Shown: positions 1-64,000 of the stretch, piece by piece
Layout of the letters: each line of letters begins with the position of its first letter
How positions within the stretch are numbered: the first letter of the stretch is position 1
Source: Bacteriovoracaceae bacterium
Lineage (GTDB): Bacteria > Bdellovibrionota > Bacteriovoracia > Bacteriovoracales > Bacteriovoracaceae
Reading direction: 5' to 3'
DNA length: 64,000 bases
NCBI GenBank assembly: GCA_023954635.1
Contig: JAGSHI010000003.1
Location: 1 to 64,000, forward strand
Position numbers and translations under genes: made by a program
Notes under the pieces: model-generated
Told to the model about the DNA's origin: nothing
Seen by the model: only the letters and a program-made list of their open reading frames with translations
The model's database searches: none

Positions 1-225
1 CAAAAAGACGGACTTAAAAAAGAAGCCGGCAACCTCGCTGGTAAACAAAAAGACGAACTTAAAAAAGAAGCTGGTAACCTCGCTGGTAAACAAAAAGACG
101 GACTTAAAAAAGAAGCTGGTAATCTAGCCGGTAAACAAAAAGACGAACTTAAAAAAGAAGCTGGCAACCTAGCTGGAAAACAAAAAGACGGACTTAAGAA
201 AGAAGCTGGCAATCTCGGTGGAAAA
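1..225 (+). repeat. Five tandem 45-bp coding repeats
   Basis: Units start at 1, 46, 91, 136 and 181 and each encodes 15 residues in frame. Units 1, 3 and 5 carry GGA (Gly) at the fourth codon while units 2 and 4 carry GAA (Glu), giving a 90-bp higher-order period. The array probably continues upstream of the window. Confidence 0.95.
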
Positions 226-1566
226 ACACAGTCCCCTGCTGATAAAAAAGATGGGATGAGCGGAAAAGGCTCGAAGTCTGATGAGTTAGAAGGGTTCTAT
301 GGAAAAAAGAAGAAAAAGGAAGATGTAAATTCAGAAGCAGATGAAGAGAACTCATCAGGTGCATTAAGTCTCGATAAAGATAAAAAGAAAAAAGAAACTG
401 AAGTCTGGGAAGATTCCGCAAAAAGTGGAATGAAAGGCAAAGGCGAAAAATCTGATGAGTTAGAAAGTTATTACGGTAAAAAGAAAAATAAAGCTCCTAA
501 AGAAGATATACAAGACGATGTTCAAACAGACGGCACTCTTTCATTAGAAGCTGATAAGAAGAAAAAAGAAACTGAAGGCTGGAGTGAAGATAACAAAAAT
601 GGAATGAAAGGCAAAGGTTCGAAGTCCGATGAGATTGAAAGCTATTATGGGAAGAAGAAAAAACCTAACGAAGAGAGCTTAGAAGAGAAAAACAAAAAAG
701 CGGAAGCCGACTCCCTCGACGATGATAAGAATCGAAAGAAGGAAAATGGTTATTCTTTTGAATCCGGACCAGGTAAGAAAAAAGATGCTCCCACAATGGA
801 AGCAGAAGACCCTAAGAAAAACCAAGCAGAAGAATCTGAGTTTGAATCACTCTTTTCGAAGTCAGGTTCTGAAATAAAGTATGCGAAGAAAAAAGACTGG
901 GGTGAACAAACAATTGATTACAAGAAGTTAAATGATGAGTTTGGTGGGATTAGCACTGATCGAGAAGGAAGTGATGGCTCTGATTTATCAATTGGAGATA
1001 CACCTACTCCAGATAAAATAAAACAAGAGAATACAAAAGACGGAATAGAAACCGTGGAGATTCCGATTATTGAAGCCAAACCAAATGGCCTAGATGATCT
1101 AGTTTCAATTTTAGAAATGTATATGAGTAAAAAGTCTCCTTCAATCATCCTTGATGAAATAGGAGAGAAACTAATTTCAAAAGGTGCTTCCTGGTGTGTT
1201 TTCTGTAAAAGTAATGGCAAGAAATTAGAAATGAGCTCCTATGCTGGTGTCGATCCAGTAAGTGCTTCAAAACTAGTTAAAGAGAATAATGAGCATTGGG
1301 TATCTCAAGGGCTACCTATTTGGTCTGACCCAACTTGGCAAGAAGAGCAAAATCAATTTATATTCCCATATTTTGAAGGGATTACTCCACTAGGAGTATT
1401 AGTTGCAAAGTTTGAGTCCAATGTCGATGAAGAACTATCAATAGCAATTGAGATTATTACAGAAGGAGCTAGAGGAATTTTTCTAGATCAACATATAAAA
1501 GTGAGTAAAGAGAAAAAAGAAAGTAAAAGTGTACTTGGTAAATTATTCGGGAAGAAAGCAGGTTAG
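1..1566 (+). CDS. Repeat-rich protein with C-terminal GAF-like domain (5' end outside window)
   Basis: The reading frame is open from base 1, so the gene starts before the window; the ATG at 256 is internal. The visible 521 residues hold three parts. Residues 1-75 are five 15-residue repeats of the type QKDGLKKEAGNLAGK. Residues 85-258 are three 58-residue repeats, each opening with GMKGKGxKSDE and a YYGKKK-like block. Residues about 363-500 look like a compact GAF-like sensor domain (SIILDEIGEKLISKGASWCVF region). The middle is highly charged and probably disordered. It ends immediately before the degenerate HD-GYP gene and lies upstream of cheY and cheX, suggesting a shared signalling role. 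No specific function is recognised; the GAF call is by fold-like pattern only. Confidence 0.75.
   Translation, partial: QKDGLKKEAGNLAGKQKDELKKEAGNLAGKQKDGLKKEAGNLAGKQKDELKKEAGNLAGKQKDGLKKEAGNLGGKTQSPADKKDGMSGKGSKSDELEGFYGKKKKKEDVNSEADEENSSGALSLDKDKKKKETEVWEDSAKSGMKGKGEKSDELESYYGKKKNKAPKEDIQDDVQTDGTLSLEADKKKKETEGWSEDNKNGMKGKGSKSDEIESYYGKKKKPNEESLEEKNKKAEADSLDDDKNRKKENGYSFESGPGKKKDAPTMEAEDPKKNQAEESEFESLFSKSGSEIKYAKKKDWGEQTIDYKKLNDEFGGISTDREGSDGSDLSIGDTPTPDKIKQENTKDGIETVEIPIIEAKPNGLDDLVSILEMYMSKKSPSIILDEIGEKLISKGASWCVFCKSNGKKLEMSSYAGVDPVSASKLVKENNEHWVSQGLPIWSDPTWQEEQNQFIFPYFEGITPLGVLVAKFESNVDEELSIAIEIITEGARGIFLDQHIKVSKEKKESKSVLGKLFGKKAG
253..774 (+). repeat. Three tandem 174-bp (58-residue) coding repeats
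   Basis: The GGAATGA opening recurs at 253, 427 and 601, exactly 174 bp apart. Units share GMxGKGxKSDExExxYGKKK at the start and a SLxxDKKKKET-like block near the end. The third unit has drifted in its second half. Confidence 0.85.
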
Positions 1567-2616
1567 ATGGCCAAAAAAGTTTATTTCCATATTGAACAAA
1601 AGATGCTGAAAAATGATAAGATTTTTCCTTTTCATCTTTATATATATAATCCTCATAACAACACGTACACTCCATTTCTTAGGGCCAACAGTCCACTTAC
1701 AAAGCCAAAGTCAGCCTTTCTAAACCACCTAGTTAAAAAAGGTGCGATAATTTCAATCAATGAAAAACAAAAATTGACCTTTACTAGATCAATGCAAATT
1801 AAAAGTGATCAGATACAATCGCATAGTGTTGAAGAGGAAAGGTCGACTAAAGGCGTAAGTGGTAATAATGAAAACTCATTACATTCGGAAGCTCAAAATA
1901 AGCTCAAGGAAAAATTGAAGAAAGAGAAGTTTATACCAAGTGAAGAAGTATCTAAGGCCATCAGTGACAATAACTTCACAAAGCTAATTGAAAGATCAAG
2001 AGATGAAATCATGTGTTTTGACCTAAGAAGAAATCACACTTTAAGTCTCGCCTCTCACTTGGCTGAAAAACTATTAGTTTCCGACACATCCTTAAACCGT
2101 GTTGTTGCACTCTCTTGGTTTTTTTCAAAAATCTTAGGTATTAATGATGAGGACACACAAGCAACATTAGTTTGTAGTGCTTACTTTTCACATCTCGGTA
2201 TGACACAAGTTCCAATTATGCTTTCTAAAGTTTCACTTGAGGAACAGACAACCGAGGGCACTGACCTCTATAAGAAGCACCAAAACCTTTCCACGCACAT
2301 ACTTAAGAAGTCTAAAGTGGAATTAATACCAAGAACCTTAGAGGTTATAAAAGATCATCATGAGCGCCTCTCAGGTAAAGGGCACCCTCACGGAAAATCT
2401 GGGGACCAAATTGATCAGCTTTCACTCATTATTGGGCTAGTAGCTGAGTTCATAGATCAAGTAGATGGCAAGGTTGATGCAAATGCTCAAGGTCTCGTAG
2501 ACTCCTGTAACGTATTTGAACAAAATAAGGACGCACTGGTAGTTGATTTTGGTGAAGATTTATATGAAAATTTTCTAGGATTATTTAAAACAGGTACCTT
2601 TAAAGCTGCAGCTTAA
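1567..2616 (+). CDS. Degenerate HD-GYP-like domain protein
   Basis: The 349-residue protein has an N-terminal domain (about 1-90) of unknown type, a charged linker, and a C-terminal HD-GYP-like region from about residue 150. The GYP-side signature is recognisable as HHERLSGKGHPHG near residue 264, close to the family HHExxDGxGYP pattern. The metal-binding HD dyad expected about 60-70 residues earlier is replaced by SAYFSHLGM. Active HD-GYP enzymes cleave cyclic di-GMP; without the HD pair this one is more likely a binding or scaffold protein (inference). The ATG follows the upstream stop codon directly and the 11-base gap to cheY indicates one operon. Confidence 0.75.
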   Translation: MAKKVYFHIEQKMLKNDKIFPFHLYIYNPHNNTYTPFLRANSPLTKPKSAFLNHLVKKGAIISINEKQKLTFTRSMQIKSDQIQSHSVEEERSTKGVSGNNENSLHSEAQNKLKEKLKKEKFIPSEEVSKAISDNNFTKLIERSRDEIMCFDLRRNHTLSLASHLAEKLLVSDTSLNRVVALSWFFSKILGINDEDTQATLVCSAYFSHLGMTQVPIMLSKVSLEEQTTEGTDLYKKHQNLSTHILKKSKVELIPRTLEVIKDHHERLSGKGHPHGKSGDQIDQLSLIIGLVAEFIDQVDGKVDANAQGLVDSCNVFEQNKDALVVDFGEDLYENFLGLFKTGTFKAAA

Positions 2617-2627
2617 TTGGAGAAAAA

Positions 2628-3023
2628 ATGGGTCTTAAAGCAGATATGAAAATTCTTGTCGTTGACGACATGACAACTATGAGAAAAATAGTAAAAAATA
2701 TGCTTAAAAAAATGGGATTCACTAACCTATCTGAAGCTGATGACGGTGCAACTGCATGGCCTATGATTGAAGAGGCCATGGCCGCAGGTGAACCTTACGA
2801 GTTTATCGTTTCTGACTGGAATATGCCTCAGATGCAAGGAATAGACTTACTTAGAAAATTAAGAGCTGATGCTAGATACAAAGCACTTCCCTTTCTTATG
2901 GTTACAGCTGAAACAGAACAAAGTAATGTTGTTGTAGCTGTAAAAGAAGGTGTTAGTAACTTTGTTGTGAAACCATTTTCTGAGCAAGTATTAAAAGAAA
3001 AAATTTCAAAGATTTTTGTATAA
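2628..3023 (+). CDS. cheY: CheY-like single-domain response regulator
   Basis: This is a stand-alone receiver domain of 131 residues, the usual CheY length. The acidic pair D13-D14, phosphoacceptor D63 (VSDWNMP), T93 (VTAE) and K115 (VVKPF) are all in place, so phosphorylation should be possible. A GGAG ribosome binding site lies just before the ATG. The neighbouring CheX points to a chemotaxis or motility signal output, although no cheA, cheW or receptor gene is in the window. Another single-domain regulator with a non-flagellar target cannot be excluded. Confidence 0.93.
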   Translation: MGLKADMKILVVDDMTTMRKIVKNMLKKMGFTNLSEADDGATAWPMIEEAMAAGEPYEFIVSDWNMPQMQGIDLLRKLRADARYKALPFLMVTAETEQSNVVVAVKEGVSNFVVKPFSEQVLKEKISKIFV

Positions 3024-3536
3024 ATGTCTGATTCAGAAGCCTTTCTAAAATTCTCGAAGCCATTTCTAGACGCTACTAAGTCTGTTTTTGAAACAATGAT
3101 TTCAACTACTATCAGCTCAGGGAAACCAGAATTTAGATCAGGCAATGCCTCCCTACATGATATTACTTCTATAATCCCTGTCTCCGGTACCATTAACGAC
3201 AAAGACAACTATAGTGCTCAGTTTGTCATTTCATTCCCTGAACCTACATATATCAAAATTGCTTCTGCCATGATTATGGAAGAATACACTGTTTACTCTG
3301 AAGAAATTGAGGATGTAGGGAACGAAATCTCTAATATCATTATGGGGAATGCGAAGCGAGACCTAACCACACAGGGTTATACAACTTCAATGACTGTCCC
3401 TAATATGATTCGAGGGGAAGGTCACGTTATTACTTACCCAAAAAACACTAAAATTGTTTCATTTCCAATAAACTGTGATCACGGTGAATTTATTATAGAA
3501 ATTTGTTTTACAAAGATTGATCAAGATAACTCTTGA
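3024..3536 (+). CDS. cheX: CheX-type CheY-P phosphatase
   Basis: The 170-residue protein matches the CheX/CheC phosphatase family. The catalytic helix is recognisable as DVGNEISNIIMGNAK, with E101 and N104 in the ExxN arrangement used to dephosphorylate CheY-P. The start codon follows the cheY stop with no gap (TAAATG), implying translational coupling of regulator and phosphatase. Its last 16 bases overlap the 3' end of the convergent metallophosphoesterase gene. Confidence 0.88.
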   Translation: MSDSEAFLKFSKPFLDATKSVFETMISTTISSGKPEFRSGNASLHDITSIIPVSGTINDKDNYSAQFVISFPEPTYIKIASAMIMEEYTVYSEEIEDVGNEISNIIMGNAKRDLTTQGYTTSMTVPNMIRGEGHVITYPKNTKIVSFPINCDHGEFIIEICFTKIDQDNS

Positions 3537-4657
3537 TAAGGTGTATTCTGAGCACCTTTCCATGCCAATAAAGAGGCCTCTAAAGCTGTATCCTCTTTTT
3601 CATCCAGTACATTAATTTGAGCGTAAGTTAAGAGTGAACCTTTTTCTGTTTTATCGAAATCAAGATAGTGCATATCTGTCCAAGTACCAGTATTAATAAA
3701 TATTTTTCCATCTGGAAAAATCCTGTGAATTGGATCATGTGTGTGCCCTACAACTAAAACACCGACTTCATCTCTTTTCTCTAGAAATTCTTCTGTTAGT
3801 GTTTCGTAATCTTGAAAAAGTTCTAGTTCTTCCAATGCTCTTTTAAAAATCTCAAGAGTCTTCTCACCTTGTTTTGCTAGGACAACAAAACGAACCATAA
3901 TGAAGTAAAAAGCATTTGCGAACATAAACCTCATTGTCGTCAAAGTGTCATAAATCAAACCGTTTATAAGAAATTTCTTAATTGGTCTTACTGAATTAAT
4001 ATGATCCCTTTGCTCTTTAAATTTATTTATCACTCTAATTACATAATATGATCCCCAAGGAGGGAGAAAAAACTTTTTTCCTGATTCATCAACTATCAAA
4101 CTCTCAGAAGGAGAAAAGTTGTTTGCAACTTCGTATTCATGACCATGTTTTAACAACAGCCCTTTAGCCGGAGAATACTCTCCATGATCATTCATAAGAA
4201 TTTTAAAGTTTGGACGATCTTTTTCTTCGAATAATTTTAGTAATTTATTTTTTAATGAATCAAAAACAAATTCACCATCATGGTTACCAATTATATAAGT
4301 TACCGTTTTATTTTTTGATGATATAAAGTCTGAAATCCCCTGGATAACCTCTGGATGTGCATTGAGAATCAACTCTAGTTTAGCCAGAGCAGCTTCCTCA
4401 CTCCAAAATTCATCATCAAAATATGGAACAAACGGAACGGCCAGTAAATCGAACAAATCTCCATTAATAATTAACTCAACTTCCCTATTGGCATAATCTC
4501 CACTTCTATAAAATTCCAAGAAGTCGACTAGTTCTTTATCGTAATGAAAATCCTCAAGGATATTCGGTCTCCCATTTAAGTATTGCCCTGCCCCTAAATG
4601 CAGGTCAGACAGTACCAAAACTGTTTTTTTAATATTACTTTTTCGGAGGAACCTCAT
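3521..4657 (-). CDS. Calcineurin-like metallophosphoesterase
   Basis: The metal-binding motifs of the calcineurin-like fold are present in order: SDLHLG (about residue 17), NGDLFD (about 65), GNHDGE (about 129), a HGHE segment and GHTHDP near the C-terminus. The general layout resembles UDP-2,3-diacylglucosamine hydrolase-like phosphoesterases, but the protein is longer, with an inserted segment of about 100 residues containing a hydrophobic stretch (FANAFYFIMVRFVVLA). The substrate is unknown. The ATG at 4657 was chosen; a TTG at 4678 with AGGAAG six bases upstream is a real alternative. Either start overlaps the end of the upstream small exported-protein gene, suggesting coupling. Confidence 0.85.
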   Translation of the reverse strand: MRFLRKSNIKKTVLVLSDLHLGAGQYLNGRPNILEDFHYDKELVDFLEFYRSGDYANREVELIINGDLFDLLAVPFVPYFDDEFWSEEAALAKLELILNAHPEVIQGISDFISSKNKTVTYIIGNHDGEFVFDSLKNKLLKLFEEKDRPNFKILMNDHGEYSPAKGLLLKHGHEYEVANNFSPSESLIVDESGKKFFLPPWGSYYVIRVINKFKEQRDHINSVRPIKKFLINGLIYDTLTTMRFMFANAFYFIMVRFVVLAKQGEKTLEIFKRALEELELFQDYETLTEEFLEKRDEVGVLVVGHTHDPIHRIFPDGKIFINTGTWTDMHYLDFDKTEKGSLLTYAQINVLDEKEDTALEASLLAWKGAQNTPYQELS

Positions 4658-5003
4658 ATGCCTTTTTCCCAAATACAAGCTCTACTTCCTGAAAAGAAGG
4701 AGCGAGCGGTACAAAATATATTTTTCTAGATTTTTTGAATTTTAGTTCGACTGATTTTGTTTCTCCGGATTCAACAGCAAGAAATTTAATGGTCTTATTG
4801 TTATCATCCACAAACTTACCTACTACTTTAACAAGTGTCTTATTTTTAATTACAATTCCTTGAGGTGAATTAAAGCTATTCGGACTTAGTACTTTTATCC
4901 TTCTCTCTAATAAGGTGACCATAAATGCATCTGCTTTTTCGTATGCTGTTACATTAGAGGAAATGATTCCGAGAATAAAAAATGTAATTAAACCTAGTTT
5001 CAT
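4635..5003 (-). CDS. Small exported protein of unknown function
   Basis: The 122-residue product begins with a clear signal peptide (MKLGLITFFILGIISSNVTA, predicted cleavage after TA). The mature part is basic, rich in beta-branched residues, lacks cysteines, and matches no family I recognise. Its 3' end overlaps the start of the metallophosphoesterase gene, so the two are likely cotranscribed. Confidence 0.7.
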   Translation of the reverse strand: MKLGLITFFILGIISSNVTAYEKADAFMVTLLERRIKVLSPNSFNSPQGIVIKNKTLVKVVGKFVDDNNKTIKFLAVESGETKSVELKFKKSRKIYFVPLAPSFQEVELVFGKKAYEVPPKK

Positions 5004-5129
5004 AGGTTTATATTAGCATTCACAAAGTCAGACTATTGCGATCAAGGAAAACATTTCCGTAATTAGCAGTCGCTTTAATTAATCACATGAATAACGAATT
5101 TATGTCGAAAAGTGTGTAGGAGAACACCT

Positions 5130-5681
5130 ATGCTTGACAAAATTCCTTTCTTGAAAAAATACATATCAAAGTCTAAACCTCAAACCTTTGGAGATAAAAG
5201 AATTTTTAGAAAAGAATTCTATTCAAAACCCCATCACCATTGGATTAAAGATGATAAATATCTTAAGAGAAACTTTGATAGGTTCATAGAAATTTTACCA
5301 ATTGAATTAATAAATCATATTTGGTCGAAACGTCCGATAGCTTTTATTCCTGCTAATGGAAGGTTAAGTTGTGCTATTAACTCAAATGAGCATATGTCTT
5401 TTATATTAATATATAAAGATCTCCAACAAATCTTAAACTCAGGGTACCCTGACCGTGGACTTGCGATTCTAACTCATGAAATTGGCCATTTGTTTTATAG
5501 ACATGATGAAAGAAATATTGATCCACTTGAAGCACAAGTTGAAGCTGATAGATTATGTGTAATGTTAGGTCTTGGTCGAGAGTTACAAGAAGTATTACTA
5601 GATTCTGCGACCGGTATAGAGTCAAGAGTAAGGATTTCAAAATTAACTGCAGAAATTCTTACAGGTGATATGGATAATTAA
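5130..5681 (+). CDS. HExxH zinc-metallopeptidase-like protein
   Basis: The 183-residue cytoplasmic-looking protein carries [11 protein letters not shown] followed by [14 protein letters not shown] about 20 residues later, a zinc-site pattern like that of small M48 or ImmA/IrrE-type proteins (HExxH plus a downstream Glu). No signal peptide is seen. A GTG at 5112 is in frame, but the ATG at 5130 has AGGAG seven bases upstream and is preferred. The stop overlaps the convergent uvrB stop by 4 bases. The substrate is unknown. Confidence 0.75.
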
Positions 5682-7669
5682 AACATTAATCTAACTTCAT
5701 TTAATTCTTTAATTTCATCTCTAATTTGAGCAGCATCTTCAAAACGAAGTTCTTTAGAAGCGGTTTTCATTTCTAATTTCAACTCATTAATTCTTAAATC
5801 GATAGATTCAGGAGTAACATGCTCGACAAGCCTTTTGCTCTTTTTACCTTTTTTACCTTTTGAGCCTCTAAGTGTTTCAATGACACCACCACTTACGGCC
5901 TTTATAATCGTCTTAGGTTCTATTCCATGTTTAGTGTTATATTCTTGTTGAATTTTCCTTCTTCGAGCTGTTTCGCTCATTGCCTTATCCATACTTTTGG
6001 TTGTTTTATAGGCATAAAGAATAACTCGACCTTCTGAGTTTCTAGCTGCCCGCCCTATCGTTTGAATCAGAGATTTTTCAGAGCGCAGAAACCCTTCTTT
6101 ATCTGCATCGAGAATTCCTACTAAACTTACTTCAGGTATATCAAGCCCCTCTCGAAGTAAGTTAATCCCAACCAAAATATCAAACTCTCCAAGCCGAAGG
6201 TCACGTATAATCTCCATCCTCTCTAAAGTATCTATATCAGAATGAAGATATTTAATTCTCATTCCTACACTTCTGTAATAATTGGTTAACTCTTCGGCCA
6301 ATTTTTTTGTTAGAGTCGTTACTAATACTTTAAATCCACTCTTAATTACTTTTTTACATTCGACCAACATATCATCGACTTGATTTTTTGCATCTCGAAC
6401 TTCAATTTCAGGATCTAAAAGCCCTGTCGGTCGAATTATTTGTTCTACATACTCTCCACCTGTTATCTCTAATTCATAATTTCCAGGAGTAGCAGATACA
6501 TACATAACTTGATCTAGTTTGGAGTCAAATTCTTCGAAGTTTAATGGACGATTATCTAAAGCACTTGGCAATCTAAAACCGTAGTTAACCAAGTTCTCTT
6601 TTCTCGCCCTGTCTCCCCTATACATTCCTCCAACTTGAGAAACAGTTATGTGAGACTCGTCAATTATCATCAAAAAATCTTTATCAAAAAAATCGACTAA
6701 AGTTGGAGGTGGATCACCTTGTTTGGCTCCAGTGAGATGCCTTGAGTAGTTTTCAATTCCTGAACAAAAACCCATTTCTTCGAGCATCTCAAGGTCAAGC
6801 ATTGTTCTTTGCTCTAATCTTTGACGTTCAACTAGCTTTTCTTGTTCTTTTAATTCTTGAAGTCTGAACCTCAACTCTTCTTTAATTTTCTCAATCGCAA
6901 CTTCTAATTTTTTCTCAGATACGACATAGTGAGATTTAGGATAAATGGCAACTTTACTAAGAGTCTGTATTACTTTCCCTCTTAAAGGATCAACAATCGA
7001 AAGACTTTCAATCTCGTCATCAAAAAACTCTACCCTTATGACATTTGATTCTTCATGGGATGGAAAGACTTCAACTAAGTCTCCTCGAACTCGGAAAGAA
7101 CCCCTAGAGAAGTCAATGTCATTCCTTTGATATTGTATTGAAATTAGTGTTCGAAGAAATTCGTCTCTATCTAATGTATCTCCTACAAATAAAGTCGTAC
7201 TCTGACTCTTATATTCATCAGGGGAACCAATCCCATAAATGCATGAGACAGAAGCAACAACAATCACATCATCTCTCTCTAATAGTGACCTTGTAGCTGA
7301 ATGTCTTAATTTATCGATTTCATCGTTAACACTTGCATCTTTTTCGATATAAGTATCACTACCTGTTACATAAGCTTCTGGCTGATAGTAATCATAATAA
7401 GAAACAAAATATTCGACTGCATTATCAGGAAAGAACTCTTTAAACTCAGCATAAAGTTGAGCGGCTAAAGTTTTATTGTGGGCCAAGACAAGAGTTTTCT
7501 TACCCAAATTTTTAATAACGTGGGCCATAGTAAATGTCTTACCTGAGCCAGTCACACCTAATAAAGTCTGCCTGTTTGTTCCAGCGTTATAGTCATTTAC
7601 CAGCTTTTTGATCGCCTGTGGTTGGTCGCCACATGGCTCGAATTTGGATACTAGTTTAAATTTACTCAT
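5678..7669 (-). CDS. uvrB: Excinuclease ABC subunit B
   Basis: UvrB verifies DNA damage and loads UvrC in nucleotide excision repair. The 663 residues show the Walker A motif [15 protein letters not shown], the beta-hairpin sequence [10 protein letters not shown], the helicase box DESH, motif VI region [14 protein letters not shown], and the C-terminal UVR motif ([14 protein letters not shown]). Length and order are canonical. The start is unusual: no Shine-Dalgarno is visible and the carD terminator ends only about 28 bases before the ATG, so expression may depend on read-through or a promoter hidden in carD. It lies directly downstream of carD on the same strand. Confidence 0.98.
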
Positions 7670-7696
7670 TGATGAAGGTTACCACAAAGAAAGGGC

Positions 7697-7722
7697 AAAA
7701 AAAAACGACCGCTTAGCGGTCG
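7697..7722 (-). terminator. Intrinsic terminator after carD
   Basis: The stem CGACCGC (7706-7712) pairs with GCGGTCG (7716-7722) around a TTA loop. On the minus strand it is followed by nine or more T residues. Confidence 0.9.
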
Positions 7723-7749
7723 CTATATCAAATTAAATTTTGATTCAAA

Positions 7750-8223
7750 TTACATAAAGTAGCCATTAATTCTAGAATCAACGTCAACTTTTTCTCTTTC
7801 ACTTGAAAGTGAAATTTCCTGTGAGATAAGATCTCTACACTGCTCAAGCATTTTCTTTTCGCCAAAGCTTAAGTTTTTCTTATCTTTAAGTAGAAATAAG
7901 GCCCTTAATACTTCTGCGATTTCAATCAAAGAACCTGTTTTAATTTTATTCATGTACTCACGATATCTTCTGTTCCAAGTAGAATTATCTACTTCAACAT
8001 CGTGATCCTGAAGAAGAGTATAAACTTCTCCAATTTCATTGTCCTGAACCAGTCCACGTACACCGTTTTCTGAATCTGTTGGGACCATTACTGTCATTCC
8101 GTTGGCAAGTATCTTGATGATATAAAAGTATTTCTTTTCACCACCAAGATCTCGCTCTTCGACATCAGTAATCTGGCCAACACCATGTCCGGGACATACT
8201 GCATAATCGCCAATTTTAAACAT
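7750..8223 (-). CDS. carD: CarD family transcriptional regulator
   Basis: CarD-family proteins bind the RNA polymerase beta subunit and stabilise open promoter complexes. The 157 residues have the N-terminal RNAP-interacting domain (MFKIGDYAVCPGHGVGQI, then MVPTDSENGVRGLV) and a helical C-terminal DNA-contacting domain (NRRYREYMNKIKTG, EKKMLEQCRDLISQEI). An AGGAG site lies six bases before the ATG, and a good promoter is seen upstream. A strong terminator separates it from uvrB. Length fits the short CarD/CdnL group. Confidence 0.95.
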   Translation of the reverse strand: MFKIGDYAVCPGHGVGQITDVEERDLGGEKKYFYIIKILANGMTVMVPTDSENGVRGLVQDNEIGEVYTLLQDHDVEVDNSTWNRRYREYMNKIKTGSLIEIAEVLRALFLLKDKKNLSFGEKKMLEQCRDLISQEISLSSEREKVDVDSRINGYFM

Positions 8224-8260
8224 TCAAAGCTCCTCTGGGTGAGATATAATAACCAAGACA

Positions 8261-8289
8261 TTTATATCGCGAAGTGTCATAACCTTCAA
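8261..8289 (-). promoter_or_regulatory. Sigma-70-type promoter for carD
   Basis: On the minus strand TTGAAG (8284-8289) and TATAAA (8261-8266) are separated by 17 bases, leaving a leader of about 30 bases before the carD ATG. Confidence 0.6.
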
Positions 8290-8400
8290 TGGCCCTTGTA
8301 ATATATACAGGTCTAGTTTTCACCATTTAAGAGAAGTGTTAAGAGGCCGTCAATAGAAATATTGTATAAAATCAGGCACTTAAATGCTCAAGTACTCAGA

Positions 8401-8430
8401 AACTAAATAAAAAAGGGCACTTATGTGCCC
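8401..8430 (-). terminator. Intrinsic terminator after ndk
   Basis: The stem GGGCAC (8415-8420) / GTGCCC (8425-8430) with a TTAT loop is extended by flanking A/T pairs. The minus-strand tail is TTTTTTATTT, so it ends the sucCD-ndk transcript. Confidence 0.85.
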
Positions 8431-8459
8431 TTCTTATAGTAAGTCAATTTGAATCAAAT

Positions 8460-8891
8460 TTATGACCATCTATCAGATAGTTCATTTCCATCGAAGAAGT
8501 AGTTAATCTCTCTTTCAGCTGATGCTCCAGAATCTGAACCATGAACAGCATTTGCTTCGATAGACTTCGCATACAATTTTCTGATTGTACCTTCGGCCGC
8601 TTCAGCAGGGTTTGTTGCACCCATAATTTCGCGGTTTTTGTTAACAGCATTATCACCTTCTAAAACCATAAGTACTACTGGTCCAGAAGTCATAAATGAA
8701 ACTAAAGAACCAAAAAATGGTCTTTCTTTATGCTCAATATAAAAACCTTCTGCTTTTTCTTTAGAAAGTTTTGTCAGTTTTGCAGCAGCAACACGTAGAC
8801 CTTCTTTTTCAAAACGTCCAATGATGTTTCCTACATTGTTATCTTCAACAGCGTTTGGCTTGATTATCGATAGCGTTCTCTCTTTTGCCAT
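8460..8891 (-). CDS. ndk: Nucleoside diphosphate kinase
   Basis: Ndk transfers the gamma phosphate between nucleoside di- and triphosphates through a phosphohistidine. At 143 residues it has family length, with the N-terminal [12 protein letters not shown] strand, the Kpn-loop region and the active-site NAVHGSDS near residue 120. It begins 27 bases after the end of sucD on the same strand and is followed by a strong terminator, so it is the last gene of a sucC-sucD-ndk operon. Confidence 0.98.
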
Positions 8892-8918
8892 AACTCAACT
8901 CCTAGTAATGCTGATTAA

Positions 8919-9800
8919 TCAGCTATTTTTTGATTTTAGTACTTGTTCCATTTTTTCACCTAACTCAGCAGGTGATCTCGCAATTGTTACTCCACACTCT
9001 TCCAAGATTCGAAACTTAGCTTCAGCTGTATCGTCTCCTCCAGAAATAATGGCCCCAGCATGTCCCATTCTTTTCCCTGGAGGCGCAGAGGCCCCAGCAA
9101 TAAAAGACACAACAGGTTTACTCATATTTTTTTGAATCCATCTTCCAGCATCAGTTTCAGCTGACCCTCCGATCTCTCCAATCATAATAACTGCATCAGT
9201 ATCAGGATCTTCTTCAAAAAGCTTTAACATATCAATGAAGTTAGTTCCGTTAACAGGATCTCCACCGATACCAAAACATGTACTCTGCCCAATCTCTCTT
9301 TGAGTGAGCTGAAAAACTGCTTCGTAAGTAAGTGTTCCTGATCTTGAAATCACACCAACTTTTCCAGGCATATGAATATGTCCTGGCATAATTCCGATTT
9401 TACATTCTCCAGGAGTAATAATCCCTGGACAGTTTGGTCCAATCAAACGGCTACTTGAACCTTTCAATGCAGACTTAACTTTCACCATATCAGTAATGGG
9501 TATTCCTTCAGTAATAGCAATAATCAAAGGAATTTCAGCTTCAATACATTCTAAAATTGAATCAGCTGCAAACGGTGGCGGAACAAAAATCATTGCTGCA
9601 TTACAATCAGTCTTGGCCTTGGCCTCATCAATTGTATTGAACACTGGAAAACCTTCATGGATCAATCCACCCTTACCTGGTGTGACTCCTCCAACAAAGT
9701 TTGTTCCATAATCTCTCGATTGAAGAGAATGAAAAGTTCCTTGCTTACCTGTGAAACCTACTGTGATTAATCTAGTATCTCTATTAACAAGAATGGCCAT
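8919..9800 (-). CDS. sucD: Succinyl-CoA synthetase alpha subunit
   Basis: SucD binds CoA and carries the phosphohistidine of the TCA-cycle enzyme that makes ATP or GTP from succinyl-CoA. The 293 residues include the CoA-binding Rossmann region ([14 protein letters not shown]), [20 protein letters not shown] and the active-site [10 protein letters not shown]. An in-frame upstream start at 9848 would lie within sucC; the ATG at 9800 is chosen because GGAGG lies six bases before it. Only one base separates it from the sucC stop. Confidence 0.97.
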
Positions 9801-9801
9801 C

Positions 9802-10977
9802 TTAAACCTCCTCACCTTTAGCTGCTGCAACAACTTTAACAGCGGCATCAGCTAAGTCATTTGCTGCAATTAGTTTGAGATCTGACTCATTTAAAATCTT
9901 TTTACCAAGAGCGACGTTTGTCCCCTCAAGTCTAACAACGAGAGGAACTTGTATTCCAAGTTCTTTTGCAGCTCCAACAACACCTTCAGCAATGATGTCA
10001 CACTTCATGATTCCACCAAAGATATTAACTAAGATCGCCTTAACATTGTCGTCTTGAAGAATAATGCTAAAAGCTTTTTGAACCGTTTCTTTAGTAGCGC
10101 CACCACCAACATCTAAAAAGTTAGCAGGCTCACCACCATGAAGCTTAATAATATCCATCGTTCCCATCGCAAGACCGGCACCATTAACTAAGCAACCAAT
10201 ATTTCCATCAAGTTCAATATAAGAAAGTCCATGCTCTGAAGCTTCGAGCTCTTTTGCTGATTCCTCAGTTGCATCTCTAAGTTCTGCAATTTCAGGGTGT
10301 CTGAAAAGAGCATTGTCATCAAAGTTTAACTTTGCATCAAGAGCGAGAACATCACCGTCTTTTGTCGTAACAAGTGGGTTAATCTCAGCAACAGTACAAT
10401 CTGTTTCCATATAAAGATCATAAAGACCTTTAAAGAAAGATGTTGCTTTCTTAATCATGTCTTTATCTTTCATACCAATACCGTATGCAAGCTTTCTTCC
10501 CATAAAAGGAGTGAAGCCTGTGGCAGGATCGATAGCAAGTTTAATAATTTTTTCAGGAGTTTCTTCGGCTACTTTTTCAATCTCAACTCCACCTTCAGTA
10601 GAGGCCATGAAAGTAATCTTTCCTTTGGCTCGATCTAAAACTAGTCCTACATAATACTCATGATCAATCTCACAACCCTCTTCAACTAAAAGAGTAAGAA
10701 CCTTTTTACCTTCAGGTCCAGTTTGATGAGTCACAAGAGTTTTTCCAAGGATATCGTTAGCATGCTCTCTAACTTCATCAATTGACTTCGCTAGTTTAAC
10801 ACCACCGGCCTTTCCTCTTCCTCCGGCGTGAATCTGGGCCTTAACAACCCAAACGTTTCCACCTAATTTTTCTGCAGCAGCAACAGCTTCGTCTACAGAC
10901 TTAGCCACCTGACCATTCAGAACCTTAATACCGAATTTTCTCATTAAGTCTTTGGCCTGGTACTCATGAACATTCAT
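9802..10977 (-). CDS. sucC: Succinyl-CoA synthetase beta subunit
   Basis: The 391-residue ATP-grasp subunit starts [17 protein letters not shown] and contains the [19 protein letters not shown] nucleotide-binding block, the EINPL motif of the ATP-grasp metal site and the [15 protein letters not shown] CoA-ligase region. Length matches the bacterial family. TAGGAG lies five bases before the ATG. It is the first gene of sucC-sucD-ndk and diverges from the metallo-beta-lactamase-fold gene across 156 bases. Confidence 0.98.
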
Positions 10978-11069
10978 AAGATCTCCTAAAGATTACGTAT
11001 GTCTTTAAATTTGTTCCTCATATTAGTGGTATAGTGCACATTGTGCTAGGAGCATTGCTTCACAAATAC

Positions 11070-11098
11070 TTGATTTTTTTAGTACTGACGGGGATAAT
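11070..11098 (+). promoter_or_regulatory. Sigma-70-type promoter for the MBL-fold gene
   Basis: TTGATT (11070-11075) and GATAAT (11093-11098) are separated by exactly 17 bases, about 35 bases before the ATG at 11134. Confidence 0.6.
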
Positions 11099-11133
11099 CC
11101 CTCGCACTTTAAAATGTTTATAAAGGATGAATA

Positions 11134-12009
11134 ATGACGACAAGCAAAGAGTACTTCATCGTTGAGCCCGCAATGTTTAGACTTGATGGAGGTGCTATGT
11201 ATGGAATCATTCCGAAACCTTTATGGGAGAAGAACTCTCCTCCTGATGAGCATAATAGAATTGACCTGGCCCTTCGTTTACTTCTCATTAAACAAGATAA
11301 GAGAGTCGTACTGATTGACACGGGAATTGGGGATTATCATGGGGACAAGTTTGATAAGCAGTTTGATGTGCGAAGCGTAACAAACCCCTTAGAAATAGCA
11401 CTTGCGTCAATTAATCTTAAGCCAACTGACGTTACAGATTTAATCATCAGTCATCTTCACTTTGATCATATTGGTGGACTCGTTCAAAATGTAAATTCGA
11501 AAATTGAACCTGTACTCCCAAATGCAACACTTCATCTTCATAAAAAACATTGGGAATATGCACTCTGCCCTTCTGATCGAGATAGAGGTTCATTTCAAGA
11601 TAAGTACTTCTCATCAATTATTAAAGAATATGACAATTCAAATAAGGTCAATTGGATCGAGGGAGAAGAGGGAGTCATTATCCCAGAGATGAATATTAAG
11701 TTTATTACTTCACATGGTCACACACCTTTTATGTGTCACCCTTATGACGAAGAAATGATTTATTTAGCAGATATAGTACCTACTAGTAATCATATTCATG
11801 TTCCATGGGTCATGGCGTATGATATTGCTCCAGCAGTCTCCACTGAGGATAAAAAGAGAATACTCCCGTTTATTATTGAGAATAAGTTGAAAATGGTTTT
11901 CGAACATGACCCAAAGTTTTGGGGAGCAACACTAACTCAAGACGAACGAGGAAAATTCAAAACTTCAGAGAAGTTTGAAACCAAAAGTAATCCTGCCTAT
12001 TCAATTTAA
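11134..12009 (+). CDS. Metallo-beta-lactamase-fold hydrolase
   Basis: The 291-residue protein has the binuclear zinc motif SHLHFDHIGG (about residue 107), the preceding DTGIGDYHG strand, SHGHTPF, a LADIV metal-bridging aspartate and the C-terminal FEHDPKFWG histidine. The arrangement resembles quorum-quenching lactonase and other soluble MBL-fold esterases, but substrate cannot be assigned. There is no signal peptide, so it acts in the cytoplasm. AAGGA lies six bases before the ATG. The gene is monocistronic as far as can be seen, ending 3 bases from the convergent GYF gene. Confidence 0.88.
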   Translation: MTTSKEYFIVEPAMFRLDGGAMYGIIPKPLWEKNSPPDEHNRIDLALRLLLIKQDKRVVLIDTGIGDYHGDKFDKQFDVRSVTNPLEIALASINLKPTDVTDLIISHLHFDHIGGLVQNVNSKIEPVLPNATLHLHKKHWEYALCPSDRDRGSFQDKYFSSIIKEYDNSNKVNWIEGEEGVIIPEMNIKFITSHGHTPFMCHPYDEEMIYLADIVPTSNHIHVPWVMAYDIAPAVSTEDKKRILPFIIENKLKMVFEHDPKFWGATLTQDERGKFKTSEKFETKSNPAYSI

Positions 12010-12012
12010 GTT

Positions 12013-13842
12013 TTAAAGGTTTTTAAGTTGTGAATTTGACTCTGAAACAAGAGAATTTCCTTCTCGAGAAAGCTTTTCCAATGTTTTTTTAAATTTTGAC
12101 GTTAAATATCTTTTCCGTTTTTTAGATAACTTTTTTATTTTTCTTGTTTCAGTCACTATGTCGGCCGCAAACTCTCCTACATGTCTTCCATACATAATAA
12201 GTTTATTATAATTTTTTTCTTCTTTCGGACTCTGATCTTTTATATTTTTTTGCTTCTTTATATTATCTAAAATAATTCCCTGAAGAAGTGGAGCAACTTG
12301 AGTTCCGTATGTCTTTTCAAACTCAAGAATATCTTTACCCCTTTTCATCTTGATAAGGGCCTTATCGTAGAGGGTAAAAATCTTTAAACTTAAATTAGTT
12401 AATGTACTATAGGCTTCGATTCTCTGCTTAATTGGTCTTGCTAAGTATTCTTTATTTTTCTTTTTATAGGTGGCTAACTTTTCTTTAAACTCTGAAACAT
12501 TCCCTCCCCAAAAAAGAACTTGTTTTTTAATATCCGTTATTCCTTTAAAGGAAGATACAAATGGAAGGCTGCCGAGTAATGGAATGTTTTTTAAAAACAA
12601 AGTGAATCGATGCTTAAGACTAGTGTCAAATACTTGAAAGTGAAATTCATAAAGCCCTGGGTAAAACTTATTCCCTTTTAAAATATCAAACTTATCAAAA
12701 TGAGCTACCCCTTCTTTTAATTCAGATGTCGAAGTCACCAAGATGGGACCAAGTCCCAATATGTTTTGATCTACAGAGCGCATCGACAGAAAAAGTCCGG
12801 CCGGGCCTTTTCTATTTCCAGATATCCAAATAGATTGTTGATCAACTCCTACACCAATATCAAAAGTTAGCTTTTCTAGAGATCCTGAGGTTGCCTTTTT
12901 ACTTCTAGTGGAGAGCCTCTGGTAGTCAGCCTTTTTGAGGCCTGTAAAATGTTCTTTTCTTTGTTTAACTCCAAAGCCTACATACAAGCTAATAGTAATA
13001 AAAAAGAGACAAGCGATTGCCCAGACTGAATGGATAAGAAATTCAGTTTTCTTCTCTCTTTTGGCCTGCATCGCCTCTACTTCAGAGAGAGGAGTCTCTT
13101 GAACAACTCCAATTACCTCATCATCCTCTACAGGAAGTGAAGGTACTTCAACTTGTGGTATTTCTTCTTCGTAGTCGTCTTCATCCTCTTCATACTCTTG
13201 CTCATAAACATCAGTGTGTTCAAAAAGGAATTCATTTTCAGAGGACGGTGATTCAACAATCATCTCCTGCGGAGCTTCTTGAATCTCTTCTTCAATAATT
13301 TCTTCATACTCTTCTTCAACATCATCAACTGGAAGAGGTGGTAAAGGAGGAGGCCCCTCATCCTCTATGATACTCTCTTCAAAGACTTCACCTGTGACTT
13401 CTTCTGGTTCACGGTATTCAAGAGGATTAATTTGTTCTGTTAAATCTTCTTCAACCCGAGGTTTCTGTTCATCGAGATCTGACCAAAAACGCTCTGATGT
13501 TTCTTGATCTGCTTGGGGTTGAAGATCTTCTGGGGATAGACTCACAGTATCGTCTAAAAGTTCGTCTACAGTAGATGGACGAGCTTTATTAACTTTATTA
13601 TTAAGCTGCTCACTCTGACTCGGCATAGAGGGAATCGGAGGGAGTGGAGGGAGTTCGTCCATAACTGGGAAAGCTTCACTAAACTCAGCACATTCTTTCA
13701 TTGGAAGCCAGGCATCAAAGCCTTCTTTCCAAACTAAAACGTTTTCAGAAACTTCCTGCTCATGAAACATGGCCATAAGTTTCTGCGAACTGAAGGGACC
13801 TAAGTGATGATCCTCTTTAAATATAAACCAGTTTTCATCCAT
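12013..13842 (-). CDS. GYF-domain membrane protein with proline-rich linker
   Basis: The N-terminal 55 residues form a GYF_2-like domain (WFIFKEDHHLGPFSSQKL and VWKEGFDAWLPM). A long acidic linker follows, containing two proline blocks, ELPPLPPIPSMP and EGPPPLPPLPVDD. One membrane segment lies at about 265-289 (FLIHSVWAIACLFFITIS). The 320-residue C-terminal part has a beta-rich region (IWISGNRKGPAGLF, LYEFHFQVFD) and a basic helical end, and should lie in the periplasm. GYF domains bind proline-rich peptides, so the protein may sense or recruit such partners, possibly its own linker (inference). The architecture is reminiscent of predator cell-cycle or motility scaffolds; no specific function is known to me. 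Confidence 0.75.
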   Translation of the reverse strand: MDENWFIFKEDHHLGPFSSQKLMAMFHEQEVSENVLVWKEGFDAWLPMKECAEFSEAFPVMDELPPLPPIPSMPSQSEQLNNKVNKARPSTVDELLDDTVSLSPEDLQPQADQETSERFWSDLDEQKPRVEEDLTEQINPLEYREPEEVTGEVFEESIIEDEGPPPLPPLPVDDVEEEYEEIIEEEIQEAPQEMIVESPSSENEFLFEHTDVYEQEYEEDEDDYEEEIPQVEVPSLPVEDDEVIGVVQETPLSEVEAMQAKREKKTEFLIHSVWAIACLFFITISLYVGFGVKQRKEHFTGLKKADYQRLSTRSKKATSGSLEKLTFDIGVGVDQQSIWISGNRKGPAGLFLSMRSVDQNILGLGPILVTSTSELKEGVAHFDKFDILKGNKFYPGLYEFHFQVFDTSLKHRFTLFLKNIPLLGSLPFVSSFKGITDIKKQVLFWGGNVSEFKEKLATYKKKNKEYLARPIKQRIEAYSTLTNLSLKIFTLYDKALIKMKRGKDILEFEKTYGTQVAPLLQGIILDNIKKQKNIKDQSPKEEKNYNKLIMYGRHVGEFAADIVTETRKIKKLSKKRKRYLTSKFKKTLEKLSREGNSLVSESNSQLKNL

Positions 13843-13945
13843 ATATAGAGAGAGAAAGTTGAGTCTTTTTATATCCTTACCTCAATGGTATACCTTTGAA
13901 ACAAATTGCACAAGAATCAAGTGTTTGAATATACAAAGGTTATTC

Positions 13946-14836
13946 ATGAATTGGAATGAACTAAAAAAAAGGTCATTAACAAAATCTAAGACTCAATTTA
14001 CAGATGACATTGCAAAAGCTGAGGCACTTTTTCTAACCTCTGATAGCGATTATGGAGTTTGTAGGAATGGCGGACGAAGAGGTACTTCCTTAGCACCAAG
14101 GTCGATACTCAATACTTTAAAAAACTTTTCCTACACTAAGCATTTTCCTCATTGCAAAGAAGTTCAAACCAGCAACGCACAAGAAGAGGTTTTGGACTTT
14201 GACCATTCTCAAGAGATGCAAACAAATAGAATCAAAGAAGCACTGGACCTTTTTCAAGGTCATAAAGTTTGCCACATCGGAGGAGGGCATGATCACGTTT
14301 TCCCTCTTATACAGGCCCTTTCAAAGCTTACTAAAAATATAACAATCATTAATGTCGATGCTCATTTAGATACGAGAACTGATGACTTCAATCACTCAGG
14401 AACCCCATTTAGACAGGCCTCAAAGGTTTGGGATCATGGAAACTTCAAATTAATACAAGTTGGAATCCATGAGTTTTCTAACACTGTTTCAACATATGAC
14501 AAACTCCCCCATGGCGAAATGAAGATATTTCCAGAGACGGACTGGGGTTTACTTGAAGGCCACATTGAGAACCTCATTGACCCACAAAATGAAATTATAC
14601 TTTTAAGTTTAGACTCTGATGCACTCTCCTCCTCCTTTATGGAGGCGGTAAGCGCTGTAAACCCTAATGGGTTGAGTTTAGAGTTCATGTCAGATGTTAT
14701 TTCGAGTTACCTAAAGTGGACAAAAGGCAGACATCAGTATTTTGGAATATATGAATACAACCCAATATATGACAACCTAAGTCAAAAAGGTGCAAAGGCC
14801 TTGGCCTCATTAATACATCAATTCATTAGTTCGTAA
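13946..14836 (+). CDS. Ureohydrolase (arginase/agmatinase/formimidoylglutamase family)
   Basis: The manganese-site motifs of the ureohydrolase fold are present: HIGGGHDHVFP, NVDAHLDTRTDD and LSLDSDAL. The C-terminal end YEYNPIYDN corresponds to the family E-x-N-P block. It therefore hydrolyses a guanidino or formimino substrate; formimidoylglutamase (histidine breakdown) or agmatinase are the likeliest, but the motifs do not settle it. A TTG at 13859 gives a longer frame, but the ATG at 13946 has AAAGG six bases upstream and is preferred (296 residues). Confidence 0.88.
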   Translation: MNWNELKKRSLTKSKTQFTDDIAKAEALFLTSDSDYGVCRNGGRRGTSLAPRSILNTLKNFSYTKHFPHCKEVQTSNAQEEVLDFDHSQEMQTNRIKEALDLFQGHKVCHIGGGHDHVFPLIQALSKLTKNITIINVDAHLDTRTDDFNHSGTPFRQASKVWDHGNFKLIQVGIHEFSNTVSTYDKLPHGEMKIFPETDWGLLEGHIENLIDPQNEIILLSLDSDALSSSFMEAVSAVNPNGLSLEFMSDVISSYLKWTKGRHQYFGIYEYNPIYDNLSQKGAKALASLIHQFISS

Positions 14837-14860
14837 GGATTATTAAAAAAGGGCCCCAAA

Positions 14861-14893
14861 AACAAAAAACCCCGTTGGAACAACGGGGCTTTT
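14861..14893 (-). terminator. Strong hairpin terminator, probably bidirectional
   Basis: CCCCGTTG (14870-14877) pairs with CAACGGGG (14881-14888). The minus-strand tail is TTTTTTGTTTTT, the plus-strand tail only CTTTTCG. It can end the ureohydrolase transcript on the plus strand and that of the 15097-15363 gene, or a short unannotated RNA, on the minus strand. Confidence 0.85.
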
Positions 14894-15096
14894 CGAGAGA
14901 CATTTGATTGAAGCGTTAGAAAAAATCCTTTCTTCGTCAGCTTCTACACACACACACTTATAATATAGCAAGAGCCGTGCCAACTTTTAGGCCCTATAGA
15001 CACTGCCTAAAGTATTGTTTTTACTCAATTGAATTATTACACAGGGTCAGAACTATGACAGACACAGAGCGTATAGAGTCATATCTATGACAAGGA
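14889..15096. other. Gene-poor intergenic stretch
   Basis: About 210 bases hold no credible open reading frame. There is a short CA run (14946-14957), an AT-rich block reading TATATTATAA on the minus strand (14958-14967), and two copies of CTATGACA 32 bases apart (15053 and 15085). A short minus-strand RNA ending at the 14870-14888 hairpin is possible but unproven. Confidence 0.4.
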
Positions 15097-15363
15097 TTAT
15101 TTTTTAAAGAACTGACTCAGTCTCTGAACACCTGCATCAATTGCTTCTTGTTCATCTTCGTGTCCATAAAGAATATCTATATGTTTATAAATTTTCCGAG
15201 ATTCCTTTTGAACAACATCAACTTCGACACAAAACCCATTATCAAGCTTATTTAAAGAAATTCTTCCCTCTAAAAACGGGCTGTCTTGTAAAACAAGAAA
15301 GAAATCTTGGGGGTATTCCTTAGTTTGACGACTCATGTTGATATTCCGTTTAGGTTGCACCAT
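15097..15363 (-). CDS. Small conserved-looking hypothetical protein
   Basis: The 88-residue product reads as a small alpha/beta protein with two to three strands (FFLVLQDSPFLEGRISL, GFCVEVDVVQ) and a C-terminal helix (EAIDAGVQRLSQFFKK). There is no signal peptide and no family I recognise. The start at 15363 is used; an ATG at 15336 with GGAA seven bases upstream is equally likely. It diverges from the YceI-like gene. Confidence 0.6.
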   Translation of the reverse strand: MVQPKRNINMSRQTKEYPQDFFLVLQDSPFLEGRISLNKLDNGFCVEVDVVQKESRKIYKHIDILYGHEDEQEAIDAGVQRLSQFFKK

Positions 15364-15426
15364 TTAAGTTGGCCCTATAAACTATCTTCTAATTTTCAAC
15401 ATTGTGAATACAGTTAAGGAAGCTTT

Positions 15427-16008
15427 ATGAAAAGAATTTTGATTTCACTTATTGTTTTAGTATTTTCATTAGAATTATTGGCCGGTGAATGTATGTATTC
15501 AATTGAGCCAAATAAAGACATCAAGGTTTCTTGGAAGGCCTTTAAAACACCTTTGAAAGTTGGTGTTGGTGGGACGCTAAAAGACTTTACTTATAAAGGA
15601 AAGAAAGAGGCCTTAACAATTCAGGACATAACGAAGTCTGCCTCTTTGACAATTAAAACAAGTAAGAAGTCTGTCCATACTAAGAATCCAGCTAGAGATG
15701 CTAAAATTTCAAATTCATTTTTTTCAACAATGCTTGGTGGTCAAGATATTGAAGTTAAAATAAAGTCACTTACGAGCAAAAAATTAATTCTATCCATTAA
15801 GATGAATGGAAAAACGTTAGACGCTCCTTTGAAATATACAATTTCAAAAAGTACATTAAGTGCATCTGGTTATATTGATGTTTTAGACTTTGGAATGACA
15901 AAGCAATTAAATGATATCAATAAGGCCTGCAAGGCTAAACACGAAGGTAAAACCTGGAGTGATGTAGAAATCTCTCTAGAAGCCAAATTCCAAAGTGAAA
16001 ATTGCTAA
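15427..16008 (+). CDS. YceI-like exported lipocalin-fold protein
   Basis: The 193-residue protein starts with a signal peptide (MKRILISLIVLVFSLELLAG). The mature part has the YceI-type pattern: VSWKAFKTPLKVGVGGTLKD near the start, then RDAKISNSFF in the middle, and repeated beta strands. YceI-family proteins are periplasmic and bind isoprenoid-like or other hydrophobic ligands; the ligand here is unknown. AAGGA lies before the ATG and a hairpin terminator begins in its stop codon. Confidence 0.82.
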   Translation: MKRILISLIVLVFSLELLAGECMYSIEPNKDIKVSWKAFKTPLKVGVGGTLKDFTYKGKKEALTIQDITKSASLTIKTSKKSVHTKNPARDAKISNSFFSTMLGGQDIEVKIKSLTSKKLILSIKMNGKTLDAPLKYTISKSTLSASGYIDVLDFGMTKQLNDINKACKAKHEGKTWSDVEISLEAKFQSENC

Positions 16009-16048
16009 TAACCTCAATAATATCAATTCCTTGAGGTTATTAAGTTTT
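16006..16048 (+). terminator. Intrinsic terminator after the YceI-like gene
   Basis: A 12-bp stem, TAATAACCTCAA (16006-16017) with TTGAGGTTATTA (16031-16042), is followed by AGTTTTT. The stop codon forms the base of the stem. Confidence 0.8.
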
Positions 16049-16136
16049 TAGCAGCTAAAGTATTTTTATCAATTACCCGACAAGTTACCTATGGTTTGTA
16101 GGTAGATCTTATGATCTATGGCAAAATAGGTACAAG

Positions 16137-16838
16137 ATGGCGTTTAACTTAGAAAATCTTAAAATCGAAAATAATTTTAACGAGATTGTCTCGACGCTCA
16201 TTCGTATGTACCGCGAAAGCAGCCCTGTACTCATCTGGCAAAACACTTCGGATGGAAGAAACATGAAAAATAGTTACATTAAGGAAATTTTTCCTGAGAA
16301 AGGCTATTTTGTTCTCGCTCCTCTACCTGACAATACAGATTTTGTTTTTAGTGGAATGACTACACTTTACTTAAGAGGCAACGAGAGAAGCATTTTGTTT
16401 AAGCAGTCTGATATACGGGTTACTAAAAATAATATTATTGTAAAGTTTCCAAAAGAAGTAAGACTCTATGAAAAAAGGTTTCATTCAAGGTTTCACTATG
16501 GGTTTAAATCAAATCATAGTGTCGAAGTTTTTCATCCAAAAAGTACAATTGACACAGAAGAAATTTTTAAATTTAGTCTTTATGATATTTCTGAAAAAGG
16601 CGCTTCATTTAATGTCAATTTGGCCGATCAAAGATTTTTCTTTCAGGGTGATCGCGTCAAAATAGTAAAACTTGGTAAAATGTCCTATCCGAATTACTAC
16701 ATGGCCAAAATTGTTTATATGGTTCGAGTAGATAATAAGATCAATGGAGTCCACTGCCCCACTATTAAAATGGGAATCCAATTTGACCATAAGCTGTCAC
16801 AGAAGCAACTTGCAGCGATTAAAGGACTTAAAACTTAA
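16137..16838 (+). CDS. PilZ-like cyclic-di-GMP receptor protein
   Basis: The 233-residue protein has an N-terminal domain of about 105 residues and a C-terminal PilZ-like barrel. The two family motifs are seen as RFHSRFHY (RxxxR) and DISEKGASF (D/NxSxxG), which in PilZ proteins bind cyclic di-GMP. The YcgR-like two-domain layout suggests control of motility, but the N-terminal part was not matched to a named domain. AGG lies before the ATG. Confidence 0.75.
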   Translation: MAFNLENLKIENNFNEIVSTLIRMYRESSPVLIWQNTSDGRNMKNSYIKEIFPEKGYFVLAPLPDNTDFVFSGMTTLYLRGNERSILFKQSDIRVTKNNIIVKFPKEVRLYEKRFHSRFHYGFKSNHSVEVFHPKSTIDTEEIFKFSLYDISEKGASFNVNLADQRFFFQGDRVKIVKLGKMSYPNYYMAKIVYMVRVDNKINGVHCPTIKMGIQFDHKLSQKQLAAIKGLKT

Positions 16839-16881
16839 TCACTCGAGCAACTTTCCAAAAAACATAATCACTTTAAGAACA

Positions 16882-16910
16882 TTGCGACATTTCATGATGC
16901 ATTGTTTATA
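16882..16910 (+). promoter_or_regulatory. Putative promoter for sdhCAB
   Basis: TTGCGA (16882-16887) and TTTATA (16905-16910) are spaced by 17 bases, about 100 bases upstream of sdhC. A second -10-like element, TTATAC, lies closer to the gene, so more than one start is possible. Confidence 0.45.
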
Positions 16911-17007
16911 AGTATTTTCACTTACCTTTCTTCTTAACCTACTGTAAATCCTCAGTTATACTAACCTCGTTTTAAAAATTCACACTTCTTTAAGGAGATT
17001 AATTTCC

Positions 17008-17679
17008 ATGAGATCGTTCAAACAGATCATGACAAGTTCTATTGTGAAAAAACAAGTCATGGGTGTTACGGGTCTACTCCTATGTGGTTTTCTCATAACC
17101 CACCTTGCAGGAAACTGCTTGATTTATTTAGGACCAGACGTATTCAACACCTATGCTCACACACTTGTAACTAACCCATTACTCTATCCGGCAGAAGCAG
17201 TTCTTGCTCTTCTCTTTCTTTCGCATATTGCACTCGCGGCAAGACTTACGATTGAAAATAATAAGGCTAGGCCTGTTAAGTATTATATGAAGTCGCCAAC
17301 TGGACGAGGGGCCACATTTGCTTCAAGCACAATGCCATATACTGGAATCATCACTTTAGTATTTTTAATTCTTCACTTACTGAATTTTAAGTTTGGAACT
17401 ATATATACAACTCAAGTTGGTGGCGTAGAGATGCGAGATATCTATAAGACAGTTATAGAACACTTTAAATCTCCTCTAAATATTCTTTGGTATATCTTTG
17501 CAATGCTTTCTCTTGGTATCCATGTTTCTCATGGGTTTTGGTCAGCATTTCAATCACTAGGTTTTAATCATCCTAAATACAATTGTACTTTAAAATGTGT
17601 ATCTAAACTTTATGCATTACTTATCACAGTAGGATACTCGGCACTTCCGATCTACTGCTATTTTCAAGGAGTGAAATGA
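17008..17679 (+). CDS. sdhC: Succinate dehydrogenase cytochrome b558 subunit
   Basis: The 223-residue membrane protein has five hydrophobic segments and conserved histidines in them ([41 protein letters not shown]), the pattern of the single-subunit, two-haem membrane anchor found in Bacillus- and Wolinella-type enzymes. No sdhD follows, as expected for this type. AAGGAG lies before the ATG. The gene overlaps sdhA by 4 bases, coupling anchor and flavoprotein. Confidence 0.93.
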
Positions 17680-19607
17680 TGACTATCAAAAAACTCAATG
17701 GGAATGTTCCAGAGGGAGCAATTCATGAAAAATGGGAAAAGCATAAGTTTAATATGAAACTTGTTAACCCTGCCAACAAGAGAAAATTCAATGTTATTGT
17801 CGTTGGTACTGGACTAGCGGGCGCTTCAGCAGCAGCTTCACTTGCTGAACTTGGTTACAACGTTCAAAGTTTTTGTATTCAAGATTCTCCTAGACGAGCT
17901 CACTCAATTGCGGCTCAAGGTGGAATTAATGCAGCTAAAAATTATCCTAACGATGGTGACTCTCCCTGGAGACTTTTTTACGACACAGTAAAAGGTGGAG
18001 ACTACAGAGCAAGAGAGGCCAACGTTTATAGACTTGCAGAAGTTGCAAACAATATTATTGACCAATGTGTTGCTCAGGGTGTTCCTTTCGCTAGAGATTA
18101 CGGTGGCTACCTTTCCAATCGTTCATTTGGAGGAGCGCAGGTTTCTAGAACTTTTTATGCCAGAGGGCAAACTGGTCAACAGCTTTTACTTGGTGCCTAC
18201 TCGGCCATGATGAAAGAAGTTAATAAAGGCAAGATTAAACTCTACGCACGAAGAGAAATGCTTGACCTAGTCTTAGTTAACAATAAAGCGAGAGGAATCA
18301 TTACAAGAAATGTAGTGACAGGAGAAATCGAAAGATATGCTGCTGATGCTGTTCTTCTTTGTACTGGTGGATATGGAAATGTCTATTTCTTATCAACCAA
18401 TGCAATGGCCTCAAATTGTTCTGCTGCATGGAGAGCACATAAACGAGGTGCTTATTTTGCAAATCCTTGTTACACGCAAATTCACCCAACTTGTATTCCA
18501 GTTCACGGTGATCATCAGTCTAAACTTACGTTAATGTCTGAGTCACTTAGAAACGATGGTAGAGTTTGGGTTCCTAAAGATAAAGATGATAAGAGGGCAC
18601 CAAATGAAATCCCTGAAGATGATAGAGATTATTATCTTGAGAGAAAGTACCCTTCTTTTGGAAACCTTGTTCCAAGAGATGTAGCGTCAAGAAATGCTAA
18701 GCAGGCAGTTGATGATGGGAAAGGTGTAGGTCCAACAAGTGTCGCTGTCTATTTAGATTTTAGAGATGCTATTAAGCGAGATGGTAAAGATACTATTGCT
18801 GCTAAATATGGAAACCTTTTTGATATGTATGAGAGAATCACAGATGATGATCCATACCAAGTTCCAATGAGAATTTATCCTGCCGTTCACTACACAATGG
18901 GTGGTTTATGGGTTGATTACAATCTTCAGTCAAATATCCCAGGTTTATTTGTTTTAGGTGAAGCTAACTTTTCCGACCACGGAGCCAATAGACTAGGAGC
19001 TTCTGCTCTTATGCAAGGACTCGCAGATGGTTATTTTGTGGCTCCTTATACTTTAGGAAATTACTTTGTAACAGATAAGCCTGAACAAGAAAAAGTGACT
19101 ATTGATTCTCCAGAGTTCGAAAAGGCCCACAAAGAATCGAGAGAAAAACTTGATAAGTTATTATCAATCAATGGTTCTAAGACAACTGACGACTTCCACA
19201 GAGAGTTAGGTCAAATTATGTGGGAATACGTAGGAATGGCCAGAAATGAAGAAGGACTTAAGAAAGGAATTTCTGAAATCAAGGCCCTTCGTGAACAGTT
19301 CTGGAAAGACCTGAAAGTTACTGGGGACAATAACAACATTAATACTGAACTCGAGAAGGCAAACCGTGTTGCAGACTTTCTAGAGTTAGGTGAATTAATG
19401 GCAAGAGATGCTCTTGAAAGAAGAGAGTCATGTGGTGGTCACTTTAGAGATGAATCTCAGACCGAAGAAAACGAAGCATTGAGAGATGACGAGAACTTCT
19501 CTCACGTAGCTGCTTGGGAGTTCCAAGGAGTAGATGCTGAGCCACTAAGACATATTGAAGAACTTCAATTCGAGAACGTAGCTCTTACTCAAAGATCTTA
19601 CAAATAA
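17676..19607 (+). CDS. sdhA: Succinate dehydrogenase/fumarate reductase flavoprotein subunit
   Basis: The 643-residue flavoprotein has the dinucleotide-binding GTGLAG (44-49), the covalent FAD histidine in [15 protein letters not shown] (H76), active-site HPTC, RDVASRN and the C-terminal FAD contact [14 protein letters not shown]. It oxidises succinate to fumarate at the inner membrane. A long N-terminal lead of about 35 residues before the Rossmann fold is typical of this enzyme type. Confidence 0.97.
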
Positions 19608-19618
19608 GGGGAATCGAC

Positions 19619-20389
19619 ATGGGAAATAATACACAATCCATGAATATAAGTCTTAAAGTTTGGCGACAGAAAGATCGTCTAGATAAAGGCCACATGGAAG
19701 ACTACAAAATGGACAATGTCTCTCCTGATATGTCTTTTCTTGAACTCATTGATGTTCTTAACGAAAGACTAGTAAGAGAAGGCAAAGATCCAATAGCTTT
19801 TGATCACGATTGTAGAGAAGGTATCTGCGGAATGTGTTCTCTAATGATTAATGGTCAAGCACATGGACCAGAGGCACTCACTACGACATGCCAACTTCAT
19901 ATGAGAAAGTTTAAGAATGGAGATACTATTGTCGTTGAACCTTTTAGAGCAAGGGCCTTTCCTGTTTTAAAAGATTTAATGGTTGATAGAAGTGCATTTG
20001 ATGAAATTATTGCAGCTGGTGGTTATGTCAATGTCAGCACCGGTAATCCTCAAGATGCGAATGCCTTACCTATCTCAAAAGAGAATGCTGACCTTTCAAT
20101 GGACGCTGCTGCTTGTGTCGGTTGTGCCGCTTGTGTAGCAAGTTGTAAAAATGCATCGGCCATGCTCTTTGTCTCAGCAAAAGTTAGCCAACTCGCACTC
20201 CTTCCTCAAGGTGCCGTTGAGGCCGATGAAAGAGTTCAAAGTATGGTTGAAAAAATGGATGAGTTAGGATTTGGAAACTGTACTAACGAAAGAGAATGTG
20301 AAGCTTCATGCCCTAAAGGCATCGATATTTCAAACATTGCAAGAATGAATAGAGACTTCTTAAAATCTTCAATTTCTGCTAAAAAATAA
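19619..20389 (+). CDS. sdhB: Succinate dehydrogenase iron-sulfur subunit
   Basis: The 256-residue subunit carries the 2Fe-2S cysteines ([13 protein letters not shown] and the later TTTCQLH) and the ferredoxin-like groups [13 protein letters not shown] and CEASCPKGI for the 4Fe-4S and 3Fe-4S clusters. It passes electrons from SdhA to the haem/quinone site of SdhC. It follows sdhA by 11 bases and is followed by a perfect terminator. Confidence 0.97.
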
Positions 20390-20415
20390 TATATAGTTAA
20401 ATTTCAGTTTAAATT

Positions 20416-20442
20416 AAGGACCCAAGTTTGGGTCCTTTTTTT
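20416..20442 (+). terminator. Intrinsic terminator after sdhCAB
   Basis: AAGGACCCAA (20416-20425) and TTGGGTCCTT (20428-20437) form a perfect 10-bp stem followed by a T tract. Confidence 0.92.
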
Positions 20443-20495
20443 ATTCAAAATACAGTTAGGACATTCAAAAAGATTATTGTTCACGGAGACTTGGA

Positions 20496-21800
20496 TTAAT
20501 CAATTTTCTTGAGTCGTATACAGGCCTTCTCATTACCTTTTTGACAATCTTTAAGCAGATTTAAAGCAAACTTCCGCTCTTCTTTGTTTCTTGAAGTCAT
20601 ATGCCTATAATTAAAACAGCTAGTCATATCATTCATCTTACAAGATTTATGGTAAAGAGATTGTGCTTTCCCAACTTGTTTTTTTCTAATAAGAAGGTTT
20701 GCTAACTTTGAACATGATGGAGCATGACCTGCTTCACATGACATCTCTAACCGAGACTCAGCTTCCTTAGTTTTCCCTTCCCCTATTTCTTTTAGAGCTA
20801 CCAAGTAACAGGCCTCATTATCTCCGTTCGAACACTCCTCGAGGTTAAACGTATATTTCTTTTCGTTAAGAACTAACTCACAAGAATCGAGATGATTCTT
20901 TAAACAAGATTTTTCAAAAAACTTTACAGCTTTATCAACGTTCCCTTGAAAGAACTCTTCTTTTCCTAAAACGTAACACCCTCTTGCAATGCCTTGGTCA
21001 CAGGCCTTGACATGAAGTTTGTTGAGAACACTTTTTTCAAATTTATTTAGTGCTATCATTTCATCATAATATTCATAGCAAGACTCTATCATTCCTTCAT
21101 CACAATCTTTTTTCTTTTGTTCACGTCCTGATGAAATTGTATTAATCCAAACTTGATTAGGGTTACTTCTACCTTTCAGAGAGTTGAGCATACCTAAATT
21201 TGCACAAGCTACAGTCGAGCCTTTTTTACAAGCAAGCTCAATCTTATTTTTATAAATATACTCATAAATAAAATTGGCCATAATCAATAGAATAAAAACT
21301 CCTAGACCTGTTTTCCACCATTTTGAAAGAAAAGAGCTGAAGTCAAACGGTTTAGGAACTATCTCCCTAAGAGATTCATACTGCCCTGACTCTAGCTTCA
21401 AACCGGTATCATTTGCTCCACCGGAAGAAAGAAATAACATGATCCCTTCTTTCATCAGCGTTTCTAAATTCTTTGAAGCAAAAACAACTTCTATTGTTTC
21501 ATCAATGAACCCCTTAGGGATTTCTTCATTAAATTGTACCATCCGAGATTTTTTAAATTGAAGTGCATCTTTGACATGCTCATCTGGATCTACAATTCCA
21601 TATCTCATTGTCCGAGAGTGTCCACCTTCGATATGTTTGTCATCTATAGTAACTTCAAAATGAGTAATTCTATCTGCAGTAAAGATAATAAATAGATCAC
21701 CCTTGTCACCTCGATACCAAAGAGTTTGTTCTTGCTCATCGGCCTTAAGTTTCTTAGGGTTAATTTCATTAATTTCCATAAGTTCTAGTTTAATATTCAT
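20496..21800 (-). CDS. Membrane protein with cysteine-paired Sel1/TPR-like repeats
   Basis: The 434-residue protein has an N-terminal soluble domain (about 1-165), one membrane segment at about 168-188 (GVFILLIMANFIYEYIY) and a C-terminal solenoid of Sel1-like helical repeats. Repeats carry paired cysteines in the pattern ACxxGxxxxC (ACKKGSTVACANLG, ACDQGIARGCYVLG, SCEAGHAPSCSKLA), typical of periplasmic Sel1 proteins with a disulfide per repeat. It probably acts as a protein-interaction scaffold in the periplasm. Partner and process are unknown. The next gene diverges only 26 bases away. Confidence 0.75.
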   Translation of the reverse strand: MNIKLELMEINEINPKKLKADEQEQTLWYRGDKGDLFIIFTADRITHFEVTIDDKHIEGGHSRTMRYGIVDPDEHVKDALQFKKSRMVQFNEEIPKGFIDETIEVVFASKNLETLMKEGIMLFLSSGGANDTGLKLESGQYESLREIVPKPFDFSSFLSKWWKTGLGVFILLIMANFIYEYIYKNKIELACKKGSTVACANLGMLNSLKGRSNPNQVWINTISSGREQKKKDCDEGMIESCYEYYDEMIALNKFEKSVLNKLHVKACDQGIARGCYVLGKEEFFQGNVDKAVKFFEKSCLKNHLDSCELVLNEKKYTFNLEECSNGDNEACYLVALKEIGEGKTKEAESRLEMSCEAGHAPSCSKLANLLIRKKQVGKAQSLYHKSCKMNDMTSCFNYRHMTSRNKEERKFALNLLKDCQKGNEKACIRLKKID

Positions 21801-21826
21801 TTAAAAATCCACCAAGTATAAATATC

Positions 21827-22978
21827 ATGCGCAGCGCACCAACACTTGTCTATCCGGAGAGAATTCGTCAAGATAAACCCATGCAAATCTACTCTTCTTC
21901 AATTCTCACCTTCCTAGAACGGGTCAAACAAAAGGCCAGAAAGGTAATTGTGGAAGAAATGAGACTTGATTATAAGCGCAAGCGAGTTCTTTATAATGGG
22001 TTTCTCCACCCTCTTAACTTCGTCGTTTTTGAAGATCCTACAAAACTGGGATGGTTTGATTCTCATTCGTGGCAAATAGGAATCAATAAACAGTTAATGT
22101 ATCAAGCAAAAGAAGATGTATTAGGGAATGTACTAAGACATGAACTAGCTCATTTTTTCCAATTTATGTCGACAGGGTTGATTGATGGACATAGCACAGA
22201 CTTTAGAAACATTTGTCTTTCATTCGGTTGGAAAGAAAACGTATATTTAGCGAAGTCAAATATTCAAACAGAAAATTTATCAAGTGAAGGAGACCTTAAG
22301 TCAGAGGCCTTAATAGAAAAAGTACAAAAGCTATTGGCCCTTTCTAAAAGTTCTAATCAACATGAATCAGAACTTGCCACTATAAAGGCAAATCAACTTA
22401 TTACAAAACATAACCTTCAACGTATTCATTCAACAATTGAAGAAGATGTCTGTCTTAAGCGTGTTTTATCAAGTAAGCGAAACAATTCTAAACTTCAGGC
22501 CATCTATGACATTCTATCAACCTTTATGGTTCAACCTGTTTTTAATCATGGAAAGTCACAAGTCTATATAGAAATCATAGGCTCTAGACTTAATGTAAAA
22601 ATTGCTGAATATGTAGCCAACTTTTTAGATGATGAACTAGAAAGACTCTGGCTAATGACCAAGAGGGACAACCCGACACTAAAAGGAATTACTGCTAAAA
22701 ATTCTTTTTATAAAGGCCTAGCAAAAGGTTTCCTAGAGAAACAAAAGTTAATGAATAATGAGTTCGCTTCAGGAAAAGAGTTGATTACACTTAAGAATCA
22801 ATTAAAGTCTCAAGTCGACATGGTTTATGGAAGACTTGGAAGAGGCAGGGTTTCTAATACAAAAACAGATAAAAACTCAGAATCACTTGGTAAGAAAATT
22901 GGATCTATGCTTAATATAAGAAAAGGAATCAGTTCAAAGAATAGTTCAAGTAAAACTTTCATCTTAGAACATAAATAA
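21827..22978 (+). CDS. SprT-like zinc metalloprotein with DUF2786-like domain
   Basis: The 383-residue protein has a SprT-like zinc site RHELAHFFQF (about residue 105) with a following histidine in DGHSTDF. A DUF2786-like segment follows (EALIEKVQKLLALSKSSN, then ELATIKANQLITKHN). The rest is basic with a repeat-free C-terminus. SprT-like proteins include DNA-protein-crosslink proteases; whether this one is proteolytic is not known. The ATG at 21827 has no clear ribosome binding site; a second ATG at 21881 is possible. A short gap leads into the thioesterase gene. Confidence 0.75.
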   Translation: MRSAPTLVYPERIRQDKPMQIYSSSILTFLERVKQKARKVIVEEMRLDYKRKRVLYNGFLHPLNFVVFEDPTKLGWFDSHSWQIGINKQLMYQAKEDVLGNVLRHELAHFFQFMSTGLIDGHSTDFRNICLSFGWKENVYLAKSNIQTENLSSEGDLKSEALIEKVQKLLALSKSSNQHESELATIKANQLITKHNLQRIHSTIEEDVCLKRVLSSKRNNSKLQAIYDILSTFMVQPVFNHGKSQVYIEIIGSRLNVKIAEYVANFLDDELERLWLMTKRDNPTLKGITAKNSFYKGLAKGFLEKQKLMNNEFASGKELITLKNQLKSQVDMVYGRLGRGRVSNTKTDKNSESLGKKIGSMLNIRKGISSKNSSSKTFILEHK

Positions 22979-22986
22979 GGACATTA

Positions 22987-23439
22987 ATGACTCCCAAAGA
23001 ATTAGAGAAACTATACAAAAGTATTTCCAAGTTTGATCAACATCTTGGGATGACATTTGACCTATTAGATCCAGGAGAAGTTGTTTATAAAATGACAGTT
23101 AAAGAAGAACACCTCTCTTCTCCAGATACATGTCATGGTGGTGCGATCGCGGCCATGATGGATGCTCTTCTTGGAGTTCCCGTTCTCTCATTGGCCGTAA
23201 CAGAGGACAAGCTCTGTGCAACAGTTGAGTTTAAGATAAACTATCTAGGTCCTGCTCAGATTGGAGATGAACTTGTTGGAACCAATACGATAGATTTTAA
23301 AGGAAAAAGCTTAGTCGTGAGCAGTGGACAAATCAAGAATTCTCAAACAGGTCTCCTCATCGCTAAAGGTATGGGAACATTCAATCTCTACCCAGCTAAA
23401 AAGAAAGACTTCTTCAACGTGGATAAACCCAAAAAATAA
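22987..23439 (+). CDS. Hotdog-fold thioesterase (PaaI-like)
   Basis: The 150-residue protein matches the PaaI/ACOT13-type hotdog family: HLGMTFDLLDPGEVVYKM, CHGGAIAAMMDALLGVP (active-site helix) and KINYLGPAQIGDEL. Such enzymes hydrolyse acyl-CoA or aryl-CoA thioesters; the substrate is not identifiable from sequence. It begins 8 bases after the SprT-like gene. Confidence 0.88.
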   Translation: MTPKELEKLYKSISKFDQHLGMTFDLLDPGEVVYKMTVKEEHLSSPDTCHGGAIAAMMDALLGVPVLSLAVTEDKLCATVEFKINYLGPAQIGDELVGTNTIDFKGKSLVVSSGQIKNSQTGLLIAKGMGTFNLYPAKKKDFFNVDKPKK

Positions 23440-23527
23440 TGCCATAAATAGCTGATTTCTCGTTTCTCCATACTTTATTGGTCAAGCTATACTTTATTTT
23501 GACCGATAATATTTAGAGGAGAGAGAA

Positions 23528-24097
23528 TTGAAAAAAACCAATAGAGGTCATTTATACCTTTGTGCAATGATAATTATTATCATCCCACTCAGTCATGTTT
23601 TTGCCAATTCATCAGGATGGATAGACTTAGGACGTGCAAAAGTTTCTCTCGAAGTTCCTAAAAAATGGAAAACCTTTGAAAAAGTTATGGGGTTTCCTCT
23701 TCTTGTTACAAGTCCAATGAAGAATGGAACAAGAGTGACAGTAAGTATAACTCCTTCTGATATTAAAAATTTTGGATTCAAAGATTCAGACTTTTCAAAA
23801 AATGAAAATAATTACAAAGAAGACGCACTCCGGTGGCTTGGAACAAGACATGGAGAGGCCAAAGAGTTTTATCCATACAAAAAAGAAGAATGGTCAAAGA
23901 GTACAATTGCACATGTCTTTGGTTGGAGATACGACCTCGGTGGAATAATCTTCGTTGAAAAATCAATGTATGTTCTATGTAAAAAGCAACTCTTTCACAT
24001 AAAGGCCATGTATAAAGAGAAGTGGAACAAAAAAGACGCTCCAACTATCAATGAAATGTTAAAAAGTTTTAAATGTGAACCAGGAGCGAATATATGA
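23528..24097 (+). CDS. Small exported protein coupled to the giant exported protein
   Basis: The frame starts at TTG with AGGAG six bases upstream, and no nearby ATG fits as well. Residues 1-28 form a signal peptide (hydrophobic CAMIIIIIPLSHVFA). The mature part of about 160 residues is a mixed alpha/beta domain starting WIDLGRAKVSLEVPKKW, reminiscent of PsbP/DcrB-like folds but not confidently assigned. It overlaps the next gene by 4 bases (ATGA), so the two products are made together and may work together in the periplasm or outside the cell. Confidence 0.7.
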   Translation: MKKTNRGHLYLCAMIIIIIPLSHVFANSSGWIDLGRAKVSLEVPKKWKTFEKVMGFPLLVTSPMKNGTRVTVSITPSDIKNFGFKDSDFSKNENNYKEDALRWLGTRHGEAKEFYPYKKEEWSKSTIAHVFGWRYDLGGIIFVEKSMYVLCKKQLFHIKAMYKEKWNKKDAPTINEMLKSFKCEPGANI

Positions 24098-27000
24098 AAT
24101 TGCTTCTGGTACTCGTTCTTAGTTTATCACTAATCCAAACATCTCTAACTCCTTGGGGCCAAGCTTATGCTGAAGGTGGAGATGAAGAAACTGTTTTTGA
24201 AACTCCTTCATCTGAAGGTGATCAAGCAATATTAGAAATGCTCGAACAAGTAGTTCCTCTTTGTAAAGATGATCGTGGCAACTGGAAACAAGAAGTAATT
24301 AAAGTTCCAATGACTGATGAAGACTTTAACTGTACTTCACTCATGAAAATGGAATTCGACATGCTTAACGAAGCAGGCACACCAGAGGGTGAAAAGCATG
24401 CTCTACAATGTGTAACTCGAGGTATGGATGCACAAGGAAGACTAGAGTTTGCGAGAGCACTAGAAAGTATGGATGCTCTATCTCTTGGGCTCGATGAACA
24501 CTTTAATTGTCCTGGAAAAAATCAAGATATGAAGTCATGTCTTGGAGATATTACCTGTAACGCTGTCAACATGATTACCGACCAATTCACAGGTGGTATT
24601 GCCAGTAAAGTGGCCCAAGCTTTCGGATCAAAAAGCGGCGTATGTTCTGCAAGTACTACTCAAACAAATTGTTTCAATGAACTTATTTGGGGAATTGTTA
24701 AAAACATTACTTCAAATATCGAGGGACTTTTCAGTTTAGGAAAGCTCGCCCTCGATGGTATTAAAAGTGGATACAATGCTGTCAAAAGTTGGTTCTCAAG
24801 AGACTCTGGAATTGAAGAGCCTTCTAGAGAGCAACACATCGCCCTTCAACAAGAACAAGATAAAGGAATTTTGGAGTGGGTTTCAGATGCTGCCAAAAAA
24901 GTTAAAGAGAAAATTGGTGGCTTCTTCAGTGCTATGGGCACCTTTATTGATCAAGGGATCAAAGACAACTTTGGATGTGCTGAATGGTCTGAAAACCGTT
25001 ACTCCCCTATTTATGGTGGAAAGCCAAGGTGTTTAAAACCAGTAGTAAGTTGGAATTGCGCGACTTGTTCGCAACGAATGAATATGGCCTGCGGAATTGC
25101 TGGCTATGCTGGCGGTGAAATTGTTACGGCCTATTTAACAGGTGGAGCACTTGCTCTCGGTAAAGCTGCAGTTAAAGCTGGCGCCGCAACAAAAATTGCG
25201 AAAGCCGCAGCAGCCACCAAAGCGTTTAAAATACTTGCGACAGGAAGTAAGTATGCGGCTAAACCATTTATGTATGCTGGGAAAGCAGCTATCGGTGTTT
25301 TAAAATTTTCGGGAAAAGTAGGAATGGGCATTATGCGCGTTGGTCGTAAATGGATGCTCAAAATTGGAACACGCATGCTTCCGATTTCGAAGGCTGGAAA
25401 AATGAAAGTCCTTCGAATGTTGTTGAAAGGAGAAAGAGCTGCGATTAGAGGAATTACATTCCTTCCTAAGAAATATTTTGGTGCCATGGAACGTGCTTTC
25501 GTTGCAGGCTACCATAGCGTTGATGGTATAAAATATTTAGCTAAGGCCAGAGCAGTCGGACGACAAAGTGCTGTTATGAGAGGGAATGAAGTTCTCGACT
25601 TTACTACAGACTCATCAAAGTTCAATGTAATGAAAGGCCAATTTGTTAAAAACCAAGATGAGTACAATAGACTTCTTCAAGAATATAACAAAACTATTGG
25701 AAACTTAAGACAACTAGGTCCTGATGAAACAGCTAGAATAACCGCTGACCAGATTAGACGTCTTAATCAACTTGAAACTGATAATTTACGTTTAATGACT
25801 CAACTTGTAGATGAAAGAAGAGTTATTCAAACAACTGCCGCAACTACAAACAATGCAACAGATATCACCTTAACTGCAAACAGAGTCGATAACTCTGTTC
25901 AAACAACAACTGTCGTCAACAGAGTTGATGACACTAGACAGGTGGTTAGAACCAACCAAGGCAACTCTGTCGTTAGAAATTCTTTGGATGACTTAGGTGA
26001 TGCAGGTCGTGTAACAAATGTTGGAGATGATGCAGTTAGATCCTTCAGAGTCGGAGACCAAGTTGATCTACGTTACAAAACGGGAAGACATGATAAGTCC
26101 GCCATTGTCCTAGCTGAAACAGATAAGAAGTTAAAAGTTCGCTACCCAGGAGAGGCCCAGAGTAAGTTTCACTGGATAGAGAAAAGTAACCTCGATCTAA
26201 AGACAACAAGGGCCTATAACACGAGAGCTTTTGTAGGAGATGACGTAGTTGTTCCTTACCGAGCATCAAATGGAACTCTGGCCAGAATAGAAGCACAAGG
26301 CGCTAAGGGTGATGTAATCCAACTAACTTACAAGAATCCATCAAATGGACTTAACGGTCGTATCTCTGGAGAGATTATAAAAGAAACGAAGGATACTATC
26401 TGGATTCGAAATGCTTCGAACCCTGCTGGTCGAAAAATTAATAAATCATTTCTTGATTTAGCGAAAACAAGAAATTTCAATGATACGAGACACCTTTTGG
26501 TCACAAGAAATTTACAGGCCGGTGATCCGATTAGACTTTCTTCAAAAGGAAGTGAGATTAGTGGTGATGTTGTTATCGTTCATCAAAAATCAATTCATAT
26601 TAAGGACTCTCAAGGTGTACTTCATAAAATTCGAATGAGAGATATTGATAAGTCTTCAATCTTCTCAACTGCAATAAGTCCTACAAGTGGAGTGAGGTTA
26701 GCTTCAACGAATAGAGCAGTACAAACAACTGATGAGATTATTTCAGGAACAGGTCAGTCCTCACGAGTAGCTTTGACTACTGATAATGTTGCACCGACAA
26801 CAGTAGTAGTTGATAACGCCGTAACTCAAGTTTCTCGAACATCTAGAGTCTCTTCAGCTGTTAAGGCAAAATATACTGCCATAACTAACCAAGTTAAACC
26901 TCTCGTTGGTAAGGCCCAAAACGTTGTCTTTAATCTCAAAAGTAATGTTAAACAAGTCGGAAGAATTTTGAGTCAAGGAACCGATCATATCATTTTAAAA

Positions 27001-28434
27001 ACTGCAGCAGGCAACACAAGAATTCTTTATAAAGATGTTCTAAAACTCACTATACCGGGTAGACTCTCATTAGCTTTAGATGGAGCAACTCCAGTCCTTA
27101 CGAATTATTCAAATAATACAGTTGTTGATAACGATGAAACACTTCTCCCTACTGCCGGTTCAGGGTACGTCCTAGCTGTAACAGGAGTTCTTGGGGAAGA
27201 TAAAAACTCTGTTAGCTGTATTGCAAAAGTAACAAAAGATGGAAATGAGATAGCTGAGGCAGATATAAAAGATAATCTCAGTCTTAAATGGACCGGCCAA
27301 CAATGTGACAACAAACTAAATTGTAATGGAAAACTTTCTGAGCAATTTAATAATATAGATGTCATCCTTGAAGTTGAGGGTGTCCCAGAAGCTGACTGGA
27401 AAAAGGCCAAGTGTCATGTAACTGAACCAGTTGTAGTTGATCCAAGTCTCTATACTTTAGCTCTCAACAGTGAAGTCAATGGAAACGTATTAACTTGTAA
27501 TGTTAGAGTTCTAAAAGCAGGCGAAGAAGTTGACATGACTCAAGATGGGAAAAAGCTAATCTGGAAAGGTCACGAAGAAAAATGTAATAATGGCCCAGAG
27601 TGTTCAGGAGACATAAACCTAGGATTTAAAGACGTACGAATTGAACTTGCAATAGATGGTGTTGAACCTGCCCTATTGCCTCATACGACATGTAGTGGAG
27701 TTCCTGCTCGAGATTATACTTGGGAAATTTTCCAAACTAAAACCCCTTCAGATACAGACTTAATCTGTAAGTTTGAAATCAAAAAGAATGGTCAGCCAGC
27801 AGCACTTGATGAGGGTATGACACTAGAGTTTTCAGATAGTGAGAAATGTAATGCTGAGACGATGACTTGTACAGGTAAGCTAACTGAAGTTGAGCAATTC
27901 ACGGGAACAATAAAAAAAGAAGGTGATGATAATGTCTCTGTTACCTGCAAGAAAGATGAGCCGGAGCCAGAACCTGAACCGGACCCAATAGCTTGGGGCC
28001 TAGAAGTTGAATATAGTTATGATAAAGATTCAAAAGAGCATGAGTGTAAGGCCAAAGTAGAAATGGACGATAGTTCAGTAAGTCAATCAAGACTTAAAGA
28101 CAAGGGCTATACAATTACTTGGGATGGAAAAGAAGGTTGTACTAACGGTAAGTACAAGTGTTCTTTCGAAAGAAAAGAAGATGAAAGTTTTAACGGGTTA
28201 GATGTTAAAATTATGAAAATCGGAGATAGTGAAGAAGTTGCTCTTGCTAGTGAAATTTGTGCTAACGAGTCTACTGACGATATCTACAATGATGGTGACG
28301 AAGATGAGGATGAGGATTCAGGGCCGACATATATGGGACCATATCATGATTACGGGCCAGGAACTCCACTCGTTCCACCACAACCTATGATGTTGCCACC
28401 GCCAATGACTTATTTTCATTCTAATTTTAACTAG
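24094..28434 (+). CDS. Giant exported multi-repeat protein (1446 residues)
   Basis: A signal peptide (MKLLLVLVLSLSLIQTSL...) starts the protein. Residues about 30-340 are cysteine-containing and end in WNCATCSQRMNMACG. Residues about 350-480 form an Ala/Gly/Lys-rich region with amphipathic or membrane-active character. A coiled or linker region (500-640) is rich in Asn/Thr/Asp. Residues about 650-990 contain several SH3-like beta modules (VGDQVDLRY, VGDDVVVPY, AGDPIRLSS, VGRILSQGTDHIILK). Residues 1022-1395 are four roughly 90-residue modules, each with four conserved cysteines. The tail is acidic, then proline-rich. No family is recognised. It is plausibly a surface or secreted effector or envelope protein of a predator (inference). 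Confidence 0.75.
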   Translation: MKLLLVLVLSLSLIQTSLTPWGQAYAEGGDEETVFETPSSEGDQAILEMLEQVVPLCKDDRGNWKQEVIKVPMTDEDFNCTSLMKMEFDMLNEAGTPEGEKHALQCVTRGMDAQGRLEFARALESMDALSLGLDEHFNCPGKNQDMKSCLGDITCNAVNMITDQFTGGIASKVAQAFGSKSGVCSASTTQTNCFNELIWGIVKNITSNIEGLFSLGKLALDGIKSGYNAVKSWFSRDSGIEEPSREQHIALQQEQDKGILEWVSDAAKKVKEKIGGFFSAMGTFIDQGIKDNFGCAEWSENRYSPIYGGKPRCLKPVVSWNCATCSQRMNMACGIAGYAGGEIVTAYLTGGALALGKAAVKAGAATKIAKAAAATKAFKILATGSKYAAKPFMYAGKAAIGVLKFSGKVGMGIMRVGRKWMLKIGTRMLPISKAGKMKVLRMLLKGERAAIRGITFLPKKYFGAMERAFVAGYHSVDGIKYLAKARAVGRQSAVMRGNEVLDFTTDSSKFNVMKGQFVKNQDEYNRLLQEYNKTIGNLRQLGPDETARITADQIRRLNQLETDNLRLMTQLVDERRVIQTTAATTNNATDITLTANRVDNSVQTTTVVNRVDDTRQVVRTNQGNSVVRNSLDDLGDAGRVTNVGDDAVRSFRVGDQVDLRYKTGRHDKSAIVLAETDKKLKVRYPGEAQSKFHWIEKSNLDLKTTRAYNTRAFVGDDVVVPYRASNGTLARIEAQGAKGDVIQLTYKNPSNGLNGRISGEIIKETKDTIWIRNASNPAGRKINKSFLDLAKTRNFNDTRHLLVTRNLQAGDPIRLSSKGSEISGDVVIVHQKSIHIKDSQGVLHKIRMRDIDKSSIFSTAISPTSGVRLASTNRAVQTTDEIISGTGQSSRVALTTDNVAPTTVVVDNAVTQVSRTSRVSSAVKAKYTAITNQVKPLVGKAQNVVFNLKSNVKQVGRILSQGTDHIILKTAAGNTRILYKDVLKLTIPGRLSLALDGATPVLTNYSNNTVVDNDETLLPTAGSGYVLAVTGVLGEDKNSVSCIAKVTKDGNEIAEADIKDNLSLKWTGQQCDNKLNCNGKLSEQFNNIDVILEVEGVPEADWKKAKCHVTEPVVVDPSLYTLALNSEVNGNVLTCNVRVLKAGEEVDMTQDGKKLIWKGHEEKCNNGPECSGDINLGFKDVRIELAIDGVEPALLPHTTCSGVPARDYTWEIFQTKTPSDTDLICKFEIKKNGQPAALDEGMTLEFSDSEKCNAETMTCTGKLTEVEQFTGTIKKEGDDNVSVTCKKDEPEPEPEPDPIAWGLEVEYSYDKDSKEHECKAKVEMDDSSVSQSRLKDKGYTITWDGKEGCTNGKYKCSFERKEDESFNGLDVKIMKIGDSEEVALASEICANESTDDIYNDGDEDEDEDSGPTYMGPYHDYGPGTPLVPPQPMMLPPPMTYFHSNFN

Positions 28435-28436
28435 AC

Positions 28437-29120
28437 TCAGACTTGTTTTTTGTCTGCACCGTGAATAACTTTATGTTGTTGAATGATCACTCGAAAAAGA
28501 CCACCGGACTTTTCATTCCATTTAATAATTTTATTAAATCTTTCAAATGGTAAAAGCTCACCTAAATTAAAAGCTGGTGTTAAGACCCATGGAAATGAAA
28601 ACTCTCCTAACTTCTCAGCTGCGCCAAGAACATAATCAAAATCTTTTTCATTTTCTATGACTGATTTTATTTGGAATCGACCTTCATACTGCTCTGAAAG
28701 TTTCTTAACACTTTCAAGAGGAGTCTCCACACCAGTCGAAGGAGTTTTAAAATCAAAAGAGATAAAATCAATCGAATCAAAAACTTCGTGAACAAGTCTA
28801 GTCCCAGAGGCCTCAATATTTACAAAGTATCTTCTCGCCTTTAATTCTCTCGCAAGCTTCGAGACAGCAGGAACATTTTTTGGATGAAGTGGATCTCCAC
28901 CAGTTATTGAAACTCGTCTGATTCTGCCTGAATTAGATTTCTCATGTATTTGGACGAGGATTTCATCCATAGAGAGTCCGAGTCTATCTTCAAATTCCCA
29001 AGTATCTTTAGAGTCACAGTTTAAACAACCGATATTGCAGCCCTGAAAGCGTACGAAAACCTGAGGTGTCCCAAGGTGTACACCCTCGCCTTCAGTCGCA
29101 AGATATATAGAATTCATCAT
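28437..29120 (-). CDS. queE: 7-carboxy-7-deazaguanine synthase
   Basis: QueE is a radical SAM enzyme making the 7-deazaguanine core of queuosine. The cluster motif is CNIGCLNC (CxxxCxxC), preceded by YLATEGEGVHLGTPQVFVRF and followed by SITGGDPL, all characteristic of the family. The ATG at 29120 is used because GGAA lies six bases before it and family members start near this point; in-frame ATG at 29132 and GTG at 29150 are alternatives. Other queuosine genes except tgt (37313-38449) are absent from the window. It ends 2 bases from the convergent giant gene. Confidence 0.88.
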   Translation of the reverse strand: MMNSIYLATEGEGVHLGTPQVFVRFQGCNIGCLNCDSKDTWEFEDRLGLSMDEILVQIHEKSNSGRIRRVSITGGDPLHPKNVPAVSKLARELKARRYFVNIEASGTRLVHEVFDSIDFISFDFKTPSTGVETPLESVKKLSEQYEGRFQIKSVIENEKDFDYVLGAAEKLGEFSFPWVLTPAFNLGELLPFERFNKIIKWNEKSGGLFRVIIQQHKVIHGADKKQV

Positions 29121-29252
29121 TATGTTTTCCATTAACCGAAGATATATCACAGAGTTACGAAAATGACAGAGGGAGTCTCACTTTTTTACATATAAAAGTT
29201 GTGTCTAACTCCCCGATTTTGCAGATCTCTCTCTCCAATGCCATAATTGGCC

Positions 29253-29798
29253 ATGGTTATTGAAGAAACTTATAACGAAATTTTAGAAAAACTAAGGGAA
29301 GACAAAAGACCTCTCCTTAGACTTAGTCCTGAAGATATTCAAGATCTCCATACCTATTGGGCCGGGATTCTTGATGCTGAAGCCCCTTCAAAACATCAGA
29401 ACATTATGAAGGTACTTTGTATTCTCGATCATTCTCAAGGTTTATCGAGACCATTACTTCCGCTCTTTATAGAAACTTTGAAGACTGTTAAAAATACTGA
29501 AATTCAAATTTTCACATTGAGTGCTTCAATTAAACATATTGTTGAAACATGGTTTAGGACAGGTGACCCACTTCCCTCTGAATATATTGTAATGATTACG
29601 TCTTTGATTGAAACAACTAAAGAACCTGAAGTTCTCGAATGGTTATTACGAGTTGTTGAGTCTTGTGGCGGACAAAGTTTCAAGTTCAAAGATGTCATCT
29701 TAAAAAATAGACCAGGACTCTTAAGCCTTCTCAATAAACATAATCGTAACTCTATTGAAATAATCGACCTCTTGGTTAAGAGGTGGCCCAATGTCTAA
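29253..29798 (+). CDS. Helical hypothetical protein
   Basis: The 181-residue cytoplasmic protein is predicted almost wholly helical, with HEAT-like spacing of hydrophobic residues. No domain is recognised. The ATG at 29253 is used; an in-frame TTG lies 6 bases upstream, and no clear ribosome binding site is visible for either. It overlaps the next gene by 8 bases, indicating an operon with the zinc-ribbon protein. Confidence 0.65.
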   Translation: MVIEETYNEILEKLREDKRPLLRLSPEDIQDLHTYWAGILDAEAPSKHQNIMKVLCILDHSQGLSRPLLPLFIETLKTVKNTEIQIFTLSASIKHIVETWFRTGDPLPSEYIVMITSLIETTKEPEVLEWLLRVVESCGGQSFKFKDVILKNRPGLLSLLNKHNRNSIEIIDLLVKRWPNV

Positions 29799-30144
29799 TG
29801 ATAAGAAGTTCGATCCAGAAAACCTTTATGAAAAACTAATGAAGGCCAGTAACGCCGCTGAACTTCCTCATTTTAGAAGTTCACCATCTGAAGAAACTAA
29901 AGTTGATATAAGGCCCGATAAAAGTATTGCTCCCGCAAAATTCCTTCCTGACTCAAGTAGGCCAGGTCACTTTCTCGCTCACCCAGTTACTATTGCCGCG
30001 ATGAGGAAAGATATCTTTGTTGGAGGGGCCGAAATGTTTGAAGATTTGGAAGTTCTTTATACCTGTGAAGGCTGCAAAAAAGAGCTCGATTTACAATTTT
30101 GGATATTCTGTCCTTACTGCGAAGCGAAACCTCGCTACAAATAA
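29791..30144 (+). CDS. Small C-terminal zinc-ribbon protein
   Basis: The 117-residue protein has a polar N-terminal half and a C-terminal four-cysteine ribbon, CEGCKKEL ... CPYCEAK, separated by 14 residues. Such ribbons bind zinc and often mediate nucleic-acid or protein contacts. The function is not recognised. Its start lies inside the end of the helical protein gene. Confidence 0.68.
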   Translation: MSNDKKFDPENLYEKLMKASNAAELPHFRSSPSEETKVDIRPDKSIAPAKFLPDSSRPGHFLAHPVTIAAMRKDIFVGGAEMFEDLEVLYTCEGCKKELDLQFWIFCPYCEAKPRYK

Positions 30145-30302
30145 CTGTTTTCACATAGAAAGTAACTCTTTGTAAGATAATAGACCCTTTACGGTGTATG
30201 GTCGTTCTAAGTATCTTTCTTTAAGCACTTTTTAACAAACTTAGGGAATCGTCCTAGATGTAAGAAAGGATTTCTAACATCAAAGACATTAGGGAATGAC
30301 CC

Positions 30303-30330
30303 ATTAAATAAGCTCCAAACTTTATTTAAT
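30303..30330. promoter_or_regulatory. Inverted repeat upstream of dksA
   Basis: ATTAAATAA (30303-30311) and TTATTTAAT (30322-30330) form a perfect 9-bp inverted repeat around 10 bases. No T tract follows, so it is not an obvious terminator; an operator or leader hairpin about 45 bases before the dksA ATG is possible. Confidence 0.35.
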
Positions 30331-30373
30331 AGGTCAGCAATAGGGACTAGAACACACAACAGGAGAACATCTT

Positions 30374-30817
30374 ATGCCAAGAAGAGCAAAGAAGAACGAA
30401 GTCGCGTTTTTAAACAAAACCCAGACAAAAGAACTCAAGAAACTCCTTCTTGAAGAACAACAGAAAATCATCAACACTCAGAATGAAAAAGATAAGTCTT
30501 TTTATTCTTTGAACAAAGATGACATGCCAGACCCAGTTGATGAAGCTTCAGCTAACATTCAGGCCTCCCAAGAACTTCGGTTCAGAAACCGGGAAATTTT
30601 TTATCTTAAGAAGATCAAAAAGGCGCTTGAGAGAGTTGAAGTTGGATCATACGGTGTTTGTGATGAATGTGAAGATCCAATCGGCTACAACCGTCAAAAA
30701 GCACGCTTGACTGCCGAAAAATGTATTCTCTGCAAGGAAGCTGGTGAATATACAGAGAACATGTCCGTAAGAAGGTCAAGTTCTATGGGTAAAACCATAT
30801 CTGAGCTAGGAAGGTAA
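30374..30817 (+). CDS. dksA: DksA/TraR-type RNA polymerase regulator
   Basis: DksA-type proteins insert a coiled coil into the RNA polymerase secondary channel and work with ppGpp. The 147 residues show a basic N-terminus, a long coiled coil (TKELKKLLLEEQQKII and ELRFRNREIFYLKKIKKAL), the tip acidic pair region DPVDEAS, and the four-cysteine zinc finger CDECEDPIG ... CILCKE. AGGAG lies nine bases before the ATG. It is a single-gene unit ending in a strong hairpin. Confidence 0.92.
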   Translation: MPRRAKKNEVAFLNKTQTKELKKLLLEEQQKIINTQNEKDKSFYSLNKDDMPDPVDEASANIQASQELRFRNREIFYLKKIKKALERVEVGSYGVCDECEDPIGYNRQKARLTAEKCILCKEAGEYTENMSVRRSSSMGKTISELGR

Positions 30818-30822
30818 CGATT

Positions 30823-30858
30823 AAATGCATCTCTCCCTGCTAAAGGGAGAGATCATTT
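30823..30858. terminator. Bidirectional hairpin terminator between dksA and the 30840 gene
   Basis: ATCTCTCCCT (30829-30838) pairs with AGGGAGAGAT (30844-30853) around GCTAA, and flanking AAATG/CATTT extend the stem. It includes the 3' end of the minus-strand gene. Confidence 0.75.
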
Positions 30859-31487
30859 ATCCGTAAGAACTCACCTTGATGATGTCTAAGGTGATCAAAC
30901 TCGAAACTCTCAAAAAATCCACTTTGCATTAAGTCCTCTTTCAAGAGTTCCTCTTTAAATTGAAATGTCTCATTGCCCTGGACACTCCACCATTCCCCTT
31001 GGACGGAATAGTCTTTAACTGAGCCATCAAAGACTTTGGAGTCAAGTAGTTGTCTAATTTCATCGTTCGCTATTTTTGAAAATTTTTTAAATGATACTTT
31101 TGCCAAGGTAATGCCGTCACATTCTCCGCTTATTGACTCTGATCGACCTAAACTGACCAACTCAAGTTCTCTGTTTTGATACTTGGTCCAAAGACAAAAC
31201 TTCTTATCTTTATCTGAAAAATTCATCACAACAGATGCCCCGGAACCAGAGCAATGAATGAAGGTTTCAAGAGTTTTAGGCCTCTCCCCTCCAGTAAAGT
31301 TTGAAACAACACCTTGAATAAGTTCTGCTTCTAGAAAAAAGCTGGAATCATTATTGAAGTCTGCGACTCTAACTCCGTCTTGCTCGCTTACCCAACAAGA
31401 GCCTTGGTTTAGGTTCTTTACCGTTAGATCAGTTGCATTTAAATTATAGGAAATCAGAAGGAGAAAAACTCCATAAATACATTTCAA
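30840..31487 (-). CDS. Exported protein of unknown function
   Basis: The 215-residue product starts with a short signal peptide (MKCIYGVFLLLISYNLNA). The only start upstream of this signal is TTG, with AGGGA six bases before it. Four cysteines in the mature part (SCWVS, HCSGSG, FCLWTK, ECDG) could form two disulfides. The family is unknown. Its stop codon lies within the hairpin shared with dksA. Confidence 0.65.
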   Translation of the reverse strand: MKCIYGVFLLLISYNLNATDLTVKNLNQGSCWVSEQDGVRVADFNNDSSFFLEAELIQGVVSNFTGGERPKTLETFIHCSGSGASVVMNFSDKDKKFCLWTKYQNRELELVSLGRSESISGECDGITLAKVSFKKFSKIANDEIRQLLDSKVFDGSVKDYSVQGEWWSVQGNETFQFKEELLKEDLMQSGFFESFEFDHLRHHQGEFLRINDLSL

Positions 31488-31533
31488 TTCCTATCCCTAG
31501 ATTTGATTTTAGTGATGACAACTTATCGGCAAT

Positions 31534-31989
31534 ATGGGACGAAGAATTAGGAATCAATCCGAGTACCAGACTGACAAGAATAGTTTTATGAATGAGTTTA
31601 TATTAGATGTTGTAACTAAATTTTATAAGTCTGCTACGACAGACATTATTATTGGTTATCACTTTAGAAAGATCGCAACGATTGAAGGTAAAGACCCTCT
31701 TTCACCTCCCATCGAGGCCTTTAGTGATCATATCCCAAGAATTGCCTTATTCTGGGAACTTCAATTAACCGGTAAGACCGATCAAGAATTCCCCCCGTTT
31801 GATTTGATTTCAATCCATAAGAAGCTTCATATAAAGAAATCTGAAGTGAGAAGATGGATCATTCTATTCAATGAGACTTTAGATTCTTTGGAGAATAAAG
31901 ACGAAGAAATAATTGAAAAGTGGAAAGTAAAATTAGTGGAATTCGAAAGAAGATTTTTAGATAATACTAATCTTTTTCCTTCAAACTGA
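31534..31989 (+). CDS. Truncated haemoglobin-like protein (group III type)
   Basis: The 151-residue helical protein fits the truncated globin pattern: FYKSATTDIIIGYHF in the B/C region, PPIEAFSDHIPRIALFWELQLTG as helix E/F, the probable proximal histidine in SIHKKLHI, and VRRWIILFNETLDSL as helix G. Group III globins commonly have this HxxL...WxxLF arrangement. The distal-site residues are not the usual tyrosine/tryptophan set, so the assignment is moderate. Possible roles are NO or O2 chemistry in the cytoplasm. The gene overlaps the convergent lipoprotein gene by 23 bases. Confidence 0.65.
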   Translation: MGRRIRNQSEYQTDKNSFMNEFILDVVTKFYKSATTDIIIGYHFRKIATIEGKDPLSPPIEAFSDHIPRIALFWELQLTGKTDQEFPPFDLISIHKKLHIKKSEVRRWIILFNETLDSLENKDEEIIEKWKVKLVEFERRFLDNTNLFPSN

Positions 31990-32383
31990 GTTCATACTCT
32001 TTTTTAGCATCGATAGCATTGTAGGTCTCAATCAAAAACTTTTCCTGTATTGGCTCACCCTTAACATCATCGAATACCCAGTTTCTAGCATAGTATTGGT
32101 TTATCCTTAGGGCCTCTTTCTTAGCGTCTGCAGTTGTTTTAAACATAATAGCGATAACTTCTACTTTCTTGATTTTGATCCGTCTTCCTGTCCCTTTTAC
32201 GCAGCCTTCTCCATAGTTTTTACAAAGAATACGTCTATGTTCTTCGTTATTGGAAATTCCAACCAATTCAATTGTAGGGTCTACTTTTATACCCATGAAC
32301 CAGAGTTGTTTTTGTGTATAAGCTTCTTCTTTGGAGCAAGAAGAAATGAGAAGAAGAATAAAAATCGGTATCAATCTAAACAT
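31967..32383 (-). CDS. Small lipoprotein of unknown function
   Basis: A lipoprotein signal (IPIFILLLISSC, lipidated C16) precedes a 122-residue mature domain with two further cysteines (ILCKNYGEGC) likely forming a disulfide. The rest is mixed alpha/beta (KVEVIAIMFKTTADAKKEAL). No family is recognised. Its end overlaps the globin-like gene on the other strand. Confidence 0.72.
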   Translation of the reverse strand: MFRLIPIFILLLISSCSKEEAYTQKQLWFMGIKVDPTIELVGISNNEEHRRILCKNYGEGCVKGTGRRIKIKKVEVIAIMFKTTADAKKEALRINQYYARNWVFDDVKGEPIQEKFLIETYNAIDAKKEYELSLKEKD

Positions 32384-32419
32384 AGATAGAGTTTAACACA
32401 GAATATTAAAAGAAAATGA

Positions 32420-33706
32420 CTACTTTCGTTTATAACGAGGTGTTTTTTTCGATTTCCTCAGAGGAGCTTTTCTAGAAACCTTCTTCTTGGTTGTAGAACT
32501 CGCCTTTTTCTTGGTTTTCTTTTTACTTGTTTCTCCACCTGCATTTTCTTTAGGTGGTTTTACAGACTTAAGCCTTAAAGCGCTTTGATTTGCGATTGCA
32601 TTGTTTATTTTGGCAATAATTCCTCGATCTCTTGGAGTCACAAAGTTAAAAACGACGCCTTTTCCTCCACCTCGAGATGTTCGACCACAGCGGTGAATAT
32701 AATAGACTGCCTGAAATGGAAGGTCGTAGTTAAGAACCCAAGAGACTTCGTGTATATCAATTCCCCTCGCAGCGATATCGCTACAAATGAGAACTCCTGG
32801 CTTCTTTTTAAACTCACGAAAAGTTTTTCTTCTATCTTTGATATCCATTCCACCATGAAGTGAGTAGATCTTTTTTGTTATTCCTTGCCCATCGAGCTTT
32901 TCTTCAATCTCAGCAATATCTTCCTTTCTATTGACGAAAACGATTCCAGAACCTCTACCTTTCTCTTTGAGAAAACTAGTAAGCATTAAGATTTTATCGC
33001 CTTGATTGAGAAAAACGTTAAAAGTATCGATTTCTTTTTTAAACTGACCTTTGTCTCCACAATTAAGTGTCTTGAACTCAAGCTCTTCAAAAGTGTCTAA
33101 AATTCGTTCTTCAAGGTCATCCGGTCTTGTCGCTGTCAAAAAGAATGTTGAGATATCTCTCTTTGAAATTGCGGCCCAAACGTCTTTGAGGTCTTTAGAA
33201 AAGCCCATGTCAAAAAGCTGGTCGGCTTCATCGCAAATAAGATATTTCCAATTTGAAAATTCGAGCTCTCCTGACTTAATCACAGAAAGAAGTCGACCTG
33301 GATTGGCGACAAGAATATCAACAGGAGAATTAAGAGTTTTCTTTGTTTCTAGTTTCTTTTCTCCACCACTCAAAACTCTTACTCGAAATTTCGCATGGTG
33401 GGCGATAGACTTAAAAACTGATTGAATTTGTCCCGAGAGTTCTCTGGTAGGAGAAAGGATGACAGCAAATGGAGCCCCATCTTTGGCCTCTAAATTCTTT
33501 TCTTCATTTTTAAAGGCCTCAACAATCGGAAGGGCAAAAGACAGAGTTTTACCTGAGCCAGTTGGAGAACTAGCTAGAGTTGCTGAGTTATTTAAAATTT
33601 TTGGGATGACCTGCTCCTGAACAGCGGTAGGCCTTTTGAACTTAGCTTCCTTCAAAAACTCTAAAACTGCTTCATTTTTTAGTAAATCATCAAAACTCTT
33701 GGCCAT
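32420..33706 (-). CDS. DEAD-box RNA helicase
   Basis: All DEAD-box motifs are in order in the 428-residue protein: KRPTAVQ (Q motif), SPTGSGKT (I), PTRELSGQI (Ia), NPGRL (Ib), DEAD (II), TATRP (III, usually SAT), GIVFVNRK (IV), ARGIDIHEV (V) and HRCGRTSRGG (VI). A lysine-rich C-terminal tail of about 40 residues (KKKTKKKASSTTKKK) should bind RNA nonspecifically. The ATG at 33706 has GGAG six bases upstream; a TTG at 33724 is less likely. A terminator hairpin ends about ten bases before this GGAG. Confidence 0.95.
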   Translation of the reverse strand: MAKSFDDLLKNEAVLEFLKEAKFKRPTAVQEQVIPKILNNSATLASSPTGSGKTLSFALPIVEAFKNEEKNLEAKDGAPFAVILSPTRELSGQIQSVFKSIAHHAKFRVRVLSGGEKKLETKKTLNSPVDILVANPGRLLSVIKSGELEFSNWKYLICDEADQLFDMGFSKDLKDVWAAISKRDISTFFLTATRPDDLEERILDTFEELEFKTLNCGDKGQFKKEIDTFNVFLNQGDKILMLTSFLKEKGRGSGIVFVNRKEDIAEIEEKLDGQGITKKIYSLHGGMDIKDRRKTFREFKKKPGVLICSDIAARGIDIHEVSWVLNYDLPFQAVYYIHRCGRTSRGGGKGVVFNFVTPRDRGIIAKINNAIANQSALRLKSVKPPKENAGGETSKKKTKKKASSTTKKKVSRKAPLRKSKKTPRYKRK

Positions 33707-33716
33707 AAACCGCTCC

Positions 33717-33750
33717 AAAAACAAAAAAAGGCCCCTTTAAGGAGCCTTTT
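33717..33750 (-). terminator. Intrinsic terminator between porin and DEAD-box helicase genes
   Basis: AAAAGGCCCC (33726-33735) pairs with GGAGCCTTTT (33741-33750); the odd pair is G-U on the minus strand but a mismatch on the plus strand, and a long T tract follows only on the minus strand. Confidence 0.85.
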
Positions 33751-33775
33751 AGTATGTAGCAAATTTTTTCTAAAA

Positions 33776-34816
33776 TTACCAAGTAACTCTAAGAGCGGCC
33801 GTTAAACCGTAAACTTCCTCTCCAAAGCCTTTATTTAGTTGGAAATTAAGCTTCACAAGAGGCACTCCAAGACCAAGTCCTACAAACGCTCTTGGAAGAA
33901 ATGTTGTTGGACCGTCTTTTTGACCAAGATCAAGGTTAGCAGTCAGACTTGTACCACCTGGAGCAGTACCACCCAGAGTAATTGGTGCATTAACATTGGC
34001 AATCGATTCAGCAGACCCAAAACTCACATCAAGTCCAGCACCACCATAAAGAGTAAAGATATAACCAAGAGTTACAGCCGTTGAAGCTTCAACTGGAATC
34101 GACATGGTTGTCACTTTCGCACCTGCCTTAACTGTACCGGCAATATTGGCTGTAATCCCACCATCAGTATAAGTTGTTGTTTCTGTATTTGTGTATGCAA
34201 GCTCCAGTGAAGTGTATTCAAACCCTGTTGAAACATTCACACCATGCCAGTGTAAAAGCTTTGCTGGAAGGATCGCTTTCTCTTCAACAATTCTATATCG
34301 GCCGTGAATACCAAAGTTAGTAAATTTTGCATTAAAATCAGTATCGTCTTTACTAAAAGTAAAGAAGTTAACCATGAGCTTAACTTTATTAGGATCGAAA
34401 TACTCCCACTCAGGAAGATCAAACATTCCCATATTAATCCCAAGCATTAAGGAAGGAGAAAGACCAATACCTCTTAGTTGCTCGCCATCAATATCTCCAC
34501 CGAGAAGATCTGAAAGAGTGTTATTTCCTACGTGAGCACCAACTCCAACTCCAAGACCGACAACAAAGACATCGATATCGTTAATATAATCTGTTCCAAT
34601 CCCTTTTTGAGATGCTGCTGCAGCATCGGCCATACCAGCAAGATATGATGATTGATCGGCATCAGGAAGGTCAGCATTTAAGTCAGCCTTCATCGTAGCG
34701 ATTACAGGTGCCAATGTATTACAATTGGCTACAGATCCAGTACATGTGATTTCCAGTAGTGTTGCATATGAGTTTGACGTCATCGTAAGTGCTAAAAAGA
34801 GAACTAACTTTTTCAT
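33776..34816 (-). CDS. Outer-membrane beta-barrel (porin-like) protein
   Basis: The 346-residue protein has a signal peptide (MKKLVLFLALTMTSNSYA), many alternating beta strands with aromatic girdle residues, glycine-rich turns and a C-terminal aromatic residue (LRVTW), as required for outer-membrane barrel assembly. Two cysteines near the N-terminus (ITCTGSVANC) may pair. It resembles the unique barrel proteins of Bacteriovoracaceae in general style, but no specific porin family is recognised. A good terminator follows, and it is divergent from the FHA gene. Confidence 0.78.
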   Translation of the reverse strand: MKKLVLFLALTMTSNSYATLLEITCTGSVANCNTLAPVIATMKADLNADLPDADQSSYLAGMADAAAASQKGIGTDYINDIDVFVVGLGVGVGAHVGNNTLSDLLGGDIDGEQLRGIGLSPSLMLGINMGMFDLPEWEYFDPNKVKLMVNFFTFSKDDTDFNAKFTNFGIHGRYRIVEEKAILPAKLLHWHGVNVSTGFEYTSLELAYTNTETTTYTDGGITANIAGTVKAGAKVTTMSIPVEASTAVTLGYIFTLYGGAGLDVSFGSAESIANVNAPITLGGTAPGGTSLTANLDLGQKDGPTTFLPRAFVGLGLGVPLVKLNFQLNKGFGEEVYGLTAALRVTW

Positions 34817-35000
34817 GAATACATTCCTTTGCGTTTTTTATGATTTGCTCAGTAAGAGTCTAAGCTTTAAGAGAAATTTGTAAACCAAAACTTTGGATGC
34901 GCAGTGTTTCATTTTTCGACGAAGTGTGTGATTTTGTTGCAAAGGGACTAACCTTAAGAGACAATAATCAAGTACATATCTCATCAAGGAAGAATAGAGA

Positions 35001-38449
<3,449 letters not shown>

Positions 38450-38450
38450 T

Positions 38451-38473
38451 TAAAGCCCTCTAACCAAGAGGGC
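38451..38473 (-). terminator. Short hairpin between tgt and serC
   Basis: GCCCTCT (38455-38461) pairs with AGAGGGC (38467-38473). Only a weak T-rich tail follows on the minus strand (TTTAATTAAT), so termination strength is uncertain. Confidence 0.5.
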
Positions 38474-38479
38474 CATAAA

Positions 38480-39598
38480 CTAAAGTACCGACTCAATCGC
38501 ATTAGATAATAGACGAGTTAGTTTATTGAGATCATCAAGTTTAATGTTGTGAAAGAGTCCAATTCTAAATTGGTTTTTCCCAAGCTTTCTATAGGAATCA
38601 ATTCCATAGACTATCTTGTCCGAACCTAGTTTTTTCAAAAGCCCATTAACATCAATTTTTTCATCGACATTAATTGTGGCAACTGAAACTGACCTATATT
38701 TTGGCTCTTCAATAAAGCAACTTAAATAAGGCTTTTCTTCGGCCCATCCATAAACAAGGTCGGCCTTCTTTTGCGCCTCCTCTTGAACTGCTTCGTATCC
38801 CTCTTTATTCATTAACTTAATTTGCTCATTAAGAAAGTAAAGAGTCGAAATCGCAGGAGTGTTATAAGTTTGGTTTTTATCACTATTATCAAGACAAGTT
38901 TTCCAGTTCATAATTCCAGGAATATAACGTGACTTATCATCGTTTAATTTTAAAGCTCTCTCTCTTGCCTTAGGTGACATAATACAAACAAAGAGTCCTC
39001 CTTCACTGGCAAATACTTTTTGAGGAGAAAAGAAGTACATATCTGTTTTGGAAACATCCATAGGACATTGCCCACCTCCACTCGTGGCATCAACGGCCAG
39101 GATAGTATTTTCATCCATTCCTGGAATTTGATCGAGTTGAACTCCGGTAGAAGTTTCATTTAATGTACAAGCAATAAGATCAGAACCACTTATAAGCTCA
39201 GGAGTTATCCCTTTTCCATATTCAACACTCACTTCTTCAGCTTCAATCCATGGAACTAGCTTAGAAGATTTAAACCATTTTTGAGAAAACTCTCCACAGG
39301 TAAAGTGCGTGGCCTTCTTTTCTACGATTCCAAGAGCAATCATATCAAAAAGAAATGTAGCACCACCATTACCAACAGCAATTGTATAATCAGAAGGAAC
39401 GTTAAAGTATGTGCGAAGTCCTTCTTGAATCCCCTTAACAAGGTCCTTTACAGGTTGTTTTCTGTGGCTAGTCCCAAGAAGATGCACTCCTGTGTCAGCT
39501 AGGTCTTTAACAAACTGAACAGGGATAAGACTTGGGCCACAACCAAAGCGTGGGTCAGATGGGATAAGATCAGATGGGGCATTATAGTTTTCAAACAT
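38480..39598 (-). CDS. serC: Phosphoserine aminotransferase
   Basis: SerC makes 3-phosphoserine from 3-phosphohydroxypyruvate in serine synthesis. The 372-residue protein has the N-terminal RFGCGPSLIP, LLGTSHRKQPVKDLV, VGNGGATFLFD, the NETSTGV loop, AVDATSGGGQ and the PLP-lysine segment FFSPQKVFASEGG. This order matches the actinobacterial/deltaproteobacterial SerC type rather than that of E. coli. It is monocistronic here. Confidence 0.9.
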   Translation of the reverse strand: MFENYNAPSDLIPSDPRFGCGPSLIPVQFVKDLADTGVHLLGTSHRKQPVKDLVKGIQEGLRTYFNVPSDYTIAVGNGGATFLFDMIALGIVEKKATHFTCGEFSQKWFKSSKLVPWIEAEEVSVEYGKGITPELISGSDLIACTLNETSTGVQLDQIPGMDENTILAVDATSGGGQCPMDVSKTDMYFFSPQKVFASEGGLFVCIMSPKARERALKLNDDKSRYIPGIMNWKTCLDNSDKNQTYNTPAISTLYFLNEQIKLMNKEGYEAVQEEAQKKADLVYGWAEEKPYLSCFIEEPKYRSVSVATINVDEKIDVNGLLKKLGSDKIVYGIDSYRKLGKNQFRIGLFHNIKLDDLNKLTRLLSNAIESVL

Positions 39599-39701
39599 GG
39601 TGCGTCCTTTTAAATTGATAATCGGACACAGTTTAACTCTAGTTAGACTTTTTGGAAATTGGTCATTCCAATATTGAGTATATTTTGACAGAATTCAATG
39701 A

Positions 39702-40325
39702 ATGAAAAGTTTTAACCTAGTTCTATTGTCAGTCTTATTCGTCGTGTCGTCTAATGCGTATTCCGCAGGAATTAAGGATTCTTATTTAGGTCTTGGAAGT
39801 TACACCTTACTCCCTGGTAAAGTTCAAACAGATGAGAATGGTGACACTAATGGAATCTTCGACCTCGAACCCTATGTTCTTGGTGGGCTTGAGTATCAAG
39901 TTTATGAGGATTGGAGCCTAATCGGAGAAGCAGGCCTTGTTAAACCTGGTTCAGGGAGAGATCCTAAGATAAGCAAGATGACCTATTTCCTTCTTTTAAG
40001 TGGGGCCTATAATTTTATGGATTGGGTCTTTAGACTGGGAACAGGTATTTCTATGACTCGCATCAGCAGTGATGGGGGGACTCAAACTCTAAATAATGGA
40101 ACAGGAACTACTGATTTTCCAATGCCCGATGGTGCATCAGTCAGCCAAAATCTGATTACGACTTTTGGTGTCGAGTATTACTTCCATCAAGAGATGAGCA
40201 CTCGGCTCGAAGGACATTACTTTAACTTGGCTTCAGATGATGCAAAAACTTTAAGCTATACTCTTTCTTTTAGTTATCATTTTGGAAATATTTTTAGCGA
40301 TAGTAAAAAGGTACGTAAAAGATGA
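39702..40325 (+). CDS. Outer-membrane beta-barrel protein
   Basis: The 207-residue protein has a signal peptide (MKSFNLVLLSVLFVVSSNAYS) and about eight amphipathic strands (YVLGGLEYQVYEDWSLIGEA, YFLLLSGAYNF, TLSYTLSFSYHFG), suggesting an eight-stranded barrel of the OmpA/OmpW size class. It overlaps the matrixin-like gene by 4 bases, so the two products are coupled. A possible palindrome TTGGAA...TTCCAA lies upstream at 39652-39671. Confidence 0.75.
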   Translation: MKSFNLVLLSVLFVVSSNAYSAGIKDSYLGLGSYTLLPGKVQTDENGDTNGIFDLEPYVLGGLEYQVYEDWSLIGEAGLVKPGSGRDPKISKMTYFLLLSGAYNFMDWVFRLGTGISMTRISSDGGTQTLNNGTGTTDFPMPDGASVSQNLITTFGVEYYFHQEMSTRLEGHYFNLASDDAKTLSYTLSFSYHFGNIFSDSKKVRKR

Positions 40326-41110
40326 AAGTTCTCTTAACTATAGTCTTAAGTTTAATCACATCTAATGCGTTTAGCTTTTCACTAAATAATACAGTTGGCG
40401 CAGCTTTTAGTAAAAATACAGTTCCAGTTAATATTGCTGATAATTGTACAAACCTAGGTGTCTCCTCTGCGGAATTGTTATCTATGGTAAGTGATGCTGG
40501 CACAATGTATTGGAATACAGTATCAACTTCGAGACTAAGAATTACTGCCGGGAGTGTAGTATCTGTCGATTCTAAGTTTTATACTGATAAAGTTTGTACA
40601 ACAAACAGTGGGAGTTGTGAGCCAAACACCGACCTAACAGTGGCAAGCGATATTCTTATAACTTGCAATGGTGATACAACAGATAATTTTCCGAATGCTC
40701 AAAAAACTGTTCTCGCAATAACTATCCCAAATAATATTTCGGATAGAACTATTAATGGTGCACTCATTGCTATCAATGATCGATCGGATAATATTTTTCA
40801 AGATCAGTCGAGAGCGAAAATGGTATCGGTTTTGGCCCACGAAATAGGTCACGCAGTTGGGCTTGGGCACTCTCCAGTAGGTGACTCTTTAATGTATTAT
40901 ACTTTAGTCCCTGTCAGAGACAGACTTGGTTGGGATGATATCGATGGGATTACTTATCTCTACCCGAGAGAGCAGCCATTTGGATGCGGAACAATTGAAG
41001 ACATCAATAATAGTGGGAAAGGGGCTCCCCTTCTCTTTGTTCTTTTAATGCCCTTTCTACTTATTCAGTTATTGAAACTTAGAGATCGCTTTTCACATTC
41101 TTTCTCATAG
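40322..41110 (+). CDS. Exported matrixin-like metalloprotease with C-terminal membrane anchor or sorting tail
   Basis: A signal peptide (MKVLLTIVLSLITSNAFS) precedes a 262-residue protein with the metzincin zinc motif HEIGHAVGLGH (173-183) and a Met-turn SLMYY just after it. The glutamate and three histidines are all present, so it should be an active zinc endopeptidase. After the domain come a cysteine-glycine pair (FGCGTIED), a hydrophobic helix (PLLFVLLMPFLLIQLLKL) and basic residues, a layout like MYXO-CTERM-type sorting tails. Its stop overlaps the convergent aminopeptidase gene by 46 bases. Confidence 0.85.
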   Translation: MKVLLTIVLSLITSNAFSFSLNNTVGAAFSKNTVPVNIADNCTNLGVSSAELLSMVSDAGTMYWNTVSTSRLRITAGSVVSVDSKFYTDKVCTTNSGSCEPNTDLTVASDILITCNGDTTDNFPNAQKTVLAITIPNNISDRTINGALIAINDRSDNIFQDQSRAKMVSVLAHEIGHAVGLGHSPVGDSLMYYTLVPVRDRLGWDDIDGITYLYPREQPFGCGTIEDINNSGKGAPLLFVLLMPFLLIQLLKLRDRFSHSFS

Positions 41111-42789
41111 TTTTCTAGCCAACTAATCTCATCTGTAGTCATTAAGCTTTTTTCAATCAAGTTTGGCATAAAACCTAAATAAATAAGTGTACGGAATCTT
41201 AACATCCCTTCAAACTCTGGGTGCTTCTCAACTACTGCAATATTTTCAAGCCTGACTCCTCCAAAACCTGGAATATAAATTCCTGGTTCAAGAGACCCGA
41301 CTCTTCCTTCAACAAGTGGCGTTTGTGAGAACGGAGTTAATCGATACCCTGACTCATGAACATTTATTCCAATTCCATGTCCAGTGCCATGGGCATAGTC
41401 ATAACCATGAGCTCGCATTGGTGCTCGCGCAATTGAGTCGACAAAACTTCCAGGTGTTCCCTCAGGAAAGACCGCATTAAGGGCACCGATAAGTCCTCTT
41501 AAGACTAATGTATAAATTTTCTTTTGTTTTTCAGTTGGGGTCCCTTTTGGAAGAAATGCTCTTGTGCAATCTGTGGCCAACCCTGATTCGTAAAATGCAC
41601 CAGAATCAAGTAAGGCCATATCGCCATCCTTAATAAGAACATCTTGGCTTGGCGAACCGTAATGAATGATAGAAGAATTGGCTCCAATTCCTGCTATCGT
41701 TTTAAAGCTTAAGGCCAAGGCCCCTGAGTCTGCGTAAAATTTATTCGCTTTTTGAAAATACTCCAGCTCTGTTACATCTCTAGAAGTTGCTTCCTTACAT
41801 GTCCAGTCGATAATATCTTTAATTACTTTTGCAGACCTCTCAAAGGACTTCTCCATTTCATTAACTTCAACACTATTTTTAGTCGCATGAAGTTCCGAAA
41901 TACCACCATCTTTTTCTTTTAGGGTTTCTGCTCCAAAAGATTTCATTAAAATTCTAAAGTCTGCACTAGTTGTAGTCAGGGGATCAAAAAATAATTTATC
42001 AATTCCTACTTTCTGGGCCAGCTCAGTTAATTTATCTTCCAATTGATCCCAGTCTAATTCATAAATCGTAAAATTCTCATTTGACTCAATTGAACTAGAA
42101 TATTTTACCGAACTTGGAGAAAAGAGGATCACTCTATCCTTTAGAACAAGCGCTTTCGCGATGAATGTAGATTGAAAAGGATGATGGTAACCACGAAGAT
42201 TACAAATCCATGAGATTGAGTCTAGACTAGAAAGAAAGAAGCCTTCTTTAGGATTAACAGTTCTTCTTATTTTCTTGTCAGTACTTTCTCCAGTTATCTT
42301 ATCTGAGAGTTCTGTCACTTCATTATCAGGACTGAACCCTGGAGCATCAATTAATTTACTAATCTCAAGTAAATCGAAGCCTACTACACTAAAGCTTTTT
42401 GAAAGAACCTTTTCAAATCCGAGTGGAATACGATCTCCCTCTACTCCAAGATTCTTTACTTTTAGTTCTTGTCCTTTTGCAACGAGAGCTGGACCTAGTT
42501 CTACTCCATAAGGAACTTTAACAACTTCAACAATAGTGTCATCGACTTCGTTTGATGCTTGTTCATGATAACGGCCATCGACAAAAAGTAATGCTCTACC
42601 AGTAACTGGTATTAAGACCTCAGCGACGCTTCCAGAGAATCCTGAGACATAATAGCGATGGTTGTCTCCAAGAGGAACATATTCACTTAGAAAGATATCA
42701 AAGCTTGATATATAAATAGCATCAAGGTTCTTTTTATCAGCAAATTTTTGAATTTCCTTGATTCTGGTTTTCACTTCTTCTGACTTCAC
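41065..42789 (-). CDS. Xaa-Pro aminopeptidase (M24B family)
   Basis: The 574-residue protein has two creatinase-like N-terminal domains and a C-terminal pita-bread catalytic domain. Metal ligands are recognisable in LLDSGAFYESGLATDCTR, GTGHGIGINVHESG, and the glutamates of LEPGIYIPGFGGVRLEN. Length and the tripartite layout match the long, APP1-type aminopeptidases P, which release an N-terminal residue before proline. There is no signal peptide. The start is GTG with AAAGG eight bases before it. The role is probably peptide catabolism after prey digestion (inference). Confidence 0.92.
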   Translation of the reverse strand: MKSEEVKTRIKEIQKFADKKNLDAIYISSFDIFLSEYVPLGDNHRYYVSGFSGSVAEVLIPVTGRALLFVDGRYHEQASNEVDDTIVEVVKVPYGVELGPALVAKGQELKVKNLGVEGDRIPLGFEKVLSKSFSVVGFDLLEISKLIDAPGFSPDNEVTELSDKITGESTDKKIRRTVNPKEGFFLSSLDSISWICNLRGYHHPFQSTFIAKALVLKDRVILFSPSSVKYSSSIESNENFTIYELDWDQLEDKLTELAQKVGIDKLFFDPLTTTSADFRILMKSFGAETLKEKDGGISELHATKNSVEVNEMEKSFERSAKVIKDIIDWTCKEATSRDVTELEYFQKANKFYADSGALALSFKTIAGIGANSSIIHYGSPSQDVLIKDGDMALLDSGAFYESGLATDCTRAFLPKGTPTEKQKKIYTLVLRGLIGALNAVFPEGTPGSFVDSIARAPMRAHGYDYAHGTGHGIGINVHESGYRLTPFSQTPLVEGRVGSLEPGIYIPGFGGVRLENIAVVEKHPEFEGMLRFRTLIYLGFMPNLIEKSLMTTDEISWLENYEKECEKRSLSFNN

Positions 42790-42929
42790 TTTTTACGCCT
42801 TTTTTTAAACAAGTTCTAAAATATTAATAATAAAACTTTAGAATTTTTTCGAACTTTCCGATACTTACATTGTTGAATGAATTTTGTCACCTTTTCACCT
42901 TTGTGAATGTAATAATTAAAGGTACTTAG

Positions 42930-43079
42930 ATGCGCTTCGGAGTAAAACAAATTGTTTTTCTTATCTTATCAGTGTTTTTGATAAAAATCAGTATTGCTGA
43001 CCAAATGAGAGATAATCATAAGAAATCTAAGAAACGAAGACCTGCAAGTGTCTCAGTCAGCTCTAGTCTTAGTCGATAA
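42930..43079 (+). CDS. Small exported basic peptide
   Basis: The frame encodes 49 residues: a signal-peptide-like start (MRFGVKQIVFLILSVFLIK, then ISIA) and a short basic, serine-rich mature part (KKSKKRRPASVSVSSSLSR). AAAGG lies seven bases before the ATG, and the frame fills the otherwise empty gap between two minus-strand genes. Its 3' end overlaps the end of murD by 27 bases. No homology was recognised; the coding status rests on the ribosome binding site and the signal-like composition. Confidence 0.5.
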   Translation: MRFGVKQIVFLILSVFLIKISIADQMRDNHKKSKKRRPASVSVSSSLSR

Positions 43080-44345
43080 AACAAGTTTCTTAAAACTCTC
43101 TCCTCTATTTTCAAAATTTTCAAATTGATCAAATGACGGAAAGGCCGGAGAAAACAAAAGAACTCCTTCCTTTGACTCATCTAGAATTTCTGGAAAGAAA
43201 TCATCTAAATATTTAACAATTTCTGAGTTAATCCCACTTAACTCTTTTTCAACAAGTACAGCACTTTCTCCATAAAGCCACACCTTCGATACTTTATCAT
43301 TAATTAAAGTTTTGAGTTTTATAGGAATAGAGATTTTACTTGAACGAAGCTTGCCTCCCATGATGAGATGAACGTCTTTTTCAAATGATTCAAGTGCAAC
43401 TTCAGTAGAAGTCCAATTAGTACTTTTTGAATCATTAAAGACTTTCTGAGTGCAATCTACTTTTTCAAGTCTATGCTCAACTCCCTTAAATAAAGAAATC
43501 CCAGGAATCATTTCATCGTCGCTTAAACCATAGGCCCTCGCCATTTGTACGGCAAAGTTTAGGTTTATGAGGTTATGAGCTCCAGGGAGTTGAAAGCTTT
43601 TAAGAAGGTTGACCGGTATTGTTTTTGTAGGTTCTACCTTGCTAACACGGCAAGAAACATTGCTTACTTCACCTGAAAGGTCTACAGGAATGAATAAGGT
43701 ATCCTCAACAGTCATATTATCTACAATATGAAATTTAGCTTTTTTGTATAATTCAAAATTTTCATATCTTTCCATATGGCTAGGACTAATATTGAGAATC
43801 GCGGAAATCTCGGGATGGAATTCCTTCATGCTTTCAAGTTGAAAGCTCGATAACTCTAAAAGAGCGCAATCAAACGTTTTCCCATTTAATTGAGATAAAG
43901 CTCCCTCACAAAATGGTATTCCGATATTTCCACCGACAAATGTTTTTACGTTAGCTTCGCGAAGTATATTCCCTAGTAGTGAAACTGTTGTCGTTTTTCC
44001 ATTTGTTCCAGTTATTCCTAAGATTCTTCCTTTAAAGTTTCGGTATCCAAGCTCTATTTCTGAGATGACATTCTTATTGTTCTTTAAAAAGTATTGAACA
44101 AGTTTATTAGTCCGTGGGATTCCTGGAGATAAGACCAGCTCTTCACAGCTACCTAAAACTGAATTATCCAGTATATCTTGTTCACTAAATTGAAGATTTG
44201 AGTTTTCCTTAATTAAAGGTGTGGCCCATTTTTCGACATCAGATGAATTAACGGCGATTGTTGGAATATTTAAATATTTAAGTAGCTTAAGAGCTGATAC
44301 TCCAGAACGACCCATTCCAAAAACAATTGTACTTTTCTCTCCCAT
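43053..44345 (-). CDS. murD: UDP-N-acetylmuramoyl-L-alanine:D-glutamate ligase
   Basis: MurD adds D-glutamate to the peptidoglycan precursor in the cytoplasm. The 430 residues show the N-terminal nucleotide-binding FGMGRSGVSALKLL, the P-loop GITGTNGKTTT, the LELSSFQLE strand, EHRLEKV, FNDSKSTN and the C-terminal LFSPAFPSFDQFENFENRG. The usual DH of the central domain (NIxxDHxDRY) reads SHMERY here. No other dcw-cluster gene adjoins, so it is detached from the usual mur operon. It is divergent from the methyltransferase gene. Confidence 0.95.
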   Translation of the reverse strand: MGEKSTIVFGMGRSGVSALKLLKYLNIPTIAVNSSDVEKWATPLIKENSNLQFSEQDILDNSVLGSCEELVLSPGIPRTNKLVQYFLKNNKNVISEIELGYRNFKGRILGITGTNGKTTTVSLLGNILREANVKTFVGGNIGIPFCEGALSQLNGKTFDCALLELSSFQLESMKEFHPEISAILNISPSHMERYENFELYKKAKFHIVDNMTVEDTLFIPVDLSGEVSNVSCRVSKVEPTKTIPVNLLKSFQLPGAHNLINLNFAVQMARAYGLSDDEMIPGISLFKGVEHRLEKVDCTQKVFNDSKSTNWTSTEVALESFEKDVHLIMGGKLRSSKISIPIKLKTLINDKVSKVWLYGESAVLVEKELSGINSEIVKYLDDFFPEILDESKEGVLLFSPAFPSFDQFENFENRGESFKKLVLSTKTRAD

Positions 44346-44409
44346 AACTTCCCTAATGCGTCATTTGAAGGTATATAGAATAACATTGAGTAGGAGAATT
44401 AGGCCATTC

Positions 44410-45642
44410 ATGGATTATAAAAGGCGTTTTGATAATATTGTTTCATTTCTTACTCCCATAACAGAGTTATGGGAAAATGAAGTTCTGTATCAGTACCCTG
44501 ATCTAAATGCTTATCCAAACGACTGGATGAATTGGTTATCCAAACTGAGTGATAGTGAACTTTGGACAATTGACTGTCGAAAAGACACTCACCTCTTAAG
44601 CAACTCTCCAATGAGTCTCTTCTCTCAATCTATTGATGATCTTATTGAACTTCCTAGAGAAGATCTTCATCCAGATGACCTCCCCTCATGGGCCTGGAAC
44701 TATGTAAAAAATAAAAAAAGACATGAAATAAACCAGATACGAGGAGTATTAACTAATCAAACTCAGTCTGAAAGTTTAAATATCGTTGATATAGGAGGAG
44801 GAGTTGGACAGCTCGGAAGAATTCTCTCTCTTTATCATGGGCTTCCTGTGACCTCTATTGATCAAGATGCCAAGCTTCAAGAGATTGGAAAGCAAAGATT
44901 AACCAAATACCCTAAACCCGAAGGTTATGCAGAGCTAAAATTTATCGAATCAATTTTCGATAGTGAGGTGTTAGAAAATAATCCTCAATTACAAAAAGTT
45001 TGTAACGAAAGCTCACTTATACTCGGTCTACATACTTGTGGACCATTGGCCATTGACCATTTAAAAGTTGGCCTAAAGACCAAAAGTTCATCACTTTTTA
45101 ACTTTGCCTGTTGTTATAACAAGTTATCTCAAACCGACACAAACTTATCTGATTATTCAAAACAAAATGGTTTAATTCTTAATAAATTTGCTCTTACTCT
45201 AGCTACGCGAGGTCACGCAGACATGACCTTTGAAGACTACCTATTCAAAAAAAGAGTAAAGAAGTTTCGATACACTCTTCAATTACTAGCGACTCACTTT
45301 AAAATTGATAAAAATCTAGAATCTGTTGGCTCTGCAACTCCTAGAACTTATAAAGGTGATTTTACTGAGTACGTTTTATCAAAATTAGAGTTTGCAAAAA
45401 TTAATCATAACCTCACAAGAGAACAAATAGCGGAATTTTATAATAGAAAAGATATAACTGAATCCGTTGAAACGATGTTTCTTGCAAACTTAATTAGATG
45501 GCAACTTGGCCGGGTACTAGAACTTTACATTCTTTTAGATAGAGTTCTTTGGCTAGAGGAAAAAGGCCATAAACCGACATTAAAACAATACTTCGATGAA
45601 GATTTAAGCCCAAGAAATATCGGTCTTTTCCTTTCTAAATAA
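44410..45642 (+). CDS. METTL25/RRNAD1-like SAM-dependent methyltransferase
   Basis: The 410-residue protein has a class I SAM-binding motif VDIGGGVGQLGRIL with the acidic SIDQDAKL at strand 2. It also carries LGLHTCGPLAIDHL and FACCYNKLS, the HxCGxL...CCY signature of the methyltransferase domain found in METTL25-type proteins, which are mostly eukaryotic but also occur in scattered bacteria. The substrate is unknown. A GTG at 44221 opens the frame earlier, but that stretch is antisense to murD; the ATG at 44410 follows AGG six bases upstream. Confidence 0.78.
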   Translation: MDYKRRFDNIVSFLTPITELWENEVLYQYPDLNAYPNDWMNWLSKLSDSELWTIDCRKDTHLLSNSPMSLFSQSIDDLIELPREDLHPDDLPSWAWNYVKNKKRHEINQIRGVLTNQTQSESLNIVDIGGGVGQLGRILSLYHGLPVTSIDQDAKLQEIGKQRLTKYPKPEGYAELKFIESIFDSEVLENNPQLQKVCNESSLILGLHTCGPLAIDHLKVGLKTKSSSLFNFACCYNKLSQTDTNLSDYSKQNGLILNKFALTLATRGHADMTFEDYLFKKRVKKFRYTLQLLATHFKIDKNLESVGSATPRTYKGDFTEYVLSKLEFAKINHNLTREQIAEFYNRKDITESVETMFLANLIRWQLGRVLELYILLDRVLWLEEKGHKPTLKQYFDEDLSPRNIGLFLSK

Positions 45643-45665
45643 AAAAAGGCCCCCAAACGGAGGCC
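45641..45665 (-). terminator. Intrinsic terminator after glnN
   Basis: GGCCCCC (45648-45654) pairs with GGAGGCC (45659-45665). The odd pair is G-U on the minus strand, and seven T residues follow there, so the main direction is the glutamine synthetase transcript. Confidence 0.82.
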
Positions 45666-45690
45666 CTCTTTAAAGCTATAAAAATTATAA

Positions 45691-47883
45691 TTATCTCAAA
45701 AATAACATTTCTGAATACTTAGGCAGAGGCCAAAGAGTATTTGGTACAAGATTTTCAACTTCTGCACAAAAGCTTGCGACTACTTCTGATTGAGGAAAGA
45801 GATCATTTGCGATTTTATCAGATATCCCTTCAGTATCTCCTTCAAGTCCATCAACTGTAGCGGAGAGATTATTTGTATTTGCATACAGTGACTCTAGCGC
45901 AAAGTTTAACTTTTTATAGATCTCAGTTTCGACAGAACATTCAAGGTTAAAACTCTTTTGCCTTTGAATAATTTGTGAAAGCTCAGTCTTATAATTAATG
46001 GCCGCTGGAATTACAGTCTGATTAACCATCGAGATTAATGTACTAAACTCAATCTCTCTTAATGTATTATACCTTTCGGCCAATACTTCATAACGAAGTT
46101 CTAATTCAGACCTTTTAAAAACTCCCGTTTCAACCAAGAAAGCAGATTCTTTTTCATCTGTTAAAACTTTTAATGCCTCAGCTGAAGTTCTTAAATTTGG
46201 AAGACCTCTTTTTTCTGCTTCATCAACCCAATCAGATGAATAACCATCACCATTAAAAATAACTGAATAGGCATTTTTAACCCATTTAGTAGTAATCTTT
46301 AATAAGGCATCATCAATAGAAGCTCCGGCCTTTATCTCAGACTCAACAAAGTCAGCACTCTCTTTATAAACTTCAGCAATCGCTGCATTAAGAATGGAAA
46401 CTGGAAAGCCAATAGCAGCAGTAGATCCAACTGCTCTAAATTCAAATTTATTTCCAGTAAAAGCAAAAGGTGAAGTTCTATTTCGATCAGTATTGTCTAA
46501 TAGGAGATGTGCCAACTGCTGAGCACCTGTCTCTAAAAAAGTATCTCCATCTTTAGCCGAGAGCTTTTTACCTGAATAAATATTTTCAAAGATTCCTTCT
46601 AAAGTATGTCCAAGAAAAACTGAAATGATAGAAGGTGGTGCTTCGTTTGCTCCTAACCTATGGTCATTTGCAGCAGATGCAATTCCCATTCTAAGAGCTT
46701 TTGCATGTCTAAAAACTGATTCAGTGACAATGGCAACAGTAGAAAGAAATAGAAGGTTTTCGTGTGGGTTTTCGCCTGGCTCAAGTAAGTTGTGACCAGA
46801 ATTATCACTCATTGACCAGTTTACATGTTTCCCAGATCCATTTATGCCAGCAAAAGGCTTTTCATGAAGAATGGCCACAAAGTCATGTTTTGCTGCAACA
46901 GATTTAATAACGGCCATAATAATTTGGTTTTGATCGGCCGAAACATTCGCGGCAGAGAAAACAGGAGCGATTTCATATTGACCAGGGGCCACTTCATTAT
47001 GTCGTGTCTTAGAAGGAATACCTAATTTATGGAGTTCAAGATCAAGCTCTTGCATAAATCCCATTACTCGATCAGGAATTCGTCCAAAGTAATGGTCGTC
47101 TAATTGTTGGTTTTTTGAAGATGAACAACCGAGTAGAGTTCGTCCCGTCATCACAAGATCAGGTCTTGCGTAATAAAAATCTTTATCAATCAAGAAGTAC
47201 TCTTGTTCACAACCGATAGTAACATCGACTTTTGAAACATCTTTTTTTCCAACTAAATTTAAAAATCGAGTGACTTCATTTGAAACTTTACTCACTGAAC
47301 GAAGAAGTGGAGTTTTAATATCCAGTGCCTCTCCCGTATAAGAAACAAATGCTGTTGGAATACACAAAGTTTTTCCATTTGGTGCTTCTGTCAGAAACAT
47401 AGGAGATGTTAAGTCCCAAGAAGTATATCCTCTGGCCTCAAAAGTGCTTCTTGATCCACCGTTAGGAAATGAAGAAGCATCTGGTTCACCTTGCAATAAC
47501 TGACTAACAGAAAGTCTTTCAATTGCTTGTCCATTTTTTATTGTTAAAAAGGCATCATGCTTTTCTGCCGTTCCACCAGTTAGAGGTTGAAACCAATGAC
47601 AAAAATGTGTGGCCCCTTTGTCTGTGGCCCACTTTGTTACTGCATTGGCCACAATATCTGCATGTTCTTTTGAAATTTTACTTCCAGAGCTTGCAACATT
47701 TAGAATTTCTTTTCTCACATTCTCAGGAATATCCGTAGATGTAGCAAAGTTGAAAACATTTTCTCCGTAATACTCACTAACCTTCATAGGATTCCCATTA
47801 GTATCAATTGGAATGTCTATTTCTCTAAGTAGTCTGTTTGTAGACTCAATCTTAGCGTTGGTTCTGGTTTCGAGTGTAGGCAT
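45691..47883 (-). CDS. glnN: Glutamine synthetase, type III
   Basis: GSIII makes glutamine from glutamate, ammonia and ATP and forms large dodecamers. The 730-residue length and motifs are characteristic: THFCHWFQPLTGGTAEKHD, the catalytic VTIGCEQEYFLID, HNEVAPGQYEIAPVFS, the GSGKHVNWSM loop and DRNRTSPFAFTGNKFEFR. AGGAGA lies seven bases before the ATG. No adenylylation-type tyrosine motif is expected in this type. No glnB or glnK gene adjoins. Confidence 0.96.
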   Translation of the reverse strand: MPTLETRTNAKIESTNRLLREIDIPIDTNGNPMKVSEYYGENVFNFATSTDIPENVRKEILNVASSGSKISKEHADIVANAVTKWATDKGATHFCHWFQPLTGGTAEKHDAFLTIKNGQAIERLSVSQLLQGEPDASSFPNGGSRSTFEARGYTSWDLTSPMFLTEAPNGKTLCIPTAFVSYTGEALDIKTPLLRSVSKVSNEVTRFLNLVGKKDVSKVDVTIGCEQEYFLIDKDFYYARPDLVMTGRTLLGCSSSKNQQLDDHYFGRIPDRVMGFMQELDLELHKLGIPSKTRHNEVAPGQYEIAPVFSAANVSADQNQIIMAVIKSVAAKHDFVAILHEKPFAGINGSGKHVNWSMSDNSGHNLLEPGENPHENLLFLSTVAIVTESVFRHAKALRMGIASAANDHRLGANEAPPSIISVFLGHTLEGIFENIYSGKKLSAKDGDTFLETGAQQLAHLLLDNTDRNRTSPFAFTGNKFEFRAVGSTAAIGFPVSILNAAIAEVYKESADFVESEIKAGASIDDALLKITTKWVKNAYSVIFNGDGYSSDWVDEAEKRGLPNLRTSAEALKVLTDEKESAFLVETGVFKRSELELRYEVLAERYNTLREIEFSTLISMVNQTVIPAAINYKTELSQIIQRQKSFNLECSVETEIYKKLNFALESLYANTNNLSATVDGLEGDTEGISDKIANDLFPQSEVVASFCAEVENLVPNTLWPLPKYSEMLFLR

Positions 47884-48239
47884 GTGTGGTTCTCCTTGGG
47901 GGCTTTAGTTACTGACATGAAAATTGTAACCGTAAGGAGATGGGTTTGGCTATAACTTTAGCTAATACCAAACATTAGAAAAACTAATATAAAAAGACAA
48001 AATTAAAGTAAAACTTATTTAGTGAGTAACTCGAGAACCTCATAGGCATTGGCCCTACTTAAACACATAAGGCATGTAGCAAAAATGAAAAACATAATTT
48101 TGGCCATAAATGCTTGTGCTTCGTGTGGGAACATCAATTACTCCTAATTGTGGTGAACTAAATTTATGGCAAATATTGTTTTTAATGGCAAGCGAAAATA
48201 GTTTTGTCAGAGAGCTATAAATCATCTAATTTCAGCTAT
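47884..48239. other. Leader region between glnN and the PPTase gene
   Basis: This is the only gap above 300 bases between recognised long genes. It holds the glnN leader, a small minus-strand frame (48015-48134), and AT-rich sequence that should include the promoters of both flanking genes; no convincing -35/-10 pair or sigma-54 site was found. Confidence 0.5.
48015..48134 (-). CDS. Very small signal-peptide-like protein
   Basis: The frame encodes 39 residues. AGGAG lies exactly six bases before the ATG (48141-48145). From the internal Met10 the sequence MAKIMFFIFATCLMCLSRA continues NA, a textbook export signal, leaving only YEVLELLTK. It may be a tiny secreted or membrane peptide, or a leader peptide for glnN downstream. 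It is too short for homology to help; coding status rests on the site and composition. Confidence 0.45.
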   Translation of the reverse strand: MFPHEAQAFMAKIMFFIFATCLMCLSRANAYEVLELLTK

Positions 48240-48836
48240 ATGAAAAGGCCAAATTGGAAAATTAAGACCTGCAAAGAGCCATCTAGTTGGTCCCTTGAGA
48301 GGAAAAACTTTAAACCTGCCTCTTGTCAGCACCAAGCTTCCAGAGAAGCACTAGCTGAGTTGTTGAAAGATTTGGGAACCTTTGTGTCTGCCAACTCCAT
48401 TAAACTTATCAATTTTTCTAAAGTGGAAGGAGTTAATGATTACATTGTGAGCCTAAGTCACACGTCTCCTCATTTTGGGGCAGCTGTCATTGGCAATACC
48501 GAAGAATTATTAAGTGTAGGTATTGATCTTGAAAAAGCTGATAGGAAAATGAAACTGACAAGCGGACATCACTACCTAAACCCAGGTGATGACCCCCATC
48601 TCCATGAACATCTGTTAAAAGCATGGTGTTTAAAAGAAGCGGCCTTTAAGGCATGGAATCCCTTTTGGGATGAAATAGAAATGAAAAAAAGTTTTGTTTT
48701 AAAAGACTTAGATGTTCGAGGGAATCGTTTTTATCTTAAAGAAAGTGATCTTCCTTTAGGATATGTCGAAATCAATGAGGAAGAGTTTGATGGCCAGAGC
48801 TTTTATATAACACTGGCCTGGGTCGAAGTTACTTAA
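48240..48836 (+). CDS. 4'-phosphopantetheinyl transferase family protein
   Basis: The protein carries the Sfp-type motifs: SLSHTSPHFGAAVI, the metal-binding GIDLEKADR, and the helix WCLKEAAFKAW (WxxKEAxxK). Such enzymes attach the CoA-derived arm to acyl, peptidyl or aryl carrier proteins. At about 198 residues it is in the Sfp/EntD range. No carrier protein or synthase gene is near, so its target is unknown. The ATG at 48240 is used; TTG at 48204 is an alternative, and neither has a strong ribosome binding site. Confidence 0.82.
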   Translation: MKRPNWKIKTCKEPSSWSLERKNFKPASCQHQASREALAELLKDLGTFVSANSIKLINFSKVEGVNDYIVSLSHTSPHFGAAVIGNTEELLSVGIDLEKADRKMKLTSGHHYLNPGDDPHLHEHLLKAWCLKEAAFKAWNPFWDEIEMKKSFVLKDLDVRGNRFYLKESDLPLGYVEINEEEFDGQSFYITLAWVEVT

Positions 48837-49362
48837 CGTTTATCTTGAACCATAAGAAATTAGATATCGTTTCAAAGTTAAAGACAAAGGCCCTTGTTGT
48901 GCCTTTTGATAATTCAAGAACAAGGTCGGTCTTAGCGTCTTTACTATGAGTAAGAATCAAAAGGGAATCGCCTAGGCTTAACTCTAGTTTCTTAATTCTA
49001 AACTGACATAGGTTTTTATAAGAAATATGATCGACGCCATCCAAATTTAGCTGACCTCTTTCTGTGAGCTCCATTAATTTATATTCGAATCTGCTGTCTG
49101 TTGAATAATCTAGCGAGTAGTACCCATTGAAATTGCTAGTCGTCCAATTGTTCAATGTATAGACGTGAGGATAATGAACAATATCTCCACGAACATACCT
49201 TGCTTCCTTACAAAGAGTATTATCAGAAGTTGACTCTACCTCAACGTTTAATTGAACCAATGTTTCGGTATCAATATCTCCATTGATTGATAAATATGGC
49301 AGTGCAAAAGCATTAGAGCTAAAAATGAATGCTAGGACAAGAGATGAGAGCAAAATCTTCAT
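48829..49362 (-). CDS. Exported protein of unknown function
   Basis: The 177-residue product has a signal peptide (MKILLSSLVLAFIFSSNAFA) and a beta-rich mature domain with two cysteines (LCKEARYV, LCQFRIKK) that could pair. It recalls small exported proteins common in Bdellovibrionota but matches no family I know. Its end overlaps the convergent PPTase gene by 8 bases. Confidence 0.68.
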   Translation of the reverse strand: MKILLSSLVLAFIFSSNAFALPYLSINGDIDTETLVQLNVEVESTSDNTLCKEARYVRGDIVHYPHVYTLNNWTTSNFNGYYSLDYSTDSRFEYKLMELTERGQLNLDGVDHISYKNLCQFRIKKLELSLGDSLLILTHSKDAKTDLVLELSKGTTRAFVFNFETISNFLWFKINVK

Positions 49363-49536
49363 ATTGGTAATATCCTCGTATTTTGGTTGGTCAATATATA
49401 GAAAAATCTACATCCTTTGTCATTAGGACTTTTTAACACGTCGCATTTACAACATTCCAAGTATTTACATCTCAGATGTCAGACATGTTTATTTGATTTT
49501 CTTTGTCAGTCTTTATACAAATTCAGGAACAAAATT

Positions 49537-50466
49537 ATGAAAAATATTATTACACTTTGCATTCTTGGACTCATGACATCAACGGCCTTTGCCAATGACG
49601 TCAGACTCATTGCTGAAAAATTCGACTACGAAGGCGGATTCAGTATTCCTGTTTATGAACACTGCAAAGAGAAAGGTTATATTCGTCCCTTAAACCCTCA
49701 TCGTAAAAAATGTGTTGGCCTATTTGGAAGCCTTAGGGGTTGGAGTCCAGGCTCGTGTCGCCCTGAAAATGTTAGATCATATTTCCTTAAAAAACCTGCA
49801 CTACAATTTAATATTTTTAACCTTGGACACGAGAAGTTCTTTCATAAAATAGAATATATCAAGACTAAAGGTTATCTCATTAAATACATTCCTCTCAATG
49901 AGCAGAGTATGCCAATCGACTCTAGAGAATGGGAAGAAAAGTTTGATATTCCTGATTGTTCTCATTCTGAAATTCTTCTACATCACGAAATGGTTCAACA
50001 TTTAAAAGCAACTCCTCAACAAGTAATGCTTTTTTCAGCTCTCCACCAAAATGGAGTAAGAGTCATTGATAAAGAAACATTTACTATTAAAGACATCATG
50101 AATGGCAAACCATATGAGTTTCAAGGATTAGGTTATTCTCCTCAAGCAAAATTATGGTATCGCTCTCCAAACTGTAAAAAAGGAAACTTAGTTTCAGTTG
50201 ACCCAGGTCAATTGTATCAATACTTAAGAAACTTAGGTGGCGAGGGAACAGGTTCAGGTAGAACAATTGGTGGCGAAGGAAGTGGCTCCGGTCTTGTAAA
50301 AGTAAATATGAATTTAAGTACTAGTGACTTTAAAGATTTGCGTTTTGAGCCAAATGATTATGAAAGAACCATGGGTCTAAAACCAAGATATTATGAATAT
50401 ATTAAAGAAGGTAAAGATATCCCTAACCATTTAATCAGTGTTGGCTGTCAGGAGGGGAATAAATGA
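49537..50466 (+). CDS. Exported cysteine-containing protein paired with an HTH regulator
   Basis: The start at 49537 has AGGA seven bases upstream and gives a clean signal peptide (MKNIITLCILGLMTSTAFA); an upstream in-frame start at 49417 would bury it. The 309-residue product has seven cysteines in the mature part (EHCKEKG, KKCVG, GSCRPE, PDCSHS, NCKKG, GCQEG) and a glycine-rich double motif GGEGTGSG / GGEGSGSG near residue 250. Function is unknown. Its stop overlaps the HTH gene start by 4 bases. Confidence 0.72.
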   Translation: MKNIITLCILGLMTSTAFANDVRLIAEKFDYEGGFSIPVYEHCKEKGYIRPLNPHRKKCVGLFGSLRGWSPGSCRPENVRSYFLKKPALQFNIFNLGHEKFFHKIEYIKTKGYLIKYIPLNEQSMPIDSREWEEKFDIPDCSHSEILLHHEMVQHLKATPQQVMLFSALHQNGVRVIDKETFTIKDIMNGKPYEFQGLGYSPQAKLWYRSPNCKKGNLVSVDPGQLYQYLRNLGGEGTGSGRTIGGEGSGSGLVKVNMNLSTSDFKDLRFEPNDYERTMGLKPRYYEYIKEGKDIPNHLISVGCQEGNK

Positions 50467-51278
50467 GTGCGTTAAACAACAACCTCATTCTTAATCAACT
50501 CCAAGATAGCGTGTTATCTTACTTAGGTAGAAATAAAAATATTTCTCTGAATGGACTCTCGAAAAGATGTTCAATAAGTGAACCTACTCTTCGAAGAATT
50601 AAAAATGGTCAGATTAAAACTCTCCCAACGCTAACAACTATTATTGATCTTCTCTGTAGCCTCAATAAAGTTGATAAAATCCCAGAGCTGATTGAGATAT
50701 ATAAAGAAACACCTATTGGTGCTTTCTTAAATGAACACTTCTCTGTTTTGGCCAGTGGTGATTACTCTTATGAATTTAATCAAGAGTTAGATGAATCACT
50801 AAGGGATAATATTTCTTATCTTATTTTTAAATTGAGTTGTAATACTTCAGGTGTGACTCATACCAAGATTAAAGAAATGTTCGGGAAGCACGGGACCGAC
50901 AAACTCGAAGTTCTTGAAAAGAAAAACCTCATCAAAAAAGAAAGTGACGGGGAAACATACAAAACTGCGATAGAGGCCTTTTCTCTTGGGCATGAACATT
51001 TTGTTGAGCATTTCAAAGCAGTTGCTGACTTTATTAAGACTGGAGAGATCGGTCCTAAGAAAAATAACTTATTTTACAATTTTTCTGAGTCTGTAAACGA
51101 AAAAGGTATGCGAGAAATTCTTCAGATCCAAAGGCTGGCATTGAAGAAGATTGCAAAAGTTCTCAATGATAAAGAGTATACTGGAGAGATTCCTCTTTTT
51201 GTTTTATCGGCCATCGATACTCTTGATCTTCCTCAACAAGAGGAAGACTCCGCAAAGTCAAAACCTACCCTTCACTGA
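50463..51278 (+). CDS. HTH regulator with DUF4423-like C-terminus
   Basis: The 271-residue protein has an N-terminal helix-turn-helix of the XRE type (ISLNGLSKRCSISEPTLRRIKNGQ) and a helical C-terminal half whose spacing resembles the DUF4423/TIGR02147 group known from Bdellovibrio and Fibrobacter. No membrane segment is present, so it acts on DNA in the cytoplasm. The 4-base overlap with the exported-protein gene suggests it regulates that operon or responds to the same cue. It overlaps the convergent M61 gene by 7 bases. Confidence 0.72.
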   Translation: MSALNNNLILNQLQDSVLSYLGRNKNISLNGLSKRCSISEPTLRRIKNGQIKTLPTLTTIIDLLCSLNKVDKIPELIEIYKETPIGAFLNEHFSVLASGDYSYEFNQELDESLRDNISYLIFKLSCNTSGVTHTKIKEMFGKHGTDKLEVLEKKNLIKKESDGETYKTAIEAFSLGHEHFVEHFKAVADFIKTGEIGPKKNNLFYNFSESVNEKGMREILQIQRLALKKIAKVLNDKEYTGEIPLFVLSAIDTLDLPQQEEDSAKSKPTLH

Positions 51279-53005
51279 CGCCCCAATAAGGTTCTAGCGG
51301 CTAGTCCTTCATCCTTTATTTTAACTTCTGAAAGTTTTCGAGGCGTCTTCCCTGGTATGACATCTATATTGTGAAGTACATCTAATCTAGAGATAGTAAA
51401 AGAATAAGAAGTATCAACATTTAAAATTTTAGGAAGATCTTTATATCTATCTTTTAAAACTCTCATTCCGTCGATAGCAAGTATTTCATCGCCAGCATTT
51501 AAACCGGACTTATATGCAGGAGAATCGAGTACAACATTATCGATGACAATTCTATCACCCTTAAATGAGCAGTTTGTTCCTAACCACGATGATGATTCGT
51601 TTTCTGTCCAAACAAACTCAAAACCCATCTTAGAACAAAGCTCTTCATAGTCCACTTCTTCTGTTGTTTGAATCATATTTTCAAACTTTTTCCTGATCTC
51701 TGAGTCTCCGACTTCTTCAATCATTGAATAAACTTCTGACGCTTCCATCCCCTCCTTAGGGTTTTCTAAATAACGATCCCAAAGTTTGGAAAGTAAATCA
51801 TTGATTCCACTTTTCTTTTCGTAGAGAAGAATATTGAGAGCGAAAAAAACAAGTCCACCTTTAAGATAATAGCTAATGGAGCTATTTTTGGAGTTTTCAT
51901 CTGGACGGTAGAGCTTAATCCAGGCATTAAAGGAAGAATCTTCGAGACTATGAAATTTCTTTCCAGGAATACTGAAGTAAGCATTAAAGTTATCCTTCAT
52001 CATTTCGGCATATTCAGGCAGGGTCACTAACCCGGCCCTTAGAACAAGAAGCTGGTCCATAAAGCTAGTTAACCCTTCAGTTAACCAATGCATACGAGTA
52101 AGACCTTCATTTACATAATCAAAAGGCCCTAACTCTTTAGGACGAATTCTTTTAACGTTCCAAGTATGAAAATATTCATGAGCGACTAACTCTAGCCATC
52201 GAACGTAGCCTTTTCTTTCATTCATTTTTAAACTATCAAAATGTAGAGCTGTAGAATTACAGTGTTCTAAGCCGCCAAACTTCCCTGGTAAGAAGTGAGT
52301 AATAAAGGTGTATTTCTCTTCGTAAGGCATTCCACCCATTAGTTCACTTACATGTTCTACAATAGTTTTAATATCCGCTTTAATATTTTCTTTATGTTTG
52401 ATGAGTGGCCCATAAAAAGCGAGTTCATGAGGTTTATCGTTGACCATAAATCCATCAGTTTCATGGCAACCAATTTCAATTGGAGCATCGATAAAAAGGT
52501 CATAATCAGGAGCTTCGTATTTAAAAACTTCTCGCTTCTCACTTATATCTTTTAAGCCCGTAGAAACTTTACTCCAAAGTGGTGGAAATTCGAGCTCTAA
52601 AGTTGGATTCAATAAGTTATGTTCTAAAACACCCATAAAAACAGATGGGCCATGAATAAAGGCATGACTTTCATCAATATGCGAAGTCCTCACAGTTAGC
52701 TCATGGCAGTAGATTTCGTATTCGACACTAAATTCACTGTCACACTTACCAAATTCAGGATGATCGAAATCTAGCTTCCATTGGCCCTTATGAATTTGCT
52801 CAAAATAAAGTTGCTTACCAGATGCATCAAAAAACTTAAACCAACGAACATTTCTGGCATACTCACGCATCAGATAACTACCAGGAGACCAAGAAGGGAG
52901 AAAGAACGTTAAATAACGCTCATTGGCAGGACGCTTCCCAGTGATAATGACGCGTGCCAAATGGTTAGTTGGATTTTCAATTTTTAGCTTATATTCCAGT
53001 TGCAT
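51272..53005 (-). CDS. M61 family aminopeptidase with PDZ domain
   Basis: The 577-residue protein has an N-terminal beta domain, a gluzincin core with VAHEYFHTWNVKRIRP and a following TEGLTSFM glutamate region, and a C-terminal PDZ domain (GLNAGDEILAIDGMRV). This layout is that of M61 glycyl aminopeptidases. No signal peptide is visible, so it is likely cytoplasmic. Predicted roles are peptide trimming during prey breakdown (inference). It is divergent from the IscA-like gene. Confidence 0.9.
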   Translation of the reverse strand: MQLEYKLKIENPTNHLARVIITGKRPANERYLTFFLPSWSPGSYLMREYARNVRWFKFFDASGKQLYFEQIHKGQWKLDFDHPEFGKCDSEFSVEYEIYCHELTVRTSHIDESHAFIHGPSVFMGVLEHNLLNPTLELEFPPLWSKVSTGLKDISEKREVFKYEAPDYDLFIDAPIEIGCHETDGFMVNDKPHELAFYGPLIKHKENIKADIKTIVEHVSELMGGMPYEEKYTFITHFLPGKFGGLEHCNSTALHFDSLKMNERKGYVRWLELVAHEYFHTWNVKRIRPKELGPFDYVNEGLTRMHWLTEGLTSFMDQLLVLRAGLVTLPEYAEMMKDNFNAYFSIPGKKFHSLEDSSFNAWIKLYRPDENSKNSSISYYLKGGLVFFALNILLYEKKSGINDLLSKLWDRYLENPKEGMEASEVYSMIEEVGDSEIRKKFENMIQTTEEVDYEELCSKMGFEFVWTENESSSWLGTNCSFKGDRIVIDNVVLDSPAYKSGLNAGDEILAIDGMRVLKDRYKDLPKILNVDTSYSFTISRLDVLHNIDVIPGKTPRKLSEVKIKDEGLAARTLLGRQ

Positions 53006-53131
53006 GATTTGCCCTGCCTTGAGATAAATACTTGAAAAATTTAAGATGCTTAGGTACTAAACTATCTAGATTTTTAAAATGATTTTAGACATTTTGTACG
53101 GAATCTACAAGACACAAAAAAGAGACATCCA

Positions 53132-53572
53132 ATGAAATATAATGACCTAGCTGGTAATAACTACGAGAAAATAGACAGAAGCTTAGTTAAGGCCCCTGTC
53201 GTAGAATTAACTGAAAAAGCAAAAGAAGAGCTAAAACTCATCTTAGAAAATGACCATACTCTTGAAGGAAAATGGTTAAGAATTCTAGTCTCTGGAAAAG
53301 GCTGTGATGGTTTTGATTACTCAGTCGGATTTACAGAGTTTCAAAAAGATGACTTTCAAACTTTGATTAACCTTAAGACAGAGAAAGAAACCTATATCCT
53401 TATGGACCCTTTCACTGCGTACTATTTACAAAACTCTAATATCGATTATGTACAAGATTTTCAAAATGATCTTGAGGGGTTTGTTGTCAAAAACTTAAAT
53501 CAGGATGAGTTTACTGGGAAATTTTGGAAAACAGGACCAGAAAAAACACCTCCACTAATCAAACAAACTTAA
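53132..53572 (+). CDS. HesB/IscA-like protein lacking the C-terminal CxC
   Basis: The 146-residue protein follows the A-type carrier fold: VVELTEKAKEELKLIL, GKWLRILVSGKGCDGFDY and a strand reading YILMDPFTAYYL. Only the first cysteine (C58) of the usual three is present; the C-terminal CGC region is FTGKFWK, and no other cysteine exists in the protein. It therefore cannot carry an Fe-S cluster in the canonical way, though a single-cysteine dimer is conceivable. It is 16 bases upstream of the LysR gene. Confidence 0.78.
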   Translation: MKYNDLAGNNYEKIDRSLVKAPVVELTEKAKEELKLILENDHTLEGKWLRILVSGKGCDGFDYSVGFTEFQKDDFQTLINLKTEKETYILMDPFTAYYLQNSNIDYVQDFQNDLEGFVVKNLNQDEFTGKFWKTGPEKTPPLIKQT

Positions 53573-53588
53573 GTCTGTCGGAGACTAA

Positions 53589-54401
53589 ATGGATTATCGT
53601 TACGTAAAAGCATTTATATTAACGGCAAGGAATTCCAGTTTTTCCAAGGCCGCAGAAGAGCTAAAAATTGCACAGTCAGCTGTAAGTAGACAAATAAAGT
53701 TACTTGAAGAGTCAGTTGGAGAAGAACTCATTATCAGGTCTTCAAAGAAAGTTCTTCTTACTCAAAAAGGGAAAGAGCTCTACATAGCAGCTCAACACTT
53801 TGATCAACTTAGTTCAGATATATTTGAAAAAGAAGATAATCGAGAGATTAGAGTTGGAATTTTACAAGGCCTGCTAAAAAATTGGTTTAATCCTATCCTC
53901 TTAAAATTTTACAAGAAATATAATAGAAATATAACGATTGAAGTCGGTGGTCAGCACGACCTAAGAAAAGGTCTTGAGAATGGTCTTTACGACCTCATCT
54001 TTACCACGGAAAATATTCAATCCGATTTAATTTCATCATTAAAGTTATTTGATGAAAAACTTATCCTAGTTAGTAAGGAAGAAGTTAATCGAAAAAAGCT
54101 TAGTGACTATAGGTGGATCGTCTATTCAAACGAAGATAACTTATTCAAGCTCTCTAAGAAAACGAGTAGTCAGATTATCAAGGTTGAGTCTATTTCAACC
54201 ATAGAGAACTTAGTAAGAAATAATGTAGGAATTGCTATTCTTCCTGAACATGTTCTTAAAAAGTCTGAAAATCTTGTTGTTCAGGATGTTTCTCAACTAG
54301 ATAAATCTGAAATTTATATGGCCACGTTAAGTTACAAAACAATGCCTGCTCATATCAATGAACTCGTAGATGTTGTAAAAAAGTCTCTCCAGAGCTCTTA
54401 A
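53589..54401 (+). CDS. LysR-family transcriptional regulator
   Basis: The N-terminal 60 residues are a typical LysR winged helix (YVKAFILTARNSSFSKAAEEL, IAQSAVSRQIKLLEE). A shortened effector domain follows, 270 residues in all against the usual 290-310. The effector is unknown. The Na/Pi transporter begins one base after its stop, so it may be cotranscribed with, or control, that gene. Confidence 0.9.
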   Translation: MDYRYVKAFILTARNSSFSKAAEELKIAQSAVSRQIKLLEESVGEELIIRSSKKVLLTQKGKELYIAAQHFDQLSSDIFEKEDNREIRVGILQGLLKNWFNPILLKFYKKYNRNITIEVGGQHDLRKGLENGLYDLIFTTENIQSDLISSLKLFDEKLILVSKEEVNRKKLSDYRWIVYSNEDNLFKLSKKTSSQIIKVESISTIENLVRNNVGIAILPEHVLKKSENLVVQDVSQLDKSEIYMATLSYKTMPAHINELVDVVKKSLQSS

Positions 54402-54402
54402 A

Positions 54403-56082
54403 GTGAATAAAACTTTCGATTTATATCTACTCATTGCTGGACTCGGTCTCTTCTTGTACGGAATGAATCTTTTAGAAGATTCATTAAAGAAACTCGCTGG
54501 CCCTAATTTAAAAAAGTTTTTAAAAAATAATACCAAAACTCCCCTTCGAGGTATTCTTAGTGGGACATTTATCACCTGTATACTTCAGTCGAGTTCTCTT
54601 GTTTCATTAATGGTTTTAGCTTTCGTTGGCGCAGGCCTTATGGCGATGGAGAATGCTGTTGGTGTCATACTAGGCGCAAATCTCGGAACAACAATAACAG
54701 GATGGATATTTTCACTTATTGGTTTCAAACTTAATATAAAGGCCTTTGCTTTTGTTATCCTAGGTATCGGCGCGTTTACAAACACCTTATTTCCAAATAA
54801 ACGTAAAGTTAAATACTTTTCCCTAACTTTAATTGGTATAGCCCTTCTTTTTATGGGTCTAGACTTTATGAAGTCTAGTATTGCAGTACTAGCAGAGCAG
54901 TTCGATATTACTCAATATGTCAGTATGGGACCGCTAGGCTTCTTTGTCGTGGGGTTCATACTTACAGCAATTATACAAAGTTCATCTGCATCGATGGTAA
55001 TAACTCTCTCTGCTTTAAATGCGAAAATGATAACATTTGATGCTGCTGCTGGGATGGTCATAGGTTCAGACCTGGGGACAACACTGACGGTATTTCTAGG
55101 CACGATAAATGCCTCAGGAGACAAGAAACGTGTAGCGATGTCTCACTTTCTCTTTAATCTGATTACCGATTTATTAGCATTAATTCTTCTCTACCCATTA
55201 CTCTCGATGATTAGTCTCTTAGGAGTTACTGACCCTCTTATTGGGATCGTATTATTTCATACAAGTTTTAACATTATTGGAATAACCCTCTTTTTTCCTT
55301 TTATTGGTCACTTTTCACGTTTTTTAAAAAACAAGTTTTCTGAAAAAAAAGAATCTTATGTTTTTTATATTCAAAATCTAGATAAAAATCAAACAACAGA
55401 CATGACTGAAGAAGTAACAACTAAAGAAGTAGAACTTTTTATTCAAAGAACAGTATTACTTGTGATTCACTTTCTTAAATTTCAAAAAAGGATCAGTCTA
55501 CCTTTTGAATTACCAGAAAATTCACTCAGTCCCCTAGGAACTTCAGCTTCATATAGGAACTTAAAAAATGCAGAGGGAGAAATTCTTAGTTTTTGTTTAG
55601 GAACAATGGCCTCATCTGAAATTCCAGAAGAGTCTGCAAGAAGACTTACTTCTCTCATCGATTCAACAAGAAGGGCCGGTAATGCCCTCAAGAATATTAA
55701 AGACATATCTGAAAATGTAAATGAGATCGAATCGATACTTGATACCGAGTTACAAAGAGTTTATGTCAATATCTCGAAGTCTATGATCAATGTTTTAGAA
55801 GACGTTTTAAGTTTACTAACGGAAACTGACCCTCTAATGGTAAAGAGCAAAGCGAATGCTTTAGAGTTAAAGTGTATGTCTGAAAGACGTGTTCTTTTTG
55901 ATCAAATTTATAAAGTTATTACTACTTCAGATCTAGAAACATCCCTCTCTTCAACTCTTCTCAACTTAGTACGAGAAGTATTTGGATCCTTTAAACAACT
56001 GACGAGGTCATGGGAAATGTTGATTCTTGGTGATTTAGAGTGGAAAGATGGAGAACCTATAGACAGTTCTTTCTTCCGCTAA
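54403..56082 (+). CDS. Na/Pi cotransporter family protein with PhoU-like C-terminus
   Basis: The 559-residue protein has the duplicated QSSS transport motifs (ILQSSSLVSLMV and IIQSSSASMVIT), each followed by GANLGTT or GSDLGTT, in an N-terminal membrane half of about 310 residues. A helical PhoU-like cytoplasmic region follows. YjbB/NptA-type proteins move phosphate with sodium. The start is GTG, one base past the LysR stop. Its end overlaps the convergent lipoprotein gene by 26 bases. Confidence 0.92.
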   Translation: MNKTFDLYLLIAGLGLFLYGMNLLEDSLKKLAGPNLKKFLKNNTKTPLRGILSGTFITCILQSSSLVSLMVLAFVGAGLMAMENAVGVILGANLGTTITGWIFSLIGFKLNIKAFAFVILGIGAFTNTLFPNKRKVKYFSLTLIGIALLFMGLDFMKSSIAVLAEQFDITQYVSMGPLGFFVVGFILTAIIQSSSASMVITLSALNAKMITFDAAAGMVIGSDLGTTLTVFLGTINASGDKKRVAMSHFLFNLITDLLALILLYPLLSMISLLGVTDPLIGIVLFHTSFNIIGITLFFPFIGHFSRFLKNKFSEKKESYVFYIQNLDKNQTTDMTEEVTTKEVELFIQRTVLLVIHFLKFQKRISLPFELPENSLSPLGTSASYRNLKNAEGEILSFCLGTMASSEIPEESARRLTSLIDSTRRAGNALKNIKDISENVNEIESILDTELQRVYVNISKSMINVLEDVLSLLTETDPLMVKSKANALELKCMSERRVLFDQIYKVITTSDLETSLSSTLLNLVREVFGSFKQLTRSWEMLILGDLEWKDGEPIDSSFFR

Positions 56083-57862
56083 GAATTTTTCCATTTTCAC
56101 ATAGAGTAAATTCTGAGTGATCCTTCAAACTAAAGCTATTGAGATTATATTTTCGAGTTAACTGAACCGCCTTTCGGCCCTTTTCATTTCTTACAAACGG
56201 CCAACGAACATTAAAGGATTTTATCTTTTCATTAATTAATGAGAATTGAGCTCCTGCCTCGCTTTGACTAGGAAGTGGTCCATAAACAGATTGAATATAC
56301 CTTCGATAAACATTTTTATCTGTCTTTAGAACAAGAAGTGCTCCAATTCCTTGTGTATTACTCTTTTTACCTTGTAAGTAGAACTTAACTGTCTTCGCTC
56401 CATTCTTTCTAGTATTGTTTAAAAAAAGATAAACCCTATCATCAATTAAACTATTTCTAATTTTTGACTGTCCCGAAAGAATATCGACTTTACCGTCTCT
56501 ATTAACATCTAATACAACTGTTCCAGACGGGTTCATAATATCCAGTCCAAGTGTTGATGACATATCTATAAAAGCATGATTTTCTTCTTGTCTAAAAAGA
56601 ATAAGACGACTTGAAGGGGGAAAGCCTGAATTGTCGACTAAAAGGTCTTCTCGCCCATCCATATCAAAGTCCAGAAAGACCCCTCTTCTGTCTCCTTGAT
56701 TCCAAACACCAGAACCATCATCTTTGTGGTATTCGGTTCTTATAAATTTCGGTGGAAATTGAAATCGACTACCTGTTAAAAAAGCTGATCGATCACGAAT
56801 TTCAGGATCATATGAGTGTGAGAGTTCCCCTACAACAAGATCCATAATCCCATCATTATTGTAGTCTGCACAAGCAGAGTAAAAGCTGTTTCCACCACCT
56901 CTTGGAATAAGTTTTCCATCTGAATCTTCCGCAAAACCACTTTCAGAACCATAATCTTGAAAAGAACGTCCTTGTCCTCCTGGCCTTGAAATATTCATCC
57001 AAAGTTTATTTTTGTAACCGCTAGAAACTGAGGCCAATATATCAGGGTAACCATTTTGATCTAAGTCACAAACAGTTGCTCCAAATACGGGAGAAGCATT
57101 CACATATCTTTTAGCTGAGTTTGAAAACTTCCATTCATTTTTCAAAAGCCAAGAAACATCTTTGAAATTGAAACCTTCACCTTTAAGCAATCTGTCAGGT
57201 TTGGGCTCAGGAACCTTCCCAGAGTTATCAAACCAGTTGGCAATATAAAGGTCTAAATGACCATCAAGATCATAATCAAAAAAAACGACAGATGAGGTTG
57301 GCTCTATAGACTTAATGGGATTATTTTGAATCTTTGCATAATAAATACGATCTCCCCTCTTATAGGCTCGGTATAGCTTTAAAGGGCTTTTAGTTAATTC
57401 TGTTTTCTGATTCAAAGTCCCTACAAGAATATCTTGAAGGCCGTCTTTATCTAAATCAGCAAAGACCAAAAATGATGCTCTAATTAATTCAGGAAAGGGA
57501 TTATAAGTTAACTTTTCAAATCTCAAACTTGAAGGGTTGAACCTTAAAAATTCAGGAGGGCTATAGTGACTGGGGAGATAAACAAGATCTGTATTAAAAT
57601 CATTATCAAAATCAACTGCATAAAAATTAGTGGCCTTTATGCCTTTGAGTCCATACTCAGCGGCAGACTCTCTAAAGTCAGTAATAACAGCAGGACGACT
57701 AGGTCCGGCGTAAACCTTTTCAGTTTTTTTTACATTAACGACTACTGATTTATCTTTTTTAGAAAAGGGTAATTTTGAACAAGAGAAAAAAAGAAATGGG
57801 AGCAGACATAAGACTACTCCCAAAAGTAATTTATTTTTAGAATTCGATAATATCAAGCCCAT
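56057..57862 (-). CDS. FG-GAP/VCBS lipoprotein (CRTAC-like)
   Basis: After a lipoprotein-type signal (LLGVVLCLLPFLFFSC) the protein has at least seven calcium-loop repeats of the DxDxDGxxD type, for example DLDKDGLQDIL, DYDLDGHLDLY, DYNNDGIMDLV and DVNRDGKVDIL, forming an integrin-like beta propeller. The C-terminal part (SEAGAQFSLINEKI, FNVRWPF) resembles the ASPIC/UnbV domain. Such proteins are extracellular adhesive or binding proteins. The start is uncertain: ATG at 57862 follows GAAGG too closely, TTG at 57856 is better spaced, and 57913 is possible. All overlap the upstream acyl-CoA dehydrogenase gene. Confidence 0.82.
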   Translation of the reverse strand: MGLILSNSKNKLLLGVVLCLLPFLFFSCSKLPFSKKDKSVVVNVKKTEKVYAGPSRPAVITDFRESAAEYGLKGIKATNFYAVDFDNDFNTDLVYLPSHYSPPEFLRFNPSSLRFEKLTYNPFPELIRASFLVFADLDKDGLQDILVGTLNQKTELTKSPLKLYRAYKRGDRIYYAKIQNNPIKSIEPTSSVVFFDYDLDGHLDLYIANWFDNSGKVPEPKPDRLLKGEGFNFKDVSWLLKNEWKFSNSAKRYVNASPVFGATVCDLDQNGYPDILASVSSGYKNKLWMNISRPGGQGRSFQDYGSESGFAEDSDGKLIPRGGGNSFYSACADYNNDGIMDLVVGELSHSYDPEIRDRSAFLTGSRFQFPPKFIRTEYHKDDGSGVWNQGDRRGVFLDFDMDGREDLLVDNSGFPPSSRLILFRQEENHAFIDMSSTLGLDIMNPSGTVVLDVNRDGKVDILSGQSKIRNSLIDDRVYLFLNNTRKNGAKTVKFYLQGKKSNTQGIGALLVLKTDKNVYRRYIQSVYGPLPSQSEAGAQFSLINEKIKSFNVRWPFVRNEKGRKAVQLTRKYNLNSFSLKDHSEFTLCENGKILSGRKNCL

Positions 57863-59621
57863 AACCTTCATACTTACAGGCCATGTCAGAAACTTCTTTA
57901 ACAACCTTATCAAGGTTTTTAGTCATTCCTTTCATAGCAGCAACAGATCTCCATCTTGAATCCCTAAGCGCAAGCTTAGAAATTTTAAGACAGTAATCTT
58001 TTTTATCCTGTTCAATACTATCATTATTAAGGATAGATGTTGTTCTGGCAATTACGGCCAATTGAACATAAAGCTCTGTTGCCATATCAGCAATTCGTCC
58101 TTGAGGATATTCATTACCAATAATATTTTTTCCGTACTTAATTAATGTATTCTCAACAGCAATTGCAAAACCTGATAGCTGAGATGAGAAAACATCTGCT
58201 TGCTCTTGCAATTCAGGATGAACCTCAGTCAAAGACTTTGTGATGAACATATTTGATAGTCTATTAGAGGCAAAATCTTTCATAACACCAAGAGACTTAA
58301 TTGGGTCATGAAGAAATGAACTCATTTCAGAAATTTTCCCCAATTCTTGTAGTGATTCTGATGGACCTTTGATTCCAGAAAGAGCAATGAAGCATCTTAG
58401 GATTTCATTTGTTCCTTCAAAAATGAGATTAATTCTTGCATCTCTCATGATTCTTTCATAAGGATATTCTCTCATATAGCCACAACCTGCCGCAATCTGT
58501 AGACCGGTATCTACGACTTCCCAAAGGGATTCAGATCCAAAGACTTTACAGATAGCAGATTCGATAAAGTATTCATTCATTCCTCGAACCATATTTCCAG
58601 TTGTGAGATAAACAATACTCTCAACCGCATATGTTCTAGAAACCATACTAGCGATTTTTTCTTGAATCAGACCAAAGTCAGAGATAGGAGCACCAAACTG
58701 TTTTCTGCCTTTTGCATGCTCTACAGCTAATTTAATGATAGATTTCATTCCACCAACACAGCCAGAACCTAAACTTAAACGCCCACTATTAAGAACGTTC
58801 ATCGCAGTCTTAAATCCCTTGCCATGTTCACCAAGAATATTTTCTTTAGGAACGATCACTTTATCAAAATAGACGGCCCGTGTTTCACTGGCACGAATCC
58901 CCATTTTGTTTTCTTTTTCTCCAAAGCTCACGCCTTCCATTTCTTTTTCAATAATCAAACAGGTGATTTTCTCAACTTGCTTTCCGTCAATTTCATGATC
59001 CGTCTTACAAAAAACTGAGTAAAAATCCGCTCTACCACCATTAGTGATCCATAGTTTCTGCCCAGAGACAGTGAATGTCCCATCACCATTGTCCACTGCT
59101 TTTGTTTTAATCGAGTAAGCATCTGACCCAGAAGAAGGTTCTGTTAAACAAAACGCTGCAATCGCCTGACCAGTAGAAAGCTTAGGAAGCCATTTGGCCT
59201 TTTGTTCCTCTGTCCCCTCATTAATGAGGGCCCTATATCCAATCGACTGGTGAGCACCCAACATAGTTGCTGTTGATCCATCAATTCCAGCAATTTCGCT
59301 AAAAACCCTCGAGTAAAGGCTGTAGTCTAGCTCCATACCTCCGTACTGCTCTTCAACAGCTAGTCCCATAAGACCTAGTTCAGCTAGTCCTTGAACAACG
59401 TCCTCAGGTATAAAGGCCTGCTCGTCAAATTTTTCTGAATCAATATTATCTTCAGCAAATTTTGTAACAGCATCATTCATCGCCAAGGCCATTTCTTTTT
59501 GCTCATCTGTGAAATTTGGGAATGGAAATACAGCTGATTCATTGATCTCGCCATAAAAGAACCCCGCTGCGACAGAGTTTATAACCTTCTCTTCATTGCT
59601 TTTGTTGTTTTCTTCACTCAT
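57837..59621 (-). CDS. Acyl-CoA dehydrogenase
   Basis: The 594-residue flavoenzyme carries the acyl-CoA dehydrogenase signature (AFCLTEPSSGSDAYSIKT), LWITNGG, KMGIRASETRAVYFDKV and the QIAAGCGYMREYPYERIMRDARI region, with catalytic Glu expected in FEGTNEILR. It is longer than the short-chain type because of an about 180-residue C-terminal extension, as in VLCAD/ACAD9-like bacterial enzymes. It performs the first beta-oxidation step. No partner beta-oxidation gene adjoins in the window. Confidence 0.94.
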   Translation of the reverse strand: MSEENNKSNEEKVINSVAAGFFYGEINESAVFPFPNFTDEQKEMALAMNDAVTKFAEDNIDSEKFDEQAFIPEDVVQGLAELGLMGLAVEEQYGGMELDYSLYSRVFSEIAGIDGSTATMLGAHQSIGYRALINEGTEEQKAKWLPKLSTGQAIAAFCLTEPSSGSDAYSIKTKAVDNGDGTFTVSGQKLWITNGGRADFYSVFCKTDHEIDGKQVEKITCLIIEKEMEGVSFGEKENKMGIRASETRAVYFDKVIVPKENILGEHGKGFKTAMNVLNSGRLSLGSGCVGGMKSIIKLAVEHAKGRKQFGAPISDFGLIQEKIASMVSRTYAVESIVYLTTGNMVRGMNEYFIESAICKVFGSESLWEVVDTGLQIAAGCGYMREYPYERIMRDARINLIFEGTNEILRCFIALSGIKGPSESLQELGKISEMSSFLHDPIKSLGVMKDFASNRLSNMFITKSLTEVHPELQEQADVFSSQLSGFAIAVENTLIKYGKNIIGNEYPQGRIADMATELYVQLAVIARTTSILNNDSIEQDKKDYCLKISKLALRDSRWRSVAAMKGMTKNLDKVVKEVSDMACKYEGYGLDIIEF

Positions 59622-59749
59622 CTTCTACTCGCTTCTTAATTGAAATTAAAATTATCAGATATTCTAACTTATAGCTGACATACTCGACAACAAATTCACA
59701 AACCCGACTAAATAACGTCAGTAAATACAAAAACTTCACAAAAGAAAAC

Positions 59750-59778
59750 TTGATGCGGCCGGCATAAGTGCCTAAAAT
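59750..59778 (+). promoter_or_regulatory. Promoter for the gsp operon
   Basis: TTGATG (59750-59755) and TAAAAT (59773-59778) are spaced by 17 bases and lie about 30 bases upstream of the gspC start. Confidence 0.55.
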
Positions 59779-59806
59779 AAAGATATCGTGAGGATTTAAT
59801 TTAAAT

Positions 59807-61543
59807 ATGACAGATAAAAAGAAAACCAACTTATTCGGTAAGCTCTTTTCCAAGTTTAAAAAGGGAAAGAAGGATTCCGATGGACATGATGACTTCGAGG
59901 AAGAGGAAGTCTTCGATGACTCTGAGCAGACTGCGTCAGGCATTCAGCTCGAAGATATTGAAGAAGACGAAGACGAAGTTTTTGTTGCACAAGAATTCAG
60001 TCTTTCTGACGAACAAAAAAATGATTTAGAGAGCGAACCAAATAGTGTCATCGATGAAGACTCAACAGGTGAGCATGACGTTGAGGCAATGTTATCTGAA
60101 GATGTCGACGACAATGAAGAACCCCCAGAGTTCGATGAACAGCTTCCTTCAGCACCCGATGTACCAGACCTCCCCCCTGATGACTTACCAGAAGATTTTC
60201 CAATTGAAGAAACTCCTCCCCTTTATGTAAATCAAGAAGGTGAAGAAATTCCTTCAATTCCGGGACAAGAAACAGAAGTCAATATGGAGGAGCCACCCTC
60301 TCCAAAGAAACCAAATGTCACAGAAAATCGTCCCATTGATTTAGACGCAATCAAAAATTATGAGTTTACTGAAGACGACGATCAGTCTGAAGCTGAAGAA
60401 ACACTTTCAAATTTTAAAATGTTTGACCCTACAAAACATGCCAAAGGCATCAAACATTTTCTAGAAAAGAGTAAAGAGAAGCTTGGAAATATTAAATTAG
60501 ATGATCTAAAAGCAAAGTTTAAAAACTTTTCTCACAAAAAAAGCTTAAAAGATTTCAAAACGCCAAAGTTCCTAAAGAATTTTAGTTGGGACAAGGCCAT
60601 TGAAGCACTCTATCACCCAGATTCCAGAAAAATGATTCATAGAGGTTTTATAGCTAGCTCTGTCATTGCTGGTACATGGTCAGCAGGAAAAATGGTTGCC
60701 CTCTCTCTTAAAGGACCACCAGATACAACAGTGAAGAAGTCATCTCCATTTCAATCTTCGAATTCAAAAGGATTTGTTTACCAGGATCTAAATAAAATTA
60801 AGCAAAGCAATCTTTTTAATGCAAAGCTTTCTGACCAAGAGCCAAAACTTTCAAGACCAAAGCCAAAAGTTGTTGATGAAACACTTGTGTGTTCTAAGGC
60901 CTCAAAGAAAAGCTCCCTCCCCCTAAAGTTAGTTAACACGACAGTCCTTCAAGATTCTGTAAAATCTATTGCCTCAGTTCAAATTCGTTCAAGTAAAGAC
61001 TTAGAAAATGTACGAGTTGGTGACAAATTAAAGACAATGGCCGAAGTTGGATACATCGATCGAATGAAACTTATCTTTAAAAACCTTAAAACAGGTGAAT
61101 GTGAATACATAGCAAGTGTTGACCCTAAATTTAAAGATGCTCGTCAGAAATTTAATATTGTTAGTCCTGCAAAGGGAAAACAATTAATGAAGAAGGCGAA
61201 AAATACTGAAATTAAAAATGAAGGAAACTCTTATCGAATTAAAAAGTCTGTTCGTGACAATATGTTGGCCAACATAAGTGAAGTACTCACTCAGGCCCGC
61301 GCCATCCAAATTAAAAATCCTGATGGATCTTATGCATTTAAGATGACTGAGATTGTTCCAGGTTCCGTTTATAGCCAACTGGGTATTCAAGACGGAGATA
61401 TCATTACACAAATCAACGGTAAAAGAATAACTAATCTAAATGAAGTCATGGCCTTATTTGGAAAGATTAAAAATATTGACCAATTCCAACTCAACGTTAA
61501 AAGAGGTGGAATTGAAACAACTAAAGATTACGAGTTCGAGTAA
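59807..61543 (+). CDS. gspC: Type II secretion GspC-like protein with long acidic cytoplasmic extension
   Basis: GspC links the inner-membrane platform to the secretin. The 578-residue product ends in the expected parts: a membrane segment at about 276-300, an HR-type domain at about 370-440 (LPLKLVNTTVLQD, SVQIRSSKD) and a C-terminal PDZ domain (PGSVYSQLGIQDGDIITQINGK). Before the membrane segment lies an unusual 275-residue cytoplasmic stretch, very acidic with a proline block (DVPDLPPDDLPEDFP) and then basic. Typical GspC proteins are about half this long. It is followed by gspD and gspE, which supports the assignment. Confidence 0.82.
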   Translation: MTDKKKTNLFGKLFSKFKKGKKDSDGHDDFEEEEVFDDSEQTASGIQLEDIEEDEDEVFVAQEFSLSDEQKNDLESEPNSVIDEDSTGEHDVEAMLSEDVDDNEEPPEFDEQLPSAPDVPDLPPDDLPEDFPIEETPPLYVNQEGEEIPSIPGQETEVNMEEPPSPKKPNVTENRPIDLDAIKNYEFTEDDDQSEAEETLSNFKMFDPTKHAKGIKHFLEKSKEKLGNIKLDDLKAKFKNFSHKKSLKDFKTPKFLKNFSWDKAIEALYHPDSRKMIHRGFIASSVIAGTWSAGKMVALSLKGPPDTTVKKSSPFQSSNSKGFVYQDLNKIKQSNLFNAKLSDQEPKLSRPKPKVVDETLVCSKASKKSSLPLKLVNTTVLQDSVKSIASVQIRSSKDLENVRVGDKLKTMAEVGYIDRMKLIFKNLKTGECEYIASVDPKFKDARQKFNIVSPAKGKQLMKKAKNTEIKNEGNSYRIKKSVRDNMLANISEVLTQARAIQIKNPDGSYAFKMTEIVPGSVYSQLGIQDGDIITQINGKRITNLNEVMALFGKIKNIDQFQLNVKRGGIETTKDYEFE

Positions 61544-61557
61544 TTCGAAGGCACGGG

Positions 61558-63933
61558 ATGCTTATGAACATTTTTGTCAAAACCTCACTCATTTGTACAC
61601 TAGTACTGGCTCCAGCTATTGGGCATAGTCAGTTTAAGAAATACAAATCAAATACAAACTTTAATTCAAACTCTAAAAAGTCCGTAGATACTCTCCTAGA
61701 TAAAGCTAAAAACTCAGGAGACAATTTATTTGGAAGAGGAACAGGTATCAACTCAGTTACTGGAGTCAAGAAAGATAGTAAGTATGTAAACCTAAATCCA
61801 GAAACTGCTTTTGGACCAGAAGTTGTCACAAGTTTTGATTTCCCAAATACATCTTTAGTAGACCTCACAAAACATATGCAAAAACTAACCGGGATCAATC
61901 TTATCTTAGATAAAGATCTTAAAGGTAAAGTTTCAATCATGGCGCCCTCCCCGATCACTGTCGGTGATGCCTGGAAAGCATATCTAACTGCATTAAATAT
62001 TAATGGTTACACTCTAGTGAAGTCTGGAGCTTTTTATAAAATCGTAAACGCTAGAGATATTAGATATACGCCGACTAAAATCTATACAGGAAACTACACC
62101 CCTGATACTGAAAACTATGTGATGAGAATTCTTCCACTAAAGAATATCGACTCCACTGAAGTAACGAGGTCCTTTAGACCATTTATGTCTCGTTATGGGC
62201 GAATCATCGATATTAAACAAACCAATACCATTATTGTTCAGGACACTGGCTCTAATATTAATCGACTCGTTAGACTTATCCAGTTCATCGATGTTCCTGG
62301 ACACGAAGAAACATTACAAATTATCCCAGTTCGCTATTCATCTGCTCAAGAAATTGCAAAACTTCTAGATCAAATTTTAAAAGGTGGAAAATCCGGGGCA
62401 AAGTTCAAACGCTCAAGTTCGAAGAAAAAAGACGATAGCATTAGTAAAATTATTGCAGAGCCTAGAACGAACTCAATTATCGCTATGGCCAATGCGGATG
62501 GGGCCAAGCAGTTAAGAAATCTTATCAAGAAACTTGATTCAAAACAATCTTCATCATCCGGTGGTCAAATTCATGTGTATTACCTGAATTATGGTGATGC
62601 TGAAGAGTTATCAAAAACTTTATCGACATTAGTCTCTGGAAGTGCTCCGAAGAAAGGTTCCCGATTTTCTAAAAATGCAGCGGATACAGGCTCTACTCTT
62701 TTTAATGCAGATGTTAAAATTACAGCTGATAAATCAAACAATGCACTTGTGGTAACGGCTTCCCCTACTGACTACCTTACAATTAAAGAAGTGATTAACA
62801 AGTTAGATGTTCCTAGAGACCAAGTTTATGTTGAAGGGATGATCATGGAAACGAATGTTTCTAAAGATAGAGGTTTTGGAATCTCAATTATTGGAGCATA
62901 CGGAACTGGTGGGACTCAAAAAGCAGGATTCACAGGAGGATCAACAGACCTAATCAATGTGATCACTAATAATATTACAAGCCTTGGTGGTCTCTTTATT
63001 GGAGGCGGAGCAGGGAAAACAATAACAACAGAAGTTGCTGGACAGTCGATTGAAATTCAATCAGTAAATGCACTACTAACAGCAATTGCGACTAACTCAG
63101 CAACAAATGTATTGGCCACACCTCAAATTCTTGCTCTCGATAATACTGAAGCTGTTTTTGAAGTTGGTGAAACAGTTCCTACTCCAGAAAAAACAAATGC
63201 CGCTAATGGTTCAAGCTCAGTATCGATTAAACAGCAGAAAGTTGCTCTTACTTTAAAGTTAACTCCTCAAATTAATAAAGTTACTCGAATGGTAAAGTTG
63301 AAAATCGACCAAAAAGTAGAAGACTTTTCAACACGAGCACTACCAGCAGGTCTTCAGAATGAAGGTGTCGCAACAACAACCAGAAGTGCTGTGACAAATG
63401 TAGTCATCAGAGACAAAGATACAATCGCGATGGGTGGACTCATGAGAGATAAGGCCACAAACAGAGAATCTAAAGTACCTCTTCTTGGTGATATACCAGT
63501 TCTTGGATGGCTCTTTAAGAACTCATCTAAAACAGTTGAAAAAGTTAATCTCTTATTCTTCATAACACCTAGAATTTTAGCTAATAATCAAGTATCAAAT
63601 GCTAAAAATATTAAGGACCTTCTCAATAGAAGAAGTGCTCACTTAAAAGATGCAGTTGAAGGTAAAGATCCGTTTGGTTCTACAGTTAAAGGACTTTTTG
63701 ACAAGGCCACAAAACAAGAAAAAGGGCCTCTCTATGATGAAAGAGATGCTAGAAAATACCGTGACAATAATAAAGGGCCAGGAATTGGTGGCCAAGGCGA
63801 AGAAGATGAAAGTGCACAAGAGTTACTCGAAGAAGAATTAATTGAAGATGATCAGGCTTCTAAAACGAATCCTGATTATAATAAGATTCTTCAAAAAGTA
63901 TCACAGAAGAAAGCTGCAATACTAAAGAAGTAG
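61558..63933 (+). CDS. gspD: Type II secretion system secretin
   Basis: The 791-residue secretin forms the outer-membrane channel. A signal peptide (MNIFVKTSLICTLVLAPAIG) is followed by the N0 domain (FDFPNTSLVDLTKHM), N1-N3 ring-building domains (LPLKNIDSTEVTRSF, VRYSSAQEIAKLL, VYYLNYGDAEELSKTL) and the secretin core with VEGMIMETNVSKDRGFG and the terminal VPLLGDIPVLGWLFKN. AAGG lies six bases before the ATG. The C-terminal tail is acidic, where a pilotin might bind. Confidence 0.96.
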   Translation: MLMNIFVKTSLICTLVLAPAIGHSQFKKYKSNTNFNSNSKKSVDTLLDKAKNSGDNLFGRGTGINSVTGVKKDSKYVNLNPETAFGPEVVTSFDFPNTSLVDLTKHMQKLTGINLILDKDLKGKVSIMAPSPITVGDAWKAYLTALNINGYTLVKSGAFYKIVNARDIRYTPTKIYTGNYTPDTENYVMRILPLKNIDSTEVTRSFRPFMSRYGRIIDIKQTNTIIVQDTGSNINRLVRLIQFIDVPGHEETLQIIPVRYSSAQEIAKLLDQILKGGKSGAKFKRSSSKKKDDSISKIIAEPRTNSIIAMANADGAKQLRNLIKKLDSKQSSSSGGQIHVYYLNYGDAEELSKTLSTLVSGSAPKKGSRFSKNAADTGSTLFNADVKITADKSNNALVVTASPTDYLTIKEVINKLDVPRDQVYVEGMIMETNVSKDRGFGISIIGAYGTGGTQKAGFTGGSTDLINVITNNITSLGGLFIGGGAGKTITTEVAGQSIEIQSVNALLTAIATNSATNVLATPQILALDNTEAVFEVGETVPTPEKTNAANGSSSVSIKQQKVALTLKLTPQINKVTRMVKLKIDQKVEDFSTRALPAGLQNEGVATTTRSAVTNVVIRDKDTIAMGGLMRDKATNRESKVPLLGDIPVLGWLFKNSSKTVEKVNLLFFITPRILANNQVSNAKNIKDLLNRRSAHLKDAVEGKDPFGSTVKGLFDKATKQEKGPLYDERDARKYRDNNKGPGIGGQGEEDESAQELLEEELIEDDQASKTNPDYNKILQKVSQKKAAILKK

Positions 63934-63943
63934 GAGCATAGAA

Positions 63944-64000
63944 GTGAGAGTTTCTGAACATATGCTTGAAAAAGTGGAAGGTCAAAAAGAGAAGATAGGA
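63944..64000 (+). CDS. Start of a third gsp-operon gene, probably gspE (partial)
   Basis: A GTG at 63944 has AGGAG seven bases upstream and opens a frame to the window edge (19 residues, MRVSEHMLEKVEGQKEKIG). The position after gspC and gspD suggests the secretion ATPase GspE, but too little sequence is visible to confirm it. Confidence 0.6.
   Translation, partial: MRVSEHMLEKVEGQKEKIG

Follow-up and report, generated by a model that had tools for sequence, protein, structure and literature searches.

Closest described systems

Myxosortases are said to have been the subject of an in silico study by Haft and colleagues. For the MYXO-CTERM signal of Myxococcota, the available part of PMC11980579 describes the Cys, the enzyme MrtX and the dependence on type II secretion, and it provides the motif names EExxxR and HxxxN used below. 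As far as the accessible text of PMC3237569 goes, GlyGly-CTERM signatures never contain a Cys and MYXO-CTERM signatures always do. In Myxococcus, there is a four-base overlap between the traA ORF and the one later named traB, according to the portion of PMC3325183 at hand. Our literature search found no paper on a C-terminal sorting signal in Bdellovibrionota or on CTERM in Bacteriovorax; a wider search and one on Halobacteriovorax metalloproteases gave no title on such a tail in this group among the matches listed, and in the available part of a Halobacteriovorax paper (PMC12724312) the term CTERM appears once, in the reference list.

Little is known about how enzymes are placed on the surface in this predatory group. 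A common tail turns genomes into a readable list of candidate surface proteins, mostly proteases, and the gene pair described here, an outer-membrane barrel and a matrixin protease, offers a compact case in which to test whether a surface protease has a partner in the outer membrane.

A barrel gene and a matrixin gene inherited as a unit

The window, that is, the whole stretch of 64,000 nucleotides that was analysed, belongs to a genome (G000) of 3.7 Mb in 219 contigs, 98% complete and 4% contaminated. Named relatives found were Halobacteriovorax, Bacteriovoracaceae and one unplaced Deltaproteobacteria MAG, and by its relatives the host appears to be a predator. The window's + strand holds a gene for an outer-membrane barrel of 207 aa (39702-40325) and one for a matrixin (M10) metalloprotease of 262 aa with a Cys-containing, sorting-like C-terminal tail (40322-41110), ORF positions being those given in an earlier, sequence-only reading. 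The 4-base overlap described there is borne out, with ATGA at 40322-40325 common to the barrel's stop and the protease's start. Both products begin with a signal peptide as judged by eye, a Sec signal at 39702-39767 in the barrel and residues 1-18 (40322-40375) in the protease.

On the opposite strand, the pair is flanked by two genes whose sequences read as serC-like and aminopeptidase P-like. The latter converges on the matrixin gene, and their 3' ends overlap by 46 bases (41065-41110). An identical 46-base overlap is found in locus L003. The Cys motif precedes these shared bases, so dual coding does not explain its conservation. A promoter scan revealed no promoter excess, and terminator-like sites from a scan fall within the tail coding region.

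AlphaFold2 modelled the upstream product as a signal helix (residues 2-19) followed by eight strands (pLDDT 74.5). The best solved-structure matches of this model in Foldseek include Ail (E 9.8e-9), OmpA, NspA, OprF and OmpX, and Pfam returned only PF13505, below threshold (17.8 versus 28.7). The protein is predicted to be an eight-strand barrel of the OmpA/OmpX type.

The sequence-only reading had made its case depend on conservation of the pair, and the pair is indeed conserved. At 46 of 46 distinct protease loci scored, the nearest upstream ORF was a barrel-family member, called by single-sequence phmmer at 1e-4 in 45 loci and by a profile in the last; the final barrel E-values were obtained with a profile in which the members themselves are included. 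The count covers loci with a recognised protease ORF, the active-site pattern having missed L041, L042, L050 and L054. Spacing between the two genes ranged from a 100-base overlap to a 159-base gap, with exactly -4 as the commonest value. In trees of 43 pairs, six paralogous pairs formed an identical clade for barrel and protease (support 0.978 and 0.998), indicating that the pair was inherited and duplicated as a unit. Patristic distances of the two proteins over the same 43 pairs correlate at 0.75, or 0.80 without the paralogues. One of the six is a second barrel-matrixin pair in G000 (L038:2397-3746, contig C204), whose protease is about 34-36% identical to that of the window and carries the tail GCGTIED.

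Pairing this strict could suggest that the barrel translocates the protease in the style of two-partner secretion, and export through the barrel had been proposed from the sequence. We consider this very improbable, since the predicted eight-strand barrel of the OmpA/OmpX type would be too narrow to let a folded protease through, and since proteins of other folds carry the tail as well.

A matrixin with intact active-site residues and an apparently odd cysteine

The protease matches the Pfam matrixin model PF00413 at 46.6 bits against a cut-off of 24, which places it in M10, and has distant matches to the structures of human stromelysin and bacterial karilysin. The HExxHxxGxxH site and the motif known as the Met-turn, both claimed to be intact, are present as HEIGHAVGLGH (residues 173-183; 40838-40870) and Met191 (40892-40894; invariant in 6/6). 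They are followed, again as had been described, by C222-G223, a hydrophobic stretch and basic residues: the signature Cys-Gly-Thr-Ile occupies residues 222-225 (40985-40996), and a polar linker, a hydrophobic helix (about 237-252) and a basic end occupy 40997-41107. The predicted structure has a pLDDT of 61.9 and falls below 50 over residues 181-237, too low for a judgement on the tail or on how the Cys residues pair; its best Foldseek matches were matrixins, none at E 0.001 or better. NF041905, a myxosortase-dependent metalloprotease, is the NCBIfam model that scores best with the window matrixin (26.9 bits), with its paralogue (23.9) and with a long relative of 593 aa (53.3), against a cut-off of 250.

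A search of 129 genomes of the class found homologues of the protease in 124 (E 1e-5). We compared 47 distinct homologues from 55 loci, a nonrandom set made up of the five first-found relatives, the best 30 of the class search and 20 hand-chosen loci, with duplicates merged and no ORF obtained by the script from L005, L022, L037 and L045. Cys42, Cys115 and Cys222 were each present in 47/47 by script reading, whereas Cys92 and Cys99 were present in 38 and both absent together from the same nine. The Cys motif is also held by the tails of L037 and L045, which were read separately, and by that of L005. The joint loss of Cys92 and Cys99 implies one 92-99 disulfide, which leaves three invariant Cys and hence an odd one; from the sequences, the unpaired residue would be Cys222.

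The tail recurs on proteins of unrelated fold

The tail consists of Cys-Gly-[Thr/Ser]-[Ile/Val], a polar or Gly-rich linker, a helix and a basic end in which Lys and Arg are mixed rather than Arg-rich. A search of G000 for further carriers showed that it is not confined to the protease: it terminates at least five proteins of this genome, namely three matrixins, a subtilase and a Gly-rich protein, and it recurs in relatives, supporting the earlier proposal of a MYXO-CTERM-like C-terminal signal in the sense of a repeated tail. A profile built from 19 protease tails (A3) matched two proteins that are part of it, the window protease at 7.6e-17 and its paralogue on C204 at 1.7e-11. It also matched two proteins that are not, a truncated Gly-rich protein on contig C52 (E 1.4e-7) and a matrixin of 596 aa on C194 (E 6e-5). 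Six weak matches came after these (0.66 to 4.97); one of them, the subtilase on C98 at E 4.75, was recognised by its full motif. The C52 fragment is adjoined on the opposite strand by a gene for an RCC1-like repeat protein with a long EPTP repeat (L137:3-1415; named by eye).

Adding the further own-genome tails gave profile A4, for which matches in G000 hold by construction. A4 matched 80 of 129 class genomes at E 0.01; the 49 with no tail match at this threshold count against the best reading of the tail, given below. Across the phylum, at E 0.001, at least 69 of 324 genomes matched, at least 65 within the family and at least four outside it, all lower bounds with at most 22 candidates scored per genome; about 208 genomes lie outside the family, as estimated from a count of 116 family genomes at 80% completeness. 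Inspection of four outside matches revealed the motif in G278, G257 and G280 and a match without it in G291.

Controls indicate that the tail is more than chance. In a set of 967 ORFs, A3 and A4 matched 71 and 68, respectively, at 0.01, and 67 of the A4 68 hold the motif. This set is enriched for tail proteins by the choice of loci, which makes the altered sequences the informative ones: 0/967 reversed ORFs matched, and 1/967 with the last 60 residues shuffled.

Nineteen of 20 tail-matching stretches that were read gave a tail-bearing ORF (L195 gave none). Carriers in relatives comprise long matrixins, subtilases, Gly-rich proteins and a third small metalloprotease; for those submitted to Pfam and NCBIfam, M10 and S8 were supported and three Gly-rich proteins returned nothing. 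At four of four loci read (L146:3438-6007, L178, L179 and L215, the last cut at the locus edge), a protein of roughly 250 aa with its own C-terminal helix is encoded upstream of the long tail-bearing matrixin and nearly overlaps it, and a conserved secreted protein of roughly 160 aa follows downstream. A trypsin/V8-like serine protease gene precedes the tail-bearing subtilase in two of four subtilase loci read (L180, L190), and genes for collagen-like proteins with GPQGP repeats lie just upstream of Gly-rich tail proteins in two of two (L181, L185).

The spacing within the tail is not uniform. Long linkers separate the Cys motif from the helix in L033, L055 and L057, and in L048, L053 and L054 the Cys stands at a different distance from GTI/GSI. 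This is odd for a tightly read cleavage signal and counts against the best reading. It would suit a tail that is a mere inner-membrane anchor, with a structural Cys whose disulfide closes the catalytic domain, neither cleavage nor lipid, and a periplasmic protease, as would the finding, detailed below, that CPBP proteins and exosortases are not general. Such an anchor nevertheless strikes us as rather unlikely, as the Cys is odd and fully conserved, and as subtilases and Gly-rich proteins, whose folds are unrelated, likewise have Cys-Gly-[ST]-[IV] next to their terminal helix.

Compared with known signals, the window tail matched none of the NCBIfam families, and none of ten other tails exceeded a cut-off. 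The best tail of a relative scored 15.3 versus 20 with TIGR03901 and 15.2 versus 15.85 with TIGR03382, both below the MYXO-CTERM models. Features in common with MYXO-CTERM are an invariant Cys with helix and basic end, and several carriers per genome; a co-occurring cognate CPBP myxosortase was not found here. As neither the models nor a cognate enzyme support it, we do not claim MYXO-CTERM membership. By the Cys rule set out in the accessible text of PMC3237569, this tail falls on the Cys (MYXO-CTERM) side, and its best reading, by analogy, is that it works like MYXO-CTERM.

Candidate processing enzymes

The check for a single cognate sorting protease did not yield one: no candidate among CPBP proteins, exosortases and rhomboids of the type encoded on contig C218 is general. 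The CPBP family (PF02517) was detected in 81 of 129 class genomes and not detected in 24 of 80 tail-positive genomes, or in 5/29 once a completeness of 95% or more and a contamination of 5% or less were required. Tail-positive genomes lacking a PF02517 match include G046, G045, G041, G054 and G115, all at least 97% complete. A CPBP as obligatory general partner was therefore rejected, with the possibility that a divergent CPBP was missed by the Pfam model. Tail-positive genomes of this kind raise the question of which enzyme could process a Cys-type tail. Tail and CPBP presence (56/24/25/24) are weakly associated, at a p of 0.039 uncorrected for descent.

Both CPBPs of G000 score below the myxosortase cut-offs (MrtJ, 29.2 versus 75; MrtA, 84.7 versus 200). 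The one on contig C17, of a type found in 14/129 genomes, is an improbable candidate enzyme despite its MrtA match, reading by eye IEYFFR and HIIIA where EExxxR and HxxxN are expected. The one on C16 keeps EExxxR, His and HxxxN (by eye) and matches MrtJ best (1.1e-6). Together with the weak tail-CPBP association, this would fit the C16 protein as the cognate myxosortase in this host, another enzyme taking its place in relatives; its type, however, occurs in only 49 of 129 genomes and shows no association with tail presence (p 0.46), and we regard this assignment as unlikely.

Exosortases (PF09721) were detected in 7/129 genomes, three over the cut-off. With none in G000, the tail is not assigned to PEP-CTERM, and with none detected in 122/129, an exosortase was rejected as the processing enzyme.

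Rhomboids, in turn, are nearly universal, occurring in 128 of 129 class genomes. Three are encoded in G000, of which the GlpG-like one is the best match to the rhombosortase model TIGR03902 (1.6e-12; 47.7 bits, under the cut-off of 84). These observations, and the many tails that are Gly-rich before the helix, are consistent with processing by a rhomboid, GlpG-type or rhombosortase-like, instead of a CPBP, the Gly-rich linker being the cut zone; GlpG and the substrate VesB also appear in the discussion of PMC11980579, so far as that text was available. Yet rhomboids are present in 14/14 control genomes too, so that presence says little, and the GlyGly-CTERM rule cited above, from the accessible text of PMC3237569, excludes Cys. 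The C218-type rhomboid was found in only 71/129 at 1e-5, partly through weak matches to the longer GlpG-like rhomboid; it is not associated with tail presence (p 0.36) and was rejected as general partner as too patchy. We thus hold rhomboid processing to be a doubtful, if conceivable, alternative. Across the three enzyme classes tested, no sole general partner emerges, save the near-universal GlpG-type rhomboid, whose presence is no evidence.

A proposed route to the cell surface

Further downstream on the + strand, the window encodes a GspC-like protein with a PDZ domain (59807-61543; PF11356 below threshold, PDZ_6 28.3 versus a cut-off of 27) and the type II secretin GspD (61558-63933; PF00263 1.1e-45, PF21305 9.2e-14), and type II secretion is thus available. 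This system is relatively complete in the phylum, according to the part of PMC12724312 that was available, and would be the matrixin's likely route across the outer membrane.

Our preferred reading, of which the chances seem to us evenly balanced, is that the two genes form a unit serving a protease held at the cell surface. Both products would reach the periplasm by Sec, and the C-terminal helix would anchor the protease to the inner membrane so that Cys222 faces the periplasm. As in MYXO-CTERM, this unpaired residue would be modified, probably lipidated, and an intramembrane protease would cut off the helix. The folded matrixin would then be exported by type II secretion and held on the cell by its lipid. 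The eight-strand barrel may serve as its dedicated outer-membrane partner, be it a docking site, a stabiliser or a regulator of activity, a partnership that could be likened to that of TraB, which overlaps and works with the MYXO-CTERM protein TraA. More tentatively, Bdellovibrionota might possess a separate Cys-type C-terminal sorting system, not yet covered by a model, that delivers proteases and Gly-rich proteins to the predator surface and whose tails are processed by an enzyme other than the CPBP myxosortases known to date, the matrixin having the barrel as receptor or switch.

Comparison with known systems

GlyGly-CTERM and its rhombosortase, as covered in the available part of PMC3237569, resemble the present system in a Gly-rich stretch, helix and basic end on exported proteins. 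The tail described here differs in holding a Cys in all 47 homologues, and no rhombosortase exceeds the cut-off in G000. The NF041905 proteins (MXAN_2677/2678) differ in that our matrixins score far under the cut-off and match locally, over the active site.

Closer is MYXO-CTERM with MrtX in Myxococcota. In the available part of PMC11980579, many surface proteins likewise carry an invariant Cys followed by a C-terminal helix and a basic end, and the TraA tail, as printed there, reads CGT after its first Cys. The same text gives type II secretion as the outer-membrane route, which we infer here as well. In contrast to MYXO-CTERM, fewer carriers were found per genome, there is no MrtX match and CPBP is not general. 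Finally, TraA and TraB of Myxococcus, as far as the portion of PMC3325183 at hand describes them, likewise combine a Cys-tailed surface protein with an envelope partner encoded by ORFs overlapping by four bases. TraA is a PA14 receptor and TraB has an OmpA-like domain, whereas here a protease is joined to a bare eight-strand barrel and the gene order is reversed.
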